This document shows positions 1-64,000 of a DNA stretch of 64,000 nt, in pieces; within the stretch, counting starts at the first letter, position 1, and every line of letters begins with the position of its first letter. The notes beneath the pieces were generated by a model that made no database searches, was not told the origin of the DNA, and was given only the letters and a program-made list of their open reading frames with translations. The stretch spans positions 2,212,137 to 2,276,136 of the forward strand of contig NZ_CP046640.1 in NCBI RefSeq assembly GCF_017751145.1, written 5' to 3'. This DNA comes from Iocasia fonsfrigidae (GTDB lineage: Bacteria; Bacillota; Halanaerobiia; Halanaerobiales; DTU029). A program made the position numbers and the translations under genes.

Positions 1-126
1 TATTAGATCAATACCCCTATCAATCTCAGAAAAGATAAAGGTATTATAGACCTTCATAGCCAGTCCAAGTGTATCAAAGCCCGGCCCTAAATTAGCTGAT
101 GTAGCAGGAACCTTTAATTTTAACAT
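1..126 (-). CDS. thrB: Homoserine kinase, N-terminal fragment (cut by window edge)
   Basis: The visible 42 codons read as the start of a GHMP-family kinase. The segment [18 protein letters not shown] is the hallmark N-terminal motif of homoserine kinase, which phosphorylates homoserine in threonine biosynthesis. The ATG at 126 is preceded by GAGGGG at a good distance. The gene continues beyond the left edge, so the ATP-binding motif and C-terminus are not visible. It lies downstream of argH on the same strand but behind a terminator, so it is probably transcribed separately or by read-through. Another GHMP kinase such as mevalonate kinase is unlikely given the exact motif. Confidence 0.9.
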
Positions 127-191
127 AGGTTAAACCCCTCTAGAATTTATTAAGACAAGTTTTATTTTTGTATATTTTATCACTAACTTTT

Positions 192-228
192 AAAAAAAAC
201 AAGGCCTTTTTAGATAATTGCCTTGTTT
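192..228 (-). terminator. Rho-independent terminator of the argG-argH unit
   Basis: On the minus strand, AAACAAGGC pairs with GCCTTGTTT around a 14-base loop and is followed by a run of eight Ts. The 5' arm of the stem lies inside the last codons of argH and the argH stop codon lies in the loop, so coding end and terminator overlap. Confidence 0.85.
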
Positions 229-1604
229 AACCATATCTTTTCCTTATTAATAATGTTTAATGTTTCCTCAGGTGAGGTACCACCAGTTGAACGACGGTTA
301 GCTAGCATCTTTTCAATTAATAAATTATGATACATATCCTTATTAAAAATATTATTTTTTGCAGGAAACAACTCTCTCCATTTTTCTAAAGGTATCTCTT
401 CCAATTCTATCCCTTGCTTAAGACCATAAAGAACTGCTTTACCAACTATCTCATGTGCTTCCCGGAAAGGGAGTCCTTTTTTCGCCAGATAATCAGCTAA
501 ATCAGTGGCATTTAAAAAACCTGAACTGGCTGCTTGCTTCATTTTTTCTTTATTAACCTTCATTGTTTTTAACATATCAGGGTATATTTTAAGAATAATC
601 TCCAGATTATCTATGGTATCAAACAGACCCTCTTTATCCTCCTGCATATCTTTATTATAAGCTAGTGGTAACCCTTTTAAGGTAGTAAGTAATTGCATTA
701 AATGACCATATATACGCCCGGTCTTACCCCTTACTAATTCTGCAATATCAGGATTTTTTTTCTGGGGCATAATACTACTACCAGTGGCATAAGCATCATC
801 AAGTTCAATAAAATTGAATTCACCACTTGACCAGAGAATAATCTCCTCACTTAAACGACTTAGATGCATGATCATAGTTGCAGCAATACTTAAAAATTCT
901 ATAATAAAATCCCTGTCACTTACACCATCAAGTGAGTTTAAACAAACAGAATCAAAATCCAGTTTATCAGCAACCCACTCCCTATCTATGGGAAAGGTTG
1001 TCCCGGCAAGTGCACCAGAACCCAATGGTAGCACATTTACCCTTTTTAGATTATCACTTAAGCGACTAAAATCCCGTTTTAACATAAAGTAATAAGCCAT
1101 CAAATGATGTGGTAGGGTAATAACCTGAGCACGCTGTAGATGGGTATATCCAGGTAAAAAAACATCAATATATTCTTCTGACAGTTCAGTAATAGTTTTC
1201 ATGAAAAGCAACAGCAATTTTTTTATTTCTTTAATTTTATCACGTAAATAAAGGCGAATATCAAGGGCTACCTGATCATTTCTGCTTCTAGCAGTATGGA
1301 GTTTCCCTCCTGTAGGACCAATTAAATCAGTTAAGTATTTCTCTATAAAAGAATGAATATCTTCAAACGAGCTATTAAATTCCAGTTTCCCTTCTTTAAT
1401 AGCCTTTTCAATCTTCTCTAACCCATCAGTAATTTCCTGAGCTTCTTTTTCACTAATTATTCCCTGTCTAGCCAACATCTCTGCATGGACCTTACTTCCC
1501 ATGATATCATAGGAATACAACCTTTTATCAAAAGTAAGTGAGGCATTAAAATCATGAACAAGTTGGTCAGTTCCTTTATTAAATCTACCACCCCATAATT
1601 TCAC
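210..1604 (-). CDS. argH: Argininosuccinate lyase
   Basis: Last step of arginine synthesis: argininosuccinate to arginine plus fumarate, cytosolic homotetramer of the fumarase/aspartase superfamily. Seen: N-terminal KLWGGRF, TARSRNDQ near residue 110, and the signature loop GSSIMPQKKNPD that carries the catalytic serine. About 464 residues, normal for the family. I place the start at the GTG at 1604, which gives the family-typical MKLWGGRF. It follows the GNAT stop codon directly and has GGAG nine bases upstream. Upstream in-frame TTG (1622) and ATG (1619) starts are possible but overlap the preceding gene. Transcribed last in argG-GNAT-argH, with its 3' end inside the terminator. Confidence 0.95.
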   Translation of the reverse strand: MKLWGGRFNKGTDQLVHDFNASLTFDKRLYSYDIMGSKVHAEMLARQGIISEKEAQEITDGLEKIEKAIKEGKLEFNSSFEDIHSFIEKYLTDLIGPTGGKLHTARSRNDQVALDIRLYLRDKIKEIKKLLLLFMKTITELSEEYIDVFLPGYTHLQRAQVITLPHHLMAYYFMLKRDFSRLSDNLKRVNVLPLGSGALAGTTFPIDREWVADKLDFDSVCLNSLDGVSDRDFIIEFLSIAATMIMHLSRLSEEIILWSSGEFNFIELDDAYATGSSIMPQKKNPDIAELVRGKTGRIYGHLMQLLTTLKGLPLAYNKDMQEDKEGLFDTIDNLEIILKIYPDMLKTMKVNKEKMKQAASSGFLNATDLADYLAKKGLPFREAHEIVGKAVLYGLKQGIELEEIPLEKWRELFPAKNNIFNKDMYHNLLIEKMLANRRSTGGTSPEETLNIINKEKIWLNKAII

Positions 1605-1605
1605 A

Positions 1606-2094
1606 TCAATCAACTCCATCAATTTTTTTTACCCACAGACCTCTTTGATAACCATTTACTTTATCCAGTTTTAGACAGCTAAAACCAAGTTTCCTATAAA
1701 AATTAATAAGCCTTTCATCTTCCACTGATGAATATAAATAAATAAATTTACCACCATGATCCCGGGCAGCCTTTTCTGATTCACTATATAAGATCGTTCC
1801 TAAACCCTGGTCCTGATAGGACGGGTCAATAGAAAACCTCTTAAGATAAAAGCTTCCCTCAACCTCAGAAACGAGGCGAAGGGAACCAATTATTCTACCG
1901 TTTTTTTCTAAAATTAAGACAATACTATCTTTGATATCATTATAAATTTCTTCCAGGGATTCTTCCATTGCAGGATTCATCCCTTCTTTACTATAGTGGA
2001 CAAAGGCCTTTCGTACAAGGTCATGTATTGCTACTGCATCATCCAAACAGGCTTTTCTAAATTTATATTTTGAACTCTCCATAGTAACCGCCAT
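1606..2094 (-). CDS. GNAT-family acetyltransferase, candidate short N-acetylglutamate synthase
   Basis: A single GNAT domain of 162 residues. Seen: central beta-strand with RFSIDPSY followed by the acetyl-CoA pyrophosphate loop QDQGLG, and a C-terminal NFYRKLGF motif, all typical of GNAT folds. Its ATG overlaps the argG stop (TAATG) and its stop touches the argH start, so it is translationally embedded in the arginine operon. Known: in some bacteria N-acetylglutamate synthase is a GNAT-only protein of this size, or a GNAT domain fused to ArgH. Inferred: it may supply N-acetylglutamate, since no argJ or classical argA is visible here. Without a homology search it could acetylate some other substrate. 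Confidence 0.7.
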   Translation of the reverse strand: MAVTMESSKYKFRKACLDDAVAIHDLVRKAFVHYSKEGMNPAMEESLEEIYNDIKDSIVLILEKNGRIIGSLRLVSEVEGSFYLKRFSIDPSYQDQGLGTILYSESEKAARDHGGKFIYLYSSVEDERLINFYRKLGFSCLKLDKVNGYQRGLWVKKIDGVD

Positions 2095-3308
2095 TACTTA
2101 TTAGGCCCCTTTACACTACCATAAACCTGTGTCGGCAGTCCCCATAATTTGATAAATCCTTCAGCTGAACTATGGTCAAAACTGTCCTCTGTATCATATG
2201 TTGCCAGGTCATATTGATAGAGAGAATAAGGAGACTTACGGCCAACAACTGTACATTGACCCTTAAATAACTTTACTCTTACTTCTCCACTTACCTGCTG
2301 CTGTGTCTCCTCTACAAAGGCATCAATGGCAGACCTTAAAGGAGAAAACCATAGACCATAATATAATAACTCACTAAACTTCTCACTTATAATTCTTTTG
2401 TAGTGAGATGTTTCCCTGTCAAGTGTCATATCTTCCAGGTGTTGATGGGCTTCAGTTAGAATAACGGCTGCAGGTGCCTCATAAATCTCACGGGATTTAA
2501 TACCAACAAGTCTGTTTTCAACCATATCAATTCTACCAACACCATATTCTGATCCTATTTTATTTAATTCTTTAACCAGGTTTACTGGTTCCATATCTTT
2601 ACCATCTATTTGGACCGGTTCACCCTTTTCAAAACCGATAGTTAAATACAGTGGTTTGTCTGGTGTATCAGCCGGATCTTTAGTCCAATAATAGGCATCT
2701 GCCGGCGGCTCATTCCAGGGGTCTTCCAGAACACCACATTCAATAGCAATCCCCCATAAATTACTATCTAAACTGTATGGACTGTCTTTAGTAGCTTTAA
2801 TTGGAATGTCATTTGCTTTAGCATAATCAATCTCTTCATTCCTAGTTTTAAACTCCCAGGTTCTTAATGGGGCAATAATATCAATCTTTGGGTTAAGTGC
2901 CCGGAAAGAAACATCAAACCTTACCTGGTCATTTCCCTTACCAGTACATCCATGAGCAACAGCATCAGCCCCATTCTCTTTGGCTATGTCAATCATCTTT
3001 TTGGAAATGAGTGGTCTGGATAAGGCAGTAGCCAGGGGGTACTTACCCTCATATAAGGCATTTGTTTTTAGTGCTTTAAAAACATAATCCTTAACAAATT
3101 CCTCCTGAACATCATCAATATAAACCTTGGCAGCACCAGTTTGATAACCCTTTTCCTCAATTAAATCCCAGCTTTCTACCCCTATCTGACCAACATTAGC
3201 AGAATAAGCAATTATTTCAGCATTATATTTCTCTTTAAGCCATTTTATAGCCACAGAGGTATCCAGTCCACCAGAATAAGCTAATACAATCTTATTAATA
3301 TCTTTCAT
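2094..3308 (-). CDS. argG: Argininosuccinate synthase
   Basis: Joins citrulline and aspartate using ATP to form argininosuccinate. Seen: N-terminal pyrophosphatase loop AYSGGLDTS at residues 9-17, HGCTGKGNDQVRF near residue 120, and the conserved SLDSNLWG segment. At 404 residues it is full length. The ATG at 3308 has GGGAGGT nine bases upstream. It is the first gene of argG-GNAT-argH, with a promoter of its own 90-115 bases upstream, separate from argC-argB-argD. Confidence 0.97.
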   Translation of the reverse strand: MKDINKIVLAYSGGLDTSVAIKWLKEKYNAEIIAYSANVGQIGVESWDLIEEKGYQTGAAKVYIDDVQEEFVKDYVFKALKTNALYEGKYPLATALSRPLISKKMIDIAKENGADAVAHGCTGKGNDQVRFDVSFRALNPKIDIIAPLRTWEFKTRNEEIDYAKANDIPIKATKDSPYSLDSNLWGIAIECGVLEDPWNEPPADAYYWTKDPADTPDKPLYLTIGFEKGEPVQIDGKDMEPVNLVKELNKIGSEYGVGRIDMVENRLVGIKSREIYEAPAAVILTEAHQHLEDMTLDRETSHYKRIISEKFSELLYYGLWFSPLRSAIDAFVEETQQQVSGEVRVKLFKGQCTVVGRKSPYSLYQYDLATYDTEDSFDHSSAEGFIKLWGLPTQVYGSVKGPNK

Positions 3309-3395
3309 AATTAATTTACCTCCCTATTTTTGGAAAACCCTACAGCATTCCTTAATTATAAGGACTCCTGTGTAATTTATACTTTACTATCCCTA

Positions 3396-3423
3396 ATAGT
3401 ATAATAAATATTATCATTGTCAA
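3396..3423 (-). promoter_or_regulatory. Sigma-A-type promoter of argG
   Basis: On the minus strand, TTGACA (3418-3423) is a perfect -35 box. A 16-base spacer separates it from TACTAT (3396-3401), a four-of-six -10 box. It lies in the 141-base gap between argD and argG. A TTGAATTTATG stretch just upstream of the -35 resembles half an ARG box, which would fit ArgR control, but that part is weak. Confidence 0.7.
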
Positions 3424-3449
3424 AGCATAAATTCAATCCTTTTTAACTA

Positions 3450-4640
3450 TTATTTTAATAAATCTGCTAACTCCCCTACTAATAAGTCAATATCAGCTTT
3501 TTCTACAATAAGAGGGGGGAGAAATCTCAAGGTATGTTCCTGAACTGCATTCACCAGAAACCCCCTATTAAATAATTCCATAGTTAAGTCTTTAGCAGAA
3601 ATACTGCTTGATAATTCCAAGGCGAGCATTAAACCAAGACCCCTTATCCCCTTGACATTACAAGTTTCTGCAATTAACCCTTCTAACTGTTTAATGAAAT
3701 AGCTGCTCTTTTCCTTAACTCCTTCTAAAAAACCATCTTCCAGGATTACTTCCAGTGTTGTAACAGCAGCCCTGCTTGCTAAGGGATTACCACCAAAGGT
3801 TGTACCATGGTCACCTGGTTCAAAAGCTGAGGCTACTTTTTCCTTAGCCAGTAATGCCCCGATAGGAACACCACCGCCAAGTGCTTTAGCAAGTGTCATA
3901 ATATCAGCTTCCACACCATATTCTTCATAGGCAAATAAACTACCTGTTCTACCCACACCACACTGCACCTCATCAAAGATTAGTAAGATATCCTTTTGAT
4001 TACATAATTCTCTTAAGCCCTGTAGATATTCTTGCTCAGCAGGGTAAACACCACCTTCACCCTGAACAGGCTCAATCATAACAGCTGCAGTTTCAGGACC
4101 TACTGCCTCTTCCATTGCTGTCAGGTCATTAAAGGGAACTACCGTAAAACCCTCAGGTAGTGGCTGATAAGGCTTATGATATTTTTCCTGTCCAGTAGCC
4201 GCCGTAGTAACCAAGGTCCTGCCGTGGAATGAGCGCTCTGCTGTAATAACTTCGAACTTCTTTTCCCCCCTGGTCTTAAAATACTTGCGGGCTAATTTTA
4301 GTGCTCCTTCATTAGCCTCAGAACCACTATTAGCAAAAAAGACCCTATCACAGCAGGAATTTTTTATCAATAATTTCTCAAGGTAGGCCTGGGGTTCAAT
4401 ATAATATAAATTTGAACAATGTATTAGCTTGGCCACCTGTTCCTGGAGTGCCTTTACAAGCACCGGGTGTCCATACCCAAGGGCATTAACACCAATACCA
4501 GCCAAAAAATCTAAATATTCCTGACCATCTTGACCGTAAACCCTTATCCCTGAACCATGGTCAATAACAAGCGGGTACCTGCCGCTATAGACTGTCATAA
4601 AATAATTTTCATCACACTTAATTATCTCATCCTTTAACAT
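3450..4640 (-). CDS. argD: Acetylornithine aminotransferase
   Basis: PLP enzyme that transaminates N-acetylglutamate semialdehyde to N-acetylornithine; it may also serve in lysine synthesis. Seen: class-III aminotransferase fold with NSGSEANEGALKLARK, LIFDEVQCGVGRTG, and TLAKALGGGVPIGA, whose lysine should bind PLP. Length 396 residues is typical. The ATG at 4640 has GGAGAG upstream; the TTG at 4655 that extends the frame overlaps that site and is unlikely. It follows argB by 20 bases in the argC-argB-argD unit. Confidence 0.93.
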   Translation of the reverse strand: MLKDEIIKCDENYFMTVYSGRYPLVIDHGSGIRVYGQDGQEYLDFLAGIGVNALGYGHPVLVKALQEQVAKLIHCSNLYYIEPQAYLEKLLIKNSCCDRVFFANSGSEANEGALKLARKYFKTRGEKKFEVITAERSFHGRTLVTTAATGQEKYHKPYQPLPEGFTVVPFNDLTAMEEAVGPETAAVMIEPVQGEGGVYPAEQEYLQGLRELCNQKDILLIFDEVQCGVGRTGSLFAYEEYGVEADIMTLAKALGGGVPIGALLAKEKVASAFEPGDHGTTFGGNPLASRAAVTTLEVILEDGFLEGVKEKSSYFIKQLEGLIAETCNVKGIRGLGLMLALELSSSISAKDLTMELFNRGFLVNAVQEHTLRFLPPLIVEKADIDLLVGELADLLK

Positions 4641-4660
4641 TTTTTCACTCTCCAATTAAA

Positions 4661-5527
4661 TTAATCCTCTAGTATCATCGTACCAATGCCTTGATCAGTA
4701 AATATTTCAAGGAGTATTGTATGAGAAATCAAACCGTTTAACATATGTGTTCTCTGTACACCATTTAACACTGCTTCCATGCAGGCCTTTACTTTAGGAA
4801 GCATACCACCTTTAATCTTTTTACTGGCAATCCATTCTTTAACTTCACTTATTCTTAAGGCAGAAACCCTACTATCTTCATCTTCCGGGTCATGCCTGAG
4901 ACCATTAACATCTGTCAGAAAGATTAATTTCTCTGCCCCCAGGGCCACCGCTAATTTACCAGCTACTGTATCAGCATTAATATTATAACTATTACCTTTA
5001 CCATCAGTACCAATAGGAGCAATGACAGGTATGTACCCATCAGCAATCAAACGGTTAACAATTTCTGGATTTATCTTTTCAACTAAACCAACATAACCCA
5101 GGTCGGTCTCCTGTACAGCATCTAATTTACGGGCTTTAATCAAATCACCGTCTTTCCCACAGATCCCAACCGCTTCACCTCGCATCTCATTTATTAAAGC
5201 AACTATCTCTTTATTTATTTTAGCAGCCAGTACCATCTCAACTATCTCCATAGTCTCCTTATCAGTAACCCGTAAACCATTAATAAACTTACTCTCTATA
5301 TTTAATCGACTCAGTGTTTCATTGATTGCTGGTCCACCTCCATGCACAATAACTGGATTAACACCAACATATTTTAATAATGTAATATCCTCAATAACAT
5401 GCTTCTTCAGCCGATCATTAGTCATTATACTACCACCATATTTAATAACAAAGGTTTTACCATAAAATTGTCTTATATATGGAAGTGCCTCAATTAAAAC
5501 ACATGCTTTTTTGATATACTTTTCCAT
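4661..5527 (-). CDS. argB: Acetylglutamate kinase
   Basis: Phosphorylates N-acetylglutamate, usually the arginine-controlled step in organisms with the cyclic pathway. Seen: amino-acid-kinase fold with KYGGSIM near residue 29, VIVHGGGPAI near residue 60, and the C-terminal KIKGGMLPKV motif. Length 288 is normal. The ATG at 5527 has GGAG eight to ten bases upstream. The N-terminal helix before the kinase core, important for arginine inhibition in hexameric forms, seems present (about 20 residues), so feedback inhibition is possible but not shown. Confidence 0.95.
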   Translation of the reverse strand: MEKYIKKACVLIEALPYIRQFYGKTFVIKYGGSIMTNDRLKKHVIEDITLLKYVGVNPVIVHGGGPAINETLSRLNIESKFINGLRVTDKETMEIVEMVLAAKINKEIVALINEMRGEAVGICGKDGDLIKARKLDAVQETDLGYVGLVEKINPEIVNRLIADGYIPVIAPIGTDGKGNSYNINADTVAGKLAVALGAEKLIFLTDVNGLRHDPEDEDSRVSALRISEVKEWIASKKIKGGMLPKVKACMEAVLNGVQRTHMLNGLISHTILLEIFTDQGIGTMILED

Positions 5528-5558
5528 TTCAGCTACACTCCTATTCTTATATAAAATA

Positions 5559-6602
5559 TTATGGAAAGATTGCCGTATCTTCTAGGCCTCTCTCCTCTGG
5601 TAACCCAAACATAAGATTCATATTCTGTACAGCCTGACCAGATGCCCCTTTAAGAAGATTATCTATTACCGAAACGATTATTAATCTATTAGTTCTTCTA
5701 TCTACATTCAAGCCTATGTGGCAATAATTTGAACCAAGGACATGTTTAGTCTGTGGGTTTCCAGATTTATATATCTGCAGAAAACTATCCCGGGCATAAA
5801 ACTCTTTATACAATCGAATTAACCCCTCTTCCTTTATTTCATTACTTAATCTGGTGTATATTGTAATTAACATACCCCTTTTCATGGGTATTAAATGTGG
5901 AGTAAAGGATAGTTTAATCCCTTCTTTTGTATTTATTACACCTGCCAGTATGTTTTCTATTTCAGAAGTATGACGGTGTTTGTTAACACTATAAGCCTTT
6001 ATACTCTCATCAACTTCATTAAATATTGTATCAATTTTAACTGATTTACCAGCACCACTCACCCCAGATTTAGCATCAATGATAATCTCATTGTTAGCAA
6101 TAAGACCAGCCTTTACCACAGGTAAAAGACCTAATAATGTTGCAGTGGGATAACAACCAGGATTAGCTATTAAAGAGGCATCCTTTATTAATTCCCTATT
6201 TAATTCTACCAGACCGTAAACAGCCTCCCTAGCAATTTCTGCATACTCATGTTTAACCCCATACCAGTCTTCATATATTTTTGTATCATGATATCTATAA
6301 TCACCACTTAGATCTATTACCTTAATACCATGCTGATATAATTTGGCCACAATCCCTTGAGAAACCCCATGAGGCAGAGCTGTAAAAACAATATCCGAGT
6401 TTTTAACCTCATCTATTGTAAACTCCTTAAAAATATAATCCTTCTTGCCATAGAACTGTGGGTATAAGTCCACTAGATTTTTCCCAACATGACTATTAGA
6501 AAAAAGACTGTCTATTTCCACATCTTTATGTCTATTTAATAACCTTATTAGTTCAATACCTGTATACCCTGTTGCACCAATAATACTTACCTTAATCATC
6601 AT
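5559..6602 (-). CDS. argC: N-acetyl-gamma-glutamyl-phosphate reductase
   Basis: NADPH-dependent reduction of N-acetylglutamyl phosphate to the semialdehyde. Seen: Rossmann start IIGATGYTGIELIRLL, and NPGCYPTATLLGLLP with the catalytic cysteine near residue 150. About 347 residues, standard for the single-domain type. I chose the ATG at 6602: AAAAGGGG ends six bases upstream, while the in-frame TTG at 6608 lies against it. First gene of the argC-argB-argD transcript, with a strong promoter immediately upstream and a very short leader. Confidence 0.95.
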   Translation of the reverse strand: MMIKVSIIGATGYTGIELIRLLNRHKDVEIDSLFSNSHVGKNLVDLYPQFYGKKDYIFKEFTIDEVKNSDIVFTALPHGVSQGIVAKLYQHGIKVIDLSGDYRYHDTKIYEDWYGVKHEYAEIAREAVYGLVELNRELIKDASLIANPGCYPTATLLGLLPVVKAGLIANNEIIIDAKSGVSGAGKSVKIDTIFNEVDESIKAYSVNKHRHTSEIENILAGVINTKEGIKLSFTPHLIPMKRGMLITIYTRLSNEIKEEGLIRLYKEFYARDSFLQIYKSGNPQTKHVLGSNYCHIGLNVDRRTNRLIIVSVIDNLLKGASGQAVQNMNLMFGLPEERGLEDTAIFP

Positions 6603-6621
6603 ATTCAACCCCTTTTGAATT

Positions 6622-6650
6622 ATTATACATTATTATGTATATATATTCAA
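6622..6650 (-). promoter_or_regulatory. Sigma-A-type promoter of argC-argB-argD with possible ARG box
   Basis: Minus strand TTGAAT (6645-6650), 17-base spacer, perfect TATAAT (6622-6627). Transcription should begin near 6615, leaving a leader of only about a dozen bases before argC. The -35 area reads TTGAATATATATACAT, similar to the AT-rich ARG box bound by ArgR/AhrC, so arginine repression by blocking the -35 is plausible but unproven. Confidence 0.7.
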
Positions 6651-6669
6651 GTGTTTTATCTTATATTTT

Positions 6670-6701
6670 AAAAAAAAATTAGCAGAAATAAAATCTGCTA
6701 A
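6670..6701 (-). terminator. Terminator after the PRC-barrel gene
   Basis: Minus strand TTAGCAGA and TCTGCTAA form an 8-bp stem with a 7-base loop, followed by nine Ts. It separates the deacetylase-dut-PRC unit from the argC promoter. Confidence 0.85.
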
Positions 6702-6736
6702 TAAAAAGAAAAATATTTAATTATAAAAACTACATA

Positions 6737-6961
6737 CTAATTAATCCTTAACTTTGAATCCACCACTACCACACTACTTCCAACCTCTTTGATACCACCA
6801 AAAGGTATAATAACAGCCTCTGAAGAAGTTATGTGATGCAAGATTAGCGATTCAATCTCCCCATAATGGTTTTCTATAATAATATCCCTATTATCAATCT
6901 TTCCCAGTTTATTACCATGAGTATCTATTACAAGTTTACCCAGTAAGTCATTTAAACACAA
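6737..6961 (-). CDS. PRC-barrel protein of the YlmC/YmxH type
   Basis: A 74-residue single-domain protein. Seen: start CLNDLLGKLVIDTHGNKLGKI, which matches the pattern of PRC-barrel proteins of the YmxH/YlmC group, small beta-barrel proteins found in spore-forming Firmicutes. Known: Bacillus ymxH lies just downstream of pnp and the ylxY deacetylase gene, as a homologue does here, which supports the call. The TTG at 6961 with GGAG eight bases upstream is the better start; the GTG at 6970 overlaps that site. Molecular function is not established. Confidence 0.7.
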   Translation of the reverse strand: MCLNDLLGKLVIDTHGNKLGKIDNRDIIIENHYGEIESLILHHITSSEAVIIPFGGIKEVGSSVVVVDSKLRIN

Positions 6962-6976
6962 AACAATCACTCCATT

Positions 6977-7408
6977 TTATAATCCAGTATGACCAAACCC
7001 CCCTGTTCCCCTATTACTATCAGTTAATTCATCTACTTCCTCCCATTTTATCGGAAAAGTCTTATGTATAATTAACTGGGCAATCCGGTCACCCTTCTTT
7101 ATTTTAAAATCATTCCTACCATGATTAATTAATATTACCCCTAATTCGCCTCTATATCCTGGGTCAATTACACCATCTGCATTTAATACAGTAATACCAT
7201 GTTTTAACGCTAAACCACTCCTGGGATAGACAAATCCACCATATCCCCTTGGAATAGCAATTTTAATTCCTGTTTTTATTAAACTGTATTCTCCAGAACC
7301 TAAGTTAAGATTCTCAGCTGACCTTAAATCAAGTCCTGCATCTTCACCATAATGCTGATACTCTGGTAAAGGAATATCCTTATTAAGTCTTTTAACCTGT
7401 ATTTTCAT
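6977..7408 (-). CDS. dut: dUTP diphosphatase
   Basis: Hydrolyses dUTP to dUMP and pyrophosphate, keeping uracil out of DNA and feeding dTMP synthesis. Seen, in order, the five trimeric-dUTPase motifs: AGLDLRS, PRSGLALKHG, NADGVIDPGYRGE with catalytic Asp and Tyr, GDRIAQL, and the C-terminal arm NRGTGGFGHTG. Length 143 is typical. The ATG at 7408 has GGGG eight bases upstream; the GTG at 7417 is part of that site. Downstream of two deacetylase genes and 15 bases before the PRC gene. Confidence 0.95.
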   Translation of the reverse strand: MKIQVKRLNKDIPLPEYQHYGEDAGLDLRSAENLNLGSGEYSLIKTGIKIAIPRGYGGFVYPRSGLALKHGITVLNADGVIDPGYRGELGVILINHGRNDFKIKKGDRIAQLIIHKTFPIKWEEVDELTDSNRGTGGFGHTGL

Positions 7409-7480
7409 TATCTTCACCCCTGGTATATTTTATACTGTTATATTTTATCAGATTATATATATATTAAAGTTTTTATATTT

Positions 7481-8164
7481 TTATTTCACTAATTCTGATA
7501 CTATCACAAATTTATAGCCACGTCCTTTAAGGGTTTTTAAGATATCACCTAAGGCATATAGACTTGGTTCGGTAGGATGCATTAATATTATCCCCCCATC
7601 ATCAATCTTGTTTACTGCCCTCTGGTAAACAATCTCAGCAGAAGGTCTCTGCCAGTCAACGGTATCAGCAGACCACATAATCGTCTTATATCCTATAGAA
7701 CTTGCAACTTCTGAAATTCTCTGATCAACTTCACCATATGGTGGAGCAAATAAACAGGTTTTTTCTCCGGTAATACGAAAAATCAAATCCTCATTTTTTT
7801 TAATCAGTTCTATTAACTGACTGTCAGAAAGGTTTTTAGGATGAAGATGGCTAAAACCATGATTCCCTATTTCATGTCCCAGTCTAGACATCTCAGCCAG
7901 TAGATCAGCATTTTTTTCAGCCCAGGTTCCTGTTACAAAAAAGGTTGCTTTAACATTTTCATCATGTAAGATGCGGATCATTCCAGGCAGGTATTCCTTC
8001 CCCCAATCCACATTAATAGTAAGTGCTATCTGGTCTTTACCTCTCCTTCCGTGATAATACGGTGTTTCCTGATTACTTAATACCGGCATACTTAAGTCAT
8101 TACTTGCCATCCCACTTATAATGCCAAGAAACAAACAGATTACAATGATATATTTTTTAAACAT
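7481..8164 (-). CDS. Exported NodB-type polysaccharide deacetylase, YlxY-like, with altered catalytic motifs
   Basis: 227 residues with an N-terminal signal peptide (about 20 residues, hydrophobic core IIVICLFLGIISG) and one NodB domain. Motif 1 reads TINVDWG where the PdaB type has TFDISWG, so the usual catalytic-base Asp is Asn. Motif 2 HEIGNHGFSH keeps both metal-binding histidines. Motif 3 reads FAPPYG, with Ala replacing the usual Arg. The later TVDW and LMHP motifs are kept. The position near pnp and ymxH matches Bacillus ylxY, a deacetylase-like sporulation gene. It may bind peptidoglycan with reduced or no deacetylase activity. ATG at 8164 with GGGGTGA upstream. Confidence 0.8.
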   Translation of the reverse strand: MFKKYIIVICLFLGIISGMASNDLSMPVLSNQETPYYHGRRGKDQIALTINVDWGKEYLPGMIRILHDENVKATFFVTGTWAEKNADLLAEMSRLGHEIGNHGFSHLHPKNLSDSQLIELIKKNEDLIFRITGEKTCLFAPPYGEVDQRISEVASSIGYKTIMWSADTVDWQRPSAEIVYQRAVNKIDDGGIILMHPTEPSLYALGDILKTLKGRGYKFVIVSELVK

Positions 8165-8169
8165 AATTA

Positions 8170-8955
8170 CTAATCACCCCTACCTGTTTGCTTACATTGT
8201 AAACCTGAATGAGATTCAATATAATAACCATTTTTATAAACCATAGCAGATAATGGAACAACACTATAACCCATTTCCTTTAATTTTGGTAATAAAATTT
8301 TTAAGCTAGCAGGTGTATCTGGGGCATTATTATGCATTAAAATGATATCTCCTGATTCCACGTTATTTATAACCCTATCAACAATATAATCAACCCCTGG
8401 TTCTTTCCAGTCAAGGGAATCAATACTCCACTGTATTACTTGATACCCTAGTTCATTAGCCGTCCTAATTACCTGATTATTATATTCCCCATATGGTGGA
8501 CGGAAATAAGGAGAACTACTCCCTATTAGACTCTTAATTAAGTTACTAGTATCTTCTAACTCCTTGCTTAATTTTTCACGTGAAAGGGAATTACAATGGG
8601 GATGTGTAAAGGTATGGTTACCTATTTCATGACCATCAGCAGCAATTTTTTTTACCAGATCAGGGTATTTTTTCAACCAGTAACCAGCAAAAAAGAAAGT
8701 GATTTTAACATCATTTTCCTTAAAAATTTTTAATATTTCTTCTGTATGTTCTGCCCCCCAGGTACCATCAAGGGTTATTGAAATTTTTTGGTCATGACGG
8801 TTTACTTTATAAATTGGGACTAATTTCTGATTTATCACTGGTATTACTTCACCATACTTATTACCCAATAAAAAACCCCCGGCAAAGAGAAGAATAAAGA
8901 TTACTGTCGAAATTATTATGATATTCTTTTTGCTGGGAACAAATATCCTGCTCAT
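8170..8955 (-). CDS. Membrane-anchored NodB-type polysaccharide deacetylase, PdaB-like
   Basis: 261 residues: a hydrophobic segment at about 12-30 with no clear cleavage site, so probably an N-terminal membrane anchor, then a NodB domain outside the membrane. Motifs: TLDGTWG keeps the catalytic Asp, HEIGNHTFTH keeps the metal histidines, FRPPYG is intact, then SLDW and LMHN. Unlike its downstream paralog it looks catalytically complete. The closest pattern is PdaB-like deacetylases of sporulation, acting on peptidoglycan or a related polymer. Ends 5 bases before the next deacetylase, so the two are co-transcribed. ATG at 8955 has GGGGTGA seven bases upstream. Confidence 0.82.
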   Translation of the reverse strand: MSRIFVPSKKNIIIISTVIFILLFAGGFLLGNKYGEVIPVINQKLVPIYKVNRHDQKISITLDGTWGAEHTEEILKIFKENDVKITFFFAGYWLKKYPDLVKKIAADGHEIGNHTFTHPHCNSLSREKLSKELEDTSNLIKSLIGSSSPYFRPPYGEYNNQVIRTANELGYQVIQWSIDSLDWKEPGVDYIVDRVINNVESGDIILMHNNAPDTPASLKILLPKLKEMGYSVVPLSAMVYKNGYYIESHSGLQCKQTGRGD

Positions 8956-9008
8956 ACAGCTGTCACCCCTTTTCTTTTCTCTTGCTAAAATTTATGCGCT
9001 ACAACTAA

Positions 9009-9030
9009 ACTTTATTCAATTTAAAACATA
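9009..9030 (+). promoter_or_regulatory. Possible sporulation (SigK/SigE-type) promoter of the amidase gene
   Basis: AC at 9009-9010, a 16-base spacer, then CATACTTA from 9027, about 60 bases before the start codon. Bacillus SigK promoters have AC about 16 bases before CATA, and SigE promoters have a CATACANT -10. Only six bases are fixed, so a chance match is possible. It gains weight because the other two plus-strand genes have the same arrangement. Confidence 0.4.
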
Positions 9031-9090
9031 CTTACCTGAGTTAATCAATATAAATATATAAGAGTTTATAAGAAAATGGGGGCTTTAACC

Positions 9091-10266
9091 ATGTATCTAT
9101 CAATTAAACTTAGAAGAGGGGTTATCCCTGTAATTATAATTGTTTCAATTATAATTACAGTTGTTATTATATATAATAGTCAGTGTATCAATAATCCCGT
9201 GCTTTCTAAACAGAGTGAGATGATATTTAAAGTGGTTGTTGATCCCGGCCATGGTAGTATTGATACCGGCACAAGTTATGGGGAAATTTATGAAAAGGAT
9301 ATAAATCTAAGAGTTGCCCTCCTGGTAGCAGAGGAATTAGAAAAGGTAAATATTATTCCGATTTTGACCAGAAAAAAAGATAAACTATATATGAATAGTA
9401 GGCAGAAAGATATAAGACACAGACCAGAAATTGCTAATAAAAATAAAGCAGATTTATTTATTAGTATTCACGCCAACAATTTCCCCTCCAGCCAACCATC
9501 AGGGAGCCAGGTTTTTTATAAACCAGGGTCAGGAGAAAGTAGGAAACTGGCCGAAGAAATACAGCAGGAATTAATTAAGTTACGCCAAGCAAACCAACGC
9601 TCTATTAAAAACGGTGATTTTTATGTCTTAAAAAAAGCCCAATGTCCTGCTGTTTTAATCGAAACTGGGTTTTTGTCTAATCCCACAGATAGGGAAAGAT
9701 TAACAGATCCAGTCTATCAAAAACAGCTAGCTATTGCCCTTAAAAATGGTATTATAAACTTCTTTCAGTCCAGATTATCAGGCAAAAGACAGGAGAAAAC
9801 ATTAAGAACTAATGTTTCTCTAGAAAGTAATGATGAGCACCCTAGCTATCAATTATATTACCTTACCGATAGCCCAACTGGTATTTTACTGGTCAAAAGA
9901 AAACTATCCTTTCCAACAAACAATTTTTTCAAACAGGAATATAGTAATTTATCCTTTAAAGAAATAATGATTATTTCTGCTATTAATCAGCTTTTAGACC
10001 CGCCAGATAATTTAATATCTCCTTTACCAGCTAAAACAAAAATAGATGACGTTAAAATAAACGATGGTATTGCTACTATTGATTTTTCCAAAGAAACAAA
10101 AACCAGCTTTTCAGGTGGTGCAACAGTAGAATTATATTCACTAGAAGCAGTAAAAAAAACCCTGTTCTCCATTCCAGGTATTAAGGGCTTAAATATCCTG
10201 ATCAATGGGAAAAAGGGTGATAGTATCGGCGGTCATATTTTTTTAAAGGAAACAGTTATGAAATAA
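9091..10266 (+). CDS. CwlD-like N-acetylmuramoyl-L-alanine amidase with C-terminal GerMN domain
   Basis: 391 residues. An N-terminal membrane segment (about 10-30, very rich in Ile and Val) is followed by an Amidase_3 domain: VVDPGHGSIDTG with the zinc His, a Glu in YEKDINL, SIHAN with the second zinc His, and IETGF with the catalytic Glu. The last 140 or so residues fit a GerMN domain, including GIATIDFSKE and FSGGATVELYSLEAV. CwlD makes muramic-delta-lactam in spore cortex, and GerM is a sporulation protein, so a cortex role is likely. The ATG at 9091 has GGGGG eight bases upstream; the ATG at 9076 lacks a good site. Converges with the SleB-like gene, with two bases between stops. Confidence 0.85.
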   Translation: MYLSIKLRRGVIPVIIIVSIIITVVIIYNSQCINNPVLSKQSEMIFKVVVDPGHGSIDTGTSYGEIYEKDINLRVALLVAEELEKVNIIPILTRKKDKLYMNSRQKDIRHRPEIANKNKADLFISIHANNFPSSQPSGSQVFYKPGSGESRKLAEEIQQELIKLRQANQRSIKNGDFYVLKKAQCPAVLIETGFLSNPTDRERLTDPVYQKQLAIALKNGIINFFQSRLSGKRQEKTLRTNVSLESNDEHPSYQLYYLTDSPTGILLVKRKLSFPTNNFFKQEYSNLSFKEIMIISAINQLLDPPDNLISPLPAKTKIDDVKINDGIATIDFSKETKTSFSGGATVELYSLEAVKKTLFSIPGIKGLNILINGKKGDSIGGHIFLKETVMK

Positions 10267-10268
10267 TC

Positions 10269-11189
10269 CTATTTTGTAAATACATGATCTCCTATGGTAA
10301 CCATCATGCGTCTTCTTTCAAACCACCACTGGTGTTTAGCAGTTTTGGGATTATAGTAATACATCGCCCCCATAGTTGGGTCTGTTCCCCTAAGAGCCTC
10401 CCGAGCGGCTCGATAAGCAGTACTATTTGGCCTTAAAGTGATCTGACCATCAGCAACTGCTGAAAACTGGTTTTTTTGATAAATAACCTGTTTAAAGGTA
10501 TTGGGAAAATATGAACTGATGACCCTATTTATAATCACAGCACCAACAGCTACTTGACCAATAAATGGTTCGCCCCTTGCCTCACCGTGAATAGCCCGGG
10601 CCAACAATTCAATATCACTATCTTTTACTATCTTCTGAAGAACCTGTCGGGGGGTAAGATTATTAATAGGTAATTTAATAGTAGACCCTACCCTAATAAC
10701 ACTGGTTTCCAGTTTATTTAAGGCCATTATAATATTGATAGATGTATTAAAATCCCTGGCCAGATCGTAGAGGGTATCACCCACTCCAATATGATACTGA
10801 ATTAATTTGCTGGCAGGAATGTTAACTTCCGGTAGACTTTGACCAGGGTTTACCCTTATGGAATAGACTTGTCCAAGCTCAAAGCTGACAGAATCAAGTG
10901 TACTTTTTTTTCTATCACTAAATAAAGTCATTTCCCATTCACGGGAATCCTTTTCTTCTGTTTTAAAGGGAATAATTAGTTCCTGGCCAAGTCTTATCAT
11001 ATCAGTACCTTTTATATCATTATATTCCCTTAAATCATTCTGAGAAATACCGTAATTATCTGCAATCTCACTTAGGGTATCACCTTCTTGTACAACGTAA
11101 ATTAATTTAAATTCTGGACTTGCCTGAACAGGTATACTTATATAAGTTGCTATTAGTAATAAAGTAAATATTAATAAAACTAGCTTCAC
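10269..11189 (-). CDS. Exported LysM/SleB-type cell-wall hydrolase (spore cortex-lytic type)
   Basis: 306 residues. Signal peptide ending near QASPE (residue 24), a LysM repeat at about 28-75 (VQEGDTLSEIADNYGI), a second LysM at about 130-175 (IGVGDTLYDLARDF), and a C-terminal SleB/Hydrolase_2 domain from about 190: LARAIHGEARGEP, where the first Glu is the likely catalytic residue, then VAVGAVIINRV and a C-terminal GDHVFTK. SleB family enzymes are lytic transglycosylases that act on cortex peptidoglycan during germination. The GTG at 11189 overlaps the upstream helicase stop (GTGA) and has GGGGG eight bases upstream. A vegetative CwlJ-like function is also possible. Confidence 0.85.
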   Translation of the reverse strand: MKLVLLIFTLLLIATYISIPVQASPEFKLIYVVQEGDTLSEIADNYGISQNDLREYNDIKGTDMIRLGQELIIPFKTEEKDSREWEMTLFSDRKKSTLDSVSFELGQVYSIRVNPGQSLPEVNIPASKLIQYHIGVGDTLYDLARDFNTSINIIMALNKLETSVIRVGSTIKLPINNLTPRQVLQKIVKDSDIELLARAIHGEARGEPFIGQVAVGAVIINRVISSYFPNTFKQVIYQKNQFSAVADGQITLRPNSTAYRAAREALRGTDPTMGAMYYYNPKTAKHQWWFERRRMMVTIGDHVFTK

Positions 11190-13633
11190 TCCGGTATCCC
11201 CCTTTGAGCTATTGATTTTAATTTAACCCTGTTAACTGGACAACCTTCAGGTAAAGAATTTTGAAATACTTTTCCATATGATTTAGTTAGTATGCGATTG
11301 TCCATTGAGATTACTAATCCTTTATCCTTTTTCGATCTGATAAGTCTTCCAAAGCCCTGTTTAAAACGGATCACTGCCCGGGGAAGACTATAATGAAAAA
11401 AGGGATTTTTACCTTCATTTCGTAAACATTCCATTCTAGCTGAAGCTATCGGTTCATCAGGAACAGGGAAAGGTAATTTCATAATGATTAAATACTGCAA
11501 ATTATCACCCTTTATATCAACACCCTCCCAGAAACTTACAGTACCAAAAATAATCTGTCTATCCAGATTTTTAAATCTATTGATAATGTAATTTCTGGCA
11601 TATTTACCCTGGGCTAAAATACTAATATTATTGGCATTTAGAGATTTCTCCAGTTTATGCAAACAATAATTAAGCATTTTATATGAAGTAAACAGAACCA
11701 GTGTTCTGCCGGCAAAAGAAAGTAATATATTGCCCAGTTCATTTACTATATTACTTAGAAAATTTTCTGAATTAGCTGCTGGAATATCTTCAGGTATGAT
11801 TAATTCTGCCTGTTCTTCATAATTAAATGGTGAACTAACTATTAAATTCCTTGTTTTTTTTAGGCCCAGAGTTTCCTGACAAAAGGCAAAGGAATTACCA
11901 ACACTTAGTGTTGCTGAAGTTAATACTGCATTATCAAGAGAATTCCAGAGCATTTCATTTAATTGTTCAGTAATGTTAAGAGGGGCATTTTCCTGATTAA
12001 TAAAATCCTTGTTTCTTCTCTCTAACCAGAAAACAAATTCATCATCCTCGGCCTTTATATTAAAAGCCAGATTATCAGCATAATGCTGACACCTCAATAG
12101 ATAAGATTCCAGTTCAATAAGCAAGTCTTCAAAATCATCCTGTAATCCCTGTAAACTCAGTATTTCTTCATACAAATCCCTCGTATGGAAAATAAGTTTA
12201 TTTATATTTCCCAGTAATTTTTCTGCAGAAGACACAAATTCCTGCCATAATTCTTCATTTTTAATTTTACCACTTATTTTAATACTACCCATTGAGTCTT
12301 CAGTAAAGATATTATTTAAATCCCTTTCATAAGTAGCAGACATATCCTTTAAATTCTGAATATTTGTTATCAACTTATAGTCAATTAACTCTAATATTTC
12401 TTTTTTCTTATCTACCTTTAGGGCTGCAATCTTACTCCTTAAGCGTGGTAAAAGTGAATGCTTATTATTAAAAAACCTGTCCAATAATTTCTTAAAAACC
12501 TTATTATAAAATGGACGTCCTAAATGTAATGTAGCTACATCGGCAAAATTATGAGCCTCATCAATAATTAAATTTCTATACTTGGGAAGGATTCCATGAC
12601 TATCTTCCCCTATTTCATTTTTAAGTAAGATGTCTGATAATAAAAGGTGGTGATTTGCTACCAATAAATCGGCACTAAACACCTCTTTCCTTGCTTTCAT
12701 AAAAAAACAATTATCAAAAAAGGGGCAGTTTGTCCTGAGGCAAAGGTCACTTTCAGAGGCTATTTCATCCCAAATATCAGTCCTGGTTACAAAATTAAGC
12801 TCTGATCTGGAACCTGTCACTGTTTGATCTATCCAGTTCAGGATTTTAATAAACTCTATTTCTTTTTCTGGTAAATCAGCTAAATAATCTTTAGCATTTT
12901 TCTCTATACGGTGCAGTTTCCTCTTACAAACATAATTACTACGTCCTTTTACCAAAACAGCTTTAAAGGAAAACGGGAGCACCTTTTGTAATAATACCAG
13001 GTCTTTATCTATCAATTGTTCCTGTAGATTAATTGTATTTGTAGATACAACTACGGTAATTTTATTTTGATATGACCAGTACAGGGCAGGAATTAGATAG
13101 GCAAAAGATTTACCGGTTCCAGTACCAGCTTCTATCAAAATATTATGGTGCTTATTAAAGGAATCAACTACCTCTCGTACTACATCAATCTGTTGTTGAC
13201 GATACTCATAGCCATGTAAATGTTCAGCCAGTTTATTATCATCTTCAAACAGGGAAATAATCTCGTTTCCATCTAAAGACTCCTCAACATGGGGCTGTTT
13301 GGGTTCAACAACAACATAAATTTCCGATAAATTATTATTTATAATAGCAAAACCTATACCCTTATTACCCATTACTGAGGCAAGTCTGATATCTGCAGCA
13401 GAAGGCCGGAGATCACCTGAGGGGTGGTTATGAATTATAATATTACCAGGCTTTAAATCATTGACAATGGCCGGTACCATACCCTCATTTCCTCTGGCTA
13501 AAAGATGATAATCAATGATTCTATTTTCTTCATTGATAAAACCTACCAGAAAAATTTCCTGCTGGGAAGCAAGGTTAATATCCCTTCTAATAGCATCAAT
13601 TATACTAGATTCAAAATATTTATCTATCTCCAC
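11186..13633 (-). CDS. RadC-like JAMM domain fused to DinG/XPD-type iron-sulfur DNA helicase
   Basis: 815 residues in two parts. Residues 1-115 form an MPN/JAMM domain like the C-terminal half of RadC: Glu26, HNHPSG with H68 and H70, then S78 and D81, spaced exactly as in E-HxH-x7-SxxD metal sites. From about 140 a superfamily-2 helicase follows: Walker A GTGTGKS (171-176), four cysteines C236, C298, C303 and C309 for a 4Fe-4S cluster, DEAH at 359-362, and a C-terminal QGFGRLIRS motif VI. DinG unwinds D-loops, R-loops and forked DNA. Bacillus DinG has an exonuclease domain in the N-terminal place. GTG start with GGGAGG five bases upstream. Follows nfo, so DNA repair is the likely theme. Confidence 0.85.
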   Translation of the reverse strand: MEIDKYFESSIIDAIRRDINLASQQEIFLVGFINEENRIIDYHLLARGNEGMVPAIVNDLKPGNIIIHNHPSGDLRPSAADIRLASVMGNKGIGFAIINNNLSEIYVVVEPKQPHVEESLDGNEIISLFEDDNKLAEHLHGYEYRQQQIDVVREVVDSFNKHHNILIEAGTGTGKSFAYLIPALYWSYQNKITVVVSTNTINLQEQLIDKDLVLLQKVLPFSFKAVLVKGRSNYVCKRKLHRIEKNAKDYLADLPEKEIEFIKILNWIDQTVTGSRSELNFVTRTDIWDEIASESDLCLRTNCPFFDNCFFMKARKEVFSADLLVANHHLLLSDILLKNEIGEDSHGILPKYRNLIIDEAHNFADVATLHLGRPFYNKVFKKLLDRFFNNKHSLLPRLRSKIAALKVDKKKEILELIDYKLITNIQNLKDMSATYERDLNNIFTEDSMGSIKISGKIKNEELWQEFVSSAEKLLGNINKLIFHTRDLYEEILSLQGLQDDFEDLLIELESYLLRCQHYADNLAFNIKAEDDEFVFWLERRNKDFINQENAPLNITEQLNEMLWNSLDNAVLTSATLSVGNSFAFCQETLGLKKTRNLIVSSPFNYEEQAELIIPEDIPAANSENFLSNIVNELGNILLSFAGRTLVLFTSYKMLNYCLHKLEKSLNANNISILAQGKYARNYIINRFKNLDRQIIFGTVSFWEGVDIKGDNLQYLIIMKLPFPVPDEPIASARMECLRNEGKNPFFHYSLPRAVIRFKQGFGRLIRSKKDKGLVISMDNRILTKSYGKVFQNSLPEGCPVNRVKLKSIAQRGIPE

Positions 13634-13646
13634 AATTTCCTCCCAA

Positions 13647-14480
13647 TTAATTTCTTAAAGATAGTAAGGTCTTAACATCTAAATCTTCACCTTGGAATGA
13701 AGGTGTCTCCAGGATAAAAACCCTATCCCTCAATAGCTTATGATTAATAATATTACTAAATCCTTTTAGACCAATGTATCCTTCCCCAATATGGGCATGT
13801 TCATCCCTATTTGTACCCAAAGGATGCCTGGAATCATTAATATGTAGTACAGTAAGTAAATCTAATCCCAGATGTTCCTCAATATCATTAAGAAGCCTGT
13901 TTAAACCATTCATCTCGCTGATATCATAACCAGCAGCAAAAGCATGACAAGTATCGAGACAGAGGCCGAGTCTATCTTTTTGATTTACTAATCTTATTAT
14001 ATCATGTAATTCTCTAAAATTCGACCCAATAGCAGTACCTGCCCCAGCAACATTTTCCAGTAATAAGATAGTATCATTACTTACTTTATTTAAAACCCGG
14101 TTAAGGGCAGCAGCAATTCTTTCAATACCCCATTTAAGACCTTTACCAGTATGACTACCAGGGTGAAACACCAGATAATCTGCCTCAATCATTCCTGCCC
14201 TCTGATAGTCTTTTATTAATCCATTTACTGATTTTTCCCATAATTCTGCTTTAGGGGAAGCAAGATTAACCAGATAAGTTGCGTGTACTACCATTGATTC
14301 TATCTGAAGATCCCTGATTTTACTCCTTAAGGAAGTTAATTCTACATCCCCTATCTTCCTTGCCCTCCATCCCCTAGGATTTTTAACAAATATCTGTAAA
14401 CAGTTACACCCTATTTTTATAGCCCGTTCAGGGGCTTGATCAAGACCACCTGCAATTGATACATGTTTACCTAATTTCAT
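13647..14480 (-). CDS. nfo: Endonuclease IV (AP endonuclease)
   Basis: Cleaves DNA 5' to abasic sites in base excision repair; zinc TIM-barrel enzyme. Seen: GKHVSIAGG start, CLQIFVKNPRGW, VVHATYLVNLASP, FHPGSHTGKG, LLENVAGAGTAIG, CLDTCHAFAAGYD, and HINDSRHPLGTNRDEHAHIGEG, all canonical metal-ligand blocks. 277 residues. ATG at 14480 has AAAGGA nine bases upstream; upstream TTG (14489) and GTG (14486) are less likely. Sits between the JAMM-helicase gene and pnp, after the pnp terminator. Confidence 0.95.
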   Translation of the reverse strand: MKLGKHVSIAGGLDQAPERAIKIGCNCLQIFVKNPRGWRARKIGDVELTSLRSKIRDLQIESMVVHATYLVNLASPKAELWEKSVNGLIKDYQRAGMIEADYLVFHPGSHTGKGLKWGIERIAAALNRVLNKVSNDTILLLENVAGAGTAIGSNFRELHDIIRLVNQKDRLGLCLDTCHAFAAGYDISEMNGLNRLLNDIEEHLGLDLLTVLHINDSRHPLGTNRDEHAHIGEGYIGLKGFSNIINHKLLRDRVFILETPSFQGEDLDVKTLLSLRN

Positions 14481-14504
14481 TAACACCAATCCTTTAATAG
14501 ACAG

Positions 14505-14536
14505 GAAAAAACATAAACTAGCAAGCTAGTTTATGT
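14505..14536 (-). terminator. Terminator after pnp
   Basis: A perfect 12-bp inverted repeat (ACATAAACTAGC and its complement) with only two bases between arms, followed on the minus strand by six Ts. It begins six bases after the pnp stop codon. Confidence 0.9.
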
Positions 14537-14542
14537 TAAAGT

Positions 14543-16642
14543 CTAGTCTAGTTCTTTTAAGGCATCCTTACGGGATAAATTAATCCGACCCTGATTATCT
14601 ATCTTAGTAACCTTAACAGGTATCTTATCCCCAACTTCAAGCTCATCTTCGACCTTATTTACATGATAATCAGCTATCTGAGAAATATGGACCAGCCCTT
14701 CCTGACCAGGTAAAAACTCAACAAAAGCACCAAAATTCATAATCTTTTTAACTGTACCCTCATAGAGTTCCCCAACAGCAACATCCTTTGTCAGGTCATC
14801 AATCATTTTTTCTGCCCTGGCACCACTCTCCTGATCATCAGACATAATAAAGACTGTACCATCATCATCGATATCAATCTTCACACCTGTCTCTTCAATT
14901 ATTTTATTAATCATCTTACCACCAGGACCAATAACAAAACGAATCTTTTCTGGATCAATTTTTAAGGTACTCATCAAGGGAGCATATGGTGAAAGCTCTT
15001 CTCTCGGTTTATTAATAACTTTTAACATCTCACCTAGAATATGCAGTCTACCTTTTCTTGCCTGCTCCAAAGCTGTTTCCAGTATTTTTTTTGAAATGCC
15101 ATGTATTTTTATATCCATCTGCAGTGCTGTAATACCATCTTCAGTACCAGCAACTTTAAAATCCATATCTCCATTAAAATCTTCCAGTCCCTGAATATCA
15201 GATAAGATAGTAACATTATCCTCTTCCTTCATTAACCCCATGGCAATACCGGCTACTGGTTTTCTAATGGGAACACCAGCATCCATTAAGGCCAGTGTAC
15301 TACCACAGATACTCGCCTGTGAAGTTGAACCATTTGATTCAAGGACCTCTGATACAACCCTAATGGTGTAAGGAAATTTAGACTGTTCTGGCAGAACGTA
15401 AGATAATGCTCTTTCACCTAAGGCACCATGGCCAATCTCACGCCTGCCTGGTGAACGTAAAGGACTTGTTTCACCAACACTAAAAGGAGGGAAATTATAA
15501 TGATGCATATACCTCTTTGTCTCTTCCTCTCCAAGCCCAAAAAGAATTTGCTCATCAGACGCTGCCCCAAGGGTAACAACACTCATGGCCTGAGTCTGAC
15601 CCCTAGTGAAAACACCTGTACCATGTGCCCGGGGTAATACACCTACCTCACACCAGATAGGTCTTATTTCCTCAGGACTTCTTCCATCAGGTCGCAATTT
15701 TTCTTCGGTTATCATCTTTCTTATTATTTCTTTGGTCAACTTGTCCAGTATCTGCTGAACCTGTTTTATCTTATCAGTCTCATCTTCTTCACCACTAAAT
15801 TTGTCTTTAAAATATTCTACAGCCTTATCTTTTATCTCATCAACCTTTTCATTCCTACTCAATTTTTCAAAAGTCCGCATAGCCTCATTCAAATCATCTG
15901 CTACAAAATCCCTTACCTCTTTATCCAGATCAGTATCAAGTTCAGGAACTTCAACTTCCATTTTAGTCTTACCAGCTTCAGCAGCCATTTTATTTTGTAA
16001 AGCAACCAGACGTTTTATTTCCTCATGTGCAAGTTCAATCGCTTCTAACATAGTACCTTCAGATACTTCATTTGCACCAGCCTCTACCATCATTACTGCT
16101 TCTTCTGTACCAGCAACAGTTAAATCAAGGTTACTATTAGCCCTTTCTTCTTCATCAGGGTTAATAATTAATTCACCATCAACCAAGCCTACCTTAACAC
16201 CTGCCAGTGGTTCAGAAAATGGTATATCTGAAAGCATTAAAGCAGCAGAAGCACCATTCATAGCAGTAATATCTGGTTCACAATCATTATCTACTGATAA
16301 AACAGTTGCTACAACCTGTACATCATGTCTAAATCCTTTAGGAAACAAAGGCCTTAAAGGACGATCTATCAATCTAGCTGCCAGGGTAGCTACATCCCTA
16401 GGCCTACCCTCTCTCCTGGTAATACTACCAGGTATCTTACCAATAGCATAAACCCTTTCTTCATAATTTATCATCAAAGGAAAAAAATTAATCCCTTCTC
16501 TTGGTTCAGACATAGTTGCTGTAACCAGTACAACAGTATCACCATACCTGACTACTACAGAACCATTAGCCTGTTTAGCTAATTTACCAGTCTCAAAGCT
16601 GAGTGTTTTACCATGCAATTCTGTTTTCCACTCCTGAAACAT
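14543..16642 (-). CDS. pnp: Polyribonucleotide nucleotidyltransferase (PNPase)
   Basis: Phosphorolytic 3'-5' exoribonuclease of the RNA degradosome. Seen: two RNase PH domains (first with [14 protein letters not shown] and [10 protein letters not shown], second with [16 protein letters not shown] and [17 protein letters not shown]), a KH domain ([16 protein letters not shown]) and a C-terminal S1 domain ([17 protein letters not shown]). 699 residues, full length. ATG at 16642 with GGGGG seven bases upstream; the TTG at 16648 is not needed. Downstream of rpsO as in most bacteria. No extra C-terminal tail after S1. Confidence 0.97.
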
Positions 16643-16730
16643 ATACAAACCCCCTTTTATTTTATTATATCCTAATTTCTAAAAAATCATCAACTATGTA
16701 ATTTGAACAAATTTTATATCCAATGAATTA

Positions 16731-16752
16731 AAGAGCGGCCTGGACCGCTCTT
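16731..16752 (-). terminator. Intergenic hairpin between rpsO and pnp
   Basis: AAGAGCGG and CCGCTCTT form a perfect 8-bp GC-rich stem with a 6-base loop 14 bases after the rpsO stop. There is no T-run, so it is more likely a partial terminator, RNA processing site or stabiliser, like the rpsO-pnp intergenic hairpins known in other bacteria. Confidence 0.55.
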
Positions 16753-16765
16753 GGATTCAATAGGA

Positions 16766-17032
16766 CTATCCCCTGATACCTAAACTGCTGATAAGATTAC
16801 GGTATCGTTCAATATCCTTTTTCTTTAAATAGCCAAGCAACCTTTTCCTTTTACCAACCATCTTTAAGAGCCCTCTCCTGGAATGAAAATCACTCTTGTG
16901 TTCTTTTAAATGCTCTGTCAGCTGCTTAATACGTACAGTCAACAGAGCTATTTGAACCTCAGGTGAACCAGTATCCTCACTATCTAATTGGTATTTTTTA
17001 ATAATGTCCTGTTTTTCTTCTTTACTTAGCAT
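16766..17032 (-). CDS. rpsO: 30S ribosomal protein S15
   Basis: 88 residues, the standard length, binding the central domain of 16S rRNA. Seen: [38 protein letters not shown] and the C-terminal [12 protein letters not shown], all hallmark stretches. GGAGGTG lies seven bases before the ATG. First gene of the rpsO-pnp pair, with a structured leader upstream that may let S15 control its own translation. Confidence 0.98.
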
Positions 17033-17110
17033 TACCTGTCACCTCCTTAAAAATTTCCTACACTATCAGCCAAGAATGACGCTGGAGGAACGTAAAACCT
17101 AGCCCATAGT
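17033..17110 (-). promoter_or_regulatory. rpsO leader, probable S15 autoregulatory RNA
   Basis: The minus-strand leader contains a conserved-looking CCAGCGTCATTCTTGGCTG stretch, with CCA/TGG and CAG/CTG pairing, enclosed by TTCCT/AGGAA, just before the ribosome binding site. The CGTCATTCTTGGCTGATAGTGT region resembles rpsO leaders I recall from other Firmicutes. A TATAAT lies just upstream but has no convincing -35. Confidence 0.5.
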
Positions 17111-17141
17111 AATTATAAAATATTAATAACCAATATTTATT

Positions 17142-18068
17142 TTAACATAAAAGCCTAGCAGTGTAAAGAATATCTTCTTTAATCTGTGCACTCAGTTCCT
17201 TAATACTCGCAAAAGTCATTTCTCCTCTGATAAAATCAACAAGCTCAATACAGAGGTCTTCCCCATATATATTTTTATTAAAATTATAAATATGAACCTC
17301 AATAGAATATCTGTTATTAGAAAAGGTCGGGTTTACACCGAAGTTAACTATCCCCTTATATTTCTCAGCCCGATAATAAACATAACAGGCATAGACCCCT
17401 CTAGGTGGAAGGACATAATTAACAGCCGTCTTTAAATTAGCAGTTGGATAACCGACAATTTTCTTCCCGCGACTAAAACCATGAATCACCTGACCTTTAA
17501 GTCTATAATACCTCCCCAGATATTCTGGGACTTCTTTAACCTTCCCCAATGAAATGAGTTTTCTAATCAGGGTGCTTGAAACCCTATTACCATGTTCTTC
17601 AACATTTTTTATCCCAGTTATAGAGAATTTGAATTCCCTGGCAAGTTCCCTTAATTTTTCTATCGAGCCCATACCCCTGGAACCCAATTTAAAATCTTCA
17701 CCAACAACTATATGTTTAACCTGTAAGCCCTTTATTAGATACTCTTCAACAAATCTCCTGTAATCCAATTGTGAAAAAGCCGAAGTGAATTCCTGCTGAA
17801 GATAATAATCAATGCCCAACTTACTTATTAATTCGATTTTTTGCGATTCAGAAAGAAGATAGTCTGGTGCTATAGCTGGTTTGATTACCTTTAATGGGTG
17901 GGGAGAAAAGGTATAGACCGCACTAGGGATATTTTCTTCTTTTGAAATCTTTTCAGCCAGTTTTATTACTTTTTGATGCCCCAAGTGAATTCCATCAAAG
18001 GTACCTAAAGCAATAATTAAAGGCCCTATCTTCATATCCTTAAAGCTCTGGCTTTTTATCACTTCCAT
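17142..18068 (-). CDS. ribF: Bifunctional riboflavin kinase / FAD synthetase
   Basis: Makes FMN from riboflavin, then FAD. N-terminal nucleotidyltransferase domain: ALGTFDGIHLGHQKVI with the HxGH signature, and FSPHPL. The ISSTLIRK-like motif reads VSSTLIRKLI. C-terminal flavokinase domain from about 185: GKKIVGYPTANL and FGVNPTF. 308 residues, normal. ATG at 18068 with GGGTGA six bases upstream. Between truB and rpsO as in Bacillus. Confidence 0.96.
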   Translation of the reverse strand: MEVIKSQSFKDMKIGPLIIALGTFDGIHLGHQKVIKLAEKISKEENIPSAVYTFSPHPLKVIKPAIAPDYLLSESQKIELISKLGIDYYLQQEFTSAFSQLDYRRFVEEYLIKGLQVKHIVVGEDFKLGSRGMGSIEKLRELAREFKFSITGIKNVEEHGNRVSSTLIRKLISLGKVKEVPEYLGRYYRLKGQVIHGFSRGKKIVGYPTANLKTAVNYVLPPRGVYACYVYYRAEKYKGIVNFGVNPTFSNNRYSIEVHIYNFNKNIYGEDLCIELVDFIRGEMTFASIKELSAQIKEDILYTARLLC

Positions 18069-18104
18069 ATTAAATCACCCATATTTTATAGTCTCTTATT
18101 ATTT

Positions 18105-19007
18105 TCACACAAAAACCCGGAGTGGTTTACAGTTAAATACCTTATCCCCTATACTGATAACCTTATTAACAGAAATAAAATTACCCTCTTGATCATAGAT
18201 AAGCACCCTCTGATCTGCAGAAATATCTTCGTCAAATCCAGAAAAATCCTTTTCTGATAACCAGGCTCCATTACAGGCCTTTTTTACAGAACTATCACAT
18301 AAAATCAGAGCAGGGTAATGCAGCGGATAATCAAGGGGTAATATTAAGGAAGTCGCCTTATTTTTAATATCCTGGAGAGTGTTAGCTTCTTTGATGACAA
18401 ATGGTCCTGAGCTCTCCCTGATTAAAAATGATAAATGTGCACCTGTATTTAATGATTCTCCAATGTCACGGGCCAGTGAACGAATATATGTTCCCCGCGA
18501 ACATCTAACCCTCATTCTTATGACTGGCAGTCTGACCTCAATTAAATTAATATCTTTAATTACTACATCCCTTGCTTCCCTGTCAACCTTTTTTCCTTGG
18601 CGGGCCAGTTCATAGAGCCTTTTCCCCTGATGATGTACAGCAGAATACATTGGAGGTACCTGTTTTATTTTTCCTAAAAAACAGCCCAGGACTTCGCTTA
18701 ACTGTGTTTCATCAAGTAACTTCCACCGATCATTAATGTCAATTACCTTTCCCTCAGCATCAAGGGTATCAGTACTAGTCCCCAGGGTAATTTCTGCAGT
18801 ATAAACCTTTTCATCTTCAGGGATAAAAGGAATAATTTTGGTAGCCTTCCCCAGGCAGACTGGCAGCACACCAGCTGCTGCCGGGTCAAGAGTACCTGTA
18901 TGACCAGCCTTTTTAACATTCAAAAATTTTTTAACCCGGGAGACTACTTGAAATGAGGTTATTCCCGGGGGTTTCAGCACATTAATAATTCCATTATGCT
19001 TAGACAT
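18105..19007 (-). CDS. truB: tRNA pseudouridine(55) synthase
   Basis: Isomerises U55 to pseudouridine in the T-loop of tRNAs. Seen: GIINVLKPPGITS start, HTGTLDPAAAGVLPVCLG with the catalytic Asp, PPMYSAVHHQGKRLYELAR, and CSRGTYIRSLARDIG. 300 residues including a C-terminal PUA-like region. The ATG overlaps the end of nrnA by eight bases and uses AAGGTGA within nrnA, so translation is coupled. Confidence 0.96.
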   Translation of the reverse strand: MSKHNGIINVLKPPGITSFQVVSRVKKFLNVKKAGHTGTLDPAAAGVLPVCLGKATKIIPFIPEDEKVYTAEITLGTSTDTLDAEGKVIDINDRWKLLDETQLSEVLGCFLGKIKQVPPMYSAVHHQGKRLYELARQGKKVDREARDVVIKDINLIEVRLPVIRMRVRCSRGTYIRSLARDIGESLNTGAHLSFLIRESSGPFVIKEANTLQDIKNKATSLILPLDYPLHYPALILCDSSVKKACNGAWLSEKDFSGFDEDISADQRVLIYDQEGNFISVNKVISIGDKVFNCKPLRVFV

Positions 19008-19989
19008 ATTCAGTCACCTTATCAAGAACCATAGTAATCGTCTGCTCAATATCCTTTTCTATTAAACACCCTGCTGCCCTGGGATGGCCGCCACCACCAA
19101 ATAAAGCAGCCACCTCATTGACAGGACAGTAGTTATTAGATCTAAATCCTACCTTGGTTTTATCGCTAGCTATCTCAACAAAGGATATTCCAACCTCAAC
19201 ACCTTTAACATCACGAGCATAATTAACCAGACCGGAGCTATCACTTATTTCCGCACCCAAATCTTTAATGGAAGCTAAATCAAGTTTTAGCCAGGCTACC
19301 TTTTTATCTTGGGATAGGTTTAGACTGGACAGAGCCTTACCTCGTAATTTTAATGATTGGTAGGAATAACTGGCAAAAATAGCACGGTTAATCTCATATA
19401 TATCAACACCATAGTCCATTAAAGAAGACATTATCTCAAACACCTCTGCCCTGGTATTTTGGTATTTAAAGGAACCGGTATCAGCAATTATTGCAGTTGA
19501 CAGTGCCCTGGCAATTTTCAAATCTAAAGGGGATTTTAATTGTCTACTCAATTGATATATCATTTCCCCAGTTGCAGCCAGATCAGGATTAACATAATTT
19601 AAGTCACCATATTCAGGATTATCTTCATGATGGTCAATATTTACTATAAACCTTTCCCTGGCAATTCTCTGCCTATCTCCCAACCTGTCTAGATCACCAG
19701 CATCAAGAGCAATAACTATAACTTTGTTATCATTAAAATCAGGTGAAAATCCTGATAATAGCTCATAATCATCTTCACTTATCTGCAGAAAATCATAGCG
19801 CTTATCCAATTCTTCTTCCAGCAGTACAAGGGCATTTTTATTTAATTTATCCAGCAGCCACTTCAAAGCAAAACTTGAGCCCAGACAATCACCATCAGGG
19901 TCAATATGTCCCATGATAATGAAATTATTATTTTCTCCTATCAGGACTGCAATATCATTGAGTTTACTTTTTTTTTCATCCTTAATCAT
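19000..19989 (-). CDS. nrnA: DHH-family nanoRNase / pAp phosphatase
   Basis: Degrades oligoribonucleotides of a few bases and dephosphorylates pAp. Seen: MGHIDPDGDCLGSSFAL (motif I), VIALDAGDLDRLGDR (motif II), the DHH motif in VNIDHHEDN, and the C-terminal DHHA1 motif FGGGGHPRAAGC that binds the substrate phosphate. 329 residues. The start overlaps the rbfA stop, so the two are coupled. Position between rbfA and truB is common in Clostridia. Confidence 0.92.
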   Translation of the reverse strand: MIKDEKKSKLNDIAVLIGENNNFIIMGHIDPDGDCLGSSFALKWLLDKLNKNALVLLEEELDKRYDFLQISEDDYELLSGFSPDFNDNKVIVIALDAGDLDRLGDRQRIARERFIVNIDHHEDNPEYGDLNYVNPDLAATGEMIYQLSRQLKSPLDLKIARALSTAIIADTGSFKYQNTRAEVFEIMSSLMDYGVDIYEINRAIFASYSYQSLKLRGKALSSLNLSQDKKVAWLKLDLASIKDLGAEISDSSGLVNYARDVKGVEVGISFVEIASDKTKVGFRSNNYCPVNEVAALFGGGGHPRAAGCLIEKDIEQTITMVLDKVTEYV

Positions 19990-20350
19990 TATTACTTTCT
20001 TCCCTACCCTCTTTATTTACTTGATCAATTAACTGGGAAATATAGGCACCATGTTCAATAGAGTTATCATATTTAAACAAAAGTTCAGGTGTATGATAGA
20101 CTTTGATCCTTTCCCCTAAAAGTTTTCGAATATAACTGTTTGCTTTTTTAAGTCCCTGCATTGTTTCCTTTCTCTCTTTTTCTTCACCATAAACACTTAC
20201 ATAAACATTAGCGTGCCGCAAATCGCCTGAAACTTCTACATCTGTAAGTGATACAAACCCAATTCGTGGATCTTTAACCTCTTTTAAAATTATATCACTA
20301 ATCTCTTTTTTCAAAAGTTCAGCTAAGCGTTGGGCCCTCTGCTTACCCAT
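19982..20350 (-). CDS. rbfA: Ribosome-binding factor A
   Basis: Small KH-fold protein needed for late 30S maturation and 16S 5'-end processing. Seen: QRAQRLAELLKKEISDII start, VKDPRIGFVSLTDVEVSGDLRHANVYVS in short recognisable blocks, and RTPELLFKYDNSIEHG-like TPELLFKYDNSIEHG. 122 residues from the ATG at 20350, which has GGGG eight bases upstream; the GTG at 20359 belongs to that site. Confidence 0.95.
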   Translation of the reverse strand: MGKQRAQRLAELLKKEISDIILKEVKDPRIGFVSLTDVEVSGDLRHANVYVSVYGEEKERKETMQGLKKANSYIRKLLGERIKVYHTPELLFKYDNSIEHGAYISQLIDQVNKEGREESNND

Positions 20351-20382
20351 TGTTAACACCCCTAGAAAATAATAATATTGAT

Positions 20383-22419
20383 TTAGAGAGTTCTCTTGAT
20401 CTCCCTATAGGTATATATCTCAAGTTCATCTCCGGGTTTAAGATCATTATACCCTTCAATACCCAGTCCACATTCATATCCTTCACGTACCTCTCTAACA
20501 TCATCTTCAAACCTCTTAAGAGAAGCAATCTCACCCTCGAAGACAACTACATTGTCCCTTAATAACCTGACTTTATCATTCCTATTAATTACTCCATCAG
20601 TAACATATAAACCAGCAACAATACCTACATTAGGGACTTTAAAGGTATCCCTGACTTCGGCTCTGGCAGTTACTTCTTCTTTCAATTCAGGGTCAAGCAG
20701 GCCGGCCATAGCATCTTTGATTTCTTCAATAGCTTTATAGATAACCCTATATAACCGCAGCTCTACCTTTTCCTTTTCTGCATATTTCCTAGCATTTGTA
20801 TTAGGCCTAACATTAAAGCCAATTATAATCGCATTAGAAGCACTGGCTAGATCAACATCTGTTTCATTAATTGCACCAACACCAGTATGAATAATATTTA
20901 CAGTAACCTCTTCAGTACCTAACTTAGTAAGTGAGCCCTTTAGTGCTTCAATGGAGCCATTGACATCTGCTTTAATAATAACATTTAGCTCCTTAACTTT
21001 ACCTTGCTGTATCTGCTCATAGAGGTCCTCCAGAGAAATCCTGCTTTCATTTTGTATATCCTGTTGATGAAGTGCCTGTTTTCTTTCTTCTGCTACCGCC
21101 CTGGCTTCTTTTTCATCAGGAAGAACCTCCACAAACTCACCAGCAGCCGGTACATCAGAGAAACCTAATATCTCTACCGGAGTAGCTGGTGGAGCCTCAT
21201 TTATCCTTTCACCTTTATCATCAATCATAGCCCTGACTCTTCCAGAGACAGGGCCAGCCAGCAGGGCATCCCCTATCCGCATTGTTCCGTTCTTAACAAG
21301 TAGGGTTGCTACAGGTCCTCTACCTTTATCCAATTCAGACTCAATTACTATCCCTTCAGCATATCTATTGGGATTAGCCTTTATTTCTTCCATCTCAGCT
21401 ACCAATAAAACCATTTCCAGTAACTCATTAATATTTTCCTCTTTAAGGGCTGAAATAGGTACACAAATGGTATCCCCACCCCAGTCTTCAGGAACAAGAC
21501 CGTGTTCAGTTAATTCCTGTTTAACCCTATCTGGCTGGGCATTAGGTTTATCAATCTTATTAATAGCAATAATGATTGGGATATCAGCTGCTTTAGCATG
21601 GTTAATGGCCTCAATTGTTTGGGGCATAACCCCATCATCAGCAGCAACTACCAAGATGGTGATATCTGTAACCTGGGCACCGCGAGCCCTCATAGCAGTA
21701 AAAGCCTCATGACCTGGTGTATCAATAAAGGTGATTTTTTTACCATTAATAAAAACCTGATAAGCACCTATATGTTGTGTAATACCACCTGCTTCACTCT
21801 CAGCAACCCTTGATTGTCTTATTACATCAAGAAGGGTAGTCTTACCATGGTCAACATGTCCCATAACTGTTATAATTGGCGGGCGAAGCTGTAAATCAGC
21901 TGCTTTATCAACAATTTTAGGACCTACACGTTTCTCTTTTTCCTGCTCATCACTTACATGATCAGTATCTTTTATATTTATTCTAACACCTATTTCATCT
22001 GCCAGCATAATTAAGGTGTCCTCATCCAGAGGATGATTAAGATTTGCCATTAATCCTAAACCCATTAATTTTTTAATCATATCATTTGCTGGATAATCAA
22101 TAGATTCAGCCAGTTCCTTTACTGTAATAGGTAATGAAATATCATGTCTCTCAGTAGTCTCTTTTTCCTGACTATCTCTATTACCAGTCTCACCCTGCTT
22201 TTCATTATCAGTGTCTTTCTCTTCCTTGACAATTTCACTCTTTTTTTCTGAACCATTTTCCTTTTCAACAAACATATCTCTGACTGTTTTTGCTGTATCA
22301 TCTTCAATAGTACTCATATGACTGGAAACATCTACATCTAAATCCTGTAATATTTCTATTAATTCTTTGCTGGACAAAGCCAGTTCCTTTGCCAGTTTAT
22401 ATACCCTAATTTTTCCCAT
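20383..22419 (-). CDS. infB: Translation initiation factor IF-2
   Basis: GTPase that brings fMet-tRNA to the 30S subunit. Seen: an N-terminal IF2_N module ([18 protein letters not shown]), a short acidic/Lys-rich linker, a second IF2_N ([20 protein letters not shown]), then the G domain with [21 protein letters not shown] and NKIDKP, and domains II-IV with the C-terminal initiator-tRNA domain. 678 residues, at the short end for the family because the linker is brief. ATG at 22419 with GGAGG eight bases upstream. Follows rnpM directly. Confidence 0.97.
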
Positions 22420-22438
22420 AATTAACACCTCCGCTTAG

Positions 22439-22711
22439 TTAATCATCCATTATACCAATCTCCTCCATTAAATGATTATAGATCTCATCCGAAATTGATA
22501 TTTTAAAGGCCCTGGAAAATTTATTTGCTTTACGGGCCTTAAGCAAACAATCTTGATCAGGACAAATATATGCACCACGACCAGGCGCCTTTCCATCTTT
22601 ATCCAAACACACCTGTTTATTGCTTTTGTTATAAACCACTCTTATTAATTCATTTTTAGGTCTTCTTGCCCCACAAGCAACACACTTCCGCATAGGAGTT
22701 TTTTTACTCAT
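22439..22711 (-). CDS. rnpM: RNase P modulator RnpM (YlxR family)
   Basis: 90 residues of the YlxR fold: PMRKCVACGARRPKNELIRVV at the start and PGRGAYICPDQDCLLKA in the middle, with the two cysteine pairs of the family. Known: the Bacillus homolog binds RNase P RNA and modulates tRNA processing. Between nusA and infB as usual. The L7Ae-like gene ylxQ that normally follows is missing: only 19 bases separate this stop from the infB start. Confidence 0.9.
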   Translation of the reverse strand: MSKKTPMRKCVACGARRPKNELIRVVYNKSNKQVCLDKDGKAPGRGAYICPDQDCLLKARKANKFSRAFKISISDEIYNHLMEEIGIMDD

Positions 22712-22729
22712 CTTAATCCCTCCTATTCC

Positions 22730-23899
22730 TTAGACTTCCGGCTCTTTATCCTGATTTTCTTCTATTATTGCTTCCTCAATATTTATGTCAGATAACTCCA
22801 CCTGATCTTCATCCCTATCAAAAGATACAGGGTCTTCAATCTTTTCTGTCTGAGCGGCTTTTTCTTGATCATATTGTGTTTGATTTTTAATATCTACCTT
22901 CCAGCCAGTTAATTTCGCAGCCAGTCTAGCATTTTGCCCTGCCTTACCTATAGCAAGGGATAACTGAAAATCAGGAACAATTACCTCAGCCACCTTTTCT
23001 TCCTCATCAACGATTACTTCAAGAACCTCTGCTGGATTAAGGGCATTAGCCACTAAAACAGCTGGTTCTTCACTCCACTCAATAATATCAATCTTTTCAC
23101 CATTTAATTGGTCAACAATAGCTTGAACCCTCATCCCTTTTGGCCCAACACATGCTCCCACTGGATCAACATTAGCCTCTGCTGATAAAACAGCAATCTT
23201 GGAACGGCTGCCGGCCTCACGGGCAACACTCATAATCTCTACGATCCCGTCAAATATTTCAGGAACTTCAACCTCAAATAAACGTTTTAATAACCCTGGA
23301 TGTGTACGTGAAACAAGTATCCGTGGTCCTTTATTATCTGCATTAACCTCAACTACATATAGCTTAACTCTACTGCCCATCTCATAGCTTTCCCCCGGCA
23401 TCTGTTCTGAAGGAGGCAAAAGGGCTTCGATTTTTCCAAGATCAATAAAGATATTATTTCTGTGAAAACGCTGGATAGTACCAGTAATTAATTCCCCTTC
23501 TTTTTGTTTATATTCCTCATATATTACATCACGTTCTGCCTCCCTGATCCTCTGCATAACAACCTGTTTGGCCGTCTGGGTAGCGATACGCCCAAAATTA
23601 GCTGGAGTTATCTCTCTCTCAACTATGTCACCTATTTCATATTTAGGATCAATCTCTTTAGCTTCTTTTAATGATATTTCTACATTCTCATTGTCGGCTT
23701 CTTCGACAACCTCCAGACTAGTATATACTTTGACTTCACCACTCTTATCCTTTATATCAACCCTGACATTTTCCTTAGTGCCATAATCCTTTTTATAGGC
23801 AGAGAAAAGGGCAGTTTCAAGAGCCTCTAATAAAGTTTCTTTTGAAATACCCTTTTCTTTTTCTATATCATCAAGGGCATGCAAAAAATCAATATTCAT
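22730..23899 (-). CDS. nusA: Transcription termination/antitermination factor NusA
   Basis: Binds RNA polymerase and RNA, affecting pausing, termination and antitermination. Seen: N-terminal domain (FLHALDDIEKEKGISKE), S1 domain (GELITGTIQRFHRNNIFIDL), KH1 (DPVGACVGPKGMRVQAI) and KH2 (LAIGKAGQNARLAAKLTGWKVDI). 389 residues with an acidic C-terminal tail of about 40 residues. ATG at 23899 with GGAGGGG. Downstream of rimP in the classic order. Confidence 0.97.
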   Translation of the reverse strand: MNIDFLHALDDIEKEKGISKETLLEALETALFSAYKKDYGTKENVRVDIKDKSGEVKVYTSLEVVEEADNENVEISLKEAKEIDPKYEIGDIVEREITPANFGRIATQTAKQVVMQRIREAERDVIYEEYKQKEGELITGTIQRFHRNNIFIDLGKIEALLPPSEQMPGESYEMGSRVKLYVVEVNADNKGPRILVSRTHPGLLKRLFEVEVPEIFDGIVEIMSVAREAGSRSKIAVLSAEANVDPVGACVGPKGMRVQAIVDQLNGEKIDIIEWSEEPAVLVANALNPAEVLEVIVDEEEKVAEVIVPDFQLSLAIGKAGQNARLAAKLTGWKVDIKNQTQYDQEKAAQTEKIEDPVSFDRDEDQVELSDINIEEAIIEENQDKEPEV

Positions 23900-23917
23900 C
23901 AGGATTCCCCTCCTTTA

Positions 23918-24400
23918 TCACTTGATGGTATGTAAATCAAAATCAACCGTCAAATTTGCTCCGGCAATTTTGTCAAAGGGAATATTAACATCCCCTTCTC
24001 CTTCCTTTAAATCAAGCATGATATTTTCTTCATCACTCCCTTTTATATAACCGGTAATTACCTTTTTACCTTCTACAGGCACATAGGTCTTTATAGTCAC
24101 CAGTTTACCAACAAAACGGTCAAAATCAGACCTTTTCTTTAAAGGCCTTTCTAAACCTGGTGTAGAAACCTCCAGAATATAGCTGTTTTCAATAGGGTCT
24201 TTCTCATCTAAGATATCACTCAATATTCTACTTATATCTTCACACTCTTCCAGGGTTACCTGATCATTAAGCCTCTCAATAAATACTCTGAGATACCAGT
24301 TGTTTCCTTCTTTAAGATATTCCACATCTACCAGTTCCAAATTTTTACCCTTGATTATATCTTCAACATAACCCCGAACCGTTTCAATAACCTTGCCCAT
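23918..24400 (-). CDS. rimP: Ribosome maturation factor RimP
   Basis: Assists 30S assembly. Seen: N-terminal LELVDVEYLKEGNNWYLRVFIE in short blocks, CEDISRILSDILDEKDPI, YILEVSTPGLERPLK (the family signature), and a C-terminal Sm-like barrel. 160 residues, standard. ATG at 24400 with AAGGGG nine bases upstream. First gene of the rimP-nusA-rnpM-infB-rbfA chain, with a promoter and leader hairpin upstream. Confidence 0.95.
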   Translation of the reverse strand: MGKVIETVRGYVEDIIKGKNLELVDVEYLKEGNNWYLRVFIERLNDQVTLEECEDISRILSDILDEKDPIENSYILEVSTPGLERPLKKRSDFDRFVGKLVTIKTYVPVEGKKVITGYIKGSDEENIMLDLKEGEGDVNIPFDKIAGANLTVDFDLHTIK

Positions 24401-24545
24401 TAATATATACCCCTTTCAAAAATAATCTTCATTATATATTTTAACTAATTAAGCTGTGATATATCCTTTTTTTATATAAACTATAAGGAAGGAGTGGGAA
24501 ACTCACCCACTCCTTAACAGATCCAGTATCAGTTATGTCATCTCT
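24401..24545 (-). promoter_or_regulatory. rimP-nusA operon leader with strong hairpin
   Basis: A perfect 10-bp stem AAGGAGTGGG/CCCACTCCTT (24489-24498 with 24506-24515) lies in the transcribed leader about 90 bases before rimP. No T-run follows, so it is not a plain terminator. Similar hairpins precede rimP in other Firmicutes, as I recall, and a regulatory or RNA-stability role is plausible. Confidence 0.5.
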
Positions 24546-24548
24546 ATT

Positions 24549-24577
24549 ATTTTACCATAGTGTAATATATCTTGCAA
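24549..24577 (-). promoter_or_regulatory. Sigma-A-type promoter of the rimP-nusA-infB operon
   Basis: Minus strand TTGCAA (24572-24577), 17-base spacer, TAAAAT (24549-24554). It lies in the 268-base gap between polC and rimP, upstream of the leader hairpin. The rest of that gap (24578-24668) shows no gene, and I see no clear terminator after polC. Confidence 0.6.
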
Positions 24578-24668
24578 GTAATTCGAAAAAATTTTAAGCA
24601 ACATCTCTAAGTCTGTATTTAAAAAGGTATAAATAGGAAATTATACTGATACATTTCGAACAGACTCT

Positions 24669-27600
24669 CTAAAATAATGATAATTGATTTTTCTCTGGCA
24701 ATTCTGCCAGTGTACCATGTTCTTTCATAACCTCAACAACAGTTTTGCTTATTCTGGTCTTATTAACAAGGTCTTCAATGGAAGTAAAACTGCCTTCCTC
24801 TCTACTTACAGCAATACTCTCGGCAGCAGAAATACCCAGTCCATCAAGACTTATTAACGGGGGTAATAAGCCCTTATCTGTGATAATAAATTTCTTTAAA
24901 TCTGATTTATAGATATCAACAGTAGTAAACACAATACCCCTGGCTAGAGCTTCAGTAACAATCTCCAGTATTGTCAAAGTACCTTTTTCCTTGGCAGTTA
25001 AATCATTACCTTTTTTTTCAAGTTCACCTTTTACATGTAAAATATGTTCAGGCCCCTGACAAATTAATCTGGCATCAAAATCTGCTGCCTTGGTAGTAAA
25101 ATAAGTTGTATAAAAAGCCTCAGGATAATGAACCTTAAAATAGGCAATTCGAAAGGCCATCATTACATAGGCAGCAGCATGTGCCTTGGGAAACATATAT
25201 TTAATCTTATTACAGGAATCAATATACCACCGGGGGACCTCATTTTCCCGCATATATTCTTCCTCATCTGCACTTAAACCCTTACCTTTTCTGACATGTT
25301 CCATGATCCAGAAAGCCCTGCCTGGTTCTAAACCCTGCTGAATTAAATAATTCATAATATCATCACGTACTGAAATTACCTCTGCTAATTCTGCTGTACC
25401 TTTTCTGATCAATTCCTGAGCATTATTAAGCCAGACATCAGTTCCATGTGAAAGCCCACTAATCCTGATTAACTCAGCAAAGGTAGTTGGTTTTGTATCT
25501 ACCAACATCTGTCTAACAAAACTGGTACCAAACTCAGGAATACCCAGTGTTCCAACTGTAGTCCCAATCTCTTCTGGACTTACCCCTAAGGTCTCTGTGC
25601 CGGAAAAGATGGCCATAGTATCTGGGTCATCTAAGGGTATCTCAAAAGGTGAAACACCGGTAATATCCTGTAACATCCTGATCGAAGTAGGGTCATCATG
25701 CCCTAGTATATCAAGCTTTAACAAATTATCATGAATAGAATGAAAATCAAAATGTGTTGTCAGGGTATCTGTTTCCATATCATTTGCTGGTTTCTGTATG
25801 GGGGTAAAGTCATAGATTGATTTATCATGTGGGACAACAATCTGTCCACCAGGATGCTGACCTGTTGTTCGTTTTACTCCACTACAACCTTTGACAAGCC
25901 GTTTTATCTCTGCAGTATTTTTAGAATAATTATTATCATCAAGATAACCCTTAACAAACCCAAAGGCTGTCCTTTCAGCAATCGATGAAATAGTACCTGC
26001 TCGATAAACATAATCTTTGCCAAATAGTTTCTCAGTATATTTATGAATAGCTGATTGATATTCCCCAGAAAAGTTCAGATCAATATCAGGGACTTTATCC
26101 CCTTCAAAACCCAGAAAGACCTCAAAAGGTATATCAAAACCATCTTTAATCAGAATTTCACCACATTCAGGACAGTCTTTATCAGGTAGGTCTGCACCTA
26201 CACCAACAGAACCATCTGTAATAAACTCACTATACTGGCATCCAGGACACCGGTAATGTGGGGGTAAGGGGTTCACTTCAGTAATACCTGTCATAGTAGC
26301 AGCCAAAGAAGACCCTACTGAACCACGTGAACCAACAAGGTAACCATCATCAAGTGATTTCTTAACCAGTTTCTGGGAGGTCAAATAAATTACGGCATAA
26401 CCATTACCAATAATTGAATCAAGTTCCCTGTTAAGCCTCTCTTCTACTATCTCAGGAAGCAGATCACCATACCACTCTCTGGCCGTGACAAAAGCCATCT
26501 CTCTTATTTCCTGAGCAGCCCCTTCTATAGTTGGAGTATATAATTTTTCCGGTATGATTTCTAATTCATCACAAAGATCGGCAATTTTTTGGGGATTCTC
26601 AATAACCAGTTCCCTGGCAATCTCATCACCAAAGTAATCAAATTCAGCCAGCATCTCTTCTGTTGTTCGAAAATATAAAGGAGCCTGTTCTTCATCATCA
26701 TACCCCTGACCGGCCTGTAATATCTGGCGGTAAATACTGTCTTCTGGATCCATAAAGTGTACATCACCAGTACCAACAACAGGTTTATTCAATTTTTTAC
26801 CTAGTTGATAAATCCTGCGATTTATTTCCCGCAGCTCCTGTTTCGAATCAAGCAGCTTATTTAATAAAAACTCATTATTTGCTATCGGCTGTATTTCTAA
26901 AAAATCATAAAAGCGGGCTGTCTTAATTATTTCATCTTTGTCTTTATTATCAAGGATACTACGATATAATTCCCCTGCCTCACAGGCAGAACCCAGTAGT
27001 AAATTGTCACGCAGGTGTTTTAATTCACTCTTTAGTATCCTCGGTTTACGGTAAAAATGCTTAATATGTGAATTAGAGACAAGTCTATATAAATCCCTTA
27101 ACCCCTCCCTATTTTTAGCCAGGATGATTAAATGATAGGGTCTTAATTCCTTCCAGTCTATTTTCTTACTTAATCTATTTATCTCTGCCAGCTGAGAAAT
27201 CTCCTGTTCTCCAAGAAGCTGCAGCATTATTAATAATATTTCCCCGGTTGCTGTAGCATCATCAACAGCACGATGATGATTTTCTAAACTAACCCCCAGC
27301 TCATCACAAACAGTATTTAATTTATGGTTTTTAATCCCAGGATAAAGTGCCCTGCTTAATCCCAGGGTATCAAGAACAGGACTACTAATTAACGGCCTTT
27401 CAGTTTTATCAATTGCAGATTTTAGAAAACCATAGTCAAATTTAGCATTATGAGCTACTAAAACAGAATCACCAATAAAAGCAAGAAAATCATCAATAAC
27501 CTCAGAGAGTGCAGGGGCATCAGCTACCATTTGATTAGTAATGCCAGTCAGTTCAGTAATCTTTGACGGGATACTGCTATCAGGCTTTATAAAAACCGCA

Positions 27601-28859
27601 AATTGATCTATTACCTTATCCTGATATATTTTCACTGCCCCAATTTCAATGATCTCATCTCGTTTATTATTTAAACCAGTAGTTTCCAGATCAAAAACAG
27701 TAAAAGTGGTATCACTAATTTTTTTTTGATAGGCATTATGGATAATTGCCTCACCATCATCTACCAGATAAGCCTCCAGACCGTATATTACTTTAACACC
27801 GTGTTTTTTACCAGCCCAGTATGCCTCAGGAAAGGATTGAACAACACCATGATCAGTAATTGCAATAGCAGGATGTCCCCAATCAGCTGCCCTTTTTACT
27901 GCCTCAGATACATCAACAACTGCATCCATAGCGCTCATCTTGGTATGTAAATGTAATTCTATTCTTTTTTCCGGGGAATTGTCCTTTTTGACAGCTCTTT
28001 GATATTTGTTCAGATCACGGGCTACCATCACCAAACCCTTGCTGTATTTATCATATTGAATATACCCCCTGGCCTTTAGCCAGGCCCCTTTTTCAATACC
28101 TTCTTTTACTTCTTGATCTTTTTTACCGGGAAAAACCTTAACTGTAAAAGAATAAGTATTATCAGTAAGATCTATTATAAAAAAGCTGTTTCCTTTTCTG
28201 GTCTTAATCTCATCTACATCAAAAATCCTTCCTGCTATAATGACCTCATCTTCTTCTCTTTCAATCTCACTTAATCTATAACTAATATCCTGTTTTATCT
28301 TTCTACCAAATATAATATTAGACCTGGTATTTGATTTTTGACCAGATACACTCTTAGCAGATTTTTTAGGCTTATTCAACCCCTTCTGATACTGACTAAG
28401 ATCAAAGGGCTGTTCAACTACCTCCAGGAAATCACCATTTTTAATCTCAAGCTCAGTATCAATCCCCAGGTAATAATCTAATTTATCTTTCAGATAAGAC
28501 TTTACTGCTGGTTCATTTAATTTTTCAAAAGCCATATCTGTCTCAGTCTCAATTACTATACACTTACCTTCTATTAAAAAACGTGATCTTTCTAACCAAG
28601 CATTTAGATACAGGAACTTTTCTTTTAAAACCTCCAGCAGATGGGGTAGAATCAGTCTAAATTCTTTTTCAAAAGATAGTTTATTTAAAATAGCTACCTC
28701 TAACCCCTTAAGTCTATCTTCAAACTCAGCAAGCAAGTTATCCTGTTTAATAGAGTTATTATCACATGGTATAAGATAACATGTCCTGCTATCATCATCA
28801 ACAATAATATATTTTAGCTGTGAGCAATATTTTTCACCAGGTTTAATTACTTTCTTCAT
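24669..28859 (-). CDS. polC: DNA polymerase III alpha subunit, PolC type
   Basis: Replicative polymerase of low-GC Gram-positives with its own proofreading. Order: N-terminal domain (1-190), OB fold (about 203-285, VIIAGRIFDVDEIKTRKG), PHP domain begins at 301 (ELHLHTKMSAMDAV) and resumes after the exonuclease insert, DEDDh exonuclease at about 386-560 (FTVFDLETTGL), a zinc-binding stretch (CPGC...CPEC), and the catalytic palm with PDIDLNFSGEYQ. 1396 residues, slightly shorter than Bacillus PolC. ATG with GGAGGAG four bases upstream. Gene order proS-GT2-polC-rimP. Confidence 0.97.
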   Translation of the reverse strand: MKKVIKPGEKYCSQLKYIIVDDDSRTCYLIPCDNNSIKQDNLLAEFEDRLKGLEVAILNKLSFEKEFRLILPHLLEVLKEKFLYLNAWLERSRFLIEGKCIVIETETDMAFEKLNEPAVKSYLKDKLDYYLGIDTELEIKNGDFLEVVEQPFDLSQYQKGLNKPKKSAKSVSGQKSNTRSNIIFGRKIKQDISYRLSEIEREEDEVIIAGRIFDVDEIKTRKGNSFFIIDLTDNTYSFTVKVFPGKKDQEVKEGIEKGAWLKARGYIQYDKYSKGLVMVARDLNKYQRAVKKDNSPEKRIELHLHTKMSAMDAVVDVSEAVKRAADWGHPAIAITDHGVVQSFPEAYWAGKKHGVKVIYGLEAYLVDDGEAIIHNAYQKKISDTTFTVFDLETTGLNNKRDEIIEIGAVKIYQDKVIDQFAVFIKPDSSIPSKITELTGITNQMVADAPALSEVIDDFLAFIGDSVLVAHNAKFDYGFLKSAIDKTERPLISSPVLDTLGLSRALYPGIKNHKLNTVCDELGVSLENHHRAVDDATATGEILLIMLQLLGEQEISQLAEINRLSKKIDWKELRPYHLIILAKNREGLRDLYRLVSNSHIKHFYRKPRILKSELKHLRDNLLLGSACEAGELYRSILDNKDKDEIIKTARFYDFLEIQPIANNEFLLNKLLDSKQELREINRRIYQLGKKLNKPVVGTGDVHFMDPEDSIYRQILQAGQGYDDEEQAPLYFRTTEEMLAEFDYFGDEIARELVIENPQKIADLCDELEIIPEKLYTPTIEGAAQEIREMAFVTAREWYGDLLPEIVEERLNRELDSIIGNGYAVIYLTSQKLVKKSLDDGYLVGSRGSVGSSLAATMTGITEVNPLPPHYRCPGCQYSEFITDGSVGVGADLPDKDCPECGEILIKDGFDIPFEVFLGFEGDKVPDIDLNFSGEYQSAIHKYTEKLFGKDYVYRAGTISSIAERTAFGFVKGYLDDNNYSKNTAEIKRLVKGCSGVKRTTGQHPGGQIVVPHDKSIYDFTPIQKPANDMETDTLTTHFDFHSIHDNLLKLDILGHDDPTSIRMLQDITGVSPFEIPLDDPDTMAIFSGTETLGVSPEEIGTTVGTLGIPEFGTSFVRQMLVDTKPTTFAELIRISGLSHGTDVWLNNAQELIRKGTAELAEVISVRDDIMNYLIQQGLEPGRAFWIMEHVRKGKGLSADEEEYMRENEVPRWYIDSCNKIKYMFPKAHAAAYVMMAFRIAYFKVHYPEAFYTTYFTTKAADFDARLICQGPEHILHVKGELEKKGNDLTAKEKGTLTILEIVTEALARGIVFTTVDIYKSDLKKFIITDKGLLPPLISLDGLGISAAESIAVSREEGSFTSIEDLVNKTRISKTVVEVMKEHGTLAELPEKNQLSLF

Positions 28860-28884
28860 GATACTCCTCCCTATTTTAGGTAGG

Positions 28885-29520
28885 CTATACTTTTAATTTA
28901 TTAAATAAAACCCTAAATATATCCCAGTACATTTTACTTCTAGCAATAACCCCTTTGATAATTCCTCTTTTTTCTTCCTTCATTATATGGGTCAAATCAG
29001 GCAAATCAACATATTTTACACGCCCTTTTTTCTTAACATGTTGATTTATGGCTATTTCCACACCATATCCTGCCTTTTTAAGACTACTCATGTCACTTAT
29101 CATCTCAGCCTTCACTGCCCTCTGCCCAGAAAGATTCGGAGAAAAAAATTGAGCTAAATCAGTAATACCCCTGCCGTGATTAAAAACCCCCACAGTCATA
29201 TCTGCTTCCCCTCTGTAGATAGGTTCTAGTAGATTGGTAATATGTACCTTATTTAAACCTATCAGATCAGCATCAAGCATAATAATAATCCTGGAGCTTA
29301 TCTCCTCAATCCCTCTCTGCAGTGCTGCACCCTTCCCCAGGTTTTTCGGCAGACTGATCACCCGAGCACCCGCTTTAGCCGCAAGCTCAGCCGTATTATC
29401 AGTAGAACCATCATTTATTACCAATACCTCTTGAATAGACTTAATCGTTTTAAGGGTATTAATAATAGATTCAATAGTATTTCCCTCATTGTAAGCAGGA
29501 ATTAAGACAGTTACCTCCAT
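28885..29520 (-). CDS. Family 2 glycosyltransferase
   Basis: About 211 residues, one GT-A domain: VLIPAYNEGNTI start, VINDGSTDNTAELA, LGKGAALQRG, and the metal-binding LDADL. The C-terminal third has no membrane segment, so it is a soluble or peripheral enzyme of the dolichol-phosphate-mannose-synthase-like group. Donor and acceptor unknown. Sits between proS and polC, not part of the usual Bacillus order. Two adjacent ATGs (29523, 29520); the second is better spaced from GGGGG. Confidence 0.85.
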   Translation of the reverse strand: MEVTVLIPAYNEGNTIESIINTLKTIKSIQEVLVINDGSTDNTAELAAKAGARVISLPKNLGKGAALQRGIEEISSRIIIMLDADLIGLNKVHITNLLEPIYRGEADMTVGVFNHGRGITDLAQFFSPNLSGQRAVKAEMISDMSSLKKAGYGVEIAINQHVKKKGRVKYVDLPDLTHIMKEEKRGIIKGVIARSKMYWDIFRVLFNKLKV

Positions 29521-29543
29521 CATGTTCCCCCTTAATGAAATAC

Positions 29544-31256
29544 CTAGTCAATATTCTTTAATATACCGATTACCTTTTCATACACAGAGTCAAGTTTAAT
29601 ATTTATTTCCTCACCAGTTTTCCTTACTCTAGCTTCTACCACACCCTTTTCTAAAGAACGCGAACCAATTGTTAATCTAAGGGGTATACCTATTAAATCA
29701 GCGTCATTAAACTTGACACCAGCCCTTTCCTGCCTATCATCAAGTAAAACCTCTATCCCATTATCAGTTAACTCTTGATAAATCACTTCTGCTCTTGTAG
29801 TTACCTCATCATTATTACCTAAAGGCAGAATTATCACCTGATATGGTGCGATAGCAGTCGGCCAGATGATTCCATTTTCATCATGCTGCTGTTCAATTGC
29901 AGCAGCAACCAACCTGGTAATACCTATTCCATAACTGCCCATAATTATCAACTGTTCCCTGCCATTTTCATCAAGGTATCTGGCACCCATACTCTCACTA
30001 TATTTACTGCCAAGTTTAAAAATATGTCCGACCTCAATTCCCGCTTTTATTTCAAGCTGACCTTCACAGTGAGGACATTGATCACCATCTTTAACCTTCC
30101 GAAGGTCAAGATAGTCTTCTACTTCAAAATCCTTACCTGGATTAACATTAATCAAATGATAATCCTTTTCATTTGCTCCAGTAATAGCATTCTTAAGATT
30201 TTTTACTCGTAAATCTGCCAATATTCTTATACCTTCTTTTATACCTACTGGACCAATAAATCCCGCAAAACTATTATACATCTCTGGGAATTTATCTTCA
30301 ACTACTGCTTCAAGCTCTACTGCATTTAGATAATTTGCCAGCTTAATCTCATTTAATTCATCATCACCAGAGAGTAACACTAAAATCGGTTCACCATCTG
30401 CCAGAAAAGCCAGTGATTTAATAGTCCTGTCAGCATTAACATTCAGATATTCTGTAATCTCTGCTATTGTTTTTTGAGCAGGGGTATATACCTTTTCGGC
30501 AGCAGCCATCTCTTCTTTTTCAAAAGCAGGGTCTGCAATAGCTGCCCCAGCCCTTTCAACATTGGCAGCATAATCACAGTTATTACAAAAGGCTACTTCA
30601 TCTTCACCAGCATCAGCTAGTACCATAAATTCATGTGAAGCACTACCACCCATGGCACCACTATCAGCCTCAACCGCCCTGACCTCCAGGCCACAATCTT
30701 TAAAAGCTTTTACATAGGCATCATACATAAGCTGATAGCTTTTATCCAGTCCCTCATAATCAGTATCAAATGAATAGGCATCCTTCATAATAAATTCACG
30801 ACCACGCATTATACCAAAACGCGGTCTAATCTCATCCCTGACTTTAGTCTGAATTTGATATAGGTTAAGTGGTAGGTCTTTATAGGAACGTATCTCATCA
30901 CGTACAAGATCTGTTATTATCTCTTCATGTGTAGGGCCAAGACAATACTCCCTTCCTTTACGGTCCTGGAACTTGATCATTAATGGTCCAAATCTATCCC
31001 AGCGACCGGATTCCTGCCAGAGTTCTGCAGTATGCATAATAGGCATAAGAAGCTCCTGAGCCCCACTCTCATCCATAGCCTTTCTAATTATATTTTCTAT
31101 TTTTCTAATAACCCTGTAACCCAGTGGTAAATAAGAATAAACACCCGCAGTCAGGGTTCTCATCATTCCTGCCCTGAGCATATATTGATGACTAAGCACT
31201 TCGGCTTCAGATGGTACCTCTTTTAAGGTTGGTAGATACATCTTTGACATCTTCAT
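29544..31256 (-). CDS. proS: Prolyl-tRNA synthetase
   Basis: Class II synthetase of the bacterial type with an editing domain. Seen: motif 1 region GVYSYLPLGYRVIRKIENIIR, motif 2 FRDEIRPRFG-like VRDEIRPRFGIMRGREF, an inserted editing domain (about 230-380), motif 3 GSYGIGITRLVAA and a C-terminal anticodon-binding domain. 570 residues, typical. ATG at 31256 with GGAG seven bases upstream. Part of ispG-proS order seen in many Firmicutes. Confidence 0.96.
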   Translation of the reverse strand: MKMSKMYLPTLKEVPSEAEVLSHQYMLRAGMMRTLTAGVYSYLPLGYRVIRKIENIIRKAMDESGAQELLMPIMHTAELWQESGRWDRFGPLMIKFQDRKGREYCLGPTHEEIITDLVRDEIRSYKDLPLNLYQIQTKVRDEIRPRFGIMRGREFIMKDAYSFDTDYEGLDKSYQLMYDAYVKAFKDCGLEVRAVEADSGAMGGSASHEFMVLADAGEDEVAFCNNCDYAANVERAGAAIADPAFEKEEMAAAEKVYTPAQKTIAEITEYLNVNADRTIKSLAFLADGEPILVLLSGDDELNEIKLANYLNAVELEAVVEDKFPEMYNSFAGFIGPVGIKEGIRILADLRVKNLKNAITGANEKDYHLINVNPGKDFEVEDYLDLRKVKDGDQCPHCEGQLEIKAGIEVGHIFKLGSKYSESMGARYLDENGREQLIIMGSYGIGITRLVAAAIEQQHDENGIIWPTAIAPYQVIILPLGNNDEVTTRAEVIYQELTDNGIEVLLDDRQERAGVKFNDADLIGIPLRLTIGSRSLEKGVVEARVRKTGEEINIKLDSVYEKVIGILKNID

Positions 31257-31267
31257 AAAACCACTCC

Positions 31268-32326
31268 TTACATTTTATCTATTTCAAGTAATAATTCCTT
31301 TAATAATCTATCTTCTTTAACTTTTTTTACTAATTTTCCTTTTTTAAAAATCAAGCCCTCATTTTTCCCTCCTGCAATACCTATATCAGCCTCCCGGGCT
31401 TCACCAGGTCCATTAACAACACAACCCATTACTGCTATAGTTATAGACTTGTCCAGGTCTTTAACGGCCTTTTCAACATCTTCAGCTAATTTAATTAAAT
31501 TAATATTAGTGCGTCCACATGTTGGACAGGAAATAATCTTAGGGCCTCTCTGACGTAGGTCCAAGAGACGAAGTATCTGCCAGCCAACTCTTACTTCTTC
31601 CACAGGACTACCTGTCAGTGAAACACGTACTGTATCCCCCAGGCCTGCTGTCAAAATACTCCCCAGTCCAAGAGCAGATTTAATTGTTCCTGACCAAACT
31701 GTACCTGCCTCTGTGATCCCAATATGAAAAGGATAATCCACTTCTTGTGCCAACAAACTATAAGCCTTAAGTGTCATCCAAATATCTGTGGATTTTAATG
31801 ATACAACAATATCATTAAACCCATTTTCTTCTAAAAGACTGATATGTGATAAGGCACTCTCCACCATGGCCTCAGCTGTTACAGAACCATATTTTTTTAA
31901 CAACTTTTTTTCTAATGATCCAGAATTAACCCCAATCCTGATTGGAATACCAGCCTCCTTGGCCTTTTGGGCAACTCTTTTAAGATGATCAAAATCTCCA
32001 ATATTACCTGGATTTAAACGCAGACCATCAACACCCTGTTTTACTGCCTCCAGGGCAAGTTTATAATCAAAGTGTATATCAGCAATCAGTGGAATCTTAA
32101 TCCTTTCCCTTAAACGCGATAGACAACTGGCTGTTTTCATATCCGGAACAGCAACCCTGATAATCTCACAACCAGCCACAACCAGTTCTTCGATTTGTTT
32201 TACTGTTTTATCTATATCAGCTGTTTTAGTATTTGTCATTGACTGAACACTTATAGGGGCATCTCCCCCTACAGGAACATTACCATAAAACACCTGATGT
32301 GTTTTCCGACGTTGATAATTAATCAT
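31268..32326 (-). CDS. ispG: 4-hydroxy-3-methylbut-2-enyl-diphosphate synthase
   Basis: Iron-sulfur enzyme of the MEP isoprenoid pathway converting MEcPP to HMBPP. Seen: GGDAPISVQSMTNTKT start, TIM-barrel DIHFDYKLALEA and GVNSGSLEKKLL, and the C-terminal cluster-binding cysteines in SCPTCGR and VMGCVVNGPGEA. 352 residues, two-domain type. Its ATG overlaps the rseP stop (TAATG). With dxr nearby it gives two MEP steps in one operon. Confidence 0.96.
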   Translation of the reverse strand: MINYQRRKTHQVFYGNVPVGGDAPISVQSMTNTKTADIDKTVKQIEELVVAGCEIIRVAVPDMKTASCLSRLRERIKIPLIADIHFDYKLALEAVKQGVDGLRLNPGNIGDFDHLKRVAQKAKEAGIPIRIGVNSGSLEKKLLKKYGSVTAEAMVESALSHISLLEENGFNDIVVSLKSTDIWMTLKAYSLLAQEVDYPFHIGITEAGTVWSGTIKSALGLGSILTAGLGDTVRVSLTGSPVEEVRVGWQILRLLDLRQRGPKIISCPTCGRTNINLIKLAEDVEKAVKDLDKSITIAVMGCVVNGPGEAREADIGIAGGKNEGLIFKKGKLVKKVKEDRLLKELLLEIDKM

Positions 32327-33399
32327 TAAAATATTGTCCTTCCTATATCTTTGAAGACCAGAAATACCATTAAAACAATTAATAAAATAAATCCAACTAT
32401 ATGTACAAAACTTTCTTTTTCTGGATTAACTGGTTTACCCCTTATTAGTTCTACAAAAATAAAGATTATCCTTCCCCCATCAAGGGCAGGAAAGGGTACC
32501 AGATTAATAATACCAAGGTTAATACTCAAAACTGCCATCAGGTTCAGAACACTACTAATACCTATCTCAGCAGCCTGACCTATCATACTAGCAATCATTA
32601 CTGGACCACCTATTTCAGCAGGGGTTTTCCCGGTAATCATATTAAAAAACCCAAGGACTGTTACCTTAAAAATATACCAGGACTGACCAAACCCCAGACG
32701 AAAAGATTCCAGTAAACCCACTTCTCTTTTTAATAACTGTGGAGCTATACCAATTACTCCCCCCTCTGCCGATTCTTCATACCTGGGAGTAACTTCTATT
32801 TCTATTAATTCTTCGTCACGTTCAACCCCTACAACTAGTTCTTTACCACTTGACCTATGGATAATATCAGCAAGTTCATCCCAGGTCTCAACACTCTGTC
32901 CACCAATAGAATATATTCGATCACCAACTTTAAAACCAGCCTGGGCAGCAGGTTGCCCTGGTATAATATCACCCAGTATATTTGAATTAGTCGTTCTAAC
33001 AGGAAGGCCAAAAATATTAAAAATTAAAGCAAAAATAAATATAGCCAGAACAAAATTCATGAAAGGACCATTAAAGACTACAGCAAATCTCTTCCAGACT
33101 GATTTTTGATCAAAACACTCTTCTTTTTCACGGGCATCATAATATATTTCTTTCTCTTCGGCACTCATCTCATCATCAGGTGGAAATTCACCAGTCATTT
33201 TACAGAACCCACCCAGGGGTATTCCCCTGATAGAATAAAGAGTCTCACCACGCTGGTAGGATAAAAGCTTCGGCCCAAAACCTATCGCAAATTCTTCAAC
33301 ACGGATACCTGACAATTTAGCAGCCAGGTAATGACCAAATTCATGAATAAATACTAAAATACCCAGGACTATAATAAAACTGAAAATAGTTAATAACAT
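32326..33399 (-). CDS. rseP: Site-2 intramembrane metalloprotease RseP/RasP
   Basis: Zinc protease that cuts membrane-embedded regulators and signal-peptide remnants. Seen: first transmembrane segment with VFIHEFGHYLAAK (HExxH), a PDZ domain (about 165-240, AAQAGFKVGDRIYSIGGQSV), and the second metal motif NLVPFPALDGGRI. 357 residues, four predicted membrane segments. The ATG lies inside the end of dxr, with GGGGG ten bases upstream. Confidence 0.95.
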   Translation of the reverse strand: MLLTIFSFIIVLGILVFIHEFGHYLAAKLSGIRVEEFAIGFGPKLLSYQRGETLYSIRGIPLGGFCKMTGEFPPDDEMSAEEKEIYYDAREKEECFDQKSVWKRFAVVFNGPFMNFVLAIFIFALIFNIFGLPVRTTNSNILGDIIPGQPAAQAGFKVGDRIYSIGGQSVETWDELADIIHRSSGKELVVGVERDEELIEIEVTPRYEESAEGGVIGIAPQLLKREVGLLESFRLGFGQSWYIFKVTVLGFFNMITGKTPAEIGGPVMIASMIGQAAEIGISSVLNLMAVLSINLGIINLVPFPALDGGRIIFIFVELIRGKPVNPEKESFVHIVGFILLIVLMVFLVFKDIGRTIF

Positions 33400-34547
33400 T
33401 CTTTCATAACCCCCTCTGCCATCTCTCTGGCTTCTTTATCTATCATATATATTTCCTCAAGAAGAGGATTATCTTTCCTTTCATAACTATCCATCACTTT
33501 TTCAACAATATATGTAATATCCGTAAACCGTATTTTATTTGCCAAAAATCCCATAACTGCAACCTCATTAGCAGCATTTAAAATTACAGGAAGACTACCG
33601 CCCTCTTTTCCAGCAGTATAGGCCAGACCTAGCGCAGGAAACTTTTCAAAATCTGGTTCTTCAAAATTTAAAGCCCCTACTGTAAATAAGTCTAAATTCT
33701 TTCCCAGACTACTCACCCGTTCAGGGTATGTTAAAATATTCTGTATCGGTATCCGCATATCAGCAACACCTAGTTCAGCCATAATAGAACTATCAATAAA
33801 TTCAACCATCGAATGAACTATACTTTCAGGATGAATAACAACCTTAATTTTATCATAAGGTTGTTTAAATAAATAATGAGCCTCAATTACCTCAAGCCCC
33901 TTATTCATCATGGTTGCAGAATCAATTGTTATCTTTCCACCCATATCCCAGTTGGGATGGTTTAAGGCTTCTTTTACAGTTACCGTTTCTAATCTATCTT
34001 TTTCAAGGTTTAAAAAAGGCCCTCCTGAGGCTGTAAGTATAATTTTAGCAATCTCTTTTTCTTTATGTCCTGCTAAGAGTTGGAAGACTGCATTGTGTTC
34101 ACTATCAATAGGTAAAATTTTATTTAATGGATTACTTAAATATTTCTCAATAATTTGACCACCAATAACCAGTGTCTCTTTGTTGGCCAGGCCAATCCTT
34201 GATCCCTTTTCAAGGGCAGCAACAGTAGGTGCCAATCCAACAGCACCAACAAGGGCATTGATCAGCAAATCACTCTCAACCTGTCCGGCCAGATAATTAA
34301 GTCCAGCAGGTCCACTCAGCACCTCAACTGCTTGATCAGCCAATCTATTTTTTAATTTTTTAGCATGATACTCATCCATAACTACCAGAAATTCAGGTTT
34401 ATACTTGTTGGCCTGTTTCTCTAATAAATCTATATTAGTATTAGCAGTTAATCCAATTACATTCCAATCATCAGACAGGTGCTCTATTACCTCCAGGGTC
34501 TGGGTACCTATTGATCCTGTCGACCCTAGAATAATTATTCTTTTCAT
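33390..34547 (-). CDS. dxr: 1-deoxy-D-xylulose 5-phosphate reductoisomerase
   Basis: NADPH-dependent first committed step of the MEP pathway. Seen: ILGSTGSIGTQTLEVI nucleotide-binding start, GLANKETLVIGG, PIDSEHNAVFQLL, LTASGGPF and NHPNWDMGGKITIDSATMMNKGLE with substrate and metal ligands. 385 residues. ATG with GGGAGTG upstream. Downstream of the AI-2E-family gene and upstream of rseP. Confidence 0.97.
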   Translation of the reverse strand: MKRIIILGSTGSIGTQTLEVIEHLSDDWNVIGLTANTNIDLLEKQANKYKPEFLVVMDEYHAKKLKNRLADQAVEVLSGPAGLNYLAGQVESDLLINALVGAVGLAPTVAALEKGSRIGLANKETLVIGGQIIEKYLSNPLNKILPIDSEHNAVFQLLAGHKEKEIAKIILTASGGPFLNLEKDRLETVTVKEALNHPNWDMGGKITIDSATMMNKGLEVIEAHYLFKQPYDKIKVVIHPESIVHSMVEFIDSSIMAELGVADMRIPIQNILTYPERVSSLGKNLDLFTVGALNFEEPDFEKFPALGLAYTAGKEGGSLPVILNAANEVAVMGFLANKIRFTDITYIVEKVMDSYERKDNPLLEEIYMIDKEAREMAEGVMKECY

Positions 34548-34553
34548 TAGTAT

Positions 34554-35618
34554 TCACTCCCTGAAATCAACCAAATTTAATAGATCAGCATTAAAAACAG
34601 CCTTACCCAGTACCAGTATTGCAGGGCCAATAATAAGCCCTAGAGTCCCTAAGATCCTGAATCCAACATAGAGAGCAATCATAGTTGCCAATGGATGTAA
34701 ACCAAGGTTTTTACCCATTATTTTACCCTCAGCCCCCTGTCTAATAGCCACCATAACTGTATATAGTAATAATAACTGAAAGGCATTATTAATATCTCCA
34801 ATAATAATATTATAAATAACCCAAGGAATAAAAATAAGGGCTGGACCGATAATAGGTATAAGGTCTAGAAAAGCAGAACTAATTGCTATAATTACTGCAT
34901 ACGGGTTGCCCATAATTGCCAGACCAATACCGGAAACAAGGCAGGTAATAGAAATAAGCATTATTTCGGCCCTGACAAAGCCAACAGCCGAACTAACCAG
35001 TTCTTTTTCTAGCTTAAAAAACTTAGCCCGCAACTCTTTCGGGAAAAGTCCCATAAGAAAACTATTTATTTTATCAATATCCTTACTTATAAAAAAGGTT
35101 GCAATAAAACTTAAAAATAAGACCGTTAAAATCATAGGTAATTTACCTAAAAAACCGATTACATTATTTATTACCATTACTATACCACTCTTTAAAGCAT
35201 TATATAATAACTGCATGTTCTCATTTAATACCTCTCTAATAGCTGGTGATATTTCCAGGCCATTAATTAAATCGGTTATTCTATTGTTTTGATTAATGAG
35301 CCATTGAAATTCTTCACCAAAGGTATTATAATCTGGTAGATTCTGCAGCAAGCGATTTAATTCCAGATAAATATGTGAAATCCCCAGAAAAAAAACGATA
35401 ATTAATACAGCTATAAAAAAGATCAAAACAATAAAGACAGCAAAACCTCTGTTAATATGTAGATATTCCTCAACTATTTTAACAACTGGATTAATTAAAC
35501 TTGCCAGTACAGCAGCAATGATAAAGGGGGTAAAATAAACAAAAAAATATTTTGACACAATTAGTATAAATAACATTAAACCAATAAAAATTAGCATTTT
35601 TTTTAAATACTTCTCCAT
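34554..35618 (-). CDS. AI-2E (PerM/YtvI)-family membrane protein
   Basis: 354 residues with about seven or eight hydrophobic segments. An N-terminal pair, a polar stretch (about 85-145), then the conserved C-terminal block: SAFLDLIPIIGPALIFIPW is the family signature (DxxPxxGP), followed by GKNLGLHPLATMIALYVGFRILG. Known members export autoinducer-2, exchange Na+ for H+, or are uncharacterised; which applies here cannot be told. It sits between cdsA and dxr, where Bacillus has no gene, so it is an insertion into the lipid/isoprenoid operon. ATG with AGGGG upstream. Confidence 0.85.
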   Translation of the reverse strand: MEKYLKKMLIFIGLMLFILIVSKYFFVYFTPFIIAAVLASLINPVVKIVEEYLHINRGFAVFIVLIFFIAVLIIVFFLGISHIYLELNRLLQNLPDYNTFGEEFQWLINQNNRITDLINGLEISPAIREVLNENMQLLYNALKSGIVMVINNVIGFLGKLPMILTVLFLSFIATFFISKDIDKINSFLMGLFPKELRAKFFKLEKELVSSAVGFVRAEIMLISITCLVSGIGLAIMGNPYAVIIAISSAFLDLIPIIGPALIFIPWVIYNIIIGDINNAFQLLLLYTVMVAIRQGAEGKIMGKNLGLHPLATMIALYVGFRILGTLGLIIGPAILVLGKAVFNADLLNLVDFRE

Positions 35619-35652
35619 ATTATCATACCCCTATTAATAAATACAATATTAG

Positions 35653-36459
35653 CTAAACAAGTAAATGAATAAGAAAAAAATAGGTAACAGGTGCTGTAAA
35701 AAGAAGACTGTCAAATCTATCTAAAATACCACCATGCCCTGGAATTAAATCACCAGAGTCTTTTAAGCCTAACTCCCGTTTCATTTTTGATTCAAAAAGA
35801 TCCCCTATAATGCCCGTTAAAGCAATAACCACCGCATATATAGACCAGTAGAGACTATAATACCCAAGATAGAACATATAAATCCCAACAACTATAATAG
35901 TCAGCAGAACACTCCCAATAGCCCCTTCTACTGTTTTGTTGGGGCTTATCTCCTCTGCTAGTTTATGACTTCCTAGAAACCTACCTGTAAAATACCCACC
36001 TACATCACTGGCCCAAGTAGCCAGCAACACCAGCCAGAGGGCTGTTGTTTTATTAAATGGTGCAGTAGAAAATTCCCTTAGAAAAAGTAGAAAAGAAAAA
36101 CCACCTGCAATATAAATCAAACCAAAAGTATTATAGGATAAGGATTCAAGGAAATTATTTTTAATAAATAAAAAATGGAGTATAAAATAAACAATTAAAT
36201 ACAGATATACAAGTGCTGGAAACACAGTATCAATAAGTCCTCTATTAATTAGATATGTGTAGCTAATAATTAATATACTAAAAGTGGTCATTAAGAAAAA
36301 ATTTTTTCCACTCTTTACTGGAAGCATTCTATTATACTCATAAATAGCAATTATAGTTAACAAAAATATAAGACTAAGAAATGGTATAGTACCTGTTATT
36401 ATACAGGCAAATAATATAATAATTCCAACTATTGAGCTTAATATCCTCTTAGTCAACAT
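35653..36459 (-). CDS. cdsA: Phosphatidate cytidylyltransferase
   Basis: Makes CDP-diacylglycerol from phosphatidate and CTP, the branch point of phospholipid synthesis. Integral membrane protein with about seven hydrophobic segments. C-terminal signature: WASDVGGYFTGRFLG, ISPNKTVEGAIG, and KDSGDLIPGHGGILDRFDSLLF. 268 residues. The start is uncertain: the ATG at 36459 lies within the end of uppS, and GTG 36468 or TTG 36456 are alternatives. Overlap suggests coupled translation with uppS. Confidence 0.94.
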   Translation of the reverse strand: MLTKRILSSIVGIIILFACIITGTIPFLSLIFLLTIIAIYEYNRMLPVKSGKNFFLMTTFSILIISYTYLINRGLIDTVFPALVYLYLIVYFILHFLFIKNNFLESLSYNTFGLIYIAGGFSFLLFLREFSTAPFNKTTALWLVLLATWASDVGGYFTGRFLGSHKLAEEISPNKTVEGAIGSVLLTIIVVGIYMFYLGYYSLYWSIYAVVIALTGIIGDLFESKMKRELGLKDSGDLIPGHGGILDRFDSLLFTAPVTYFFLIHLLV

Positions 36460-37174
36460 AGTCCTCACCCACTTTATTTAACCCCCCAAAACGCCTTTCT
36501 CGCTGTTGAAATATTTTAATTGCTGATACCAGATCCTCTGCTGTAAAATCAGGCCAGTATTTATCAAAAAAACAAAGCTCAGTATAGGCAGACTGCCATA
36601 ATAAAAAATTACTCAATCTCCTCTCCCCACCTGTCCTGATTAACAACTCTACATCAGCAAGTCCAGGATTATAGAGATATCTATTAATATCCTGTTCAGT
36701 AAGGGATATATTTGTCTCATTATTAACAGCAAAATCATTAACTATTTTTTTTACCATATCAACTATTTCAGCACGACCCCCATAGTTAAAAGCAATATTT
36801 AACTGAATACCTTTATTACCCGCAGTCATCTCCTCAATCTTTTCAATTGTATTTGTTAAAGCCCTGGAAAGCCCATTTCTTCTCCCAATCACTTTCACCT
36901 TAACATTGTTTTTAAATAATTCATCAGCCTGTTTTAAAAGTGTTTTTTGAAACAAATTTAAAATAAAATCAACTTCGGTCCTGGGTCTGTTCCAGTTTTC
37001 AGTTGAAAAAGCATAGACAGTAAGTGCTCTAACACCGAGTTCGGCAGCCTTAGATATGATTTTTTTAAAGGCATTTACACCAGCAATATGACCCTGTTTC
37101 CTGGGCAGACCCCGTTCAACTGCCCACCTTCCATTTCCATCCATTATTATTGCAATATGTGATGGTATCTTCAT
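36449..37174 (-). CDS. uppS: Undecaprenyl diphosphate synthase
   Basis: Cis-prenyltransferase that builds the C55 lipid carrier for peptidoglycan. Seen: HIAIIMDGNGRWA with the catalytic Asp, RKQGHIAGVNAFK, YAFSTENWNRP, NIAFNYGGRAEIVD, and DVELLIRTGGERRLSNFLLWQSAY split over conserved blocks; RTSGEQR of other bacteria reads RTGGERR. 241 residues from the ATG at 37174, with AGGGTGA upstream. Confidence 0.96.
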   Translation of the reverse strand: MKIPSHIAIIMDGNGRWAVERGLPRKQGHIAGVNAFKKIISKAAELGVRALTVYAFSTENWNRPRTEVDFILNLFQKTLLKQADELFKNNVKVKVIGRRNGLSRALTNTIEKIEEMTAGNKGIQLNIAFNYGGRAEIVDMVKKIVNDFAVNNETNISLTEQDINRYLYNPGLADVELLIRTGGERRLSNFLLWQSAYTELCFFDKYWPDFTAEDLVSAIKIFQQRERRFGGLNKVGEDYVD

Positions 37175-37201
37175 ATATATCACCCTAAATTAAAATAATC
37201 A

Positions 37202-37219
37202 CCCCCTCATATGAGGGGG
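37202..37219 (-). terminator. Perfect palindrome between the small gene and uppS
   Basis: An 18-base perfect palindrome, CCCCCTCAT and its complement, 10 bases after the stop of the upstream small gene. On the minus strand it is followed by TGATTATTTT, a poor T-run. It could be a weak terminator, an attenuator or a protein-binding site. Confidence 0.45.
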
Positions 37220-37228
37220 ACAAAAATT

Positions 37229-37432
37229 TTATTTATATTTTTCATAACTCCAGATAAGGTCGATAACCCCTATTTTAACCATCCTTGCCGTAATAACCCT
37301 TTTATCTCCTAGTCCATATTTTCTATCGGTCGGGCCAGTATATATTAAATTAAAGTCAATATTATGTTCTTTTAGCAATTTAATTGCCTCTTTAACTCTT
37401 AGGGCTGAAAGATATGAAAGAGCAATACCCAT
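37229..37432 (-). CDS. Small protein of unknown function between frr and uppS
   Basis: 67 residues, not recognised. It is predicted soluble: no signal peptide or membrane segment. The N-terminal half is a Lys/Leu-rich helix (VKEAIKLLKEHNIDF), followed by a YTGPTDRKYGLGDKR turn and a C-terminal VKIGVIDLIWSYEKYK. Support for a real gene: ATG at 37432 has a full GGAGG nine bases upstream, inside the last codons of frr; it is tightly packed (4 bases from frr); and the codon use resembles its neighbours. Bacillus has no gene here. Confidence 0.65.
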   Translation of the reverse strand: MGIALSYLSALRVKEAIKLLKEHNIDFNLIYTGPTDRKYGLGDKRVITARMVKIGVIDLIWSYEKYK

Positions 37433-37436
37433 TAAA

Positions 37437-37994
37437 CTATACCTCCATAATATCTTCCTCTTTTTCCGTGAGTATACTATCTATTTTAGCTACATACTCA
37501 TCAGTAAGTTCCTGGATATTTTCCAATCCCCGGTGGTAATTATCTTCAGATATTTCACTATCATTTTCAAGTTCCCTTAATTTATCATTAGCCTCATGCC
37601 TTATATTTCTAATTGCCACCCGGCCCTTTTCTGCTTTATCACGGATAACCTTAACTAACTCTTTCCTTCTTTCCTCAGTAAGTTGAGGAATATTTATTCT
37701 AATAACACTACCATCATTATTAGGAGTCAAACCTAGATTTGCTTTCATGATAGCCTTTTCAACTTCACCAATAGCAGACTTATCCCAGGGTTCAATCACC
37801 AACAAGCGAGCCTCTGGAGCAACAACCTTGGCCATCTGCTGAATTGGTGTCTGAGCACCATAATAATCAACCATAATACTTTCTACCAGTGAAGGCCTGG
37901 CCCTCCCGGTCCTGACTGTATTAAAGTCATCCCTGGTAGCCTTGACTGCCTTTCTCATTTTCTCTTCCGCCTCTTTCATTACTTCCCTAATCAT
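37437..37994 (-). CDS. frr: Ribosome recycling factor
   Basis: Splits post-termination ribosomes with EF-G. Seen: TVRTGRARPSLVESIMVDYYG, and PQLTEERRKELVKVIRDKAEKGR in recognisable blocks, then RNIRHEANDKL. 185 residues, exactly the family length, from the ATG at 37994, which has GGGGG six bases upstream. The frame is open 41 codons further upstream, but that stretch is hydrophobic, lacks a site and is not part of the family. Confidence 0.96.
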   Translation of the reverse strand: MIREVMKEAEEKMRKAVKATRDDFNTVRTGRARPSLVESIMVDYYGAQTPIQQMAKVVAPEARLLVIEPWDKSAIGEVEKAIMKANLGLTPNNDGSVIRINIPQLTEERRKELVKVIRDKAEKGRVAIRNIRHEANDKLRELENDSEISEDNYHRGLENIQELTDEYVAKIDSILTEKEEDIMEV

Positions 37995-38146
37995 CTTCAT
38001 CCCCCTGTCCTTTAATAATTTAATGAAACACCTAAGAAAACACCCTAAAAAAATATATATAATTCCTATAAAACAAATATATTGTCGATCTTTAAAAAAA
38101 TTTAAAAACAGTTTCACAAGAACAGTAATTTAATTATACCATATTA

Positions 38147-38866
38147 TTAACGGACATATGTTCCTATTTTTTTGCCTAAAACAGCTTTTTCAATATTACC
38201 ACTCTCTTTGACAGCAAACACAATCAAAGGAATACTATTATCCATACAGAGAGATACAGCAGTTGAATCCATCACTCTTAAAGATTTTTTCAGAACATCA
38301 ATATACTTAAGTTCTTCATACATTACTGCCTCAGGATTACTAAGTGGATCAGAGTCATAAACACCATCCACATTCTTGGCCATTAAAATGGCATCAGCAG
38401 ATATCTCAGCAGCCCTGAGGGCCGCAGTTGTATCGGTAGAAAAGAAGGGATTACCAGTACCAGCAGCAAAAATAACAACCCTACCCTTTTCCAGGTGTCT
38501 AATTGCCCTCCTTCGTATATATGGTTCAGCAATCTGACGCATCTCTATAGCAGACTGTACCCTGGTTTCCAGACCAAGTTTCTCAATTGCATCCTGTAAA
38601 GCCATTGCATTAATAACAGTAGCCAACATCCCCATATAATCAGCAGTTCCGCGATCCATTCCCTTGGCACTTCCTGCAATTCCTCTAAAAATATTTCCAC
38701 CACCAACTACAATCGCCATCTCAACCTTTGTTCTCATTACCACGTCAAATATTTCGTTGGCAATAGTTTTTATTACAGCAGGGTCAATGCCATACCCACT
38801 ATCCCCTGCTAAAGCTTCTCCACTTATTTTCAATAAAACCCGAGAATATGCTGGTCTATCTCCCAT
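38147..38866 (-). CDS. pyrH: UMP kinase
   Basis: Phosphorylates UMP in pyrimidine synthesis; hexameric amino-acid-kinase fold. Seen: [50 protein letters not shown] in conserved blocks, and [19 protein letters not shown]. 239 residues. Of two adjacent ATGs (38869, 38866) the second is better spaced from GGAGG. Order rpsB-tsf-pyrH-frr-uppS-cdsA as in Bacillus. Confidence 0.96.
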
Positions 38867-38932
38867 CATAACCCTCCATTATATATATTCGGGAAAAATT
38901 AAACAATCCCTTTTTTTAGAAAGAATACTCTT

Positions 38933-38963
38933 AAAAAGAGAACACAGAGTGTGCTCTCTTTTT
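38933..38963 (-). terminator. Terminator after tsf
   Basis: A near-perfect 14-bp stem with a 3-base loop whose arms begin and end in five A/T, so it can work on either strand. It begins 15 bases after the tsf stop and would partly separate rpsB-tsf from pyrH onwards. Confidence 0.8.
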
Positions 38964-38978
38964 AGTATTAAATAGTAT

Positions 38979-39878
38979 CTATTTATTTTTGTTCATCTCA
39001 CTCATAACCTCTGAAGCGAAATCTTCATCCTTCTTCTCTATTCCTTCACCCAGCTCAAAACGGGCAAATCTCTTAATACTGAAATTTTTATCAGCTAATA
39101 ATTCAGCAACAGTAATATCGGTATCTCGTATATATTCCTGTTCAAGGAGACATACCTGACTATAAAACTTGTCTATTTTACCAGCTACTATTTTATCAAT
39201 TATCTGCTCGGGTTTCCCTTCATTCAGCATCTGTTCTTTATAAATTTCTTTTTCTTTATTTAAAACATCATCACTTACCTGGTCCCGTTCAATGTAATCC
39301 GGACTACTTGCTGCTATATGCATAGCAACATTCTTGGCCAGTTCCTGATTCTCTTCATTTAGATCAGCATCAATATCAACTAAAACACCTATTTTACCAC
39401 CCATATGTATATAACCCTGTAGAAAACCATCAGTAGTATATTTTTCAAAACGTCGTAGATTAAGGTTTTCACCAATATTGGCAATTGCTTCCTTCATCAC
39501 AGTATTTATATCCTTACTCCCATCCTTATACCATGATTCATTAAGGAGTTCATCGATATCACTTGCCTCACTCTGCATAATATGTTGAGATATATCAGCC
39601 ACCAGGTCTTTAAAGTTATCGTTTTTAGCAACAAAATCAGTCTCACTATTTACCTCAACAATAAGACCATTCTTTTTATCGTCATCAATAACAACATCTA
39701 CCAGCCCTTCAGCAGCAATCCTGCCTGCTTTTTTAGCTGCTGCAGCAATACCCTTTTCACGTAAATATTCAACCGCTGCTTCCACATCATCATTATTTTC
39801 TTCAAGGGCCTTTTTACAATCAAGTACACCAGCACCTGTTCTTTCACGAAGTTCTTTAATATCCTTCATACTTGCCAT
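38979..39878 (-). CDS. tsf: Translation elongation factor Ts
   Basis: Guanine-nucleotide exchange factor for EF-Tu. Seen: IKELRERTGAGVLDCKKALEE with the TDF-like core, YLREKGIAAAAKKAGRIAAEG, VNSETDFVAKN, and the C-terminal domain with HIAASSPDYI. 299 residues, typical of Firmicutes. ATG with GGAGGT seven bases upstream. Second gene after rpsB, separated by 76 bases in which I see nothing. Confidence 0.97.
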   Translation of the reverse strand: MASMKDIKELRERTGAGVLDCKKALEENNDDVEAAVEYLREKGIAAAAKKAGRIAAEGLVDVVIDDDKKNGLIVEVNSETDFVAKNDNFKDLVADISQHIMQSEASDIDELLNESWYKDGSKDINTVMKEAIANIGENLNLRRFEKYTTDGFLQGYIHMGGKIGVLVDIDADLNEENQELAKNVAMHIAASSPDYIERDQVSDDVLNKEKEIYKEQMLNEGKPEQIIDKIVAGKIDKFYSQVCLLEQEYIRDTDITVAELLADKNFSIKRFARFELGEGIEKKDEDFASEVMSEMNKNK

Positions 39879-39954
39879 AATATTACCTCCCTTATCTCAT
39901 TCTTATAGAAAAAGACGCAGTAAGAAGGAAGACCCCCTTACAACGCCTTTATAA

Positions 39955-40710
39955 TTACTCTTCAATGGTTTCCAGGTCATTATCTTCTTCAATTGCTTCC
40001 TCTTTAACTTCCTCTTCTTTCATCTGTTCACCCTGTTTCCCGGTTAAAACAGCACTAGCAATAATATTTGTTATTAACTTTACTGCACGAATTGCATCAT
40101 CATTACCTGGAATAATATAATCAATCAGATCAGGGTCACAGTTTGTATCTACAATAGCTACAACAGGTATATTTAATTTGCGGGCTTCAGCAACTGCTAT
40201 AGCCTCTTTTCTTGGGTCAGTAACATATACGACATCAGGAAGCTTTTTCATATATCTAATACCACCAAGAAAACGTTCTAATTTGTCATGTTCTTTGTTT
40301 AACTGAACAACCTCTTTTTTCGGTAGTACTTCAAAAAGCCCCTCTTCTTCCATTGATTCAAGCTCATTCAAACGAGCAACCCGTTTTTTAATGGTCTTAA
40401 AATTGGTAAGCATTCCACCCAACCATCTTTGATTAACATAGGGCATGTCACAACGTTCAGCCTCTATTCTAACTGTTTCCTGAGCTTGTTTTTTGGTTCC
40501 TACAAAGAGAATTGTTTTTCCCTGGGCAGACATTTCTTTTACAAAGTCATGAGCTTTATTTAATAAACCCACTGTTTTTTGCAGGTCAATAATATAAATT
40601 CCATTTCTTTCAGTAAAGATATATTCCTTCATTTTAGGATTCCATCTTCTTGTTTGATGTCCAAAATGAACGCCAGATTCTAACAATTGTTTCATATTTA
40701 CCACAGACAT
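39955..40710 (-). CDS. rpsB: 30S ribosomal protein S2
   Basis: Seen: [80 protein letters not shown] and DTNCDPD, all canonical. 251 residues with an acidic C-terminal tail ([13 protein letters not shown]). The ATG at 40710 has GGAGG eight bases upstream; the in-frame GTG nine bases earlier is part of that site. Headed by its own promoter and a structured leader. Confidence 0.97.
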
Positions 40711-40828
40711 ACCATCCACCTCCTTTCCCGGTTAGCCTCCGCCTACTTCTCCCTTCCTTGTCACTGTATTAACAAAAATACAGCACCAGACAATTCAGTC
40801 CACAGGCGTGTGTATTTTGCACTAATAG
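40711..40828 (-). ncRNA. rpsB leader RNA, probable S2 autoregulatory element
   Basis: About 118 transcribed bases before rpsB, GC-richer than the surroundings. It has a clear hairpin CTGTATT/AATACAG (40764-40770 with 40777-40783) and a purine-rich segment before the ribosome binding site. Ribosomal protein S2 leaders are known in many bacteria; a specific match cannot be shown here. Confidence 0.5.
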
Positions 40829-40830
40829 GT

Positions 40831-40859
40831 AGTATACCACATAAAAAAAAATTTATCAA
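40831..40859 (-). promoter_or_regulatory. Sigma-A-type promoter of rpsB-tsf
   Basis: Minus strand TTGATA (40854-40859), 17-base T-rich spacer, TATACT (40831-40836): both boxes match five of six. It starts five bases after the cheD stop, cleanly separating the chemotaxis block from the translation block. Confidence 0.8.
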
Positions 40860-40863
40860 TTAT

Positions 40864-41337
40864 TTATAAAAACTTTTTACCTTTTTTATATGAACGTATT
40901 AAAACACTACCATCCTTAAGATAAAATTCCATTGTCCTTCCGTAATCTTCGCCAACATCTTTTCCTTTAATTCGAATATTAAATTCTGATAAAATACGAC
41001 AAACAGCCTCAATATTTTTCTGTCCAACCTGAATATTAAAGTCACCTGCACTGGCAAACATATGTGCACCACCGGCAATTTTAGCAACAATGTTATCACG
41101 GGAAGCACCCCTGGCTTCCATTTTTTTTAATAATAGAGGGATTCCTGTATCTGCAAATTTAGCAGGCCTTGTCCCTTTTCTATTCTCAGGGAGCATAATA
41201 TGTATTAAACCACCTATTTTATTTATCTTATCATAAAGAGCAATACCAATACAGGAACCCAGGCCTATAGTTATAAGGACTTCAGGCGAACTGGCCACAG
41301 AGTACTCAGCCATCCTCACCCTGATAGGAGAATTCAT
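40864..41337 (-). CDS. cheD: Chemoreceptor glutamine deamidase CheD
   Basis: Deamidates receptor glutamines and partners with CheC in adaptation. Seen: GLGSCIGIALYD with catalytic Cys29, GGLIHIMLP with His46, and FADTGIPLLLKKM with the third catalytic residue, then AKIAGGAHMF. 157 residues. Start at 41337 overlaps the cheC stop. Last gene of the cheY-cheA-cheW-cheW-cheC-cheD unit, immediately before the rpsB promoter. In Bacillus sigD follows here; it is absent. Confidence 0.93.
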   Translation of the reverse strand: MNSPIRVRMAEYSVASSPEVLITIGLGSCIGIALYDKINKIGGLIHIMLPENRKGTRPAKFADTGIPLLLKKMEARGASRDNIVAKIAGGAHMFASAGDFNIQVGQKNIEAVCRILSEFNIRIKGKDVGEDYGRTMEFYLKDGSVLIRSYKKGKKFL

Positions 41338-41957
41338 TTTGTATCAAACCCCAGTGCTTTCAATATTTTCTCCAGCGACCCCGAATCAGGTATATAAAAA
41401 AAGTATCCCTCTATTTCTTTCCCATTATTAATAAATTTCGTCTCTATTAATAAAGCATAATCACTTTCTTCAAAAAGACTTATCATTGAAGTAGTTAAAA
41501 TTGCCCCTGCCATATCATAAGAAAAGCCAGGTATTGATTGAATTAAATTTAAACCGGTCATCTGATTAATAGCATTCAGGTATGAACCAGACAATATATT
41601 GCCTATCTCTTTTAAAGCTGATATTTCAACCTCAGTAAAATCTTCAATCTCTGAACCGTTATTCATCATAATACTTAAAAGGTTTTTACTGCTTTCTTCT
41701 GACAGGATTAATAAAATACTCCCTGGCGCTTCTCCCATAACCTTTAAAAGAACACTAACAACCTTTTGTTCTATCTGGCCAGTTACCTCAGGCACTTCTG
41801 AAATAGGTGTAATATCTACCGATGGTACTGTCATATCAATCTCAGTATCTAAAACCTGTGCAAAAGCAGTAGCTGCATTCCCTGCACCTATATTACCTAT
41901 TTCTTTCAAAGCATCTTTTTGCATGCTGGTAATATTTTCTATTAAATCCCCTGACAT
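41334..41957 (-). CDS. cheC: CheY-phosphate phosphatase CheC
   Basis: Hydrolyses CheY-P and regulates CheD. Seen: two copies of the active-site pattern, LKEIGNIGAGNAATAFAQ near residue 17 and LKEIGNILSGSYLNAI near residue 110, which supply the conserved Glu and Asn residues. 207 residues, typical of the two-site CheC class rather than CheX. Overlaps cheD by four bases, so the partner proteins are translated together. Confidence 0.93.
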   Translation of the reverse strand: MSGDLIENITSMQKDALKEIGNIGAGNAATAFAQVLDTEIDMTVPSVDITPISEVPEVTGQIEQKVVSVLLKVMGEAPGSILLILSEESSKNLLSIMMNNGSEIEDFTEVEISALKEIGNILSGSYLNAINQMTGLNLIQSIPGFSYDMAGAILTTSMISLFEESDYALLIETKFINNGKEIEGYFFYIPDSGSLEKILKALGFDTK

Positions 41958-41968
41958 CTACTCTCCTC

Positions 41969-42469
41969 CTAATCTATATCAATCTTATCCAATTCTTCGA
42001 TTTCTTCTTCTGTCAGTATATTATTAAGATCAAGCAGAATTAATAGTCTATCATTAAGCTTACCTACCCCACTTAAATAATACTTATTAATACCTTTGAC
42101 TATATCTGGAGGGTCTGCAATATTGTCCTGAGCAAGTCTGATCATTTCACTAACATCATCAACCTGCATACCAATCAAATTATTATCAAGCTCAACAATA
42201 ATAATTTTTTCTTCCTGATTATCAAGAGACTCATTTAATGATAATTTCTTACTAAGGTTAATAATAGGTATAATATCACCCCTTAAATTAATCACCCCTC
42301 TTACAAAAGAAGGGGCATTAGGTATATGGGTCAATTCCCGGTGAGGAATAATTTCCTTCGCCTGTTTTACATCTACTCCAAACTCCTCATTAGCAATATT
42401 AAAAACAATAAACTGCTTCTCTTCTTTAGTAACTGTTTTAGTAACCTTTTTGTTAAAATTTGATAACAT
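41969..42469 (-). CDS. cheW: Chemotaxis coupling protein CheW (second copy)
   Basis: Links receptors to CheA. One CheW domain of two SH3-like barrels: FIVFNIANEEFGVDVKQAKEII, FVRGVINLRGDIIPIINLSKK and LLILLDLNNIL. 166 residues, with an acidic C-terminal end (EEEIEELDKIDID). It differs clearly from the CheW encoded 14 bases upstream, so it is not a recent duplication; the two may serve different receptor sets. Confidence 0.92.
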   Translation of the reverse strand: MLSNFNKKVTKTVTKEEKQFIVFNIANEEFGVDVKQAKEIIPHRELTHIPNAPSFVRGVINLRGDIIPIINLSKKLSLNESLDNQEEKIIIVELDNNLIGMQVDDVSEMIRLAQDNIADPPDIVKGINKYYLSGVGKLNDRLLILLDLNNILTEEEIEELDKIDID

Positions 42470-42483
42470 ATAATCCCCCCTCT

Positions 42484-42972
42484 CTAAACAGAAGCCCGGC
42501 TGTCATGCTGTAAACTATTTTCAAATAAAAGGCTCTCCAGGTCTACCAGAACCAACAAGCGTTCACCGCGTTTGACAACACCCTTAATAAATTCCTGTTT
42601 TATTCCACCTTCAACCTCAGGTGATGGTTCAAGCTCATCCAGATTATACCAGAAAACCTCATTAACAGCATCAACCACCAGCCCGATCAAAGAATCACGC
42701 ACCTCAACTGTAATAATCCTTTCTTTTTTAGAAGTACTGGAAATACTAAACCTATCCCTCAAATCAACAACAGGTACAATCTGACCCCTTAGATTAACAA
42801 CCCCACGGACATAATCGGGTGTATTAGGCACCTTTGTTATCTTGGGTAACTTAATAATCTCTTTTGCCTGTTTAATATCAACTGCATATTCCTCATCACC
42901 TAGCTGAAATATAACCAGTTGGTTTTGTGCAGCATCTTCTACAGCTTTTTCTTTCTCAGGAGCATTTTCCAT
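42484..42972 (-). CDS. cheW: Chemotaxis coupling protein CheW (first copy)
   Basis: 162 residues with a charged N-terminal lead of about 15, then one CheW domain: LVIFQLGDEEYAVDIKQAKEII, YVRGVVNLRGQIVPVVDLRDRF and LLVLVDLESLL. Directly downstream of cheA (15 bases). The usual assumption is that it couples receptors to CheA; the receptor genes are not in the window. Confidence 0.93.
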   Translation of the reverse strand: MENAPEKEKAVEDAAQNQLVIFQLGDEEYAVDIKQAKEIIKLPKITKVPNTPDYVRGVVNLRGQIVPVVDLRDRFSISSTSKKERIITVEVRDSLIGLVVDAVNEVFWYNLDELEPSPEVEGGIKQEFIKGVVKRGERLLVLVDLESLLFENSLQHDSRASV

Positions 42973-42987
42973 TTATTATTCCCTCCC

Positions 42988-44991
42988 CTATGCTATATTC
43001 CGTACATCCAGAATCAGAGCCACATCACCATCACCAACAATTGTTGCACCACTAATATTTTTTATATTTATCAGGTAATTACCCAGTGACTTTATAACAA
43101 TTTCCTGCTGATTGAGTAATTCATCTACAATTAAACCAATCTGTTTTTCGCCAGAATTAATAATAACTGCTGGAATCTCTTCTTTATTAATATACTGACC
43201 ATATTCTACATTCAGATTCAACTGACGTGAACCCTCTACAAGAGGTATAGTAGTATCTCTTAATATAATTACATCCTGTCCCCTGACCTGCTGTATCTCA
43301 TCAGGTTTTATCATTATTGTCTCACTTATAGTTCCTAATGGAATAGCAAATATTTCATCATCTATCTTTACCATCAGAGCCTGAGTTATCGCCAGAGTAA
43401 GAGGGAGTGAAATAGTAAATCTAGTGCCAACATCCTTCTCAGATTCTATATACACCTGTCCATCAAGTGATTCCACAACCCGTTTTACTACATCCATTCC
43501 TACTCCTCGACCAGAGACATCTGTAACCTTTTCTGAAGTACTAAATCCAGGATGAAAAACAAGCTGCAATTTGTCCTTTTCATCCATATCTTCAATATCT
43601 TCAACAGTTATTATCCCCTTTTCCAGGGCCTTTTCAGTTAACATATCTACATCAATGCCCTTACCATCATCCTCAACTTCAATTATTATTTCACTACCCT
43701 TTTGATAGGCATTTAAAAGGATTACACCTTCAAAGGCTTTGCCTTTTGCTTTTCTTACCTCAGGTGTTTCAACACCATGGTCTGCTGAATTTCGTATTAT
43801 ATGCATTAATGGGTCAGCTAGTTCATCAATAATAGAGCGGTCTAGTTCTGTATCAGCACCTTCGATCATTAAATTAATTTCCTTATTAAGTTCTTTTGAT
43901 AAGTCTCTTACCATCCTTGGGAATCTATTAAAAATACCTCCAATAGGTACCATCCTGATCTGCATAACAATATGATGAAGGTCCATTGTAACCCGGTCTA
44001 ACTGTTGAATTATATCTTGATAAATATCAGTTTTAATATTTAGACCCTCTAAACGGGTTTTATTGATCAGTAATTCCCCTACCATATTCATTAAATTATC
44101 GAGTTTATTTATATCTACCCTAACAGTTGGTGAAACCTGCATATTAGAAAGACTAGTTTTCTTCTTTTTTTCATTTTTACTGCTAGTTTTTTTCTTATTA
44201 CTTACGCTAGTTTCAACTTTTCTTGTACTTTTTAGATCATTTAAGTCAATCTTAACCTCAGCAACATCTACTATGTTTTTAAATTCTTTAATTATTGATT
44301 CACTATCAAGGGTTGATACTAAAATTATGTAAATTGAATCACCAAAATCCTCATCTTCAATCTCTTTTTGAGTCGGATTAGATTTGGCAAGATAACCAAT
44401 TTCTTGGGCTTTTTTCAAAACCATATAACCACGTACATTTTTCAATAAACAACTTTTATCAAGGATTACCTCAATATTATAAACGCAATCAGTATCTTTC
44501 ATTTTATTTGCAATATTTTTTTCCTCTTCCTCATTTAATTTTAAATAAGAAGAATAAGCTAAATCTCCATCTGATCGAAGATCACCTTTATCATCGATTA
44601 CATCATTTGAATGGTTAAGACAATTATCTAATTCCTGCAAATAAGCACTAACATCTGTATTTTCTTCACCAGCACTGCGTATATCTTCTACTAGAGATTT
44701 AATATAGTCCAGTCCTGCAAATAAAAGGTCAATAATATCTTCATTAATACTTAATTCTTTATTACGAACCTTAGCCAGTATATTTTCTATTTTATGGGTA
44801 AGGTCTGTCAAACGATCAAACCCCATAGTTGCAGACATTCCCTTAACTGAATGGGCAGCCCTGAAGACAGCATTAATAATCTCTTCATCATCCGGGCTTT
44901 CTTCTAATAATAAAACATTCTCGTTTAATAATTGAAGATATTCAGCAGATTCATCAAAAAACATCTGAAGATATTGGTTATTATTTTCCAT
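42988..44991 (-). CDS. cheA: Chemotaxis histidine kinase CheA
   Basis: 667 residues. P1 phosphotransfer domain with FRAAHSVKGMSATMG, whose His is the phosphorylation site near residue 47; P2 CheY-binding region (about 165-260); a Lys/Ser-rich linker; P3 dimerisation (about 285-345); P4 kinase with N-box HIIRNSADHGVE and G boxes DDGKGID and GRGVGMDVVK; P5 CheW-like domain at the C-terminus. All catalytic boxes are present. Lies between cheY and cheW. Phosphorylates CheY; no cheB is encoded nearby. Confidence 0.96.
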   Translation of the reverse strand: MENNNQYLQMFFDESAEYLQLLNENVLLLEESPDDEEIINAVFRAAHSVKGMSATMGFDRLTDLTHKIENILAKVRNKELSINEDIIDLLFAGLDYIKSLVEDIRSAGEENTDVSAYLQELDNCLNHSNDVIDDKGDLRSDGDLAYSSYLKLNEEEEKNIANKMKDTDCVYNIEVILDKSCLLKNVRGYMVLKKAQEIGYLAKSNPTQKEIEDEDFGDSIYIILVSTLDSESIIKEFKNIVDVAEVKIDLNDLKSTRKVETSVSNKKKTSSKNEKKKKTSLSNMQVSPTVRVDINKLDNLMNMVGELLINKTRLEGLNIKTDIYQDIIQQLDRVTMDLHHIVMQIRMVPIGGIFNRFPRMVRDLSKELNKEINLMIEGADTELDRSIIDELADPLMHIIRNSADHGVETPEVRKAKGKAFEGVILLNAYQKGSEIIIEVEDDGKGIDVDMLTEKALEKGIITVEDIEDMDEKDKLQLVFHPGFSTSEKVTDVSGRGVGMDVVKRVVESLDGQVYIESEKDVGTRFTISLPLTLAITQALMVKIDDEIFAIPLGTISETIMIKPDEIQQVRGQDVIILRDTTIPLVEGSRQLNLNVEYGQYINKEEIPAVIINSGEKQIGLIVDELLNQQEIVIKSLGNYLINIKNISGATIVGDGDVALILDVRNIA

Positions 44992-45007
44992 CTAATAACT
45001 GACCCCC

Positions 45008-45376
45008 TTATAATTCATTAAATATTTTTCGTATAGCCGATAAAACCCTGTCTGGTTTAAAAGGCTTAACAACAAAGTCTTTAGCCCCGGCCTGAATAGC
45101 ATCTATCACCATTGCCTGCTGCCCCATAGCACTACACATAATCACCCTGGCATCTTTATCTATTTTTAAAATTTCTTTAACAGCTTCAATACCATCCATA
45201 TCAGGCATGGTAATATCCATAGTAACTAAATCTGGCTCTAATTCCTTATATAATTCAATAGCCTCTTTACCATTTTCAGCTTCCCCAGCAATTTCAAACC
45301 CATCTTCAACTAATATATTTTTAATCATCATCCTCATAAATGCTGCATCATCTACTATAAGGACTTTCTTGTCCAT
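45008..45376 (-). CDS. cheY: Chemotaxis response regulator CheY
   Basis: 122-residue single receiver domain. Seen: LIVDDAAFMRMMIKNIL with the acidic pair, DLVTMDITMPDMDGIE with the phosphorylated Asp near 54, MCSAMGQQ with the conserved Ser/Thr position, and KDFVVKPF with the invariant Lys. First gene of the chemotaxis unit. The 167 bases upstream hold the codY terminator and an AT-rich region with no convincing sigma-A or SigD promoter. Confidence 0.94.
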   Translation of the reverse strand: MDKKVLIVDDAAFMRMMIKNILVEDGFEIAGEAENGKEAIELYKELEPDLVTMDITMPDMDGIEAVKEILKIDKDARVIMCSAMGQQAMVIDAIQAGAKDFVVKPFKPDRVLSAIRKIFNEL

Positions 45377-45504
45377 CTAATATTAATACCTCCTCTACTT
45401 ATTCATATCTTAATTTTGTTTAATCTTGAGTGTGAGTATTTATACCTATTTTTATGGTATTTATAATATATATTCGACAATTAATTAATAGTTCCTGCAA
45501 ATAT

Positions 45505-45538
45505 TAAAAAAAAGCCCTCATATTTCAGTGAGGGCTTT
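45505..45538 (-). terminator. Terminator after codY
   Basis: AAAGCCCTCA and TGAGGGCTTT form a perfect 10-bp stem with an 8-base loop, followed on the minus strand by a run of eight Ts. It starts five bases after the codY stop and separates codY from the chemotaxis genes. Confidence 0.93.
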
Positions 45539-45543
45539 GATAG

Positions 45544-46326
45544 TTATGCCTTTAACTTATCTAACTCTTCCAGTAGATAATCATTTAACACCTTAATAAA
45601 AGTCCCCTTCATACCTAATGACCTTGATTCAATTACACCAGCACTTTCAAATTTTCGTAAAGCATTCACAATCACTGAACGTGTAATACCTACCCGATCT
45701 GCTATCTTACTGGCAACAAGAAGTCCTTCTTTGCCCTCTAACTCTTCAAATATATGTTCAATAGCCTCTAATTCTGAATAAGATAAAGTATCAATAGCAA
45801 TCTGTACAGCAGCTTTTTTCCTGGCCTCTTTTTCTATTTTTTCATTCTTGGAACGCAGTATCTCCATTCCTACTACTGAAGCACCATATTCTCCTAAAAT
45901 AAGGTCATCGGCAGCAAATTCTTCCCCATAACGGGCCAGCACCAAAGTTCCCAGGCGGTCACCCCCACCAATCATTGGAATAATAGTTGTTAATTTATTC
46001 TTAAAAAGACAGTCTTCTCCATCAGTAAATACACAGTTACCTTCTTCTTGTTTAACATTAGCCCTGGTATCCCTGATCCGCATTAACCCTTTATTATAGT
46101 CATCAGGAAAGCGTCCCTGATCAATAACAGTTTCCTCCATAATATCACATTCAAAATCATCAAGCAAACTATAACCCAGTATACGACCTTTTTTACTGGT
46201 TATATAAACATTACAGTTTATTGCTCCAGATAAGACCTCTGCCATCTCTGAAAAATCAACTGTCTTGCCCCCAGTCTGCAGTAAATGATTTATCATCCTA
46301 CTCTTTTCCAGCAACTCTTCCATCAT
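45544..46326 (-). CDS. codY: GTP- and branched-chain-amino-acid-sensing repressor CodY
   Basis: Global nutritional repressor of Firmicutes. Seen: N-terminal GAF domain ([15 protein letters not shown] start; [12 protein letters not shown]-like [37 protein letters not shown]), and a C-terminal winged helix-turn-helix with [20 protein letters not shown], the family's recognition helix. About 260 residues. ATG at 46326 (or 46323) with GGAGG upstream; the TTG at 46335 is not needed. Order hslV-hslU-codY matches Bacillus clpQ-clpY-codY. Confidence 0.97.
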
Positions 46327-46355
46327 AAAATTCAACCTCCATTTATTTTTTTCCC

Positions 46356-47747
46356 TTATAAGATATATTTACTAAGATCTTTATCCTGTACTACATCAGC
46401 CAATTGTTCCCTTACATAATCTACATCTACAAGAATTTCCCCTTCTTCCATGTCAGGTGCATTAAATAATAAATCTTCCAGTAACCTCTCCATAATTGTG
46501 TGAAGTCTTCTGGCCCCAATATTTTCAGTATTTTCATTTACCCGAAAGGCAAAACCAGCAATTTCATCAATAGCATCATCAGAAAATTTAATCTGAACCC
46601 CCTCGGTTTTAAGTAAAGCCGTATATTGTTTAGTTAAGGCATTCCTTGGTTTTAATAATATTTCTTTAAAATTATCCCTGGTTAAGCTCTTTAATTCAAC
46701 TCTGATCGGAAAACGCCCCTGTAATTCTGGTATCAAGTCAGATGGTTTAGCAACATGAAAGGCCCCGGCAGCAACAAATAAAATATGGTCTGTTTTAACT
46801 GGACCGTATTTACTCATAATTGTCGAGCCCTCAACAATAGGTAAAATATCTCTCTGTACTCCTTCACGAGATACTTCTGGACCACTATTACCTACCTCTC
46901 TGCCAGCAATTTTGTCTATTTCATCAAGAAAAACTATGCCATCGTTTTCCACCAGGGTAATAGCTTCACTGGCTACTTCTTCCATATCAATAATCTTATG
47001 GGCTTCTTCCTGTTTCAGAATCTCTTTAGCCTCTTTTACAGTAACCTTTCTCTTCTTCTTCTGAGGGGGAAATAAATTACCAAACATGTCCTGGAAATTT
47101 ACACCCATTTCTTCCATGCCAGCACCTGAAAAAACTTCAAACATCTGTGGACCCTGTGTTTCAACACTAATTTCAATTATTTGTTCATCTAGTTCACCAC
47201 TAATAAGTCTATTTCTCAACCTCTCTCTTCTTTCATTGATACGGTTATAAGTATCATCAGCAATTTTATTTTCCCCTTTATCTTCATTCATAAAATACTC
47301 AAAGGGGTTTTCTCTTTTCTTTTGGGGAACAGGTAACATAAGATCAAGTATTCTATCCTCAGCCATCTTAACTGCCTTCGGCCCAACCTCTTTCACCCGT
47401 TCCTGTTTTATCATCCTAATGGCTGTTTCAACAAGGTCCCTGACAATAGATTCAACATCACGCCCTACATAACCTACTTCAGTAAATTTAGTTACCTCAA
47501 CTTTAATAAACGGAGAACTGGTGATTTTAGCTAGTCTCCTTGCTATTTCAGTCTTCCCAACACCAGTAGGCCCAATCATTAAGATATTTTTAGGGATAAT
47601 TTCTTCCTGCAGATCGTTATTTATTTTTTTTCTTCGATAACGGTTTCTTAAAGCTATAGCAACAGCTTTTTTGGCATCATGCTGTCCAATTATATATTTG
47701 TCAAGTTTCGCAACAATCTCCTTTGGTGTTAATTCCCCGTTCATCAT
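46356..47747 (-). CDS. hslU: HslU/ClpY ATPase subunit of the HslUV protease
   Basis: AAA+ unfoldase that feeds HslV. Seen: N-terminal [17 protein letters not shown], Walker [16 protein letters not shown], the inserted I-domain (about 110-240, Lys/Glu-rich), Walker [13 protein letters not shown], sensor region and C-terminal [18 protein letters not shown], ending LSKYIL for docking in HslV. 463 residues. The ATG overlaps the hslV stop (ATGA); the next ATG, one codon later, is equally possible. Confidence 0.97.
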
Positions 47748-48295
47748 TCACCCCCCAATATCTCTTCAGCAGTAATATGATCATTTGTATATATACAGAT
47801 CTCTGCAGCGATTTTCAATGATTTATAAGCAATTTCCCTGGCATCATTCTCACCGGCTGACATCACAAGGGCACGAGCAGCGGCCAATGCATAGGAACCT
47901 CCAGAACCAATAGCCATAATCTCATCATCTGGTTCTATGACATCACCATTACCTGAAATTAATAAAATCTTATCACTATCAGCTACCATTAACAAAGCCT
48001 CTAATTTCCTTAAAATTTTATCAGTACGCCATTCTTTAGCAAGTTCTACAGCAGCCCTTTCCAGATTGCCATGGTATTCCTCCAACTTTATCTCAAATTT
48101 TTCAAAAAGTGTAAAGGCATCAGCTGCAGCTCCAGCAAATCCGGCCAGGACCTTTTCATGATAAAGTTTCCTTACCTTTTTTGCCCCATATTTCATGATA
48201 GTATTTCCCATTGTTACCTGACCATCACCAGCCATAGCAACCTTATCTTTATACTTAACAGCTACAACAGTAGTTGCCTCTATTCGTTTATTCAA
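47744..48295 (-). CDS. hslV: HslV/ClpQ peptidase subunit of the HslUV protease
   Basis: Threonine/serine peptidase of the proteasome fold. Seen: [25 protein letters not shown] in short blocks, with a catalytic Thr exposed after removal of the first residues, then [15 protein letters not shown] and [14 protein letters not shown]. 183 residues. TTG start at 48295 with GGGAGGGAG upstream. The threonine type here contrasts with the serine found in Bacillus ClpQ. Confidence 0.95.
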
Positions 48296-48366
48296 ATATC
48301 TCCCTCCCCAACATTAAAATATTAAATTGTCTAACGATTCAAAATAGTTTCTTATTTATTCAATTA

Positions 48367-48396
48367 ATATTAACACATAACATTATTTTATGTCAA
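48367..48396 (-). promoter_or_regulatory. Promoter of hslV-hslU-codY
   Basis: Minus strand perfect TTGACA (48391-48396), 18-base spacer, TAATAT (48367-48372) preceded by TG one base upstream (extended -10). It lies in the 149-base gap between topA and hslV, about 70 bases before the start. Confidence 0.75.
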
Positions 48397-48444
48397 GATA
48401 AACTAAGCAAATATAAGTTTTTTTTATTAAAATACTGGTATACC

Positions 48445-50532
48445 CTAGATATCTGCTGTCTTTTCCTCAAACCCACATTCTTTATTAATACACTTATAGA
48501 CTAAACCCTTACTCTTACTGCGTTTTTCAACCATAATTCCTTCACAATCTGGACATTCTTTATCTACCGGTTTATTCCAGAGTACATATTCACAATCTGG
48601 ATAATTAGAGCAGCCGTAAAACACCCTGCCTTTTCTACTTTTACGTTGAATTAATTCACCATCCTCACATTCGGGACAAGCTACACCGGTCTTAATGAGA
48701 AATGGTTTAGTATTTTTACAATCTGGATAACCAGAACAGGCTAAAAATTTACCATATCTCCCATATTTAACTATCATAGGTTTACCGCATTTTTCACAGA
48801 CTTCATCAGTTACTTCTTCCTCTAGTTGAACACTATCCATTTCCTCTGTAGCTATTTCAAGCCTTTTAGCAAATGGTTCATAAAAATCAACCAAGACCTC
48901 TTTCCACTGATCATTACCCTCTTCTACATTATCAAGCCTATCCTCCATCTGAGCGGTAAATTCAATATCAGTCACATCTGGAAAATGTTCACTTAATAAG
49001 TCAGTAACTATAATTCCCAGTTCAGTAGGCTTTAATTGTCTTCCATCCCTTTCAACATAACCACGGGAAATTACAGTCGAAATTGTTGGAGCATAAGTAC
49101 TGGGACGACCAATGCCCTCTTCTTCAAGTGTTTTAACCAGACTCGCCTCAGAAAACCGTGGTGGTGGTTGGGTAAAATGCTGGTCAGGTAGAAATTCCTT
49201 TGGAGCTAATTTCTCACCCTTTTGCATTTCAGGTAGAATCACATCTTTCTTCTGGCTGCTTGAATCAACCCGTAAAAAACCTGGAAAGACTATCTGAGAA
49301 CCCGAGACATTAAATCTATACTTTTCACCTGCATTAATAGTTACTGTCAATAGTCTATAAACTGCCGGACTCATAAAACTAGCTACAAAGCGGCGCCATA
49401 TTAAATCATATAATTTATATTGATCATTTGTCAATTTATTTTTAAGGCTTTCAGGGGTATGAACTACTGAAGTAGGCCTGATGGCTTCATGGGCATCCTG
49501 GGCCCCTTCCTGCTTCTTATATTTTTTGTCTTTACTGGAAACATATTTATCACCGAACTCATTACGAATATAGTTTAAAGCCTCCCCTCTGGCTTCATCA
49601 GATATTCTTGTACTATCAGTCCTGATATAACTTATAAGACCAACTGTCCCCTCTTCACCAATATCAATACCTTCATAGAGTTGTTGGGCAAGATACATAG
49701 TTTTTTTGGCAGAATAGCCCAATTGACTGGCTGCCCTCTGCTGTAAAGTACTGGTTGTAAAAGGTGAATTTGGATTTCTCCTTCTTTTCCTATCCTTAAC
49801 CTGTTCTACAATAAAATCTTCTTTTTTTACCTCTTCGAGGATATTATTGGCTTCTTCCTGATTACTAATTTTAAATTTCTTACCATTAATTCTCTTTAAC
49901 TCTGCCTCAAAATCATTACTATCTTTTTCTAAAACAACTTTAATTGTCCAGTATTCTTCAGGTTCAAAGGCTTCAATCTCTTTTTCACGCTCACATATTA
50001 TTTTAACTGCAACTGTCTGTACCCTCCCGGCACTTAAACCCTTTCTGATCTTTTTCCAGAGGAGAGGGCTTAATCTATACCCCACCAGTCTATCAAGTAA
50101 TCGTCTGGCCTGTTGGGCATCTACTAGATTTTGATTAATCGGGCGCGGATTCTTAAGGGCATTTTTAATAGCTGTCTTAGTTATTTCATTAAATTCTATC
50201 CTAGCATCTTCTTTATCAAGTTTAAGGGCACGATAAAGATGCCAGGAAATAGCTTCTCCTTCACGGTCAGGGTCTGTTGCCAGTAATACATCATCTGATT
50301 TTTTGACAGCCTTGCGTAAGTTTTTTAAAACCTTACCCTTGCCCCTGATAGTAATATATTTAGGTTCAAAATTATTTTCTATATCAATACCCAGTTTACT
50401 TTTAGGCAGATCAATTACATGTCCCATTGATGCTTCAACCTTATAACCCCTACCAAGAAACTTTGCTATTGTTTTAGCTTTAGCTGGTGATTCAACAATC
50501 ACCAAGGTACCACTTTTTTTTCTTCTGCCCAC
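48445..50532 (-). CDS. topA: DNA topoisomerase I
   Basis: Type IA enzyme that relaxes negative supercoils. Seen: TOPRIM domain LVIVESPAKAKTI and ATDPDREGEAISWHL, QQARRLLDRLVGY, catalytic Tyr302 in LISYIRTDSTRI, and three C-terminal four-cysteine zinc ribbons (from about 585: CEKCG...CSGYPDC, CPEC...CSNYPDC, CPDC...CINKEC). 695 residues. ATG 50532. In Bacillus, trmFO and xerC lie between topA and hslV; here they are absent. Confidence 0.97.
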   Translation of the reverse strand: MGRRKKSGTLVIVESPAKAKTIAKFLGRGYKVEASMGHVIDLPKSKLGIDIENNFEPKYITIRGKGKVLKNLRKAVKKSDDVLLATDPDREGEAISWHLYRALKLDKEDARIEFNEITKTAIKNALKNPRPINQNLVDAQQARRLLDRLVGYRLSPLLWKKIRKGLSAGRVQTVAVKIICEREKEIEAFEPEEYWTIKVVLEKDSNDFEAELKRINGKKFKISNQEEANNILEEVKKEDFIVEQVKDRKRRRNPNSPFTTSTLQQRAASQLGYSAKKTMYLAQQLYEGIDIGEEGTVGLISYIRTDSTRISDEARGEALNYIRNEFGDKYVSSKDKKYKKQEGAQDAHEAIRPTSVVHTPESLKNKLTNDQYKLYDLIWRRFVASFMSPAVYRLLTVTINAGEKYRFNVSGSQIVFPGFLRVDSSSQKKDVILPEMQKGEKLAPKEFLPDQHFTQPPPRFSEASLVKTLEEEGIGRPSTYAPTISTVISRGYVERDGRQLKPTELGIIVTDLLSEHFPDVTDIEFTAQMEDRLDNVEEGNDQWKEVLVDFYEPFAKRLEIATEEMDSVQLEEEVTDEVCEKCGKPMIVKYGRYGKFLACSGYPDCKNTKPFLIKTGVACPECEDGELIQRKSRKGRVFYGCSNYPDCEYVLWNKPVDKECPDCEGIMVEKRSKSKGLVYKCINKECGFEEKTADI

Positions 50533-50550
50533 AACGACACCTCCAACATT

Positions 50551-51045
50551 TTAATTAATATACTTTGAATCATCTGTAACCATATTTCTAAATTCTATAA
50601 TTTCACTCGATATTATCTGTAATTTACCCTGGTCCTCAATTACTTCCTCTAATATGTCCCATAACTGTCCTGTCGTTAGATAGCCTGGATAACTATCCTG
50701 TATAACCCTGATAATTATTTCCTCACTTTCACCAGGGGTTAATAGATTTAAAAATAGCATTCTTTTTATTAAACCCTGTAATTCAAAGGATAAATACATC
50801 CTTTCTGACTGACTAAAAACCCTGTTATAAAAAGAATCTCTATTAGATTCATCTAGTTTGTTTTTTTCCTCATCTATTATTTCCGTCCCATGATAAATTA
50901 ATTCAAAGGCCTCATCAATATCCTGAATATCATATCCTTCTTCCAGCAAGTTCTGAATTATTTCTTCTTCTTTTATAAAATGATTTTCATCCTTTAACAT
51001 CATTCTAATAAGCAAACCTATAATTTCCATTACATCTTCGTTCAA
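50551..51045 (-). CDS. Smg/DUF494 family protein
   Basis: 164 residues, all-helical and acidic, with no membrane segment. Length, the helical acidic pattern and LTPGESEEIIIRVI near the C-terminus fit the DUF494/Smg family, whose function is unknown. Context supports it: in Escherichia coli smg follows dprA (smf), and here it lies between dprA and topA. The TTG at 51045 has AGGGGG eight bases upstream; an ATG at 51030 lacks a site. Confidence 0.72.
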   Translation of the reverse strand: MNEDVMEIIGLLIRMMLKDENHFIKEEEIIQNLLEEGYDIQDIDEAFELIYHGTEIIDEEKNKLDESNRDSFYNRVFSQSERMYLSFELQGLIKRMLFLNLLTPGESEEIIIRVIQDSYPGYLTTGQLWDILEEVIEDQGKLQIISSEIIEFRNMVTDDSKYIN

Positions 51046-51120
51046 TTATATAACCCCCTCCCCCTGAATCAATTTACTGCTATATAAATTATATCATTCC
51101 TTTTGATAACTAATATATAA

Positions 51121-52227
51121 TTATAGTGGTTTTAATAGATTTTGTAAACCCAAAAATATATATTTATTTCCTGCCTCTCTGGAAATAATACCTTTTAACT
51201 CCAACTTAAGGAGTATTGTATTAATAACTGCAGGGCTTTTCTCAGTCATTTCAATCAGCTGATTAATATCCAATTCTGCTTCTTCCTGCAATATTTTAAC
51301 AACATCTTCCTCATCAGCTGATAATTCGGGGTAAGCAGTCTGATTGTGTTCTTCTATCTCACTATAAATAAATAACTCTTCCAAAATATCATTAACACTA
51401 CTAACAAGTTTAGCCCCTTCCTTGATTAATTTATTGGTACCTTCGCTCTGTGTACGGTTTATATTACCTGGGATAGCAAAGAGTTCACGCCCCTGTTCAA
51501 GAGCTAGACTGGCTGTGATTAAAGAACCGCTCCGGCTTGAAGCCTCTACAACCAGTACACCCTTACTCAGCCCACTTATAATTCTATTTCTCTGGGGAAA
51601 ATTTCCTGAAAGGGGTTTAGTTCCTGGGGGAAACTCACTGATAACCATGCCCCTGTGCTGAATCTCATTAAAAAGTTCATTGTTTTCCGGTGGATATATA
51701 ATATCAAGTCCACTACCAAGAACTGCGATCGTTTTCCCTTTAGCTTTTAAACTGCCTAGATGTCCATGTGTATCAATACCCCTGGCCATACCACTAACAA
51801 CTGTAATACCCTTTTGAGCTAGTTCATACCCCATTTTTTCCGCTATCTTTCTACCATAAGAGGTTGATTTTCTGGAACCAACGATAGCTACACAGCTCTC
51901 ATCCAGAATATATTCACCTTTATAAAATAATACTGGTGGTGGGTCATAAATATTTTTAAGGCTTACTGGATATGCTTGGTCATTTATTGTAATAAAATTA
52001 ATATTTAAGCTTCTAATTCTTTGCAAGACTTTTTCAAATTTTATTTTATCTCTCTGTTTAACAATCTCAGCTGCCAGTGAACCTATCCCCTCTACTACAG
52101 CCAATTCTCTTTCATCTGCCTGCCAGACCCTGAGTGGACTCCCGAAGTGTTTGAGCAACTTTGCTATTCTTATAGAACCTAATCCCTTAATTATACTAAG
52201 ACCAAGACAGCAGTTCCTTTCTTCCAT
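51121..52227 (-). CDS. dprA: DNA-processing protein DprA/Smf
   Basis: Loads RecA on incoming single-stranded DNA in natural transformation. Seen: N-terminal SAM/HhH-like region (SIIKGLGSIRIAKLLKHFG), Rossmann core with AIVGSRKSTSYG, VSGMARGIDTHGH, AVLGSGLDIIYPPEN and FPQRNRIISGLS, then a C-terminal winged helix (about 300-360). 368 residues. ATG with GGGGGG five bases upstream. Together with comM in the window, parts of a DNA-uptake system are present. Confidence 0.95.
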   Translation of the reverse strand: MEERNCCLGLSIIKGLGSIRIAKLLKHFGSPLRVWQADERELAVVEGIGSLAAEIVKQRDKIKFEKVLQRIRSLNINFITINDQAYPVSLKNIYDPPPVLFYKGEYILDESCVAIVGSRKSTSYGRKIAEKMGYELAQKGITVVSGMARGIDTHGHLGSLKAKGKTIAVLGSGLDIIYPPENNELFNEIQHRGMVISEFPPGTKPLSGNFPQRNRIISGLSKGVLVVEASSRSGSLITASLALEQGRELFAIPGNINRTQSEGTNKLIKEGAKLVSSVNDILEELFIYSEIEEHNQTAYPELSADEEDVVKILQEEAELDINQLIEMTEKSPAVINTILLKLELKGIISREAGNKYIFLGLQNLLKPL

Positions 52228-52276
52228 TACAACCCCCCCAAAACTGTACCCAGACTCTTTTTCTAGCTAAGACTAT

Positions 52277-52981
52277 TTAATTAATCTCAAATTGATAAAC
52301 AATCTTTTTATCAAATCCTGTTGCAAAGAGATACCCTTTATAAAAATGAATACCGCTTATCTTAACAGGTACTTTATATGTTTTAATAGTCTCAAAATTC
52401 TTATTTAACTTATAGACATTATCTAGATCACATAACCATAATGAACCACTATACCAGTCAAGGCCTTCTACTTTAAGGTCTCTAATTAAAGACTTAGAAT
52501 TAATCTTAATGGCCTTTTTCCCTGCCTGATCTATCACCATAAAGGAATATAGTATATTAATATCCCCATCTATTACCCAATATAATTCCCCATCATAAGT
52601 AAAACCAGCTATATCAAACAAGGGTATAGGAAACTTCATTTTATTTTGGCCATATCTAAAATAATTATTGAGGTTGTCAATTTTACATAAACCTAGTTCT
52701 GAATTAGTATACCCCCTGATAACAAAATCATCTACCTGTTTTCTAAATGAAGGAGGACCCAGGAGTAGTCTGCTATCACTAAAAGCAAGATACAGTTCTT
52801 CCTGGTCACTACATAGAACTAACATCTCCCTCCCCTTTACTACTGTATTAGACAAATCTGTCAGTGAACTCAATAAATTTTCTGGCCCATAACTCTCTAT
52901 TAATTCAAAAGAATCAATACTATATACAACACCTCCATTAATAATAAATACTATAATTAATACAAAGATAAAGTTTTTCAT
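52277..52981 (-). CDS. Secreted protein of unknown function, beta-propeller-like
   Basis: 234 residues. Signal peptide: KN, then a 15-residue hydrophobic core and a VVYS end near residue 21. The rest is rich in beta-strand-like, aromatic short segments with repeated LYxxxxD/LWxxDLDN patterns (YWVIDGDINILYSF, SLWLCDLDNVYKL, YLFATGFDKKIVYQF), as in propeller repeats. No known active site is recognised. ATG at 52981 has GGAGG eight bases upstream; the GTG at 52996 lies in that site. Only gene between dprA and the repeat region. Confidence 0.7.
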   Translation of the reverse strand: MKNFIFVLIIVFIINGGVVYSIDSFELIESYGPENLLSSLTDLSNTVVKGREMLVLCSDQEELYLAFSDSRLLLGPPSFRKQVDDFVIRGYTNSELGLCKIDNLNNYFRYGQNKMKFPIPLFDIAGFTYDGELYWVIDGDINILYSFMVIDQAGKKAIKINSKSLIRDLKVEGLDWYSGSLWLCDLDNVYKLNKNFETIKTYKVPVKISGIHFYKGYLFATGFDKKIVYQFEIN

Positions 52982-53006
52982 TATAAGCACCTCCACCCCT
53001 AGAGGG

Positions 53007-53051
53007 ACTATTTATTTAGCACTAAGCAAATAGTACTATTTATTTAGTACT
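53007..53051. repeat. 17-base direct repeat, period 28, around a palindrome
   Basis: ACTATTTATTTAG(C/T)ACT occurs at 53007-53023 and 53035-53051 with one mismatch. The palindrome AAATAGTACTATTT (53028-53041) overlaps the second copy. It is upstream of the secreted-protein gene and could be an operator pair. A binding protein is not known. Confidence 0.75.
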
Positions 53052-53125
53052 TTTCTCCATCAAATCTTTTTTCCCTTTTATTTTTATATATTTTATACTT
53101 TCATATCTTGCATAATTGAATATTC

Positions 53126-53193
53126 TTGCACTGACCCAGCACTCCCGTTATCATACATTAAGGTTGCACTGACCCAGCACTCCCGTTATCATA
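53126..53193. repeat. Two identical 30-base repeats, period 38
   Basis: The 30 bases beginning TTGCACTGACCCAGC and ending CGTTATCATA occur identically at 53126-53155 and 53164-53193, with 8 bases between. They are markedly GC-richer than the surrounding AT-rich DNA. Two copies with an 8-base gap do not make a CRISPR array. They may be relics of a mobile element end or binding sites. Confidence 0.9.
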
Positions 53194-53251
53194 TATTTAG
53201 ATCCCATTAAACATAGAAAATTCAGTATCAACTGATTGTAAATTTAAAATA

Positions 53252-53278
53252 ACAAATCTAAGTAGCAGACATATATTA
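53252..53278 (+). promoter_or_regulatory. Candidate SigK-type promoter of the first SPOCS gene
   Basis: AC (53252-53253), 16 bases, CATATATTA (53270-53278), 62 bases before the start codon. It matches the Bacillus mother-cell SigK pattern AC-N16-CATAnnnTA. The same arrangement precedes the paralog. Confidence 0.5.
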
Positions 53279-53339
53279 GTATATAAAATAATATTCAAAA
53301 TTATTTATTTTATTAATGGAGAAATAAGGAGGTGTTAAG

Positions 53340-54011
53340 ATGAAACATCAAAAAAAACTATATATCTATCCTGATTATTCTTTATCTACTAAAAAAATTA
53401 ATACATTAGAGTTACTTGCTGAAAAAGAAGTAAGTATCTTTAAAACTAATAATCTAAGTAATATCACTCCCCCCATCACTGAATTACTAGAACCTATAGT
53501 ATCTGTCAATTTTGCCCGGGCAGTCCTTTTTAAAAACAAAATAGTCATTCAGGGTGAAATAAATAAAAATATGATCTATAAGGCAGATAACAATATTATT
53601 AATTATGAAGAAGAAGGAATAGAGTTTTCAAAAGAAATTAACCTCCTAGGCCTATCACCCTATTACTATACCGGCAAATTTAATCGTCTCGTTAAAAGTA
53701 ATCCAGTAATTGAAATCAATAACCTTTCTGGGTTCTCAAACGGAATTGATATCCAGTTATATCTAAATAATCTTAGTGTAAAACAATTTCTACTTAATAG
53801 CACCACTGTTGAACAGAAAATACTAGTTGTTTTTATAATTAAGGTTTCCAGATTAACCCAGAACAAAATAAAATTACCTAAACCAGCACCTGTTTTTACA
53901 TATCATCAAAAGATTCCCTGTAATAATAAAGTAATAAAGAAAGATAAAAAGATAAAAAGAAAAAGAGAAAAAGACGGTGTATCTTCCCCTTTAGAAGTAG
54001 AAGAAATTTAA
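53340..54011 (+). CDS. SPOCS-domain (DUF3794-like) protein, first paralog
   Basis: 223 residues without a signal peptide. A central SPOCS-like domain (about 45-105): VLFKNKIVIQGEINKNMIYK, then GIEFSKEINLLGLSP, the pattern of DUF3794 proteins such as SipL and many spore-coat or engulfment-stage proteins. The last 30 residues are a Lys/Arg-rich tail (KKDKKIKRKREKD) not found in the paralog. ATG at 53340 with GGAGG seven bases upstream. One of only three plus-strand genes. Likely role: spore coat or morphogenesis, by inference from domain and promoter. Confidence 0.75.
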   Translation: MKHQKKLYIYPDYSLSTKKINTLELLAEKEVSIFKTNNLSNITPPITELLEPIVSVNFARAVLFKNKIVIQGEINKNMIYKADNNIINYEEEGIEFSKEINLLGLSPYYYTGKFNRLVKSNPVIEINNLSGFSNGIDIQLYLNNLSVKQFLLNSTTVEQKILVVFIIKVSRLTQNKIKLPKPAPVFTYHQKIPCNNKVIKKDKKIKRKREKDGVSSPLEVEEI

Positions 54012-54054
54012 ATCCAGAAACACATGAATAAATGACAATCTATATTAATATACA

Positions 54055-54081
54055 ACATTTTATCTATAATAACATATATTA
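54055..54081 (+). promoter_or_regulatory. Candidate SigK-type promoter of the second SPOCS gene
   Basis: AC (54055-54056), 16 bases, CATATATTA (54073-54081), 28 bases before the start codon. The nine-base -10 region is identical to that of the first paralog while the spacers differ, which suggests selection on the boxes. Confidence 0.5.
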
Positions 54082-54108
54082 TTATAAATAATGAAAGGGG
54101 GTATTATA

Positions 54109-54675
54109 ATGAAAAAAATTAGAAAAACCCTTAAATTACTTGAACTTTCAGCCGAGAAAGCAGTTCAGGTTTTTGAAACAAATACAGTTATGAATCTATC
54201 ACCGGCAGTTGTTGACGTATTGAATCCTATCCTTTCTGTTGAATTTGACCGGGTAGTATTATTTCAGAACAAGGCCATAGTCCAAGGCACCATATTCAAA
54301 AACCTAATTTATAAAGCTGTTGGTGGTCAATTACAATATGTAAATGAAGAAATACCTTTCTCAAAAGAAGTAGAATTACCTGGTGTAAGTCCAAACTTTA
54401 CAACAGGCAGATTTAATAAAATGATCCTTACTAATAATGTTATTGAAATTGGTCCGGGCAACCGTGGAACACAAACAGGTATAGATATTCAATTATATGT
54501 CACTCAATTAACAGCTGCACAAATTATCCTTGATACAACAACAGTCGAGCAAAAAATTATCCTTGATTTTATTATTAAGGTGTCAGAATATACTCAGCAG
54601 GATGTTGACTTACCAGCACCTGGCCCTGTTTTTGAATGCAGAAATATTATCAACTGTAATAATCTCGACTGTTAA
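54109..54675 (+). CDS. SPOCS-domain (DUF3794-like) protein, second paralog
   Basis: 188 residues, clearly homologous to the protein encoded upstream over about 160 residues: shared VLFQNKAIVQGTIFKNLIYK, IPFSKEVELPGVSPN, GIDIQLYV, TTVEQKI and a PAPGPVF end. It lacks the basic tail and instead ends in a Cys/Asn-rich stretch (ECRNIINCNNLDC) that could form disulfides or bind metal. The ATG at 54109 has GGGGG seven bases upstream; the ATG at 54091 precedes that site. Own promoter-like sequence, so it may be expressed separately. No signal peptide. Confidence 0.77.
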   Translation: MKKIRKTLKLLELSAEKAVQVFETNTVMNLSPAVVDVLNPILSVEFDRVVLFQNKAIVQGTIFKNLIYKAVGGQLQYVNEEIPFSKEVELPGVSPNFTTGRFNKMILTNNVIEIGPGNRGTQTGIDIQLYVTQLTAAQIILDTTTVEQKIILDFIIKVSEYTQQDVDLPAPGPVFECRNIINCNNLDC

Positions 54676-54735
54676 ACCGGGTAACAAGAAATTATATTTC
54701 CTAATAATAATATAATAATTATAGACTGATACAAA

Positions 54736-54766
54736 ATAGAAGCCCCTGATTTTAAAGGGCTTCTAT
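54736..54766. terminator. Bidirectional terminator between SPOCS gene and purL
   Basis: ATAGAAGCCC and GGGCTTCTAT form a 10-bp stem with an 11-base loop in the gap between convergent genes. T-rich bases flank both ends, so it can serve both the plus-strand SPOCS gene and minus-strand purL. Confidence 0.8.
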
Positions 54767-54777
54767 TTCTTAAAAAA

Positions 54778-57700
54778 TTACATAAAATATTCTACACCAG
54801 CCCTAAATAACTGCTGGTCTTTCTCTCCCGGTATATTTTTAGCAGTATTTGAAGTTATTCTTTCTGAATGCCCCATTTTCCCAAAAATCCTGCCATCTGG
54901 ACTGGTAATACCTTCAACAGACCAGCATGAACCATTAGGATTAAACCTATTATCCTGGGTTGGCTTGCCTTTAAAATCGACATACTGGGTAGCAATCTGC
55001 CCATTATTAAGAAGGTCTTTTAAAAGCTCATCACTGGCAATAAATCTACCCTCACCGTGTGAGACTGGTATAATATGCTCAGCCCCTGCTTGAACCCTGG
55101 CCAACCAGGGGGACACATTTGATACTACCCTGGTTCTCACCATAGATGAGACATGCCTTCCTATTGTATTGTAACTTAAAGTAGGTGAATTACTATTAAT
55201 ATCACAAATTTCACCATAAGGCAGAAGGCCGAGCTTAATTAAGGCCTGAAACCCATTACAAATACCTAGAATAAGACCATCTCTTTCGTTTAGTAATCTC
55301 ATAAGTGATTCACTAATCAGGGGATTTCTGAAAACATTTGCTATAAATTTACCTGAACCCTCAGGTTCATCTCCAGCACTAAAACCGCCTGAAATCATTA
55401 AAATTTGAGATTCATCAATCATCTCAACCATTTTTTCAATAGATTCATCTATCATTTTAGGAGTCAGGTTTTTAAAGACAAAAGATTCAACCCGAGCACC
55501 TGCCTCTTCAAATTTTCGGATAGTATCATATTCACAATTAGTCCCAGGGAATACAGGTATAAACACCCCTGGTTTAGTAATCTTAACTGATGATTTTTTA
55601 ATTTCCTTTATCCTGTTAATTTTTAATGGTGGGGTTTCTTTTAGCCCCTTAGTTCTAGTAGGGAAAATCCCTTCTAATGGTTCTTGCCATTTGTTTTGCG
55701 CCTCAATTATATCTAGTTCTTCATCTTCAACCCTGATATAAGAGTCGCTGCTAGTAGAACCCAGTAATATATATTCACTTAAATTACTCAAATCAGCCTG
55801 TGGGGATAATTCCAAAACCAGGGAACCGAATTCTGGTAAAAACAGGTCTTTAATATTAATATTCTCCTTAAAATCAAAACCTATCTGATTACCAAAGGTC
55901 ATCTTACTGACAGCTGCTGCAACACCACCTTCATCAACAGCCTTAGCTGCTCTGACCTTGCCTTCCTTTATTAAATTGTGTATAACAGCATATTTTTCTT
56001 TCAGGTCTTCAAAAACAGGGAGGCTGTCCTTATCCTTTTTTATTCTAACCCACACTACCTTACTATCTTTGCTTTTAAATTCTGGAGAAATAATATGCTT
56101 AACATCACTTACATTTACAGCAAAAGCAAGCAATGTCGGGGGAACATCTATATCTTTAAAAGTTCCTGACATACTATCTTTACCACCTATAGCAGGAATC
56201 CCTAAAGATGATTGTACAAGATAAGCCCCCAATAGAGCACTGAAAGGCTTACCCCATCTCGTCCTATCCTGCCCTAATTTTTCAAAATACTCCTGAAAGG
56301 TTAACCTGATATTTTTATAATCTGTACCTAAAGCCACTGCCCGGGCAACAGCCTGAACTACAGCATAAACTGCCCCATGAAAAGGACTCCAACTGGCAAG
56401 TTTTGGATTATATCCAAAAGTCATTACTGTAGCAGTATTGGTTTCGCCTTTAAGAACTGGTATCTTGGCTGCCATCCCATCAACAGGAGTCATCTGGTAT
56501 TTCCCTCCAAAAGGAAGCAGAATACTGGCAGCACCAATCGTACTATCAAATCTCTCTACCAGGCCTTTCTGACTACAAACATTTAAATCCTGCAGATTAT
56601 CAAACCAGGCAGTTTGAATATCTTGATAATCAGTTAATTCCACCGGGGAAGCTGTCAGGTAATTATCATCAGTATCTGCTGATATTACTGTAACACTACT
56701 CTGTTGTGCAGCACCATGGGTATTTAAAAAATCACGACTAATATCTACTATTGTCTTGTCTTGCCAGGTCATCCTCAACCTACCTGTGTCTGTCACAACC
56801 GCCACAGGTGTTGCCTCCAGGTTCTCTTCCTCAGCAATATTAATAAGCTCAGCCAGATCACCTTGAGCAATGACTACTGCCATACGTTCCTGTGATTCAG
56901 ATATAGCCAGTTCAGTTCCATCAAGACCCTCATATTTTTTGGGTACAGCATCCAGATCAATATCCAGGCTGTCAGCTAGTTCGCCTATGGCTACTGATAC
57001 TCCGCCAGCTCCAAAATCATTGCAGCGTTTAATTAATTTACTAAAGTCTGGGTTCCTGAAAAGCCGCTGTATCTTTCTTTCAGTAATAGGATTGCCCTTT
57101 TGAACCTCAGCACCGCAGGAATGCAGAGATTCTTCAGTATGCTCTTTAGAAGAACCAGTAGCACCACCACAACCATCACGTCCAGTTCTACCACCTAAAA
57201 GAATAATAATATCTCCCTTTTGCGGTCTTTCTCTGATGACATTTTCTGCCGGGGCTGCCCCCAGAACAGCACCAATCTCCATTCTTTTAGCAATAAAATT
57301 TTCATGATATAATTCTGCAACATGTCCTGTCGCTAGGCCGATCTGATTACCATATGAACTATACCCCTCAGCAGCACCAGTGCTTATCTTCCTTTGTGGC
57401 AGCTTGCCCTCCATTGTGGCTGAAATATTCTGCCTGGGGTCAGCACTACCTGTAACCCGCATAGCCTGATAAACATAAGACCTGCCTGATAAAGGGTCCC
57501 GTATTGCCCCCCCTAAGCATGTTGCTGCCCCACCAAATGGTTCAATTTCTGTAGGATGATTATGAGTCTCATTCTTAAACATCAACAGCCAATCTTCTTT
57601 TTGACCGTCAATATCAACCTTAATTTTAATACTACAGGCATTTATCTCCTCTGATTTGTCAAGATCATCTAAGAGACCACGCTCACTCATTTCTTTCATA

Positions 57701-58542
57701 CCAATAGTAGCAATATCCATTAAACATATCGGTTTTTCCTGGTCACCATAAAGTCTTTTTCTCCTATCAAGGTACTGTTGATAAGCCTTCTTAATGGCTG
57801 GAGTATATGGTCCATCCCTAAACTCTATATCAGTTATCTCTGTTAAAAAAGTAGTATGACGGCAGTGATCAGACCAATAGGTATCCAGAACCCTAATCTC
57901 TGTCAGAGCTGGATTGCGCCGTTCCTTCTTAAAATAATTCTGGGTAAAAAGCAGATCAGCATCTGACATAGCCAGTTCTAATTCCTGGTGTAAAGAGAGT
58001 AATTCATCTTTATTCATCTTAATAAAATCATCTATTTCTTTTACTTCAGTTGGATACTCTAGCTCCATCTTTAATGTCTTAGGTTTGGCCAGTGATGCCT
58101 CACGGCTTTCCAGTGGGTTAATACAATAATCCTTTATTTTCTGAAATTCTTTATCTGTAATCTCACCTGAGATAAGAATTATCTTCGCACACCTTACTTC
58201 AGGTTTTTCCCCATGGGTTAATATTTGAATACACTGGGCAGCTGAATCTGCCCTCTGGTCATATTGCCCAGGCAGATATTCTACAGCAATAAACCTAGCA
58301 TCCTCTGTAATTTCAAAGTCTCCATCATAAATCAGGTCAACCGGTGGTTCAGCAAATATAGTTTCCCGTGACCTATTATATATATCATCAGAAATCCCCT
58401 CAATATCATAGCGGTGAATAACCCTGATAGCTGTTAAACCCTTAATTCCCAGAAATTCCTTAATTTCTTTGTTTAGAAACTGACTCTCTGTATCAAACCC
58501 TGGTTTTTTTTCTACAAATATCCTGAATACACCCTTATTCAT
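54778..58542 (-). CDS. purL: Phosphoribosylformylglycinamidine synthase, single-chain form
   Basis: Fourth step of purine synthesis, FGAR plus glutamine plus ATP to FGAM. 1254 residues combining all parts: N-terminal PurS-like region, two PurM-like halves (HCRHTTF with the catalytic His, FKNETHNHPTEIEPFGGAATC, and IGGKDSMSGTF), and a C-terminal class I glutamine amidotransferase (PVFPGTNCEYDT, GICNGFQALIKLG with the nucleophile Cys, and HGEGRF). Most Bacilli use separate PurS, PurL and PurQ, so the fused form is distinctive. Ends at the shared terminator. Confidence 0.96.
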   Translation of the reverse strand: MNKGVFRIFVEKKPGFDTESQFLNKEIKEFLGIKGLTAIRVIHRYDIEGISDDIYNRSRETIFAEPPVDLIYDGDFEITEDARFIAVEYLPGQYDQRADSAAQCIQILTHGEKPEVRCAKIILISGEITDKEFQKIKDYCINPLESREASLAKPKTLKMELEYPTEVKEIDDFIKMNKDELLSLHQELELAMSDADLLFTQNYFKKERRNPALTEIRVLDTYWSDHCRHTTFLTEITDIEFRDGPYTPAIKKAYQQYLDRRKRLYGDQEKPICLMDIATIGMKEMSERGLLDDLDKSEEINACSIKIKVDIDGQKEDWLLMFKNETHNHPTEIEPFGGAATCLGGAIRDPLSGRSYVYQAMRVTGSADPRQNISATMEGKLPQRKISTGAAEGYSSYGNQIGLATGHVAELYHENFIAKRMEIGAVLGAAPAENVIRERPQKGDIIILLGGRTGRDGCGGATGSSKEHTEESLHSCGAEVQKGNPITERKIQRLFRNPDFSKLIKRCNDFGAGGVSVAIGELADSLDIDLDAVPKKYEGLDGTELAISESQERMAVVIAQGDLAELINIAEEENLEATPVAVVTDTGRLRMTWQDKTIVDISRDFLNTHGAAQQSSVTVISADTDDNYLTASPVELTDYQDIQTAWFDNLQDLNVCSQKGLVERFDSTIGAASILLPFGGKYQMTPVDGMAAKIPVLKGETNTATVMTFGYNPKLASWSPFHGAVYAVVQAVARAVALGTDYKNIRLTFQEYFEKLGQDRTRWGKPFSALLGAYLVQSSLGIPAIGGKDSMSGTFKDIDVPPTLLAFAVNVSDVKHIISPEFKSKDSKVVWVRIKKDKDSLPVFEDLKEKYAVIHNLIKEGKVRAAKAVDEGGVAAAVSKMTFGNQIGFDFKENINIKDLFLPEFGSLVLELSPQADLSNLSEYILLGSTSSDSYIRVEDEELDIIEAQNKWQEPLEGIFPTRTKGLKETPPLKINRIKEIKKSSVKITKPGVFIPVFPGTNCEYDTIRKFEEAGARVESFVFKNLTPKMIDESIEKMVEMIDESQILMISGGFSAGDEPEGSGKFIANVFRNPLISESLMRLLNERDGLILGICNGFQALIKLGLLPYGEICDINSNSPTLSYNTIGRHVSSMVRTRVVSNVSPWLARVQAGAEHIIPVSHGEGRFIASDELLKDLLNNGQIATQYVDFKGKPTQDNRFNPNGSCWSVEGITSPDGRIFGKMGHSERITSNTAKNIPGEKDQQLFRAGVEYFM

Positions 58543-58555
58543 AAACCCACCTCTC

Positions 58556-59290
58556 CTAGTTTTCTTTAGTAAAAACTATTTTACTACCCCTACCAGCTAA
58601 GACAGCTGAATCAACAGCAGTATCAGCCATAATAGCAGCAAATTTATCTGTAATTTGATAATTATCCCCAAAATGAATCGGCACGAGTAGTTCAGGTTCC
58701 AGTGATTGAGCAAAATATTTACCAGCCAGGTAGTAATTTTCCCCCAGACGGGGATCAACAGGTATAAAGGCTATATCAATTACTTCATCCATGATCCTGG
58801 CTACTTCATTTTTAAAGTCCCTTTCCTCCTGCAGCTGTTTTTCTATTGAAAAATCTGGCCATTTCCACCAATTTAAATCTCCAGCATGATAAATATTTAA
58901 ATCTTTTACCTCAAGAAAGTATGATAAACCCTGATCTGTAGTCCCATAGGTCCTGACTTTAATATCGTCAATTATTCTCTCCTGATATTTTTCCATAAAG
59001 ATCATATTATGACCCCTGCTTTTTATTTTTATATCATTACTGAGGATATATTTTATATCCTTAACTCTTTTCTGCCAGTCAAAAATAAGAGGATTATAAT
59101 GGTCACTATGCCGGTGGGTAACAAAAACATAAACCCTTTTTCCTTTTAAATAAGTTGTATCAACAACACCAGCTTCTAATCCCTCTCTCCCGGGTACAGA
59201 AATATCATGATAATAATCAAATATCAGGACTATATCATCAATTTCTAAAAACACCCCACTATGATAAAGATGATATATTAACGCTTTCAT
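58556..59290 (-). CDS. Metallo-beta-lactamase-fold hydrolase
   Basis: 244 residues. Metal-binding signature THRHSDHYNP (HxHxDH) near residue 60, a later His in IYHAGDLNWW and a final VPIHFGDN. The overall pattern fits the UlaG-like/UPF0173 group of the fold, with short strands and no extra domain. The substrate is unknown; purL is encoded 14 bases downstream but no purine link is evident. ATG at 59290 with GGGAGG upstream. Confidence 0.83.
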   Translation of the reverse strand: MKALIYHLYHSGVFLEIDDIVLIFDYYHDISVPGREGLEAGVVDTTYLKGKRVYVFVTHRHSDHYNPLIFDWQKRVKDIKYILSNDIKIKSRGHNMIFMEKYQERIIDDIKVRTYGTTDQGLSYFLEVKDLNIYHAGDLNWWKWPDFSIEKQLQEERDFKNEVARIMDEVIDIAFIPVDPRLGENYYLAGKYFAQSLEPELLVPIHFGDNYQITDKFAAIMADTAVDSAVLAGRGSKIVFTKEN

Positions 59291-59328
59291 CTATCACTAC
59301 CTCCCTCAGTATGATTATTAAACTACAA

Positions 59329-60858
59329 CTATATTAACTTCCGGTCAAGTGTCCTGTATTGTACTGCCTCAGCCAGATGGTCAACCTTTATCTCCTCACT
59401 TTTTTCCAGATCAGCAATAGTTCTGGCCAATCGTAATATACGATCATATGCCCTGGCACTCAAGCTCAATCTCCTGATTGCTTCTTTAATTAATTGTTGG
59501 CCTTCTTTATTTAACAAGCAGTATTTCTGTATCCCTTTGGAATCAAGTTTAGAGTTATACAGATACGGTTCATCCTTATATCTTTGACACTGAAAATCCC
59601 TGGCCTGTAAAACACGCTGACGAATTTGACCGGAATGTTCAGTAGCACCTCTGCCTGTAAGCAGTTCATTGGGACTAAGTGCTGGTACCTCAATATGAAT
59701 ATCAATTCTATCCAGTAGAGGGCCAGATATCTTACCCCTGTAACGTCTAATATCTTTGACAGTACAATTACACTGGTGGTTTTCATCACCATAATAACCA
59801 CAGGGGCAAGGATTCATAGCAGCTACTAACATAATATTGGCTGGGAAAATCGCTTTAGCCAGTGCTCTGACAATAGAAACTTTACCTTCTTCAAGGGGTT
59901 GGCGCAGCATCTCCAGAACAGAACGTTGATATTCTGGTAATTCATCAAGAAATAATGTCCCATTATGGGCCAGGCTTACTTCACCAGGCTCTGGAACCCT
60001 CCCACCACCAATTAAACCGACATAGGAAATGCTGTGATGGGGTGCACGGAAAGGACGTTCCTTTATTAAACCATCACTACTGCCAATTAACCCCATAATG
60101 CTATATATTTTAGTTAATTCAAGTGATTCCTCTTCAGTTAAAGGCGGTATGATAGTCCTCAATCTCCGAGCCAACATAGTTTTCCCTGAACCAGGGGGGC
60201 CGACCATGATAATATTATGCCGCCCAGCTGCAGCAATCTCCAGGGCCCGTTTGGCCTCCTGCTGTCCTTTCACATCAGAAAAATCTTCTCTATATTCCTT
60301 ATTCTTACTGTTTCTTATTAAATTACTTATAACTACTTCCTTAACAATCCCTTCATTAAAATAATCAATAACATCATTGAGGTGAGCTGCTGATATAATC
60401 TCTAGACCCTCTACAATCAATCCTTCACTCTGATTTTCCTCAGGAATTATTAAACCCTTTAAGCCTTCCCCGCGGGCCTGCAGGGCCATTGGTAAAACAC
60501 CTTTAACCTTTCTTACTTCACCAGTCAAAGACAATTCACCTGTAATTAAATAATCACCTATCCTTTGAGTACTAATAATTCCTTCAGCCGCTAAAATACC
60601 AACCGCTATGGCCAGGTCATAATGCGAACCAGCCTTTTTAAGATCACCAGGGGCCAGATTAATAGTAATACGACTACCTGGGAAACGATAACCTGAATTT
60701 TTGACAGCTGCCCTGACCCTTTCACGTGATTCACGGACAGCAGTATCAGGCAGTCCAACAATATCAAAAGCAGGTAGCCCTCTTGCCAGGTCAACCTCAA
60801 CCTGAACAATAAATCCATCAACCCCCATAATAGTCGCACTCTTAACCCCGGCATACAT
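59329..60858 (-). CDS. comM: ComM/YifB-family Mg-chelatase-like AAA+ ATPase
   Basis: Known ComM is a helicase promoting branch migration in natural transformation. Seen: N-terminal Lon-protease-like fold (FDIVGLPDTAVRESRERVRAAVKNSG in blocks), Walker A GPPGSGKTMLARRL near residue 215, Walker B GTLFLDELPEY, the MNPCPCGYYG signature with further cysteines, and a C-terminal helical lid domain. 509 residues from the ATG at 60858, with GGGG eight bases upstream. Downstream of repeat A and yraN. Pairs functionally with dprA in this window. Confidence 0.93.
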   Translation of the reverse strand: MYAGVKSATIMGVDGFIVQVEVDLARGLPAFDIVGLPDTAVRESRERVRAAVKNSGYRFPGSRITINLAPGDLKKAGSHYDLAIAVGILAAEGIISTQRIGDYLITGELSLTGEVRKVKGVLPMALQARGEGLKGLIIPEENQSEGLIVEGLEIISAAHLNDVIDYFNEGIVKEVVISNLIRNSKNKEYREDFSDVKGQQEAKRALEIAAAGRHNIIMVGPPGSGKTMLARRLRTIIPPLTEEESLELTKIYSIMGLIGSSDGLIKERPFRAPHHSISYVGLIGGGRVPEPGEVSLAHNGTLFLDELPEYQRSVLEMLRQPLEEGKVSIVRALAKAIFPANIMLVAAMNPCPCGYYGDENHQCNCTVKDIRRYRGKISGPLLDRIDIHIEVPALSPNELLTGRGATEHSGQIRQRVLQARDFQCQRYKDEPYLYNSKLDSKGIQKYCLLNKEGQQLIKEAIRRLSLSARAYDRILRLARTIADLEKSEEIKVDHLAEAVQYRTLDRKLI

Positions 60859-60923
60859 AGTCTCCACCCCTTATTTTTCACATAGGTGATTCAGCTAAAT
60901 CATATAGTCACAAAAAAACAAAT

Positions 60924-61232
60924 TGGCTTCGCCACCCAGAGTTAATCAAGTACATCAGCTTTCTTAACTCAAACTATTTATTACATAGTTAATCAATAAA
61001 TTATTAACCAGACAAATATATTTGTTGGACGACTCTAGAAATTGTCTTGAGGCATGGACGCCGAAAGAAAATTTCTCGACAGTAAGCGTAAGCAGGACGC
61101 TGTAGCGCAACCTTAATTTTCTTGTACGCTCTGCTTAGATGCGGAGTGCCTGCGGTACACGACAAGGGAAACAAATATATTTGTCGGTCTTTAAAGTTAT
61201 CTACAATTTCTAAATCGCATAGTTTCCTGGTA
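60924..61232. repeat. Repeat element copy A, about 309 bases
   Basis: Begins TGGCTTCG(C)CACCCAG and ends at TTTCCTGGTA. It shares its order of blocks with copy B on the other side of yraN, in the same orientation. The best block, 61107-61185, matches 61916-61994 over 79 bases with three visible differences. It holds a strong hairpin (CTTGTACGCTCTGC with GCGGAGT...GTACACGACAAG) and is flanked by two ACAAATATATTTGT palindromes (61014-61027 and 61171-61184). No protein is supported. The rest of the gap 60859-61256 appears empty. Confidence 0.85.
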
Positions 61233-61256
61233 TACCTAAACAAAATGATTTAGCCA

Positions 61257-61634
61257 TTAAAAAGCATTCTCAAAATGTTCAATCTCTACCTGCCCCTTTT
61301 TCAGCATAATACTTATAACATCAAATCTGAGCTCCATATCCAATCCCCTGTTAATTGATAAATAATATAGAGCAACTTTTTTGATTTTATCCTGTTTTCG
61401 ATAGTCAACAGCTGCCTGGGGTGGTCCATAATTAATATTGCGTCTAGTCTTAACCTCCACAAATATCAATATGTCATTCTGGCAAATAATCAAATCAATC
61501 TCACCAAGTTTACAGGAATAATTCTGTTCAAGTATCTGATAACCACTATTTCTCAAATATTTAGAGGCCTGTTTTTCCCCCCAATCACCGAGCTCTTTCC
61601 TGCTCATAGCTTGAAGAAACCTATTATTTTCCAT
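61257..61634 (-). CDS. yraN: YraN/UPF0102-family nuclease-like protein
   Basis: 125 residues with the PD-(D/E)XK nuclease-like core of UPF0102: LGDWGEKQASKYLRNSGYQIL start, GEIDLIICQNDILIFVEVKTR in short blocks, where Asp, Glu and Lys form the presumed active site, then FDVISIM. The family is linked to DNA uptake or repair but has no settled function. ATG with GGGGTG seven bases upstream. Flanked on both sides by the two copies of the repeat, which separates it from comM, its usual neighbour. Confidence 0.9.
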   Translation of the reverse strand: MENNRFLQAMSRKELGDWGEKQASKYLRNSGYQILEQNYSCKLGEIDLIICQNDILIFVEVKTRRNINYGPPQAAVDYRKQDKIKKVALYYLSINRGLDMELRFDVISIMLKKGQVEIEHFENAF

Positions 61635-61674
61635 AAAAGAACACCCCGTTAATGAACAACTTTAAAGAATAAAC

Positions 61675-62039
61675 TGGCTTCGCTACCCAGACTTAATCAA
61701 TAATTATTAATTTTTACTTAGGAATATTTTTTACACAAAGTTAACTAGTTTTAATAATCTAGACAGATATATTTATTGTACGACTCTAGAAATTATCCGT
61801 AGGCAGGAGCTTGGCCTCGACGGCCTGATACTGACTCGACCATGCGTAATAAAAAGAAGAGTCAATGAGCCGGAGGAGAATTTCTCGACATTAAGCGAAG
61901 GTAGGACACCGCAGTGCAACCTTAATTTTCTCGTACGCTCTGCTTAGATGCGGAGTGCCTGCGGTACACGACAAGGAAAACAAATATATCTGTCAGCCTT
62001 CAAAGTTATCCACAATTTCAAAATCACAATTTCCTGGTA
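61675..62039. repeat. Repeat element copy B, about 365 bases
   Basis: Same orientation and block order as copy A. Shared blocks include TGGCTTCGCTACCCAG, ACGACTCTAGAAATT (61780-61794; 61029-61043 in A) and the 79-base block 61916-61994. B has about 55 extra bases around 61800-61880, themselves able to fold (GACTC/GAGTC, GGCC-rich arms). The remaining sequence of the gap, 61635-61674 and 62040-62171, shows only an AT-rich weak inverted repeat near 62130. Confidence 0.85.
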
Positions 62040-62171
62040 AACGTTAAAAAATAATTTCTAACTTCATCTATAAAGATACCAGCAAAGTTAATTATTACCA
62101 TCTGTTCTATTTATTCGAGGTATCCAATTAAATTCCTTCAATTTAATGGAGATTATATTTAAATCAAAAAA

Positions 62172-63743
62172 CTAATGTCTAAAGTGTCTGATACCAGTAA
62201 AGACCATAGCAATATTATATTCATTAGCTGCCTCTATTACCTTTTCATCCCTGATTGAACCCCCAGGTTGTATAATTGCCTTAATACCTTTAGCAGCCGC
62301 CTCTTCTATCGCATCTGGAAAAGGGAAAAAGGCATCTGAGGCCACTACACCACCTTCCTGTCTGCCCTCTGCTTTACGACCAGCAATTATCATGGAATCA
62401 ACACGGCTCATCTGACCAGCTCCCACACCTACAATCATACCATTCCTGGCCATTACTATGGCATTAGATTTGACATGTTTTACTACCTTCCAGGCAAATA
62501 ATAAGTCTGCTAACTGCTCTTCTGTGGGTTTAGTATCAGTAACAATCTCCAGGTCATCCCGTTTAACTTGATAGATATCTCTATCTTGAACAAGCAGACC
62601 ACCTGTCACTTTTTTCATATCATACCCTGGTTTTTCCCTGTTAATATATAAATCACCTACTTCAAGTATGCGGACATTTTTCCACCTGTTCATTAAAACA
62701 TCCAGGGCCTGATTACTATATCCAGGGGCAATAACCACCTCGACAAACTTATCTTTCCCGGCTATTTCATGGGCTAGTTCTTCAGACACCTCTCTATTTA
62801 AAGCAACTATACTTCCATAAGCAGATAAAGGATCACCGGCATGGGCATTTTTATATGCCTCTACAATATTATCTGCTACAGCCATTCCACAGGGATTGGC
62901 ATGTTTAATCACAGCTGCTGCTGGCCTGTCCTCAAACTCTTTAACCAATTCCAGGGCACCATTTGTATCATTTATATTATTAAAGGACAACTCTTTACCA
63001 TGGAGTTGTTTAGCTGTTGTAATAGAAGGCTCTGCAAATGACTTTTCCTGATAAAAAGCAGCTTTTTGATGTGGATTTTCACCATAACGCAGGTTCGATT
63101 TCTTCTGATACCTATCCATAATCACCTCAGGTAGATGGTTATCATTACCTCCCTCAATAACATCAGCCAGGTAATCCTGAATCAAATGGTCATATTCTGC
63201 TGTATGCTGAAAGGCCTGATAGGCTAACTCAAGTTTGGTCTCTTTACTCACAGAGCCATTATTATCTTTTAATTCCTTAAGCACTTTATGATAATTTTCC
63301 GGGTTAACAACAACAACGACATCATTATTATTTTTGGCAGCAGACCTGATCATTGTTGGGCCACCAATATCAATATTTTCAATCGCTTCTTCCAGGCTGA
63401 CACCCTCTCTGGCAATTGTCTCAGCAAAGGGATAGAGATTACAGACAATAAGGTCAATAGGGGTAATCCCCTGTTCAGCCAGTTCTATCATATGCTGTTT
63501 ATTGTCCCTGACTGCCAGTATTCCACCATGCACAGCCGGATGCAGGGTCTTAACCCTCCCATCCATCATTTCGGGAAAATCTGTTATCTCACTTATTCTG
63601 ATTACAGGCAGACTAGCTTCTGTTAATTTTGCAGCAGTACCACCCGTAGATATTAATTCAATTCCCAATTCATTTAATCCCCTGGCAAATTCAACAATTC
63701 CCTCTTTATTGGAAACACTCAGCAAAGCACGTTTTACTTGCAT
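62172..63743 (-). CDS. purH: Bifunctional AICAR formyltransferase / IMP cyclohydrolase
   Basis: Last two steps of IMP synthesis. N-terminal cyclohydrolase: LLSVSNKEGIVEFA, ISTGGTAAKL, MMDGRVKTLHPAVHGGIL. C-terminal formyltransferase: SNLRYGENPHQKAAFY, IKHANPCGMA with the catalytic Lys and His, DAFFPFPDAIEEAA and a C-terminal MVFTGIRHFRH. 523 residues. The ATG at 63743 is best spaced from GGGTGA; the ATG at 63749 lies too close. Follows purN by 15 bases, as in many purine operons. Confidence 0.96.
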   Translation of the reverse strand: MQVKRALLSVSNKEGIVEFARGLNELGIELISTGGTAAKLTEASLPVIRISEITDFPEMMDGRVKTLHPAVHGGILAVRDNKQHMIELAEQGITPIDLIVCNLYPFAETIAREGVSLEEAIENIDIGGPTMIRSAAKNNNDVVVVVNPENYHKVLKELKDNNGSVSKETKLELAYQAFQHTAEYDHLIQDYLADVIEGGNDNHLPEVIMDRYQKKSNLRYGENPHQKAAFYQEKSFAEPSITTAKQLHGKELSFNNINDTNGALELVKEFEDRPAAAVIKHANPCGMAVADNIVEAYKNAHAGDPLSAYGSIVALNREVSEELAHEIAGKDKFVEVVIAPGYSNQALDVLMNRWKNVRILEVGDLYINREKPGYDMKKVTGGLLVQDRDIYQVKRDDLEIVTDTKPTEEQLADLLFAWKVVKHVKSNAIVMARNGMIVGVGAGQMSRVDSMIIAGRKAEGRQEGGVVASDAFFPFPDAIEEAAAKGIKAIIQPGGSIRDEKVIEAANEYNIAMVFTGIRHFRH

Positions 63744-63758
63744 AATCATTCACCCTTT

Positions 63759-64000
63759 CTATTCCTTAATAATAACCTTTCTACCTTTTACCTGGAGTTT
63801 GTTTTCACTATAAAGCCTGATTGCCTCTGGATATATCACATGCTCTTTTTCGAGTATCCTGTTAGCCAGGGATTCTTCAGTGTCATTATCTTTGATCGAT
63901 ACAACCGCCTGAAGAATAATCGGGCCTGTATCCATTCCCTGATCCGCAAAATGGACCGTACAACCAGTGTATTTAACACCATATTCAAGTGCCTGGCGTT
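63759..64000 (-). CDS. purN: Phosphoribosylglycinamide formyltransferase, C-terminal fragment (cut by window edge)
   Basis: The last 80 codons read through the right edge. Seen: YTGCTVHFADQGMDTGPIIL, the conserved region with the catalytic Asp of the folate-dependent GAR transformylase, and a C-terminal ILEKEHVIYPEAIRLY segment typical of PurN. It provides the third step of purine synthesis and precedes purH. The N-terminal glycine-rich region and start lie outside the window. Confidence 0.92.
   Translation of the reverse strand, partial: RQALEYGVKYTGCTVHFADQGMDTGPIILQAVVSIKDNDTEESLANRILEKEHVIYPEAIRLYSENKLQVKGRKVIIKE

Follow-up and report, generated by a model that had tools for sequence, protein, structure and literature searches.

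Two neighboring genes that are read from the plus strand inside a minus-strand region raise the question of when in the life of the cell they are expressed and what their products are for. They are located in the 64-kb window, by which we mean the whole stretch of DNA analyzed, a part of a single-contig genome of 3,926,493 bases. The layout of ORFs bears out the opposite orientation which had been noticed at the start: the pair is flanked by minus-strand dprA and a 239-aa ORF, and by minus-strand purL (gene names by inspection). Gene 1 (53340..54011, plus strand) codes for a single-SPOCS protein of 223 aa with a basic C-terminal tail that is predicted to be disordered, and gene 2 (54109..54675, plus strand) for a single-SPOCS protein of 188 aa, the ancestral-like copy, with three Cys in its C-terminal tail. 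Ribosome binding sites read from the sequence are AAGGAGGTG for gene 1 (53326..53334, plus strand) and AAAGGGGG for gene 2 (54094..54101, plus strand); the latter stands before 54109, which is most likely the start of gene 2, rather than 54091. Between the convergent gene 2 and purL there is a perfect 12-nt inverted repeat with a loop of 11 (54734..54768), possibly a two-way terminator, which is missing from the output of a consensus terminator scan. The close relatives named by protein search are a Halanaerobiales MAG, a Halanaerobiaceae MAG, Fuchsiella alkaliacetigena and Candidatus Frackibacter.

The products were expected to be homologous SPOCS-like proteins, and they are: they share 50% identity over 180 aa and both exceed the Pfam cut-off of 23.6 bits for PF12673 (SipL/SPOCS), with 27.5 bits for gene 1 and 39.8 bits for gene 2, the same family being matched at E 0.01 by 10 of the 11 aligned members. 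Each protein has a single SPOCS stretch and no LysM, so neither has the SipL architecture, in which several SPOCS domains are followed by a LysM at the C-terminus, and by inspection neither carries a signal peptide. The original prediction also stated that the paralogs diverge at their ends. This holds for the basic tail of gene 1 (KKDKKIKRKREKDG) and the Cys-bearing tail of gene 2 (VFECRNIINCNNLDC), but the Cys tail as such is not specific to one paralog: Cys close to the C-terminus recurs in the orthologs G002 and G004, as well as in G038a and G050a, and is absent in G001. The predicted models are all-beta, with an insert and a tail of low confidence; mean pLDDT is 81.8 for gene 2 and 72.8 for gene 1. 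A sequence search of solved structures returned chance-level matches only (best E 0.018), Foldseek against PDB gave no match at E 0.001 or better and VIA-align none at Z of at least 5. No solved relative was thus found, and the claim on the fold is limited to all-beta.

Short homologs are present in 10 of the 61 genomes (the copy in G039 being broken), and all 10 belong to the 29 genomes with spoIVA. The broken copy (L052, G039:C1 2024437-2024718) is a short SPOCS homolog with an in-frame stop near its start. The ortholog in G001 is likewise situated near dprA, and transporter- and nitrilase-like neighbor genes (names by inspection) are common to G001 and G004. In a tree of 18 proteins gene 1 pairs with gene 2 with support of 92/96, which is not full, and the branch of gene 1 is five times longer than that of gene 2 (1.21 vs 0.23), its composition being skewed. 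We read this as a tandem duplication after which gene 2 retained the old role and gene 1 became the fast-evolving diverged copy. Gene 1 could also be a duplicate that is decaying and performs no function itself. Its long branch and skewed composition would speak for this, as would the finding that two short SPOCS genes stand side by side in none of the other genomes of the 61, G002 being unreadable past its contig end. Nevertheless, gene 1 keeps a full-length frame, a good ribosome binding site and a SigK-type promoter, and its residues 21-100 are modeled as a block with pLDDT of at least 85, all of which makes decay quite unlikely.

Each gene had been predicted to be preceded by AC, 16 bases and an identical CATATATTA, with unrelated spacers, and this description proved exact. 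AC-N16-CATATATTA is found by pattern match on the plus strand at 53252-53278 (SigK-type -35 AC at 53252..53253, -10 CATATATTA at 53270..53278) and at 54055-54081 (AC at 54055..54056, CATATATTA at 54073..54081), that is 61 nt and 27 nt before the start codons of gene 1 and gene 2, respectively, and nowhere else in the window; of the 16 spacer positions 3 are identical in the two sites. These two matches compare with 0.13 expected, and 0 of 100 shuffles reach two. Without AC, CATATATTA is unremarkable, with three occurrences in the window vs 2.23 expected. Upstream of gene 1 two tandem copies of a dispersed 38-bp repeat (53126..53200, plus strand) contain AC-N16-CATACATTA and AC-N16-CATATATTT and thereby add two more SigK-like matches. 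Two further single copies of this repeat, at G000:C1 2407241 and 1459087, have no recognisable spore genes beside them. The repeat was considered as a promoter cassette and rejected, its other copies being located by an opposite-facing transporter-like ORF and in a region with sigma-factor-like and phosphatase-like ORFs (names by inspection).

Such promoters could in principle be vegetative ones read by SigA, their SigK likeness being a by-product of AT-rich DNA. A sigma-70-like 9/12 match, ATAACA-17-TATATT (53249-53277), does overlap the gene 1 site, and SigK-like motifs are at background genome-wide: the motif with CATANNNTA occurs 151 times vs 172 for the reversed control, and AC-N16-CATATANTA has 23 sites vs 23. 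On the other hand, the region has about as many sigma-70-like sites as chance would give (12 vs 11.9 expected), the gene 2 site has no such match over it, and different families of the class keep the SigK-type register, which leaves vegetative transcription very improbable. As the motif is as frequent as its reversed control, genome-wide counting gave it no significance; a single site proves nothing and the case for SigK depends on comparison with other genomes. Seven of the 23 AC-N16-CATATANTA sites are not inside an ORF and have a plausible gene start no more than 160 nt away, and three of these seven belong to SPOCS genes. Two SigK-like sites elsewhere, at G000:C1 1409184-1409210 and 1427862-1427888 (L199 and L200), have nearly identical spacers; one precedes a fucosyltransferase-type gene and a mannose-1-phosphate guanylyltransferase and the other is in a region that includes a NeuB-like gene (names by inspection), possibly spore polysaccharide genes.

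The genome encodes sigK (a match of 330 bits, above its cut-off), a sigE-type gene, spoIVA, dpaA and spoIIIAA. The original prediction had named the absence of sigE and sigK as an argument against itself, and both are present. The SigE -35 is described as differing from that of SigK by T instead of C in the fourth place, and in B. subtilis an Arg in SigK vs a Gln in SigE decides between these two bases (PMC517825). The same Arg/Gln pair is found here, GISRSYVSR in SigK and GISQSYISR in SigE. The B. subtilis SigK consensus is given as -35 KCACM, a gap of 15 plus or minus 1 and -10 GCATANNNTA (PMC517825; consensus letters PMC3416734), which means that AC should stand 16-18 nt before CATA. Two features of a SigK regulon are thus seen in the sequence, AC-N16..18-CATANNNTA upstream and a sigK gene whose product has the Arg for reading C in the -35. 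In some members of the class sigK matches are split into N- and C-terminal pieces, as in G046:C35 (22893-23087 and 25073-25543, about 2 kb apart) and similarly in G053, G055 and G058, possibly by skin-like insertions.

For the comparison across genomes we used 13 short SPOCS genes of class members, both window genes included and the stop-broken G039 homolog left out, with start codons picked by our own Shine-Dalgarno score. The yardstick of SigK type was dpaA, which in Bacillus is under SigK control, and that of SigE type was spoIIIAA (with the truncated G002 match excluded and doubtful starts in L155, L163 and L170). AC-N16..18-CATANNNT is present within 200 nt upstream in 11 of the 13 short SPOCS genes (shuffle mean 0.70, maximum 4), the two without it being G050b and G050c, and 9 of the 11 have the full CATANNNTA; the genomes compared are related and hence not independent. 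The same promoter, which was expected before SPOCS genes of relatives, is therefore there, the short SPOCS gene of Fuchsiella alkaliacetigena being one example. The motif is found in 28 of 28 dpaA upstreams, or 27 of 27 if the fragment L141, which has no true start and should not count, is removed, in 5 of 28 spoIIIAA upstreams and in none of the six spoIVA upstreams. Together with a spacing of 16 that lies within the range of 16-18, these counts support, at the level of promoter sequence, the original reading of a Bacillus SigK pattern that would point to late mother-cell expression. Several genomes (e.g. L149, L153 and L166) have a repeated GGACAAAC near the spoIIIAA start codon, which we take to resemble a SpoIIID box.

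A different sigma factor of the mother cell, SigE, could read these promoters early, as it does with sipL of C. difficile (PMC3789822). The -10 is described as common to SigE and SigK (PMC517825), gene 1, G001, G002 and G004 have an ATA 18 nt ahead of CATA as read from the sequence, and a loose SigE pattern occurs upstream of 3 of the 13 short SPOCS genes (mean of shuffles 1.73). However, the B. subtilis SigE consensus implies ATA 15-17 nt before CATA, and the nearest ATA upstream of the -35 position is found at N18 for gene 1 and N20 for gene 2, which has none at 15-18. The sole -35 element common to all 12 aligned promoters is AC, at N16 in 11 and N17 in one, with A next in 12 of 12. Promoters of SigE type are moreover recognisable among SPOCS genes and of different appearance: two genes, in Frackibacter and G050 (L090:8121-9000 and L093:1-800), have a near-perfect SigE promoter (score 0.94), and these resemble the SigE-controlled sipL of C. 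difficile (PMC3789822). On our own weights for SigK vs SigE, 27 of 35 other SPOCS genes favor SigK and 8 SigE, with dpaA scored as SigK in 28 of 28 and spoIIIAA as SigE in 19 of 28 and SigK-like in 9 of 28. We consider early, SigE-driven expression of the pair unlikely, and the assignment of its putative promoters to SigK well supported.

This promoter link does not extend to SPOCS genes outside the class, where it was tried and failed, with the motif in none of the six genes of one set and in 3 of the 13 readable rows of a second set of 14, in which the row L205 was misread owing to a truncated flank. Two other arrangements were observed along with these comparisons. The short SPOCS genes of L092 and L093 have their SigK-like site as far as 130-140 nt upstream, and a further ribosome-binding-like site lies in between, possibly that of a small leader ORF. 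In the region G000:C1 3470000-3486000 (L089) four multi-SPOCS genes, two of which code for LysM-like ends, are clustered at 3473-3481 kb, in the company of glycosyltransferase-like genes and one CAP-domain-like gene (names by inspection). A SigK-type promoter is present within 250 nt upstream of three of these four.

From these results we conclude that the two genes are quite probably late mother-cell genes under SigK, coding for single-SPOCS subunits of a coat scaffold that work like CotE of Bacillus. Sequence analysis supports the homology, the conserved putative promoter, the residues of the sigma factors and the predicted layout of body plus tail. The CotE-like function is what we infer for proteins that lie outside the CotE Pfam family: a search of the 61 genomes, this one included, returned no CotE (PF10628), with a positive B. 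subtilis control, and the window proteins gave no PF10628 match up to E 1. It is this missing CotE, together with the comparison of CotE, SpoVID and SPOCS proteins, that leads us to think of late scaffold subunits. Late in sporulation the mother cell would transcribe each gene from a separate SigK-type promoter, and the products, synthesized in its cytosol, would be deposited around the forespore. The folded all-beta SPOCS body may self-associate and may dock on earlier SPOCS-LysM (SipL-like) proteins, and the short disordered tail, with Cys in gene 2 and basic residues in gene 1, could set cross-linking or the choice of partner.

It is also conceivable, though rather unlikely, that the genes are SigK-timed and their products belong to the outermost layer, exosporium-like or an appendage, or aid the deposition of spore polysaccharide. 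This would fit with the Cys-bearing tails, with the glycosyltransferases beside the SPOCS cluster of this genome and with the SigK-like site before a fucosyltransferase-type gene and mannose-1-phosphate guanylyltransferase (names by inspection), but the SPOCS proteins of known role (SpoVID, CotE and SipL) are coat morphogens. If the scaffold reading is taken further, one may tentatively imagine, as a doubtful extension, a two-stage SPOCS coat throughout the class: a SigE-timed SPOCS-LysM hub would come first, and SigK-timed single- and multi-SPOCS proteins would then dock by SPOCS-SPOCS contacts in place of the missing CotE, the type of tail (Cys or basic) deciding on layer or cross-link.

Halanaerobiales are described as having LPS outer membranes (PMC5007114), and we found little literature on how their spore coat is built and, among open-licence papers, none on single-SPOCS genes of this group. 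The promoters of dpaA and SPOCS genes offer a ready SigK consensus for the group, and they suggest that one domain family provides both early hub and late scaffold proteins. The gene pair points to a candidate for the missing CotE, and since the same promoter stands before related genes of other salt-loving spore-formers, the coat program of a little-studied group becomes testable.

The putative promoters share AC, 16-18 nt and CATANNNTA with the SigK regulons of B. subtilis and C. difficile, although the spacing in SPOCS genes here is mostly 16, one below the B. subtilis optimum implied by PMC517825. SipL of Clostridioides difficile has the same PF12673, but it carries three SPOCS domains and LysM and is under SigE, whereas each window protein contains one domain without LysM and its gene has a SigK-type promoter. 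The B. subtilis protein SpoVID is likewise a mother-cell coat protein with a SPOCS domain, but it is a LysM-bearing hub and the window proteins are small and single-domain. Its N-domain is reported to be the SPOCS domain, which is named after SpoVID, CotE and SipL (PMC10867305), and to be bound by B. subtilis CotE (PMC6282716). B. cereus CotE is reported to form a trimer; its body is folded, and its unstructured, acidic tail governs the formation of a meshwork (PMC11980541). The window proteins differ from it in having no PF10628 match and tails that are basic or Cys-bearing instead of acidic. As in CotE, their single SPOCS-type body of about 150-170 aa is followed by a disordered tail and there is no LysM, and they probably also work as CotE does, in a coat scaffold that docks on a SPOCS-LysM hub.

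Follow-up and report, generated by a model that had tools for sequence, protein, structure and literature searches.

Putative gene-less IS91-type elements carrying a structured module beside a yraN-like gene of Iocasia fonsfrigidae

The repeat pair around a yraN-like gene of Iocasia fonsfrigidae is a real, mobile and nested element. The joint explanation that we consider probable is a non-autonomous IS91-family element carrying a separately evolving structured module of ~130 nt, with the reservation that transposition was not observed. In the window, which is the whole stretch of DNA analysed (64,000 nt, C1:2212137-2276136 of a single-contig genome of 3,926,493 bp), the outer layer of each copy is ~310-370 bp long, contains no gene and has ends that resemble those of the IS91 family (rolling-circle, HUH Y2). 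The inner module of ~130 nt is a three-way junction built from an outer stem of 16-17 bp and two hairpins whose loops read A(N)GGA, and appears to be previously undescribed.

Two nested copies beside yraN

The yraN gene is flanked by two non-coding copies in the same orientation. In a repeat search, the copies shared a 160-nt direct repeat of 88% identity together with 52-, 37- and 27-nt blocks whose order was kept, in agreement with a preliminary description of two direct non-coding copies with a common block order. The description had placed two elements correctly but drawn them slightly too short, and their extents were corrected to about 60916-61230 and 61668-62037. The 79-base block that it had singled out (61107-61185 and 61916-61994, about three differences) differs at exactly three positions (T/C, G/A and T/C), and a 37-mer out of this block has 0.00 expected occurrences in shuffles. 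The block is conserved, but its prominence comes mainly from a 50-bp module inserted in both copies, not from a role as the functional centre. The ~55 extra foldable bases noticed in copy B correspond to a discrete 65-nt module (61807-61871), which is found at the same site in other copies. The features of the locus are listed below. The strand of the whole elements is given in the transposase sense, the folding module of copy A lies on the plus strand, and the ends of both elements are approximate (for copy A, to a few bases).

Between the copies
61257-61634, minus strand: yraN-like gene, ORF of 125 aa, outside both elements

Copy A
60916..61230, minus strand: whole putative gene-less IS91-type element; ends match the IS91 transposase element
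60916..60937, minus strand: oriIS-type end with hairpin GGGTGGCGAAGCCAATTTGTTT, GTTC decayed (oriIS scan, C1:2273070; 93.9% to the consensus end)
61011..61027, plus strand: outer stem, 5' arm GACAAATATATTTGTTG (fold and covariation)
61037..61076, plus strand: hairpin 1, loop ATGGAC at 61054-61059 (fold and covariation)
61086..61108, plus strand: hairpin 2, loop AGGAC at 61094-61098 (fold and covariation)
61110..61159, plus strand: nested 50-bp module with the GCTCTGC..GCGGAGT hairpin (present or absent at the same site elsewhere; tandem repeats in genome G012)
61170..61185, plus strand: outer stem, 3' arm AACAAATATATTTGTC (fold and covariation)
61193..61228, minus strand: terIS-type end, AGGAAACTATGCGATTTAGAAATTGTAGATAACTTT in the transposase sense (93% to the consensus end; also beside transposase genes)

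Copy B
61668..62037, minus strand: whole putative gene-less IS91-type element
61668..61688, minus strand: oriIS-type end, hairpin around TGGCTTCGCTA, target tetranucleotide decayed (91.2% to the consensus end)
61762..61778, plus strand: outer stem, 5' arm GACAGATATATTTATTG
61787..61886, plus strand: hairpin 1, enlarged by the nested 65-nt module
61807..61871, plus strand: nested 65-nt module in the hairpin-1 loop (94% to the module in other copies)
61895..61918, plus strand: hairpin 2, GCGAAGGTAGGACACCGCAGTGCA, loop AGGAC
61919..61968, plus strand: nested 50-bp module (96% to consensus)
61979..61994, plus strand: outer stem, 3' arm AACAAATATATCTGTC (94% complementary to 61762-61777)
61998..62035, minus strand: terIS-type end with TGTGGATAA (87.5% to the consensus end)

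The long hairpin around GCTCTGC...GCGGAGT had been predicted and was found in the sequence. The ACAAATATATTTGT palindromes proposed at both ends of copy A are also present, but the outer pair of a copy anneals together as one 16-17 bp stem. A suggested pairing of 61031-61045 with 61203-61216 is unused in the conserved fold; the arm at 61031-61045 has its partner at 61070-61076, whereas 61193-61228 forms one of the transposon ends.

Dozens of dispersed matches were already obtained with copy A as the query, and a covariance model search of the genome for further copies found the structured core 94 times. An immobile, decayed local duplication around yraN would fit two adjacent direct copies with drifted flanks. 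However, the 94 dispersed copies, together with copies in other genera, refute it by number, and we regard it as virtually eliminated. Between the two natures offered for the pair in the preliminary description, the mobile non-autonomous MITE-like reading was right and its partner transposase family can be named as IS91. The duplicated structured RNA gene was too narrow a view, as the structured part is a mobile module common to many elements.

Ends, partner transposase and orientation of the outer layer

The outer element is bounded by GAACAAAATGGC(TTC)GCCACCC at one side and AAAGTTATCCACAATTTnAAAATnGCATAGTTTCCT at the other. We observed the AAAGTTATCCACAATTTnAAAATnGCATAGTTTCCT end, nearly identical, at eight sites adjoining a 456-aa ORF, which belongs to an IS91 transposase element with 8 near-identical full-length copies in the chromosome. 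The full element is arranged as AGGAAATTATGTG..TTTGTGGATAACTT, then the transposase, then GGGTGGCGTAGCCATTTTGTTC. In profile searches, the 456-aa transposase matched PF04986 (Y2_Tnp, E 6.7e-36) and PF14319 (Zn_Tnp_IS91), and scored 286.7 bits against the NCBIfam IS91 model NF033538 (cut-off 125). The motifs PHIHAL and YIGRY are found in its translation, and the partner is of the HUH Y2 type. Related transposases with the same end pair occur in the Halanaerobium-like genomes G026, G030 and G036, and both ends of the window elements match these relatives as well as the 8 own copies. Because the ends are shared with transposase elements, we assign the window elements to this IS91 subfamily as gene-less members, an assignment that is solid. 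As a miniature element derived from IS91, the outer layer retains both ends. It also exists without the inner module (e.g. C1:2631673-2631846), and then has a single ACAAATATATTTGT palindrome. GTTC comes after the oriIS hairpin at about 43 of the 58 scanned sites and is decayed in both window copies.

Taken together with their partner, the elements resemble the IS91 family (IS91, IS801 and ISCR; PMC3189936, PMC5714925) in having an HUH Y2 transposase with PF04986, PF14319 and NF033538, unlike ends, an ori hairpin 3' of the transposase gene, a GTTC/GAAC tetranucleotide and no target duplication. IS91 transposes from its ori end to ter through a single-strand intermediate and makes no target duplication (PMC5714925), so that a search for target-site duplications is inapplicable to the outer layer. 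IS801 uses GAAC-like tetranucleotide targets and forms miniature derivatives (PMC3189936). Short gene-less derivatives that move in trans are also known in this family (PMC3189936, PMC5714925). However, the IS801 miniatures are one-ended IS fragments of unrelated sizes, whereas the window-type elements keep both ends, carry a structured module in place of their interior and reach many tens of copies. With MITEs they share the short gene-less form and the many dispersed intergenic copies bearing the ends of an autonomous transposon, but they are of rolling-circle type, with true ends lacking terminal inverted repeats and an outer layer lacking target duplication. The classical criteria of terminal-inverted-repeat MITEs are unmet: the two outer ends are unlike each other and the inverted repeats are internal. 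Within an incomplete coverage of the literature, we found no earlier account of IS91 MITEs, of an IS91 strand bias or of these sequences.

We infer that transposition occurs in trans. The IS91 transposase from the eight full-length copies would act on the oriIS hairpin and the terIS end, move a single strand and join it next to GTTC. Three further observations concern the IS91-type elements. The full-length element occurs as tandem head-to-tail pairs with one common GTTC junction (C1:493.6-496.8 kb and 3358.6-3361.8 kb). The Halobacteroidaceae-like genomes G052 and G053 contain short gene-less elements that lack the module, have the same type of terIS end plus a hairpin, and directly abut terminators. 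The TTATCCACA in the terIS end looks like a DnaA box, but its conservation beside the transposase gene is that of a transposon end.

With dnaA at C1:1, all outer-element loci (44/44) were observed in one orientation relative to replication (p = 1e-13), and they change strand between 1.95 and 2.08 Mb, close to the half-way point. The oriIS-like matches agreed with replication in 54/58 cases, the other four resembling chance matches inside genes, and the terIS-like matches in 36/37, the inverted exception being C1:778886. These counts rest on ~295 kb of sequence surrounding known copies and not on the full chromosome. As for the module, 86 of its 94 copies followed replication; seven of the 8 exceptions are sister-type modules inverted in their host and the eighth lies near the switch point. 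In genome G048 the module has no replichore bias (24/47). The bias is most simply read as a property of the IS91 layer, produced by entry into the lagging-strand template. This route is inferred in the presence of a strong gene-strand bias: flanking genes are leading-strand in 116/124 cases, so the effects of replication and gene orientation are hard to separate. Entry into a template that is single-stranded during replication would fit the uniform orientation.

Insertion beside the terminators of leading-strand genes, and not replication, could produce the same uniformity. Many elements abut terminators, and the leading-strand excess of the flanking genes is in line with such insertion. The loci that separate the two orientations are one with both neighbours lagging and six with one. 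At the former (C1:1453260), however, the element still follows replication, and the six mixed loci behave likewise. The 44/44 agreement exceeds the gene bias, only mildly, and terminator insertion stays an unlikely explanation that cannot be set aside entirely. Entry through the lagging-strand template has a counterpart in the lagging-strand rule known for IS200/IS605 elements, and a uniform replichore orientation would extend that rule to the IS91 family, which, as ISCR, spreads resistance genes. The outer layer is a natural test of target-strand choice by rolling-circle IS91 transposons.

Fold and distribution of the inner module

The inner module starts and stops with a ACAAATATATTTGT arm and may hold optional nested modules at fixed sites, one of 65 nt in the hairpin-1 loop and one of 50 nt at a TGCA-like site that follows hairpin 2. 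A sister module type has different stems and the same loops. The compensatory changes for which a covariance model had been suggested were found in abundance, and the covariation is very strong. Among 100 distinct copies, 95.2% of cells pair and double changes occur in 37/38 pairs. The covariation score was 0.747 for these copies against 0.227 in shuffles, and 0.910 against 0.236 for 33 diverse copies; none of 500 shuffles attained the score, and slid alignments dropped to 0.08-0.18. Both alignments were fitted to the model and hence lean towards the structure. An independent unfitted MAFFT/RNAalifold alignment still gave double changes in 30/38 pairs. The seed alignment A1 was typed from printed copies and has one wrong base in row 14; the sequences of A2 and A3 were taken directly from the loci.

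The constant parts of the fold are the junction strands CGACU.U, AGUGAG and GAACGnCAAG and the hairpin tips GnA-stem-A(n)GGAn-stem-GnA, two per module. The A(N)GGA loops were kept in 93/100 copies for hairpin 1 and in about 94/100 for hairpin 2, and the stems change freely. G-U pairs exceed A-C mismatches by 205 to 24 (116 to 24 without two doubtful junction pairs; 33 to 9 in the diverse set), indicating that one strand is the folding strand and that selection acts on the fold of that strand. A comparison with the Rfam covariance models left the window without a match, although E values up to 5 were admitted, and was equally negative for the module at 14 diverse loci with E up to 1.

Two kinds of nested module deserve mention. 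A third one (~55 nt, TTAGAAGCACGGCTTGAAGC...) lies in the hairpin-1 loop of sister-type copies at C1:778608-778846, C1:1479673-1479862 and C1:3328502-3328680. The 50-bp module occurs alone in G012, as a fourfold head-to-tail tandem array between purine-biosynthesis genes, and in G003, inserted into another hairpin. The TGCA-like repeats at its flanks suggest that it is a very small mobile unit of its own.

The module was observed in 14/59 Halanaerobiia genomes, G048 included, and in 15/399 sampled genomes of the phylum, five of these 15 lying outside the class. Its hosts have IS91 ends in G038 and G050 and are terminal-inverted-repeat MITEs in G039 and G325; in G325 it also sits in a 1.6-kb ISAs1 element with five near-identical copies. 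In other Bacillota the stems are completely rewritten yet still pair, inside unrelated mobile elements. The same ~130-nt module has probably been acquired by several unrelated IS and MITE families across Bacillota. Its structure is conserved to an unusual degree. Transposons that are unrelated to one another share it, in AT-rich halophiles as well as in a Bacillota genome that is GC-rich, and Rfam has no entry for it. Searched plasmids, phages and viral contigs contained no relatives. A scan of genome contigs was negative as well, but it missed even G048-type sequence, so that near genomes are probably lacking from it and the result does not show absence. In other genomes the module lies in varying orientations to the genes beside it, and a simple UTR role is therefore not favoured. 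Genomes G026 (L253:8395-8527) and G030 (L252:9805-9938) each have a single copy at the same place, in sense, upstream of a sugar ABC-transporter operon, and this copy is possibly a co-opted 5' leader.

Candidate roles and partners of the module

We rank first, with moderate confidence, a strand-specific structured passenger that is probably an RNA. Its function is inferred, and no transcript, promoter or terminator has been shown. Module types differ in how they are oriented to the host element and to replication, and RNA is therefore inferred to be the simplest strand-specific carrier, although the wobble asymmetry would also arise for a specific ssDNA strand. Most likely the module works as a folded nucleic acid with strand specificity, in the simplest case an RNA made by read-through from neighbouring genes.

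A purely ssDNA structure that aids the host element, through transposase recognition, protection of the intermediate or strand choice, would agree with the strand-specific fold and with the position of the module, which was always in or adjoining a mobile element where the context was read. However, its orientation relative to the IS91 ends varies, with the sister type inverted, so that the strand that folds and the strand that is transferred do not always coincide. The host transposases are unrelated (IS91, ISAs1, TIR MITEs), and IS91-type elements without the module exist. We hold this reading to be possible but not likely.

The module could also be a transposable element in its own right, entering hairpins or palindromes with a ~14-bp target duplication that yields the outer stem. 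Several unrelated hosts and the single ACAAATATATTTGT of empty outer elements, against two in filled ones, speak for such a movement. However, deletion between direct repeats also gives the empty form and the 14-bp duplication cannot be distinguished from it. In other genomes the outer stems covary as stems without being self-palindromic. We found no dedicated enzyme, and Y1/RAYT transposases are absent from five carriers. This makes self-transposition rather doubtful.

As to a partner for a passenger RNA, a speculative proposal is that the module is an undescribed Bacillota-wide mobile structured RNA in unrelated transposons, which binds a host RNA-binding factor through its paired A(N)GGA hairpins (CsrA where present). 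Identifying the factor that recognises the module would explain why mobile elements retain it. The narrower idea of a mobile CsrA-binding RNA, in which two CANGGANG-type hairpin loops ~35 nt apart could bridge a CsrA dimer, is less likely still. The loops fit the CsrA/RsmE loop consensus and are kept while the stems vary, and csrA is found in 13/14 module-bearing genomes of the class versus 41/59 overall. However, in two genomes outside the class, G097 (96% complete, at least 8 copies) and G138 (94%), the loops persist although no csrA scores above the cut-off, which disfavours CsrA as a universal partner; G022, with a weak module match, also has no csrA, and most copies in the own genome are antisense to neighbouring genes. 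The hairpins with A(N)GGA loops are like those of CsrA-binding RNAs of the CsrB/RsmZ type, but the module has a long outer stem, sits in mobile elements and occurs in genomes without csrA. The proximity of module and csrA in G026 and G030 (7-9 kb) looked coincidental, the immediate context being the sugar-transport operon beside a flagellar region.

REP/BIME sequences with RAYT and GTAG-/CGTC-tagged palindromes (PMC3733652) were also compared. The likeness lies in imperfect intergenic hairpins and GNAG-like triplets at the hairpin feet, and one RAYT-like gene is present in this genome. The module differs in being a much larger three-way junction with a variable tetranucleotide, and the RAYT gene is not flanked by it. 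No Y1/RAYT match (PF01797) was obtained in the carriers G041, G097, G138, G274 and G359, which disfavours RAYT as a mobiliser or universal partner. The single RAYT-like Y1 transposase gene (C1:3694602-3695360) adjoins a SNF2-like helicase gene and has no obvious REP flanks. The elements presumably resemble BOX and ERIC, modular repeats with nested insertions, in their modular and structured make-up and in the fixed sites at which optional internal modules sit; they differ in sequence and taxa, and the mobilising family of their outer layer is identified here.
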